From an uncultured Bacteroidales bacterium (GTDB lineage Bacteria > Bacteroidota > Bacteroidia > Bacteroidales > UBA932): 12,950 nucleotides of DNA. Below the pieces are notes generated by a model that was not told the origin of the DNA, searched no databases, and worked only from the letters and a program-made list of their open reading frames with translations. A program made the position numbers and the translations under genes. Numbering within the stretch: the stretch's first letter is position 1; each line of letters starts with the position of its first letter. Where the stretch lies: NCBI GenBank assembly GCA_946617545.1, contig CAMOKK010000020.1, forward strand, positions 1 through 12,950, written 5' to 3'. Positions 1-12,950 of this stretch are shown here, in pieces.

Positions 1-197
1 CGCTGGACAGCGCTGCTTCCCCGCATACCCAGGCCCACCACGCCGATGCCCACATCCTCGATGGGAGGGGCGGCGAACTGAAGCATGTCCGTCTGGCCGA
101 CCGCCCGCGGCGGAACCGGAAGCCGGATAATTTGGGGCGCATTCTGACAGCCCAGCAGCAGGGCCGATGCCACAAGGAGGATTAAGGCTTTTCGCAT
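1..197 (-). CDS. Exported Gfo/Idh/MocA-family lipoprotein, GH109-like (partial, 3' end cut off)
   Basis: Only the first 65 codons are inside the window. The N-terminus is a lipoprotein signal: Arg2-Lys3, a hydrophobic stretch, and a lipobox Leu14-Leu15-Gly16-Cys17, so the protein should be exported and lipid-anchored. After a Pro-rich linker comes a beta strand and the glycine-rich dinucleotide-binding turn GVVGLGMRG (residues about 53-61), the Rossmann hallmark of Gfo/Idh/MocA proteins. Exported members in Bacteroidota are often annotated as GH109, an NAD-dependent alpha-N-acetylgalactosaminidase family. That fits the sialidase directly upstream, since both sugars occur on mucin O-glycans, but the GH109 assignment is inference because the catalytic half is missing. 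The ATG at 197 lies 16 bases inside the end of the sialidase gene, so the two are probably translationally coupled in one transcript. Confidence 0.8.
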   Translation of the reverse strand, partial: MRKALILLVASALLLGCQNAPQIIRLPVPPRAVGQTDMLQFAAPPIEDVGIGVVGLGMRGSSAVQ

Positions 198-1540
198 ATG
201 TCTTTAAGTTTGACGGCTTGGAAGGTCATGTGGGCCTGGGAACTCTCATAGAGGATGCCCACGGTTTCTTTGTCTATCATGGTAAGGCAGGAATAGCCCC
301 AGCCTGTTCCTTCGTCCAACAGGAGCTGGCGCGGCCAGCTGCGGCCGCCATCCTCGCTCAAGCGGACAGTGATGTTGCAACGCTCCTTGGGATGGGCCGG
401 ATTGGAGAAAAGAAGCAGGTCGCCGGCCTTGATGAGACTGGCCATGCACACCGGCTCCACCAGCTTGCCGTCGGAGACATGCGGCTCCCAGGTCTTGCCC
501 AGGTCACGGGTCACATACACGGCCCGGCCGGTCTTGCGGTTGTCCCGCATGTTGAGCATGAGCACACCGGGCTCCACCTCCACCACCTGGGACTCCGTGG
601 TATTCATCTTGGCATGTTCGTGCACGTGCCAGGTGGCGCCGCGGTCCTTGGAATAAATGATGCCGGCGGCCGGAGTACGGTCCGGTTCGGGCTCCTGGTG
701 CTGGAACGGGACCACCAGGGTGCCATCGGCCATGGTGATGCCCCTCCCGGGGCCCTGGAAGGTGAAATTCCAGGCTTCCCGTTTCACCTGGCGCGTGATG
801 CTCACCGGGGCCGACCAGCTGAGACCGTCGTCGGAAGAACGGGACATCATGAGCTGGGGGGTGGTCTCGGGGCCGAAGCCGCTCCCCGCCGCAAACCACT
901 CATGTACACCGGGCTTGGTGCCGTGTGCCCAGGCCGAGAAAAGCAGGAGGTCTCCCGTTACCTCGTCCAGCACGATGCAAGGGTCTCCCATGCCGTTCTC
1001 TCCCTGGGGCTTGCCGCCCCACTCTCCCATGTCCTGTGCCACAATCATCGGCCCCCAGGTACGTCCACCGTCGGTGGAACGGCTCACGCCTACGTCGATG
1101 TCTTCCTGCAGGTCGAAGGAACTGTTGTGCCGGATGTCATAAACGGCCACCAGGGTTCCCTTATGAGTGGTAACCAGCCCGGGGATGCGGTAGGCGGCCA
1201 CGCCGTCGTCCCCTTCCGTGCGCACAGAAACGGCCAGCCGATGCTCCCGGATACCGCTTTCCTCCACCTTGCAGCCCTTGGCTTTCACACGGAGCGAAAA
1301 GGGCTTGGTGAGGTCCTTGATGCGACTGCCGTCAATATTCACAAACAGCTGGCCATCCTTGACATAAGCATGCCGAAGGGCCTTGCCGGGAAGCCCCTTG
1401 GCCGTGATTTTCCACTCCGGAGACACGCTCTCCGAACAAGTGACAGAGGCAATGGCTACATCCTTGTCAAGCACCACCGGAATTTGCCGATGATGAATCT
1501 GTACCGTTACGGCCAGAAGTAAAGTCAAAAGAATATTCAT
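182..1540 (-). CDS. Secreted sialidase (GH33 exo-alpha-sialidase), 452 aa
   Basis: This enzyme should release terminal sialic acid from host glycans. Residues 1-13 form a short hydrophobic signal peptide, residues about 20-95 resemble the N-terminal domain of BNR neuraminidases, and the rest is the six-bladed propeller. The YRIP motif is at 117-120. Asp boxes SxDxGxxW lie at 155-162, 235-242, 297-304 and 395-402, with a variant at 344-351. Catalytic residues can be placed by GH33 spacing: Arg118, Asp143 (25 residues on, as in NanI), Glu316 and Arg332 (16 apart), Arg393, and nucleophile Tyr416 in a GWGY context. The enzyme looks intact. The frame stays open upstream to 1726, but the ATG at 1540 is preferred: it is followed by the signal peptide, and a -7 box sits six bases before it. 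The extension would also run through a large palindrome. The next gene (GH109-like) overlaps its 3' end by 16 bases. Confidence 0.95.
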   Translation of the reverse strand: MNILLTLLLAVTVQIHHRQIPVVLDKDVAIASVTCSESVSPEWKITAKGLPGKALRHAYVKDGQLFVNIDGSRIKDLTKPFSLRVKAKGCKVEESGIREHRLAVSVRTEGDDGVAAYRIPGLVTTHKGTLVAVYDIRHNSSFDLQEDIDVGVSRSTDGGRTWGPMIVAQDMGEWGGKPQGENGMGDPCIVLDEVTGDLLLFSAWAHGTKPGVHEWFAAGSGFGPETTPQLMMSRSSDDGLSWSAPVSITRQVKREAWNFTFQGPGRGITMADGTLVVPFQHQEPEPDRTPAAGIIYSKDRGATWHVHEHAKMNTTESQVVEVEPGVLMLNMRDNRKTGRAVYVTRDLGKTWEPHVSDGKLVEPVCMASLIKAGDLLLFSNPAHPKERCNITVRLSEDGGRSWPRQLLLDEGTGWGYSCLTMIDKETVGILYESSQAHMTFQAVKLKDICEKP

Positions 1541-1546
1541 AGTACA

Positions 1547-1554
1547 CAAATATA
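1547..1554 (-). promoter_or_regulatory. Sialidase promoter, -7 box TATATTTG
   Basis: On the minus strand TATATTTG matches the Bacteroidota -7 consensus TAnnTTTG exactly. It ends six bases before the sialidase ATG, so the transcript would start at or almost at the start codon and be leaderless or nearly so. No TTTG-like -33 box is present at the expected distance; the sequence there is GC-rich, suggesting a weak or activator-dependent promoter. The large palindrome begins about 40 bases further upstream. Confidence 0.7.
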
Positions 1555-1592
1555 TCAATTTTTTTTGATTCTCCCACCCCGCACCGCTTTTT

Positions 1593-1705
1593 GGCTTGAC
1601 AACTAAAACATTGACAGTGAATGAGTTGCCGAACATTTCTCGTTCAAAAATCGAACGAGAAATGTACCATAAGCTGCTATGAATCAATTGATTAGTTGTC
1701 AAGCC
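1593..1705. repeat. 113-base imperfect palindrome centred on base 1649
   Basis: Three nested inverted repeats share one exact centre (all paired coordinates sum to 3298). The outer arms are 14 bases (1593-1606 and 1692-1705, GGCTTGACAACTAA and its complement). An inner 5-base pair follows (ATTGA at 1610-1614, TCAAT at 1684-1688). The central stem is 13 bases (1633-1645 and 1653-1665, ACATTTCTCGTTC and its complement) closing a 7-base AT-rich loop. The parts between are equal in length but unpaired. It lies between the L31 terminator and the sialidase promoter. It could be a MITE-like remnant with 14-base terminal inverted repeats (no target duplication is visible) or a multi-site operator for the sialidase gene. 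The structure is certain; the role is not. Confidence 0.9.
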
Positions 1706-1715
1706 CAAGACACAA

Positions 1716-1750
1716 AAAAACGGCAACCGCGTCCTGCAGCTGCCGTTTTT
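1716..1750 (-). terminator. Intrinsic terminator of the L31 gene, probably bidirectional
   Basis: A perfect 10-base inverted repeat (AAAAACGGCA at 1716-1725, TGCCGTTTTT at 1741-1750) encloses 15 bases. On the minus strand the stem is followed by a run of seven T (complement of 1714-1720). It starts 20 bases beyond the L31 stop. On the plus strand there are five T, so it could also stop opposing transcription. Confidence 0.85.
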
Positions 1751-1770
1751 GAACCTGATGTCCGAAGAAA

Positions 1771-2022
1771 TTATTTCTTGCGGCTCTTGTATCTCTGATA
1801 GAACATATCCACACGACCGGCGGTGTCCACCAGCTTCACCTTGCCCGTGTAGAACGGGTGGGAAGTGTTGGAAATTTCCAGTTTCACCAGCGGGTATTCA
1901 ACGCCTTCTACAGTGAGGGTCTCCTTGGAGGGAGCGCAGCTGCGGGTGACGAAGACGGTGTCATTGGACATATCCTTGAAAGCTACAAGACGGTAGGTTT
2001 CGGGATGAATTCCTTTCTTCAT
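1771..2022 (-). CDS. rpmE2: 50S ribosomal protein L31 type B, 83 aa
   Basis: This is a structural protein of the large ribosomal subunit. The start MKKGIHPETYR, the middle segment KLEISNTSHPFYTGK and the tail VDTAGRVDMFYQRY are the conserved landmarks of bL31 type B. The length of 83 residues is typical. It contains a single Cys (residue 30) and no CxxC zinc motif, so it is the zinc-independent (C-minus) form, which in Bacteroidota is commonly the standard L31. It is a single-gene transcription unit with its own -33/-7 promoter upstream and a strong hairpin terminator downstream. The leader of about 33 bases carries a 14-base perfect palindrome that may matter for control. No clear Shine-Dalgarno precedes the ATG; the region is A/T-rich, as is usual in this phylum. 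Confidence 0.97.
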   Translation of the reverse strand: MKKGIHPETYRLVAFKDMSNDTVFVTRSCAPSKETLTVEGVEYPLVKLEISNTSHPFYTGKVKLVDTAGRVDMFYQRYKSRKK

Positions 2023-2038
2023 TTTACGTAAAAACTAT

Positions 2039-2052
2039 AATTGTTAACAATT
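2039..2052. repeat. Perfect 14-base palindrome in the L31 leader
   Basis: AATTGTTAACAATT is its own reverse complement. It lies 9 to 22 bases downstream of the -7 box and 17 bases before the L31 ATG, so it spans or just follows the transcription start. It could bind a dimeric repressor or form a small leader hairpin. With no loop bases, a DNA operator is more natural than a stable RNA stem. A chance AT-rich palindrome cannot be excluded. Confidence 0.6.
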
Positions 2053-2060
2053 TTGGGCTG

Positions 2061-2092
2061 CAAAGATAGGAACAATTTTGCTCAATTCCAAA
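2061..2092 (-). promoter_or_regulatory. L31 promoter (TTTG, 20-base spacer, TATCTTTG)
   Basis: The minus strand carries the -33 box TTTG at 2089-2092 and the -7 box TATCTTTG at 2061-2068, with exactly 20 bases between, which is the classical primary-sigma promoter of Bacteroidota. Transcription would begin near 2055 and give a leader of about 33 bases. Confidence 0.85.
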
Positions 2093-2121
2093 AGATTCTT
2101 CACTTCGTTCAGAATGACAGG
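2091..2121. repeat. REP-like hairpin element between namZ and rpmE2
   Basis: The core 2095-2115 is a symmetric hairpin: 5-base arms ATTCT/AGAAT, a two-base mismatch on each side, an inner AC/GT pair, and a three-base loop. On the minus strand it reads TTCTGAACGAAGTGAAGAA. It resembles, from memory, a short palindromic repeat scattered through many bacterial genomes with an inner GC/GC pair where this copy has AC/GT, which keeps the pairing. On the minus strand the stem is followed by CTTTTG three bases after the namZ stop, so it may also be a weak terminator or mRNA 3' end for glmM-namZ. Its edge touches the L31 -33 box. Confidence 0.6.
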
Positions 2122-2123
2122 TC

Positions 2124-3191
2124 CTATTTCATCCGATACGGGGCATCGTCGTACAGGAGATAGCGCTTGGCCTTGCGAATCCACTTCTGCTCTTCCAGCT
2201 TCACGTGCTCCTGCACCACGTCAAAGGAAATCTGCTCCTTCAGGTACGCCTCCATCACAGGATCGGCCAGCTTGGTGAAGAAGGCCGGCTCAAATTCGAA
2301 GGCCGAATAGTGCTCCCGGAACCAGCGCATCAGGTGCAGGGTGTGCAGGAGGCTGTGATAGGGTTCTCCGGGCAGCAGCATAATCTGGAAGCCGAAGCAG
2401 CGCTCCCCCGCGTATCGGCCGGCGGAAGGGGTGAAAGAGCAGGGCCTTAGCAGGGCTCCGTGCGCCTGGGGCAGCTCTTCCGGCCTCAACGGCTTGATGA
2501 AGGGCGCACCTATATATTCATAGGGCCGCGCCGTGCCGATGCCGGGGGTGATGGTGGTGTTGTTCCACAGGCCGCCGCCGCTGTAGAGGTAGGAGCTGAA
2601 GAGCCCCGGAATGTCGGAAGCCGGTGCAATGGTCCAGGGCATGAGCTGGCGGCTCTGGTCGGTGGCCATGGCCGATATCACATGAACGGGGAACCTGGCC
2701 CCTATCTCCGAGGCATACAGGTTCACCAGTTCACCCAGGGTGAGACCGTGCCGATGGGCCACTTTGGGGACGAACATCTCTCCGCTCACAGCCGGAATGG
2801 ACCCCTCCACCACACGGCCGGAGGGGTTGATATGGTCTACGATGTACAGGGACGGAGCGTCCTCCCCCAGGAGCATGAGCATCTCCATGAGCTGCATCAC
2901 GTCCTTGGTGTAGTTGAAATAACGCACGCCCACGTCCTGGATTTCCACCACCACGGCATCCAGTTCCCGGAGCTGGTCGCTTTCTATGGCAATATGGTTG
3001 GTGCCGGGGGTGAGCTCCGCCTCGCGGGGATTGAACACCACGGCCAGGTTGCCCCGCTCGCGGAAGATGTCCCACATCCATCGGCCCTTGCCCGTATCCC
3101 AGCAGCTGTGGGTGCAGAAACAGCCCACCTTGCCGTAGAGCAGGGCTTTGTCCAGCTGATCCTCCAGCGGGGTGGTTCGGAATGAGAACAT
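2124..3191 (-). CDS. NamZ-like (DUF1343, GH171) exo-beta-N-acetylmuramidase homologue, 355 aa
   Basis: The protein matches DUF1343/NamZ, whose characterised members cleave MurNAc from the non-reducing end of peptidoglycan fragments. Visible family landmarks are EIQDVGVRYFNYT (83-95), VDHINPSGRVVEG (118-130), HRHGLTLGEL (146-155) and a GLWNNTTITPGIGT segment (207-220). Two things are odd. There is no signal peptide, so it should act in the cytoplasm on recycled or imported fragments. The segment between about residues 50 and 80 is also shorter than in typical members, and their PEHG-type motif is replaced by a PREAEL stretch (55-60). Activity is therefore uncertain. The ATG shares one base with the glmM stop (TGATG), so the two are translationally coupled. 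Pairing with GlmM suggests a job in amino-sugar or cell-wall metabolism. Confidence 0.85.
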   Translation of the reverse strand: MFSFRTTPLEDQLDKALLYGKVGCFCTHSCWDTGKGRWMWDIFRERGNLAVVFNPREAELTPGTNHIAIESDQLRELDAVVVEIQDVGVRYFNYTKDVMQLMEMLMLLGEDAPSLYIVDHINPSGRVVEGSIPAVSGEMFVPKVAHRHGLTLGELVNLYASEIGARFPVHVISAMATDQSRQLMPWTIAPASDIPGLFSSYLYSGGGLWNNTTITPGIGTARPYEYIGAPFIKPLRPEELPQAHGALLRPCSFTPSAGRYAGERCFGFQIMLLPGEPYHSLLHTLHLMRWFREHYSAFEFEPAFFTKLADPVMEAYLKEQISFDVVQEHVKLEEQKWIRKAKRYLLYDDAPYRMK

Positions 3192-4606
3192 CAGCCTTTG
3201 ATGATTCTTTGGGCTACGGCGATAACCTCGTTGCCCAGGGCCTCGGCGGCCTGAGGGGTGGAGGCTTCGGAGTAGATGCGGATGATGGGCTCGGTGTTGG
3301 ACTTGCGAAGGTGTACCCAGGTCTTATTGGCCTCGAAGTTGATCTTGACACCGTCGATGTCGTTGATGTTCTCCTTGGCGTAAATCTTCTTGAGCTCTCC
3401 CAGAATCTTGTCTATGAGGGCGCTGTCGCTGAGCTGAATCTTGTTCTTGGCAATGAAGTACTGCGGATAGGTTTTCTTGAGCTCGCTCACCTTCATCTTC
3501 TTATGGGCCAGGTTGCTCAGGAACAGGGCCACGCCCACCATGGCGTCGCGGCCGGCATGGATGGCGGGATAAATCACGCCTCCGTTGCCTTCTCCGCCGA
3601 TGAGGGCGCCCACCTCGTGCATCTTGGTGGTCACGTTCACCTCTCCCACGGCGGCGGCGTAGTACTTGCCTCCGTGCTTTTCCGTCACGTCGCGAAGGGC
3701 CCGGGTGCTGGAAAGGTTGGAAACGGTGGCGATGGGCTTGCCTTCCTTCTGGGCGATTTCACAGAGGTAATCGGCCACGGAAACCAGGGTATATTCTTCC
3801 ACGAAGGGCTCTCCGTTTTCGCAGATGAAGGCCAGGCGGTCCACATCCGGATCTACAGAAACGCCCAAATCGGCCTTTTCCTTAACTACCGTCTCGCAGA
3901 GGTCCACCAGGTTGGCGGGAAGGGGTTCGGGATTGTGGGCAAAGTCTCCGGTGGGGTTGCAGTTAAGGCCGATACACTTGACGCCCAGGCGTTTGAGCAG
4001 CCGGGGCATGATGATGCCGCCCACGGAGTTGACGGCATCCACCACCACGGTGAAATGCGCGGCCTTGACGGCCTCCACGTCTACGGCCGGCAGGGCCAGC
4101 ACGGCATCCAGGTGCTTATCCGTGAAATCTTCCTCCTCGATGCTGCCCAGCTGGTCCACTTCGGCGAAGTTGAAATCTTCCTTTTCGGCCAGGTCCAGAA
4201 CGGCCTGGCCTTCGAGGGCCGTGAGGAATTCTCCCTTGTCGTTAAGGAGCTTCAGGGCATTCCACTGGCGGGGATTGTGGCTGGCGGTGAGGATGATGCC
4301 GCCGTCGGCCTGGGCAAAGAGGACAGCCATTTCCGTGGTGGGGGTGGAGGCAAAGCCGCATTTCACTACGTCTATGCCGCAGCCGATGAGGGTTCCCACC
4401 ACCAGCTGCTCCACCATGTCGCCGGACATGCGGGCGTCCTTGCCCACTACAATCTTATAGCGCTCCCCGTTGGGCCGGGGTTTGCGCTGAGGAAGGGTGG
4501 CGGCATAGGCCGCCGTGAATTTGACTACGTCGATGGGCGTGAGGGCGTTGCCGGGCTGGCCGCCGATGGTGCCCCGGATACCGGAAATGGATTTGATAAG
4601 TGTCAT
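3191..4606 (-). CDS. glmM: Phosphoglucosamine mutase, 471 aa
   Basis: This enzyme interconverts glucosamine-6-phosphate and glucosamine-1-phosphate, the step before GlmU on the way to UDP-GlcNAc, peptidoglycan and lipid A, in the cytoplasm. All alpha-D-phosphohexomutase landmarks are present: the SGIRGTIGG start (8-16), the active-site loop TASHNP with phosphoserine Ser109, the metal loop DPDVDR (252-257), the sugar-specificity loop GGEGNGG (337-343), and the phosphate-binding loop RKSNTEP (434-440) near the C-terminus. The length is slightly above the 445-450 residues of the enterobacterial enzyme. Phosphomannomutase or phosphoglucomutase activity is possible within this superfamily, but the GEGNGG loop favours GlmM. 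It is first in a two-gene unit with the NamZ-like gene and is read from a well-formed promoter that overlaps the divergent DUF486 promoter region. Confidence 0.93.
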   Translation of the reverse strand: MTLIKSISGIRGTIGGQPGNALTPIDVVKFTAAYAATLPQRKPRPNGERYKIVVGKDARMSGDMVEQLVVGTLIGCGIDVVKCGFASTPTTEMAVLFAQADGGIILTASHNPRQWNALKLLNDKGEFLTALEGQAVLDLAEKEDFNFAEVDQLGSIEEEDFTDKHLDAVLALPAVDVEAVKAAHFTVVVDAVNSVGGIIMPRLLKRLGVKCIGLNCNPTGDFAHNPEPLPANLVDLCETVVKEKADLGVSVDPDVDRLAFICENGEPFVEEYTLVSVADYLCEIAQKEGKPIATVSNLSSTRALRDVTEKHGGKYYAAAVGEVNVTTKMHEVGALIGGEGNGGVIYPAIHAGRDAMVGVALFLSNLAHKKMKVSELKKTYPQYFIAKNKIQLSDSALIDKILGELKKIYAKENINDIDGVKINFEANKTWVHLRKSNTEPIIRIYSEASTPQAAEALGNEVIAVAQRIIKG

Positions 4607-4636
4607 ATTGTATAAGATTTTCTTCGTTTAATCCTG

Positions 4637-4668
4637 CAAAGTTATTAATTTTGCGGCCCAATTACAAA
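4637..4668 (-). promoter_or_regulatory. glmM promoter (TTTG, 20-base spacer, TAACTTTG)
   Basis: The minus strand has TTTG at 4665-4668 and TAACTTTG at 4637-4644, separated by 20 bases, matching the Bacteroidota consensus. The -7 box ends 30 bases before the glmM ATG. It interleaves with a plus-strand promoter for the divergent gene. Confidence 0.85.
4646..4653 (+). promoter_or_regulatory. Promoter -7 box TAATTTTG of the DUF486 gene
   Basis: TAATTTTG fits TAnnTTTG and ends 22 bases before the ATG at 4676. Only a weak -33 match (TTCG at 4623-4626, 19-base spacer) is visible. It lies one base from the opposing glmM -7 box, so the two promoters probably compete for polymerase. Confidence 0.6.
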
Positions 4669-4675
4669 TGAAACC

Positions 4676-5044
4676 ATGAACGGATTCTGGACCATCCTTA
4701 TGCTCATCTTCTCGAACGTGTTCATGACGTTCGCCTGGTATGGCCATCTCAAACTGCAGGAAATGAAAATTTCCACCGGCTGGCCGCTTATCCTCATCAT
4801 TCTCTTTTCCTGGGGAATAGCCTTTTTTGAGTACTGCCTTACCGTGCCGGCCAACCGCATTGGCTTCCAAGGCAACGGCGGGCCCTTCAACCTGATGCAG
4901 CTCAAGGTAATCCAGGAGGTGATTTCCCTCACCATCTTCACCGTCATCGTCACCTTCCTGTTCAAGGGGCAGCCCGTCCAGTGGAACCATATCGCCGCCT
5001 TTTTCTGCATGATTTTGGCTGTTTTTTTTGTGTTTTTGAAATAA
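4676..5044 (+). CDS. DMT-superfamily small membrane protein (DUF486), 122 aa
   Basis: A 122-residue inner-membrane protein with four predicted helices (about 4-22, 36-56, 78-97 and 103-121). The stretches FMTFAWYGHLK (16-26), PANRIGF (58-64) and FNLMQLKVIQEVISL (71-85) are typical of the DUF486 family, placed in the drug/metabolite transporter superfamily. Single-domain four-helix members are thought to work as dimers; no substrate is known. It is read divergently from glmM. No terminator follows the stop, and the -33 box of the tRNA promoter begins only three bases later, so some transcripts may run into the tRNA gene. Codon use is like that of the neighbours. Confidence 0.9.
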   Translation: MNGFWTILMLIFSNVFMTFAWYGHLKLQEMKISTGWPLILIILFSWGIAFFEYCLTVPANRIGFQGNGGPFNLMQLKVIQEVISLTIFTVIVTFLFKGQPVQWNHIAAFFCMILAVFFVFLK

Positions 5045-5047
5045 AAA

Positions 5048-5078
5048 TTTGGAGATTCAGATTTTTGTTGTACCTTTG
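5048..5078 (+). promoter_or_regulatory. tRNA-Glu promoter (TTTG, 19-base spacer, TACCTTTG)
   Basis: TTTG at 5048-5051 and TACCTTTG at 5071-5078 with a 19-base spacer give a full Bacteroidota promoter. The tRNA 5' end is 12 bases downstream, so the primary transcript has only a very short leader. Confidence 0.85.
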
Positions 5079-5089
5079 CACTCCCACAT

Positions 5090-5164
5090 GCTGGGTTCGT
5101 ATAACGGTTAGTACTCGAGATTCTCAATCTCGCAATAGGAGTTCGATTCTCCTACCCAGTACCA
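5090..5164 (+). tRNA. tRNA-Glu, anticodon CTC
   Basis: A complete cloverleaf folds by eye. The acceptor stem pairs GCTGGGT (5090-5096) with ACCCAGT (5154-5160), with a G-U first pair. The D-arm has GTAT/GTAC and GG in its loop. The anticodon stem CGAGA/TCTCG (5116-5120, 5128-5132) encloses loop TTCTCAA with anticodon CTC at 5123-5125. The variable loop is four bases, and the T-arm is AGGAG/CTCCT with loop TTCGATT. CCA is encoded (5162-5164). CTC reads GAG, a glutamate codon used heavily in this GC-rich window. Confidence 0.95.
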
Positions 5165-5197
5165 AAAGCGCCAGGATTGTACTCCCGGCGCTTTTTT
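5164..5197 (+). terminator. Intrinsic terminator of tRNA-Glu
   Basis: The inverted repeat AAAAGCGCC (5164-5172) and GGCGCTTTT (5187-5195) encloses 14 bases and ends in six T (5192-5197). It starts at the last base of the tRNA CCA end. The T-run ends six bases before the phosphatase ATG, leaving almost no room for a separate leader for that gene. Confidence 0.85.
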
Positions 5198-5203
5198 GCT
5201 GAA

Positions 5204-6010
5204 ATGGCACTTTTTGAGAACATAGTGAACGCCCGCGACCTGGGCGGCATCCGCATCGGCCATCAGGTGGTGCGGGAAGGCATGCTGCTGCGCACCGCCC
5301 ACCTGCACGACGCCTCGGACGAGGATGTCCGCAGGCTGTCGGAGCACTACCGGCTGCGGCGCATCTTCGACTTCCGCTCCTACCCGGAGGCATCCCTGCA
5401 GCCGGACCGTCCCGTTCCGGGCGCCGAATACCTGATGCTCCCCACCCTGGACGTATCGGCCGAACAGCAGACGGGCGAAGCCATGCCGGAAGAGATGTGG
5501 GTGAACCTGGAAAAGCACATCGTACGCCTCTCCTTCATGAAAATGTTCCAACAGAAGGCCCGCGAGCTGTACCCCTCCCTCATCCTGAGCGAATTCTCCC
5601 AGCTCCAGTATGCTTCCTTCCTGAACCTGATCCTGGAAACGGAAGAGGGCGCCGTCCTCTGGCACTGCTCGCAGGGAAAGGACCGCACGGGCATTGGCGC
5701 CGCCCTCATCCTGGGGGCCCTGGGGGCCGACAGGGACACCATCATCCGGGACTTCGACCGTTCCAACGACAGTTATCGGCCCTTGGTGGAAAAACTTTGT
5801 GCCGATGTGGAAGCGGCCGGCGGCGGAGAGGATGAAAAAGAGGTAATCCGCGCCTTCATGGGCGTGAGCGTGAGGAATTTCTGCCATGCCCTGGATGTCC
5901 TGGAAGCCAACTGGGGCTCCATCCCCGGCTATCTGGACGAGCAGATGGGCATAGACGAGGGAGACTTGGCGAAACTCCGCGCCCGATACCTGGAGCCCTG
6001 CGCAAAATGA
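5204..6010 (+). CDS. Protein tyrosine/dual-specificity phosphatase, IphP type, 268 aa
   Basis: This is a cytoplasmic phosphatase of the Y_phosphatase3 family. The N-terminal signature NARDLGG (9-15) and the P-loop HCSQGKDRTG (154-163, nucleophile Cys155, phosphate-binding Arg161) are intact. IFDFRSYPE (54-62) matches the conserved aspartate/arginine strand of the family. There is no signal peptide. Relatives act on phosphotyrosine, phosphoserine/threonine or phosphoinositides, so the substrate is open. The ATG at 5204 is chosen over a TTG at 5177 because family members begin just before NARDLGG and because the TTG lies inside the tRNA terminator hairpin. Expression is puzzling: there is no room for a normal leader, and only a poor -7-like sequence CTTTTTTG (5191-5198) precedes the start. 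The exporter operon begins 24 bases downstream with its own promoter. Confidence 0.93.
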   Translation: MALFENIVNARDLGGIRIGHQVVREGMLLRTAHLHDASDEDVRRLSEHYRLRRIFDFRSYPEASLQPDRPVPGAEYLMLPTLDVSAEQQTGEAMPEEMWVNLEKHIVRLSFMKMFQQKARELYPSLILSEFSQLQYASFLNLILETEEGAVLWHCSQGKDRTGIGAALILGALGADRDTIIRDFDRSNDSYRPLVEKLCADVEAAGGGEDEKEVIRAFMGVSVRNFCHALDVLEANWGSIPGYLDEQMGIDEGDLAKLRARYLEPCAK

Positions 6011-6022
6011 GAAAAAAATTAG

Positions 6023-6030
6023 TACCTTTG
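6023..6030 (+). promoter_or_regulatory. Exporter-operon promoter, -7 box TACCTTTG
   Basis: TACCTTTG is an exact TAnnTTTG match and is identical to the tRNA-Glu box. It lies in the 24-base gap after the phosphatase stop, only four bases before the ATG at 6035, so the mRNA would be leaderless or nearly so. The -33 region is poor. It implies that the export operon can be read independently of the phosphatase gene. Confidence 0.7.
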
Positions 6031-6034
6031 TCGC

Positions 6035-6901
6035 ATGAACAGCGACAGCCCCTTTTCCACTGAAAGCCGTCAGAGAAACCTAAGCAGTCCCGACCAGATT
6101 GGGACCGTCCTCAAAATAACGGCCCTGCCCACGTACCTGCTCGCCTTTACCGTCCTGCTGCTGATAGGCGCCTTCTTTGTCTGGGGCTTCCTGGGCACGG
6201 TTTCGGACAAGGTCTATTACAGCGGCGTGGTATTCCCCCTCCAAGGGACTTCCGACGTCTCGCTTCCCAACAAAGGCATGATCCGCACCATGTTCGTGCA
6301 TGGCGGAGACCACGTTACCCGTGGGCAGACCGTGGCCCTGGTCTCCGTGGGAGACAGCTACAGCATCCTTACCAGCACGGTGGAGGGCACCGTGATAAGC
6401 ACCAAGGTGGACAACGAACCCTTCGAGGCCTTCGAGCCCATCCTGAGCGTGGTGGACGGCATGGACCCCCGGAGCGGGAAGGCCATGCTCATCGCCTACG
6501 TGGACAACGCCGGCCAGCGGCACATCAAGGAAGGCATGGGCGCCCAGGTTTGGCCGGAAAACGAAAAAAGGGACGAAATAGGCTATGTGAGGGGCCGCAT
6601 CACCCGCATTGACCGCTACCCCGTGGCGGCCGATGTGGTGCGCCAGACCCTCCGGAGCGAAGAAATGGCCGACAGGCTCCTCACCGCCGGGACCACGATG
6701 TACCAGGTGAACATCGAGCTGTTCACCTCGGCGGAGAATCCCGCCGAGTACGACTGGTCCTTCGGAGAGCCGGACGACGTGAACATGAATATCGGCACCT
6801 ATTGCTCGGTCCTGACGGAAACCCGTCGCCGGAGCATGTTCCGCTATCTGTTTGACTCGGCCCGGACGCGCTTCCGCGCCGTAAAACTGCGCCTGGAATG
6901 A
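6035..6901 (+). CDS. NHLM-type membrane-fusion (HlyD-like) secretion protein, 288 aa
   Basis: This is the inner-membrane adaptor of the exporter. A cytoplasmic N-tail with LSSPDQIGTVLKIT (16-29), one helix (about 31-54) and the following GTVSDKVYYSGVVF segment match the start of NHLM bacteriocin system secretion proteins, where the same order of 'SSPEQL', helix and 'GxxxxKVxGxG' occurs. Two lipoyl half-motifs follow (about 73-104 and 108-138), then a beta-barrel region (about 148-230) and a short basic C-tail. The two lipoyl halves are joined directly: the coiled-coil hairpin that normally contacts TolC is missing, making the protein much shorter than the 400 or so residues usual for HlyD adaptors. 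The stop overlaps the next start by four bases (ATGA). The start is set by the -7 box four bases upstream. Family placement is by recognition, not by search. Confidence 0.8.
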   Translation: MNSDSPFSTESRQRNLSSPDQIGTVLKITALPTYLLAFTVLLLIGAFFVWGFLGTVSDKVYYSGVVFPLQGTSDVSLPNKGMIRTMFVHGGDHVTRGQTVALVSVGDSYSILTSTVEGTVISTKVDNEPFEAFEPILSVVDGMDPRSGKAMLIAYVDNAGQRHIKEGMGAQVWPENEKRDEIGYVRGRITRIDRYPVAADVVRQTLRSEEMADRLLTAGTTMYQVNIELFTSAENPAEYDWSFGEPDDVNMNIGTYCSVLTETRRRSMFRYLFDSARTRFRAVKLRLE

Positions 6902-8622
6902 AAAACAACGGCACAGTGGCCCTGGTCCTGCGCTTCATGCGGGGCAGCATGGGCTTTTTCGGAGTCACGTTCCTGCTGCTGATCGGGGACATGGCCTCCC
7001 ATGTGCTGCCGCCGTTCTTTCAACAGGTTTTCACGGACAACATCATCACGCAGAAGAACCCGGAGTGGTTCACGCCCCTGATGATTTTCTACATCCTGCT
7101 CTTTGTACTGGAACTGGTGATGTGGCTGCTGCTGAACCCCCTGCGCAAGAGGGAGTTCGCCAAGCTGGGCATCAACGCGTCGTCCCGCTACGTGATCAGC
7201 CTGCTCAAACTGCCCATGGATGCCATCGACCGTTTCTCGGCCGGTGAGCTGGCCGCCCGCTACTCCGGCATCAAGAAGATTGGCACCACCATGGACCACC
7301 TTTCCTTCGCCCTGGTGCTGGTGGTGCGGCCGGTCCTCTGCGCCTGGCTGCTCATGATGTACAGCTGGAAACTGGGCCTGGTGGTCATTCTCTCCATGCT
7401 CTCGCTGCTGGCGGTGATGCGCCTCACGGCCAAGTCCATCAAGAAGAAAGCCCGGGGTTCGGAAGTGACGGACGCCCGGCTGCAGGGAGTCACCACCACC
7501 GGCATCAAGAACATAGAGACCATCAAGTCCATGGGCGGCGAGCGCATCTTCTTCTCCAAGTGGGAAGAGGCCTATGTAAACGCCCTCAACGCCCGTGTAC
7601 GCACGGCGTCCGGCGCCATGACCACGGGTTCCCTCCCCCTGCTGGTGCTGAACTTCTGCAACGCCCTCATCCTCTGCCTGGGTGCCTGGTACATCCTGCA
7701 GGGAGAACTTACTCCGGGTATGCTGCTGGCCTCCCAGGCGCTGGCGGTGAGCATCAACTTCCCCATCAATTCGTTCATATCGGCCACCCAGGAGCTCTTC
7801 CGCTCCCATGCGGCCATGGAACGCCTGGAAGAGGTGGAAGAGGCGGCCCGGGGCCGGGAGCTGGTGATTCCGGATCCGGAGTCCCTGCCGGACAGCAACA
7901 AGCTTACGGGAGAGGTGGAACTGCGGAACGTCACCTTCGGCTACGACCGCAGCCAGCCGCCGGTGCTCCGGAACTTCTCCCTCACCATCCATCCCGGGGA
8001 AAGGGTGGCCTTCGTGGGCTTCTCCGGCTGCGGAAAAAGCACCATCGCCAAGCTCATCTCCGGCCTGTACGAGCCCTGGGAAGGCGAAGTCCTGCTGGAC
8101 GGCATCCCCGTGCAGCAGGTGAACCGGGCGGTCAAGAACAATTCCCTCTCCGTGGTGAACCAGGACATCACCCTCTTCGAGGGCACCATCGAGGACAATA
8201 TCAAGATGTGGGACAGTTCCATCGAGGACTTCTCCATGGTATTGGCGGCCAACGACGCCCAGATCCACCAGGACATCGCCAACCGGCCGGGCGCCTACCA
8301 GTCCCTGCTCAGCGAGAACGGCAAGAACTTCAGCGGCGGACAGCGCCAGCGCATAGAGATTGCCACGGCCCTGGCCAAAGACCCCACCATCCTCATCATG
8401 GACGAGGGCACATCGGCCCTGGACCCCAAGACCGAAGACCTGGTGATGCAGCATGTGGGGCACCTGGGCATCACCACCATCCTGATCGCCCACCGCCTGA
8501 GCACCATCCGGGACTGCGACTGCATCTACGTGATGGAGCGCGGCCAGGTGCTGCAGAAAGGCACCCACGAGGAACTCCTGCAGCAGGAGGGGCTGTACAA
8601 AGAACTGATGAAATACGCCTGA
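6898..8622 (+). CDS. NHLM-like ABC exporter subunit lacking the C39 peptidase domain, 574 aa
   Basis: This is a half-transporter with a membrane domain (helices within about 18-40, 58-80, 135-175 and 245-285) and a C-terminal ATPase. Motifs are intact: Walker A GFSGCGKST (374-382), Q-loop Gln422, signature FSGGQRQR (478-485), Walker B with Asp502 and catalytic Glu503, and H-loop His532. The membrane part, with VLPPFFQQVFTDNII (36-50) and FSAGELAARYSGI (113-125), resembles the 'peptidase/ATP-binding' member of NHLM bacteriocin transporters. Those begin with about 130 residues of C39 peptidase that trims leader peptides. Here the protein starts directly at the first helix, and the four-base overlap with the upstream gene leaves no room for a lost domain. 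It probably pairs with the next ABC subunit as a heterodimer. Without the peptidase it may export an untrimmed or non-peptide substrate. Confidence 0.88.
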   Translation: MKNNGTVALVLRFMRGSMGFFGVTFLLLIGDMASHVLPPFFQQVFTDNIITQKNPEWFTPLMIFYILLFVLELVMWLLLNPLRKREFAKLGINASSRYVISLLKLPMDAIDRFSAGELAARYSGIKKIGTTMDHLSFALVLVVRPVLCAWLLMMYSWKLGLVVILSMLSLLAVMRLTAKSIKKKARGSEVTDARLQGVTTTGIKNIETIKSMGGERIFFSKWEEAYVNALNARVRTASGAMTTGSLPLLVLNFCNALILCLGAWYILQGELTPGMLLASQALAVSINFPINSFISATQELFRSHAAMERLEEVEEAARGRELVIPDPESLPDSNKLTGEVELRNVTFGYDRSQPPVLRNFSLTIHPGERVAFVGFSGCGKSTIAKLISGLYEPWEGEVLLDGIPVQQVNRAVKNNSLSVVNQDITLFEGTIEDNIKMWDSSIEDFSMVLAANDAQIHQDIANRPGAYQSLLSENGKNFSGGQRQRIEIATALAKDPTILIMDEGTSALDPKTEDLVMQHVGHLGITTILIAHRLSTIRDCDCIYVMERGQVLQKGTHEELLQQEGLYKELMKYA

Positions 8623-8625
8623 GCC

Positions 8626-10731
8626 ATGAGTAATCTTTTGTTCGACCAGCTGGTTCAGCGCATTGAAGGAGACCGGAAGGCCCTCAACGAGGCTTCCGAG
8701 GTGTTCCGCGGCATGATTGACCGCAAAACCTGGCTGCGGCTCACGCACCAGCGGGATATTCCGGTGGATATCAGGCGGCTGGAGGAGATTTTCTACCAGC
8801 AGCAGATTTTCTTCCGCCAGATCAAGCTGGACGGCCCGTGGTGGAACCGCTGCAGCGGCAAGGTGCTGGCCTTTACAAAGGAGGGAGACATCCCCGTCAT
8901 CCTGGCCCCGCGTTTTGCCGATTATGCCTTCCTGGACCCCAAGAGCGGCAAAAACTGCCGGGCCTCCAAGGACGGCGACCTGCTGAAGCCGGAAGCCTTT
9001 TCCCTCTGCTATCCCCTGCCGGAAGGGAAGCTCACCACCGTCTCTTTCCTGAAATATGCCCTGCTGCAGCTGAGCGTCTACGACTATCTCTGTGCCCTCC
9101 TGGCCTGCCTGGGCGTGGTAATCCTCACCATGGTGACGCCCTACATCTGCAAGCTGCTGTTCAACGAGGTCATCCCTTCCGGAGACTCGGCCCAGCTGCT
9201 GCCCATCGCGGTGCTGCTGTTCAGCGCGGCGGCCGGACTGGTGATGGTGCAGCTTTCCCGCAACTTCCTGGTGGTGCGCATGAAGGACAAGACGGAGTAT
9301 GCGCTGCAGGCCCCGCTGATGACGCGCCTGCTGGCCCTGCCCACCACTTTCTTCAAGCGCTTCGCCCCGGGAGACCTTTCCAACCGGGTGCTCTCCGTGG
9401 TGAGGCTGTTCACCCAGCTCTCCGAGGACATGCTCTCCACCATCCTCTCCCTGGCGTTCACCGTGGTCATGTTCATCCAGTTCTTCACCTACGGCGGTCC
9501 CCTGCTGTACACGGGCATCCTGGTGCTGGGGGTGTACATGCTGGCCATCTACAGCGTGTACTATTACCGCAAGAAAGTGCAGGACAGCGCCAACGCCAGC
9601 GCATCCAAGCTCACGGGCCTCATCTACAACCTGGTGGCCGGAGCCCAGAAAATCCGCACCAACGGGGCCGAAATCAGGGCCTTCAAGCACTGGGCGGTGG
9701 CCTATGAGCCCTCCGAGCCCTACAGCAGCCGCTATCCCGCCATGTTCACCATCGGCAACTCCCTCAGCTACAACGCCCGTCTGCTGCCGCTCATCGTGAC
9801 CATGCTGGCGGCCTGGCACTACGGGCTGGGCCTGTCGGACTACATTGCCTACTGCAGCGTCCTCACCCTGGCCACCCAGGCCATCGAGAACTTTGAGCGC
9901 ATCACCAAGGACGTAGCCCTGCTGGGGCCGGAGCTCAAGCTGTGCACCCCCATCCTGGAGGCCGAATCAGAGACGCAGGCCGGCACCGAGCTGCTGCAGA
10001 GCGTGAGCGGAAACATCTCCATCAACGGTCTCAAGTTCCGCTATTCCCCGGACATGCCGTACATCTTCGACGGCCTGGACCTGCACATCCATCCCGGAGA
10101 CTACGTAGCCCTGGTGGGCCCTTCCGGCTGCGGCAAGAGCACGCTGGTGCGCCTGCTGCTGGGCTTTGAAAAGGCCGAGAGCGGCTCCATCTTCTACGAC
10201 GAGCACAACCTGGAAGACGTGAACCTGCCCAGCCTGCGCCGCTATTGCATGAGCATCTGCCTGCAGGACGGCCAGCTGGTGGAAGGGACCGTACGGGACA
10301 ACATCCTCTTCGGCAACGACTGGTACGACGACGGGGAAGTCTGGGAAGCCGCCCGCATGGCCGCCCTGGACAAAGACATCGAAGGGATGCCCCTGGGGCT
10401 GGAGACGCCCATATCGGCCGACGGGCAGGGCGTATCCGGCGGGCAGCGCCAGCGTATCCTGATGGCCCGCGCCCTCATCCGCAAGCCCGACATTATCTTC
10501 CTGGACGAGGCCACATCGGCCCTGGACAACATAAGCCAGCATGTGATTACCGAAAACCTGGCCCGGATGAAATGCACCCGCATCACCATCGCGCACCGCA
10601 TGAGCACCATCCGGCAGTGCAACCGTATCATCGTGTTAAACGAAGGGAAGGTGGCCGAGGACGGCAGCTACGACGAGCTCCTGGCCAAGGGCGGCCTTTT
10701 CTCTGAAATCATTAAACGCCAGACCGTATGA
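8626..10731 (+). CDS. NHLM-like ABC exporter subunit with N-terminal accessory domain, 701 aa
   Basis: This is the second half-transporter. Residues 1-140 form a soluble domain with LDGPWWNRCSGKVLAF (68-83), an LDPKSG turn (103-108) and a PLPEGKL segment (130-136). That layout is typical of the non-peptidase 'ATP-binding protein' of NHLM bacteriocin systems and lacks the C39 Cys/His active site. Helices follow (about 150-178, 190-212, 268-312 and 385-410). The ATPase has Walker A GPSGCGKST (498-506), Q-loop Gln547, signature VSGGQRQR (603-610), Walker B with Asp627 and Glu628, and His657. Both NBDs of the pair keep their catalytic glutamates, so neither looks degenerate. The gap to the preceding ABC gene is three bases, and the stop overlaps the TolC-like start by four bases. 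No Shine-Dalgarno is seen, so translation is probably coupled. Confidence 0.88.
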   Translation: MSNLLFDQLVQRIEGDRKALNEASEVFRGMIDRKTWLRLTHQRDIPVDIRRLEEIFYQQQIFFRQIKLDGPWWNRCSGKVLAFTKEGDIPVILAPRFADYAFLDPKSGKNCRASKDGDLLKPEAFSLCYPLPEGKLTTVSFLKYALLQLSVYDYLCALLACLGVVILTMVTPYICKLLFNEVIPSGDSAQLLPIAVLLFSAAAGLVMVQLSRNFLVVRMKDKTEYALQAPLMTRLLALPTTFFKRFAPGDLSNRVLSVVRLFTQLSEDMLSTILSLAFTVVMFIQFFTYGGPLLYTGILVLGVYMLAIYSVYYYRKKVQDSANASASKLTGLIYNLVAGAQKIRTNGAEIRAFKHWAVAYEPSEPYSSRYPAMFTIGNSLSYNARLLPLIVTMLAAWHYGLGLSDYIAYCSVLTLATQAIENFERITKDVALLGPELKLCTPILEAESETQAGTELLQSVSGNISINGLKFRYSPDMPYIFDGLDLHIHPGDYVALVGPSGCGKSTLVRLLLGFEKAESGSIFYDEHNLEDVNLPSLRRYCMSICLQDGQLVEGTVRDNILFGNDWYDDGEVWEAARMAALDKDIEGMPLGLETPISADGQGVSGGQRQRILMARALIRKPDIIFLDEATSALDNISQHVITENLARMKCTRITIAHRMSTIRQCNRIIVLNEGKVAEDGSYDELLAKGGLFSEIIKRQTV

Positions 10732-12146
10732 AAAAGGGCTTGATGCTATTCCTCCTCCTCTGCGGAGCCTCCCTCCTGAGCCGGGCCCAGAGCCTGGAAG
10801 AGGTGATAAGGCTGGCCCAGGACAGCACCGTCACGGCTTTCCAAAGCCGATATGAATGGGAATCGGCCCAGGCCCGGAACGCGCAGTTCGAAGCCCTTCG
10901 CAAGCCCCAGCTGAACCTTCACTTCAAGCCCAACTACTACCGGATGATTATCGACCCGTTCCGGGACTATGTGTATCTGCGCAACTTCGACCGCTTTTCC
11001 GCATCGGCCCAGCTGATGCTCACCCAGAAGGTGCTGCCCTTTGGCGGAGACGCCTATGTGGGCACCCAGGCCCTCTGGAGCGAATATTTCACGCGGGACA
11101 ACCAGAACCGGCCGCGGGACTTCGTGGCCACGCCCCTCATTGTCGGGTACCAGCAGGCGCTGCTGGGATACAACCCCTTCCGCTGGGAGAAAGCCGCGGA
11201 AGACCAGCGCTTAGAGGCCGCCCGCAAGGAATACAGCACCCGCCTGTACCTCATTGCCGAAGAAAGCGCCAAGCGCTATTTCCGCCTGGTATGCGCCCAG
11301 GGCCGCGTGGACATGTGCGAGCGCACCCGCAGGACGGCCGATACGCTCTACGCCATCGCGAAGGAGAAGGCGGGCATCGCCATGATAACCCTGGCCGAGC
11401 TCCGCTCCCTGGAGCTGCAGCGGCTCAATGCCACCAATGCGCTGCTGTCGGCCCGGAATGAAGAAAAACTGGCCCGGGAATCCCTGGCGGCCTATCTGCG
11501 GGTTGACGAAAGCTTCTTCCGGGACGAGCGCCTGGAGATTCCCACCCGCACCCGGGAAATCCGGCTCACGCCGGAGGACGCGCTGCAGCTGGCCCGCAGC
11601 GGCAGCCCCGTGGTGCAGCAGCGGCAGACCGCCCTCACCGAAGCCCGCGGCCTGCAGGAAAAGGCCCGCAAGGAGCGGGGCGTCAAGGTGGGCGTGGACC
11701 TGAATATCGGCATGCAGCAGATTAACGACCACTTCCTGGGTGCCTACAAAAATCCGCAGTTCTATATGCTGGGAGCCGTCACCCTCACCGTTCCGCTGCT
11801 GGACCACGGGGCCGCCCGGAAGGGACATGCCGCCGCAGCAGCCTGGCAGGAGCGTCAGGAGCAGGCCCTCCGCGAGGCCGAACGCGCCCTTCAGGAAGAC
11901 GTGCTCACCACCCTGGAAAACCTCCGTTCCCATGAGCAGCTGCTGCAGATGACACAGGAAGCCGTGGCCATGGCCGATGACGTGTTCGAGCTCACGGCCG
12001 AGAACTACGCCAACGGCCTCTGCGACATCAACACCTACTCCCTGGCGCAGACCCGGCGGGACAACGCCTACAACCAGCACCTGACGGCGCTGGCCGGTTA
12101 CTGGACCACTTACTATCATTTATTAACCCTCACGCAGCATGAATAG
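10728..12146 (+). CDS. TolC-like outer-membrane efflux protein, 472 aa
   Basis: This is the outer-membrane channel. A signal peptide (Lys2-Lys3, hydrophobic core, likely cleavage after Ala20) is followed by the two structural repeats of the OEP family. The first helical hairpin includes GIAMITLAELRSLELQRLNA (216-235). The second includes ENYANGLCDINTYSLAQTRR (425-444) and ends in an aromatic WTTYYHLL tail. A PLLDHGAARKG stretch (356-366) matches the family's conserved beta-strand/helix junction. The N-terminal barrel part is rich in aromatic strands (about 60-150), as expected. It would connect the ABC pair to the outside through one of the two adaptors in the operon. It overlaps the upstream ABC gene by four bases and the downstream adaptor gene by eight. 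Confidence 0.92.
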   Translation: MKKGLMLFLLLCGASLLSRAQSLEEVIRLAQDSTVTAFQSRYEWESAQARNAQFEALRKPQLNLHFKPNYYRMIIDPFRDYVYLRNFDRFSASAQLMLTQKVLPFGGDAYVGTQALWSEYFTRDNQNRPRDFVATPLIVGYQQALLGYNPFRWEKAAEDQRLEAARKEYSTRLYLIAEESAKRYFRLVCAQGRVDMCERTRRTADTLYAIAKEKAGIAMITLAELRSLELQRLNATNALLSARNEEKLARESLAAYLRVDESFFRDERLEIPTRTREIRLTPEDALQLARSGSPVVQQRQTALTEARGLQEKARKERGVKVGVDLNIGMQQINDHFLGAYKNPQFYMLGAVTLTVPLLDHGAARKGHAAAAAWQERQEQALREAERALQEDVLTTLENLRSHEQLLQMTQEAVAMADDVFELTAENYANGLCDINTYSLAQTRRDNAYNQHLTALAGYWTTYYHLLTLTQHE

Positions 12147-12950
12147 GCATCTTCCCCTCCTTGTTCTCCTGGCACTGGCATCGTGCCACTCCCGCGTATC
12201 GGCCCCGGCGCCTCCCCAGGAAGCCGCTGTAACGGTGGAGCAGGCTCCGGATAACGGGAACCAGAGCCTCCAGCGCACCATTGAAAGCGAGGGCTTCTCC
12301 AGCAAGGGAAGCATCCAGGCCGTCACGGAAGTGCCTGTGTACAGCCGTATCAGCGAGCAGATTGTGTCCTTCGACATTGAGCTGGGCCAGCGGATTCGCA
12401 AGGGAGAGGTGGTGGTGCGCCTGAGCCGGAGCATGCTGGAAGACAAGATTGCCCGGAGCAAGGCCGAGCTGGAAAAGGCCGAATACCAGTACCAGGCCAT
12501 TCTGATGGGCCAGGGATACAAGCGAAGCCAGCTGGACGAGGCTCCCGACGAAATCAAACGGCAGGCCCGCATCAACAGCGGCTACAACACGGCCCTGGCC
12601 TCCCTGAAGCTCCTGGAGCACGAGCTGGAGTGCTGCACCATCACCGCGCCCATCAGCGGGGCCGTGAGCCGCCTGGGCGCCACCCTATACAGCGCCGCCA
12701 CGCCCGGCGTCCCGCTCTTTTACATCGTGGACACCGAACACCTGAAAGTGTGCTTTGACGTATTGGAGAACGAGCTTCACAAGTTCCAGAAGGGAACCCC
12801 CATCCAGGTTATCTCCGTGGCCTATCCCTCCGAGATTCACAAGGCGGAAGTGTCGGCCGTCAGTCCCGTGGTGGAGAGCAGCGGCATGGTCCGCCTGGAG
12901 GCCACGCTGCAGCCCCATCCGCACCTGATGCCCGGCATGACGGCCATTGT
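12139..12950 (+). CDS. Lipoprotein membrane-fusion protein, RND/MacA type (partial, 3' end cut off)
   Basis: The frame is open from ATG 12139 to the window end (270 codons). Residues 1-16 are a lipoprotein signal with lipobox Leu13-Ala14-Ser15-Cys16. Then come a first lipoyl half with an IELGQRIRKGEVVVRLS turn (80-96), a short helical hairpin rich in Lys, Glu and Ala (about 97-162), a second half-lipoyl with ITAPISGAVSRLG (168-180), and beta-barrel segments through LMPGMTAI at the edge. This is the layout of periplasmic adaptors of RND or MacAB-type tripartite pumps. Unlike the adaptor at the start of the operon it has a hairpin and is lipid-anchored rather than helix-anchored. It overlaps the TolC-like gene by eight bases. 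In such operons the next gene is often an RND or MacB-like permease; that gene would lie outside the window. Confidence 0.88.
   Translation, partial: MNRHLPLLVLLALASCHSRVSAPAPPQEAAVTVEQAPDNGNQSLQRTIESEGFSSKGSIQAVTEVPVYSRISEQIVSFDIELGQRIRKGEVVVRLSRSMLEDKIARSKAELEKAEYQYQAILMGQGYKRSQLDEAPDEIKRQARINSGYNTALASLKLLEHELECCTITAPISGAVSRLGATLYSAATPGVPLFYIVDTEHLKVCFDVLENELHKFQKGTPIQVISVAYPSEIHKAEVSAVSPVVESSGMVRLEATLQPHPHLMPGMTAI

Follow-up and report, generated by a model that had tools for sequence, protein, structure and literature searches.

A peptidase-less NHLM-type dual-ABC exporter operon with TolC and two adaptors in an uncultured Bacteroidales bacterium

Described exporters and the layout of the operon

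The NHLM/NHLP bacteriocin exporter trio comprises the families TIGR03794, TIGR03796 and TIGR03797 (PMC2887384). The window, i.e., the whole stretch of 12,950 nt that was analyzed, codes for all three parts, likewise ordered HlyD-ABC1-ABC2, each with the respective NHLM profile as its best-scoring family, and it has kept the N-terminal domain of ABC2 and the position of ABC1 within the NHLM clade. In contrast to that trio, ABC1 of the window lacks the C39 peptidase, all three proteins score lower than the curated cut-offs, the surroundings of the cassette yielded no GG-leader ORF, and TolC as well as a second adaptor are encoded in the operon. Closer counterparts are C39-bearing NHLM-type cassettes of Prevotella-type genomes (L160, L162) and of the window's genus (L189), which are near in the tree and also encode a HlyD-like adaptor (278-286 aa, similar to the 288 aa of the window protein), ABC1, ABC2, an MFP2-like protein and TolC. 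However, their ABC1 has 713-726 aa including C39, and MFP2 precedes TolC. As in type I secretion systems (HlyB/HlyD/TolC; colicin V-type), an ABC exporter, a periplasmic adaptor and TolC are encoded together, but the window contains two different ABC genes, of which ABC1 is devoid of C39, and two adaptors, of which the HlyD-like one is modeled without a hairpin. The second adaptor resembles MacAB-TolC and AcrAB-TolC in having an AcrA/MacA fold with a hairpin, yet its partner is an NHLM-type ABC pair instead of MacB or an RND pump.

Table 1. Features of the exporter operon and their positions in the window.
Feature	Position	Strand	Basis
HlyD-like adaptor (MFP1), 288 aa	6035..6901	+	best NCBIfam profile TIGR03794
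MFP1 predicted membrane helix, residues 33-53	6131..6193	+	helix in AlphaFold model; hydrophobic by reading
ABC1, NHLM-type permease-ATPase without C39 peptidase, 574 aa	6898..8622	+	best profile TIGR03796; PF03412 absent
ABC1 Walker A, GFSGCGKST, residues 374-382	8017..8043	+	aligned and largely invariant with C39-bearing relatives
ABC1 signature motif SGGQ, residues 479-482	8332..8343	+	invariant in 9-sequence alignment
ABC2, NHLM-type permease-ATPase, 701 aa	8626..10731	+	TIGR03797, residues 49-699
ABC2 N-terminal domain with WW pair, about residues 1-145	8626..9060	+	aligned with Firmicutes NHLM ABC2
TolC-family outer-membrane channel, 472 aa	10728..12146	+	PF02321, 75.1 bits
MFP2, putative lipoprotein periplasmic adaptor, 270 aa inside window	12139..12950	+	open at window end; TIGR01730, PF16576, PF13437
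MFP2 putative lipidated cysteine, residue 16	12184..12186	+	Cys16 invariant in 17 sequences
MFP2 alpha-hairpin, residues 98-164	12430..12630	+	helices modeled in the L023 protein (99% identity)

The bacterium probably stems from a rumen; the contig belongs to an assembly of 1.30 Mb in 178 contigs, which is 57% complete. The five genes (Table 1) are joined by a 4-base overlap, a 3-base gap, a 4-base overlap and an 8-base overlap, and thus all four junctions agree with the preliminary description of this DNA, as does the presence of TolC and two adaptors in one operon with the exporter, which is backed by Pfam and NCBIfam matches. MFP2 has 274 aa in the near-identical locus L023, so about four residues are missing at the window end. 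Comparison of the gene order in relatives, which had been proposed earlier, revealed the full order HlyD-ABC1-ABC2-TolC-MFP2 in 31 of 43 related loci. The remaining 12 each lack one or more gene calls, with contig ends and overlapping antisense ORFs among the causes seen; one of these loci, L031, has a TolC of only 108 aa. The peptidase-less cassette is a widespread lineage.

The two adaptors differ in their models. In the AlphaFold model of MFP1, which is of moderate quality (mean pLDDT 71.9, built from 19 rows), strands 99-105 and 108-113 follow each other with no helix in between, so that the model has no alpha-hairpin. The best fold match in the PDB was BesA (E 1.3e-9, TM-score only 0.40), and a sequence search for solved structures gave none. 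MFP2 nearly reaches the cut-off of TIGR01730 (RND_mfp; 94.7 versus 94.9 bits), and PF16576 and PF13437 also match. The model of the L023 protein contains the hairpin helices 98-124 and 137-147/149-164 with high pLDDT, and the best fold matches are AcrA and MacA (1.1e-16). The models suggest that the roles of the adaptors are divided between a HlyD-like MFP1 without alpha-hairpin and a lipoprotein MFP2 with an AcrA-type hairpin.

Leader peptides, neighboring genes and the substrate

The preliminary description had left three options for the exporter: transport of an unprocessed peptide, a peptidase encoded elsewhere, or repurposing for another substrate. We consider it probable that the operon encodes an NHLM-derived two-membrane exporter that has lost C39 and has been repurposed for a substrate not dependent on GG cleavage. 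Of the three options, repurposing agrees best with the scan of neighborhoods, in which GG-leader ORFs turned up close to C39-bearing loci, but not close to peptidase-less ones. The low dN/dS values between the window and L024 (0.12 for HlyD, 0.12 for ABC1, 0.14 for ABC2) also count in its favor.

The earlier statement that the window lacks a GG-leader peptide, LanM and radical SAM enzymes agrees with the searches made here: the motif search found no GG-leader-like small ORF in the 12,950 nt and the Pfam scan of 10 window proteins yielded no match to the radical SAM or LanM families. The scan of related loci was restricted to 5 kb on either side, to the same strand and to ORFs free of overlap with called genes, and used a regular expression. 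It detected GG-leader ORFs near 0 of 43 peptidase-less loci versus 5 of 15 C39-bearing loci, counts in which loci of one clade are not independent. The 15 loci are of mixed types, L164 stems from a mixed bin (G444), and two of the original 17 (L168, L170) had been left out, as no ABC gene was found. As background, one of 40 random regions had a strict match and four of 40 had a match of any kind. The linkage is imperfect, because ORFs were missed at 10 of the 15 C39-bearing loci and at 5 of 8 Firmicutes loci. L189, a C39-bearing locus of the window's genus, has a GG-leader ORF just after TolC; L185-L188, L190 and L191 yielded none. One was found beside L160 and none at L162. A looser scan gave five matches outside the C39-bearing set (peptidase-less L038, L045 and L065, Firmicutes L071, and the unrelated L074), none of which looks like a precursor by eye. 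At L120 three NHLP-like ORFs are present on the opposite strand and thus outside the count. Of the leader profiles, TIGR03793 matched in 0 of 52 genomes, including all controls, and is uninformative. TIGR04149 matched in 2 of 44 cassette genomes, and TIGR03798 in one (G444, probably a mixed bin) as well as in 5 of 8 Firmicutes genomes, with only one of these six matches above the cut-off. The Nif11 leader search has limited sensitivity, as it missed a GG precursor that is readable in L064.

Alternatively, the operon may encode an efflux pump for small molecules, lipids or drugs, with a real NHLM ancestry but a present function other than peptide export. We consider this less probable than repurposing in general; it is a special case of the latter, and the two estimates overlap. 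The joint absence of C39 and of nearby GG-leader ORFs is in agreement with such a pump, and so are genes for Amidohydro_3 proteins and carboxylesterases. Of 15 loci in the Prevotella clade, 4 have the former and 3 the latter nearby; of 6 loci that are deeper or intermediate, 3 and 1, respectively. Both kinds of gene occur in 0 of 40 background regions. However, this enrichment was noticed post hoc and is a lead only. None of the 28 loci in the window's clade has an Amidohydro_3 gene nearby, and these genes do not track the loss of C39, because one also adjoins the C39-bearing L189. No conserved neighbor emerged as a candidate substrate, as none recurs in more than four other loci when two genes per cassette side are considered, the exceptions being antisense ORFs inside the cassette, a STAS gene (six) and the second ABC pair of L051. 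The Prevotella-clade loci (258,589 bp) contain a lipoprotein signal eight times, those of the window's clade (482,476 bp) once, and the background (299,280 bp) not at all; this is likewise a post hoc lead.

It is rather improbable that a GG-leader peptide encoded elsewhere is still exported and its leader cut by a C39 protein from another locus, for example a C39-bearing NHLM-type cassette of the same genome. In favor of this, PF03412 matched in 17 of 44 cassette genomes, and the genomes of six peptidase-less loci (L031, L045, L053, L054, L057, L065) also contain a separate C39-bearing NHLM-type cassette; Prevotella ruminicola KHT3, for instance, carries L045 together with L160. In contrast, 27 of the 44 genomes have no match, among them that of the window (G000), G027 of the same genus and G429 with L023, a count that is weakened by incomplete assemblies (G000 57%, G027 78% complete). 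The lack of GG-leader ORFs near the peptidase-less loci and the rarity of TIGR04149 and TIGR03798 matches also argue against cleavage in trans. Therefore, the option of a peptidase encoded elsewhere is disfavored, the 17 genomes with a match notwithstanding.

Descent of the transporter and probable loss of C39

The proposed resemblance of the first three genes to the NHLM trio was confirmed, with scores below the NCBIfam cut-offs. The HlyD-like protein reaches 124.3 bits with TIGR03794 (cut-off 156.2; best stretch 110-267 on profile positions 254-410), ABC1 559.9 bits with TIGR03796 (cut-off 853.3) and ABC2 595.1 bits with TIGR03797 (cut-off 709.4). ABC1 of the C39-bearing relatives passes or nearly passes its cut-off (L064 910, L160 886, L189 832 bits), and L160 also falls short with its HlyD (103.1 versus 156.2) and ABC2 (687.7 versus 709.4). 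The WW-containing N-terminal domain of ABC2, which had been recognized before, aligns with that of Firmicutes NHLM ABC2, and the first W of the pair (residue 72) is invariant in nine sequences. By eye this domain resembles a decayed C39, an idea that was rejected after hhalign gave a probability of 0.2% (E 0.29) with small alignments of 9 and 8 rows.

It is very improbable that the two transporters are an ordinary ABC exporter pair of the MsbA-like or multidrug kind whose NHLM resemblance is accidental, although this would explain the scores below the cut-offs. ABC1 reaches only 283.4 bits with the MsbA profile TIGR02203 (cut-off 602), about half of its NHLM score, it falls inside the NHLM clade in both trees, and the HlyD-ABC1-ABC2 trio is conserved together with the NHLM-type N-domain of ABC2. 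A structure search with the ABC1 sequence, led by MDR-type exporters with two half-transporters, was little informative.

The ABC1 trees were built from the membrane and ATPase parts, excluding the C39 region; in the second tree 12 rows of the first were dropped and 7 added. Peptidase-less ABC1 is nested in the NHLM clade with a support of 100/100 and 100/99, respectively, which supports the common descent of its core with NHLM ABC1. It groups with C39-bearing cassettes of Prevotella-type genomes (97/97 in the first tree) and, in the second tree, with these and L189 (98/99). All peptidase-less rows together form one side of a branch, 26 rows with 100/100 in the first tree and 27 rows with 88/78 in the second, the addition of deeper rows leaving this branch only moderately supported. 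A single loss of C39 is the simplest reading of the trees.

As described before, subunit 1 lacks C39: its TIGR03796 match spans only positions 144-709 of 710, and PF03412 matched neither in ABC1 nor, in the genome-wide search that had been suggested, anywhere in the 57% complete genome. None of the 120 best ABC1 homologues among the matches listed bears C39 (37 near-copies with 99-100% identity to the window protein and 83 with 77-88%), whereas 120 of 120 farther relatives (40-44% identity) do, in a search whose profile itself included C39-bearing rows. All 42 complete ABC1 copies called across the 43 loci, one of them from the named strain Prevotella ruminicola KHT3, have 571-595 aa. Because of these two findings, and with the ABC1 start lying in the 4-base overlap with the HlyD end, the missing peptidase is, judged from the comparison of homologues, not an error of gene start or assembly, an artefact that has a negligible probability in spite of the fragmented and incomplete genome. 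Thus, neither outcome that the preliminary description had named as refuting, best matches to MsbA- or lipid-type exporters or many close ABC1 homologues with C39, was observed.

A proposed five-part pump without peptidase

With regard to the repurposed exporter, the operon would encode a complete machine across both membranes. ABC1 and ABC2 may assemble into an ATP-driven heterodimer of the inner membrane, which MFP1, hairpin-less in its model, would clamp on the periplasmic side, while the lipoprotein MFP2 would provide the hairpins that dock onto TolC, as judged from its AcrA and MacA relatives. The ancestor, as supported by the trees, would have been an NHLM exporter that bore C39 and transported GG-leader peptides. 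The peptidase was probably lost in a Bacteroidales branch, most simply once, and adjoining GG-leader genes are no longer found; therefore, the substrate most likely needs no GG cleavage. Candidates are a leaderless or otherwise processed peptide, a small molecule, or a lipid. Tentatively, and with a little less than even confidence, we propose that the peptidase-free NHLM branch, originating from one C39 loss in Bacteroidales, is a stand-alone five-part pump in which MFP1 clamps and MFP2 docks TolC, that some members retain the SpoIIE-kinase-STAS switch seen beside C39-bearing relatives, and that the substrate class is new to the family.

Cleavage by C39 belongs to the definition of NHLM export, and NHLM exporters serve genome miners as guides to new peptides. 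The peptidase-less cassettes call for caution in this respect, as resemblance to NHLM need not mean a bacteriocin. A whole branch without C39 is also a natural test for separating the parts needed for transport from those needed for processing, and paired experiments are possible because C39-bearing relatives occur in the window's genus and, in some cases, together with the peptidase-less cassette in one genome.

The exporter cassette and its ABC1 subunit

The right part of the window contains five genes on one strand, each of which overlaps or nearly touches the next, and the gene calls reproduced the junctions of the preliminary description, whose observation on this region was right. They encode a HlyD-like adaptor (MFP1), two ABC subunits (ABC1 and ABC2), a TolC-like protein (PF02321), and a second, RND-type adaptor (MFP2; 94.7 bits versus a cut-off of 94.9) with an early cysteine that is invariant in 17 sequences. 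The proposed resemblance of the first three proteins to the NHLM secretion trio was upheld insofar as TIGR03794 (124 bits, curated cut-off 156), TIGR03796 (560 bits, cut-off 853) and TIGR03797 (595 bits, cut-off 709) are their respective top NCBIfam families; all scores are below the cut-offs and, by curated criteria, the cassette falls outside the NHLM equivalogs. The available text of PMC2887384, which defines the trio, describes TIGR03796 as an ABC transporter with peptidase.

The match of the window's ABC1 to the NHLM profile begins only at profile position 144, versus position 1 or 2 for relatives bearing the leader-cutting C39 peptidase (PF03412). PF03412 was not found in the genome assembly (1.30 Mb, 57% complete), nor in any of the best 120 of 7,944 scored ABC1 hits (568-586 aa; 37 nearly identical to the window protein and 83 with 77-88% identity). 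These results bear out the earlier claim of an ABC1 without C39, and the absence of the peptidase is real. Across 43 related loci all 42 complete ABC1 copies called have 571-595 aa, and one peptidase-less locus belongs to a named strain, P. ruminicola KHT3. The best 120 hits of a profile that was itself built with C39-bearing rows are about 726 aa long, have 40-44% identity to the window's ABC1, and all contain PF03412. The Walker A, signature and Walker B residues of ABC1 line up with those of C39-bearing relatives.

A C39 match anywhere in the genome was found for 17 of 44 cassette genomes and none for the other 27, an absence that is not certain, because completeness is known only for the window's genome (57%) and G027 (78%). 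The C39-positive G444 is probably mixed, since its cassette contig is titled as a Clostridiales bin and yet bears a Bacteroidales-type cassette (L039). The genomes of L031, L045, L053, L054, L057 and L065 contain a separate C39-bearing NHLM-type cassette besides the peptidase-less one.

Distribution and descent of the peptidase-less subunit

An ABC1 relative (E <= 1e-120) is present in 27 of 400 genomes of the window's genus, its own included, with 55-100% identity to the window protein in 22 and 42-43% in five. These five deeper relatives comprise four peptidase-less copies (L185-L188) and a C39-bearing one (L189). Canonical C39-bearing NHLM ABC1 above the cut-off were found in 3 of 393 genomes of the order and 29 of 395 of the phylum. 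Many record titles of close relatives (uncounted) point to samples from the rumen, the reticulum or elsewhere in the ruminant gut.

Trees were built on the membrane and ATPase parts of ABC1, excluding the C39 region. In the first, 26 peptidase-less rows grouped at 100/100, followed by six C39-bearing cassettes of Prevotella-type genomes as sister (97/97) and by C39-bearing Firmicutes rows (96/95), all within the NHLM clade (100/100). The second tree gained L189 and six peptidase-less rows of deeper or intermediate position, with 12 rows removed; all 27 peptidase-less rows fell on one side of a branch (88/78), with L189 next to them (90/77). The simplest reading, albeit not firmly shown, is that a single loss of C39 would explain the peptidase-less branch. 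We found no description of a peptidase-less NHLM ABC1 branch in the open-access literature searched, and the terms NHLP and NHLM are absent from the available text of PMC13289728 on rumen isolates. Cyanobacterial clusters have an additional ABC transporter without C39, according to the available part of PMC3140520, which we took as the counterpart of ABC2 and not of the loss seen in the window's ABC1.

Two variants of the cassette were observed. In a Prevotella MAG, a second ABC pair directly follows MFP2 (L051), so that two peptidase-less pairs may share one adaptor/TolC set. At L031 on a 434-kb contig, TolC has only 108 aa and its neighbors are full length, which represents either a natural deletion or an assembly error.

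Leader peptides and neighboring genes

In Bacteroidales, peptidase-containing transporters accompany GG-motif precursors (PMC10352776, available part). Small ORFs on the same strand within 5 kb of the exporter were scanned for GG-leaders, which were found at 5 of 15 C39-bearing loci (of mixed types; two more without a called ABC gene were left out), 3 of 8 Firmicutes loci, by lenient motif only, and none of 43 peptidase-less loci (Fisher test, 0/43 versus 5/15, 6.6e-4, with related loci not being independent). L185-L188, L190 and L191 also yielded none. Of 40 random background regions one had a strict match and four had any match; therefore, the peptidase-less loci resemble background, and the linkage at C39-bearing loci is real, though far from complete. 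L160 (P. ruminicola KHT3), L162 and L189 combine HlyD, C39-ABC1, ABC2, an MFP2-like adaptor and TolC. L189, from the window's genus, has a 70-aa GG-leader candidate; its ABC2 has 616 aa and is without most of the N-terminal domain. The ORF beside the L160 cassette is a candidate for an unusual precursor: its N-terminal stretch resembles a membrane helix, its middle a coiled coil, and a GG motif lies close to its end. The gene run of the C39-bearing L165 (Prevotella-type genome) may represent a RiPP cluster equipped with a partner-switching regulator.

Coordinates of the cassette and of features at related loci
Locus	Position	Strand	Feature
Window	6035-12950		five-gene cassette
Window	5204-6010	+	Y_phosphatase3
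L051	16081-19918	+	second ABC1-ABC2 pair
L031	13823-14149	+	short TolC
L189	14287-14499	+	GG-leader candidate between TolC and amidohydrolase gene
L160	10910-11134	-	74-aa ORF
L165	3673-8170	-	SpoIIE, radical SAM, PqqD, HATPase, STAS in one run, upstream of exporter
L054	16482-18122	+	phosphoglycerate mutase (iPGM), lipoprotein-type signal
L190	13853-17080	as exporter	Amidohydro_3/carboxylesterase
L191	15976-16822	as exporter	Amidohydro_3/carboxylesterase
L187	17046-18908	as exporter	Amidohydro_3/carboxylesterase
L051	2822-6264	as exporter	Amidohydro_3/carboxylesterase
L059	7376-9040	as exporter	Amidohydro_3/carboxylesterase
L065		as exporter	Amidohydro_3/carboxylesterase

At the peptidase-less L054 only 2 bases separate HlyD from the end of a TPR-SpoIIE-HATPase protein upstream, and a STAS gene follows MFP2 at a distance of 23 bases; L055 has the same STAS gene, and SpoIIE is immediately upstream at L190 and L191. 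STAS also adjoins the C39-bearing L161, L163 and L165 and the Firmicutes loci L064 and L066-L068. This module, common to both types of loci, fits common descent; however, one of the 40 background regions also combines the three families (L211 of G468, with two SpoIIE, HATPase and STAS matches, on a different contig from the cassette). Of the 28 loci in the window's own clade, a single one has SpoIIE nearby, on the opposite strand, and none has HATPase or STAS; none of the three was found among the 10 window proteins scanned.

The Y_phosphatase3 gene precedes HlyD by 24 bases, an arrangement shared with the near-identical L023 and not seen at the other loci whose neighbors were compared. Genes for Amidohydro_3 and carboxylesterase proteins were repeatedly seen next to exporters in the Prevotella and deeper clades, a post hoc observation, and in none of 40 background regions. 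A lipoprotein-type signal similar to that of the L054 iPGM had 8 matches in the vicinity of cassettes of the Prevotella clade, against 0 in 299 kb of background sequence.

Adaptors and probable function

The structure model of MFP1 shows a single predicted membrane helix (33-53) and no helical hairpin between the strands at 99-113; its fold matches are MFP structures, headed by BesA, for which the TM-score is low (0.40). A hairpin is likewise absent, by alignment, from the first adaptor of L120, a canonical system, so that the window is not alone in this feature. For MFP2, the 99% identical protein of L023 was modeled; it contains helices at 98-124 and 137-164, with fold matches to AcrA and MacA (1.1e-16). 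From these models, MFP2 would reach TolC and MFP1 would not. Most likely, the cassette is a Gram-negative, NHLM-derived exporter that has been repurposed to carry a substrate not undergoing GG cleavage; compared to NHLM and type I systems, it works like a hybrid of the two.
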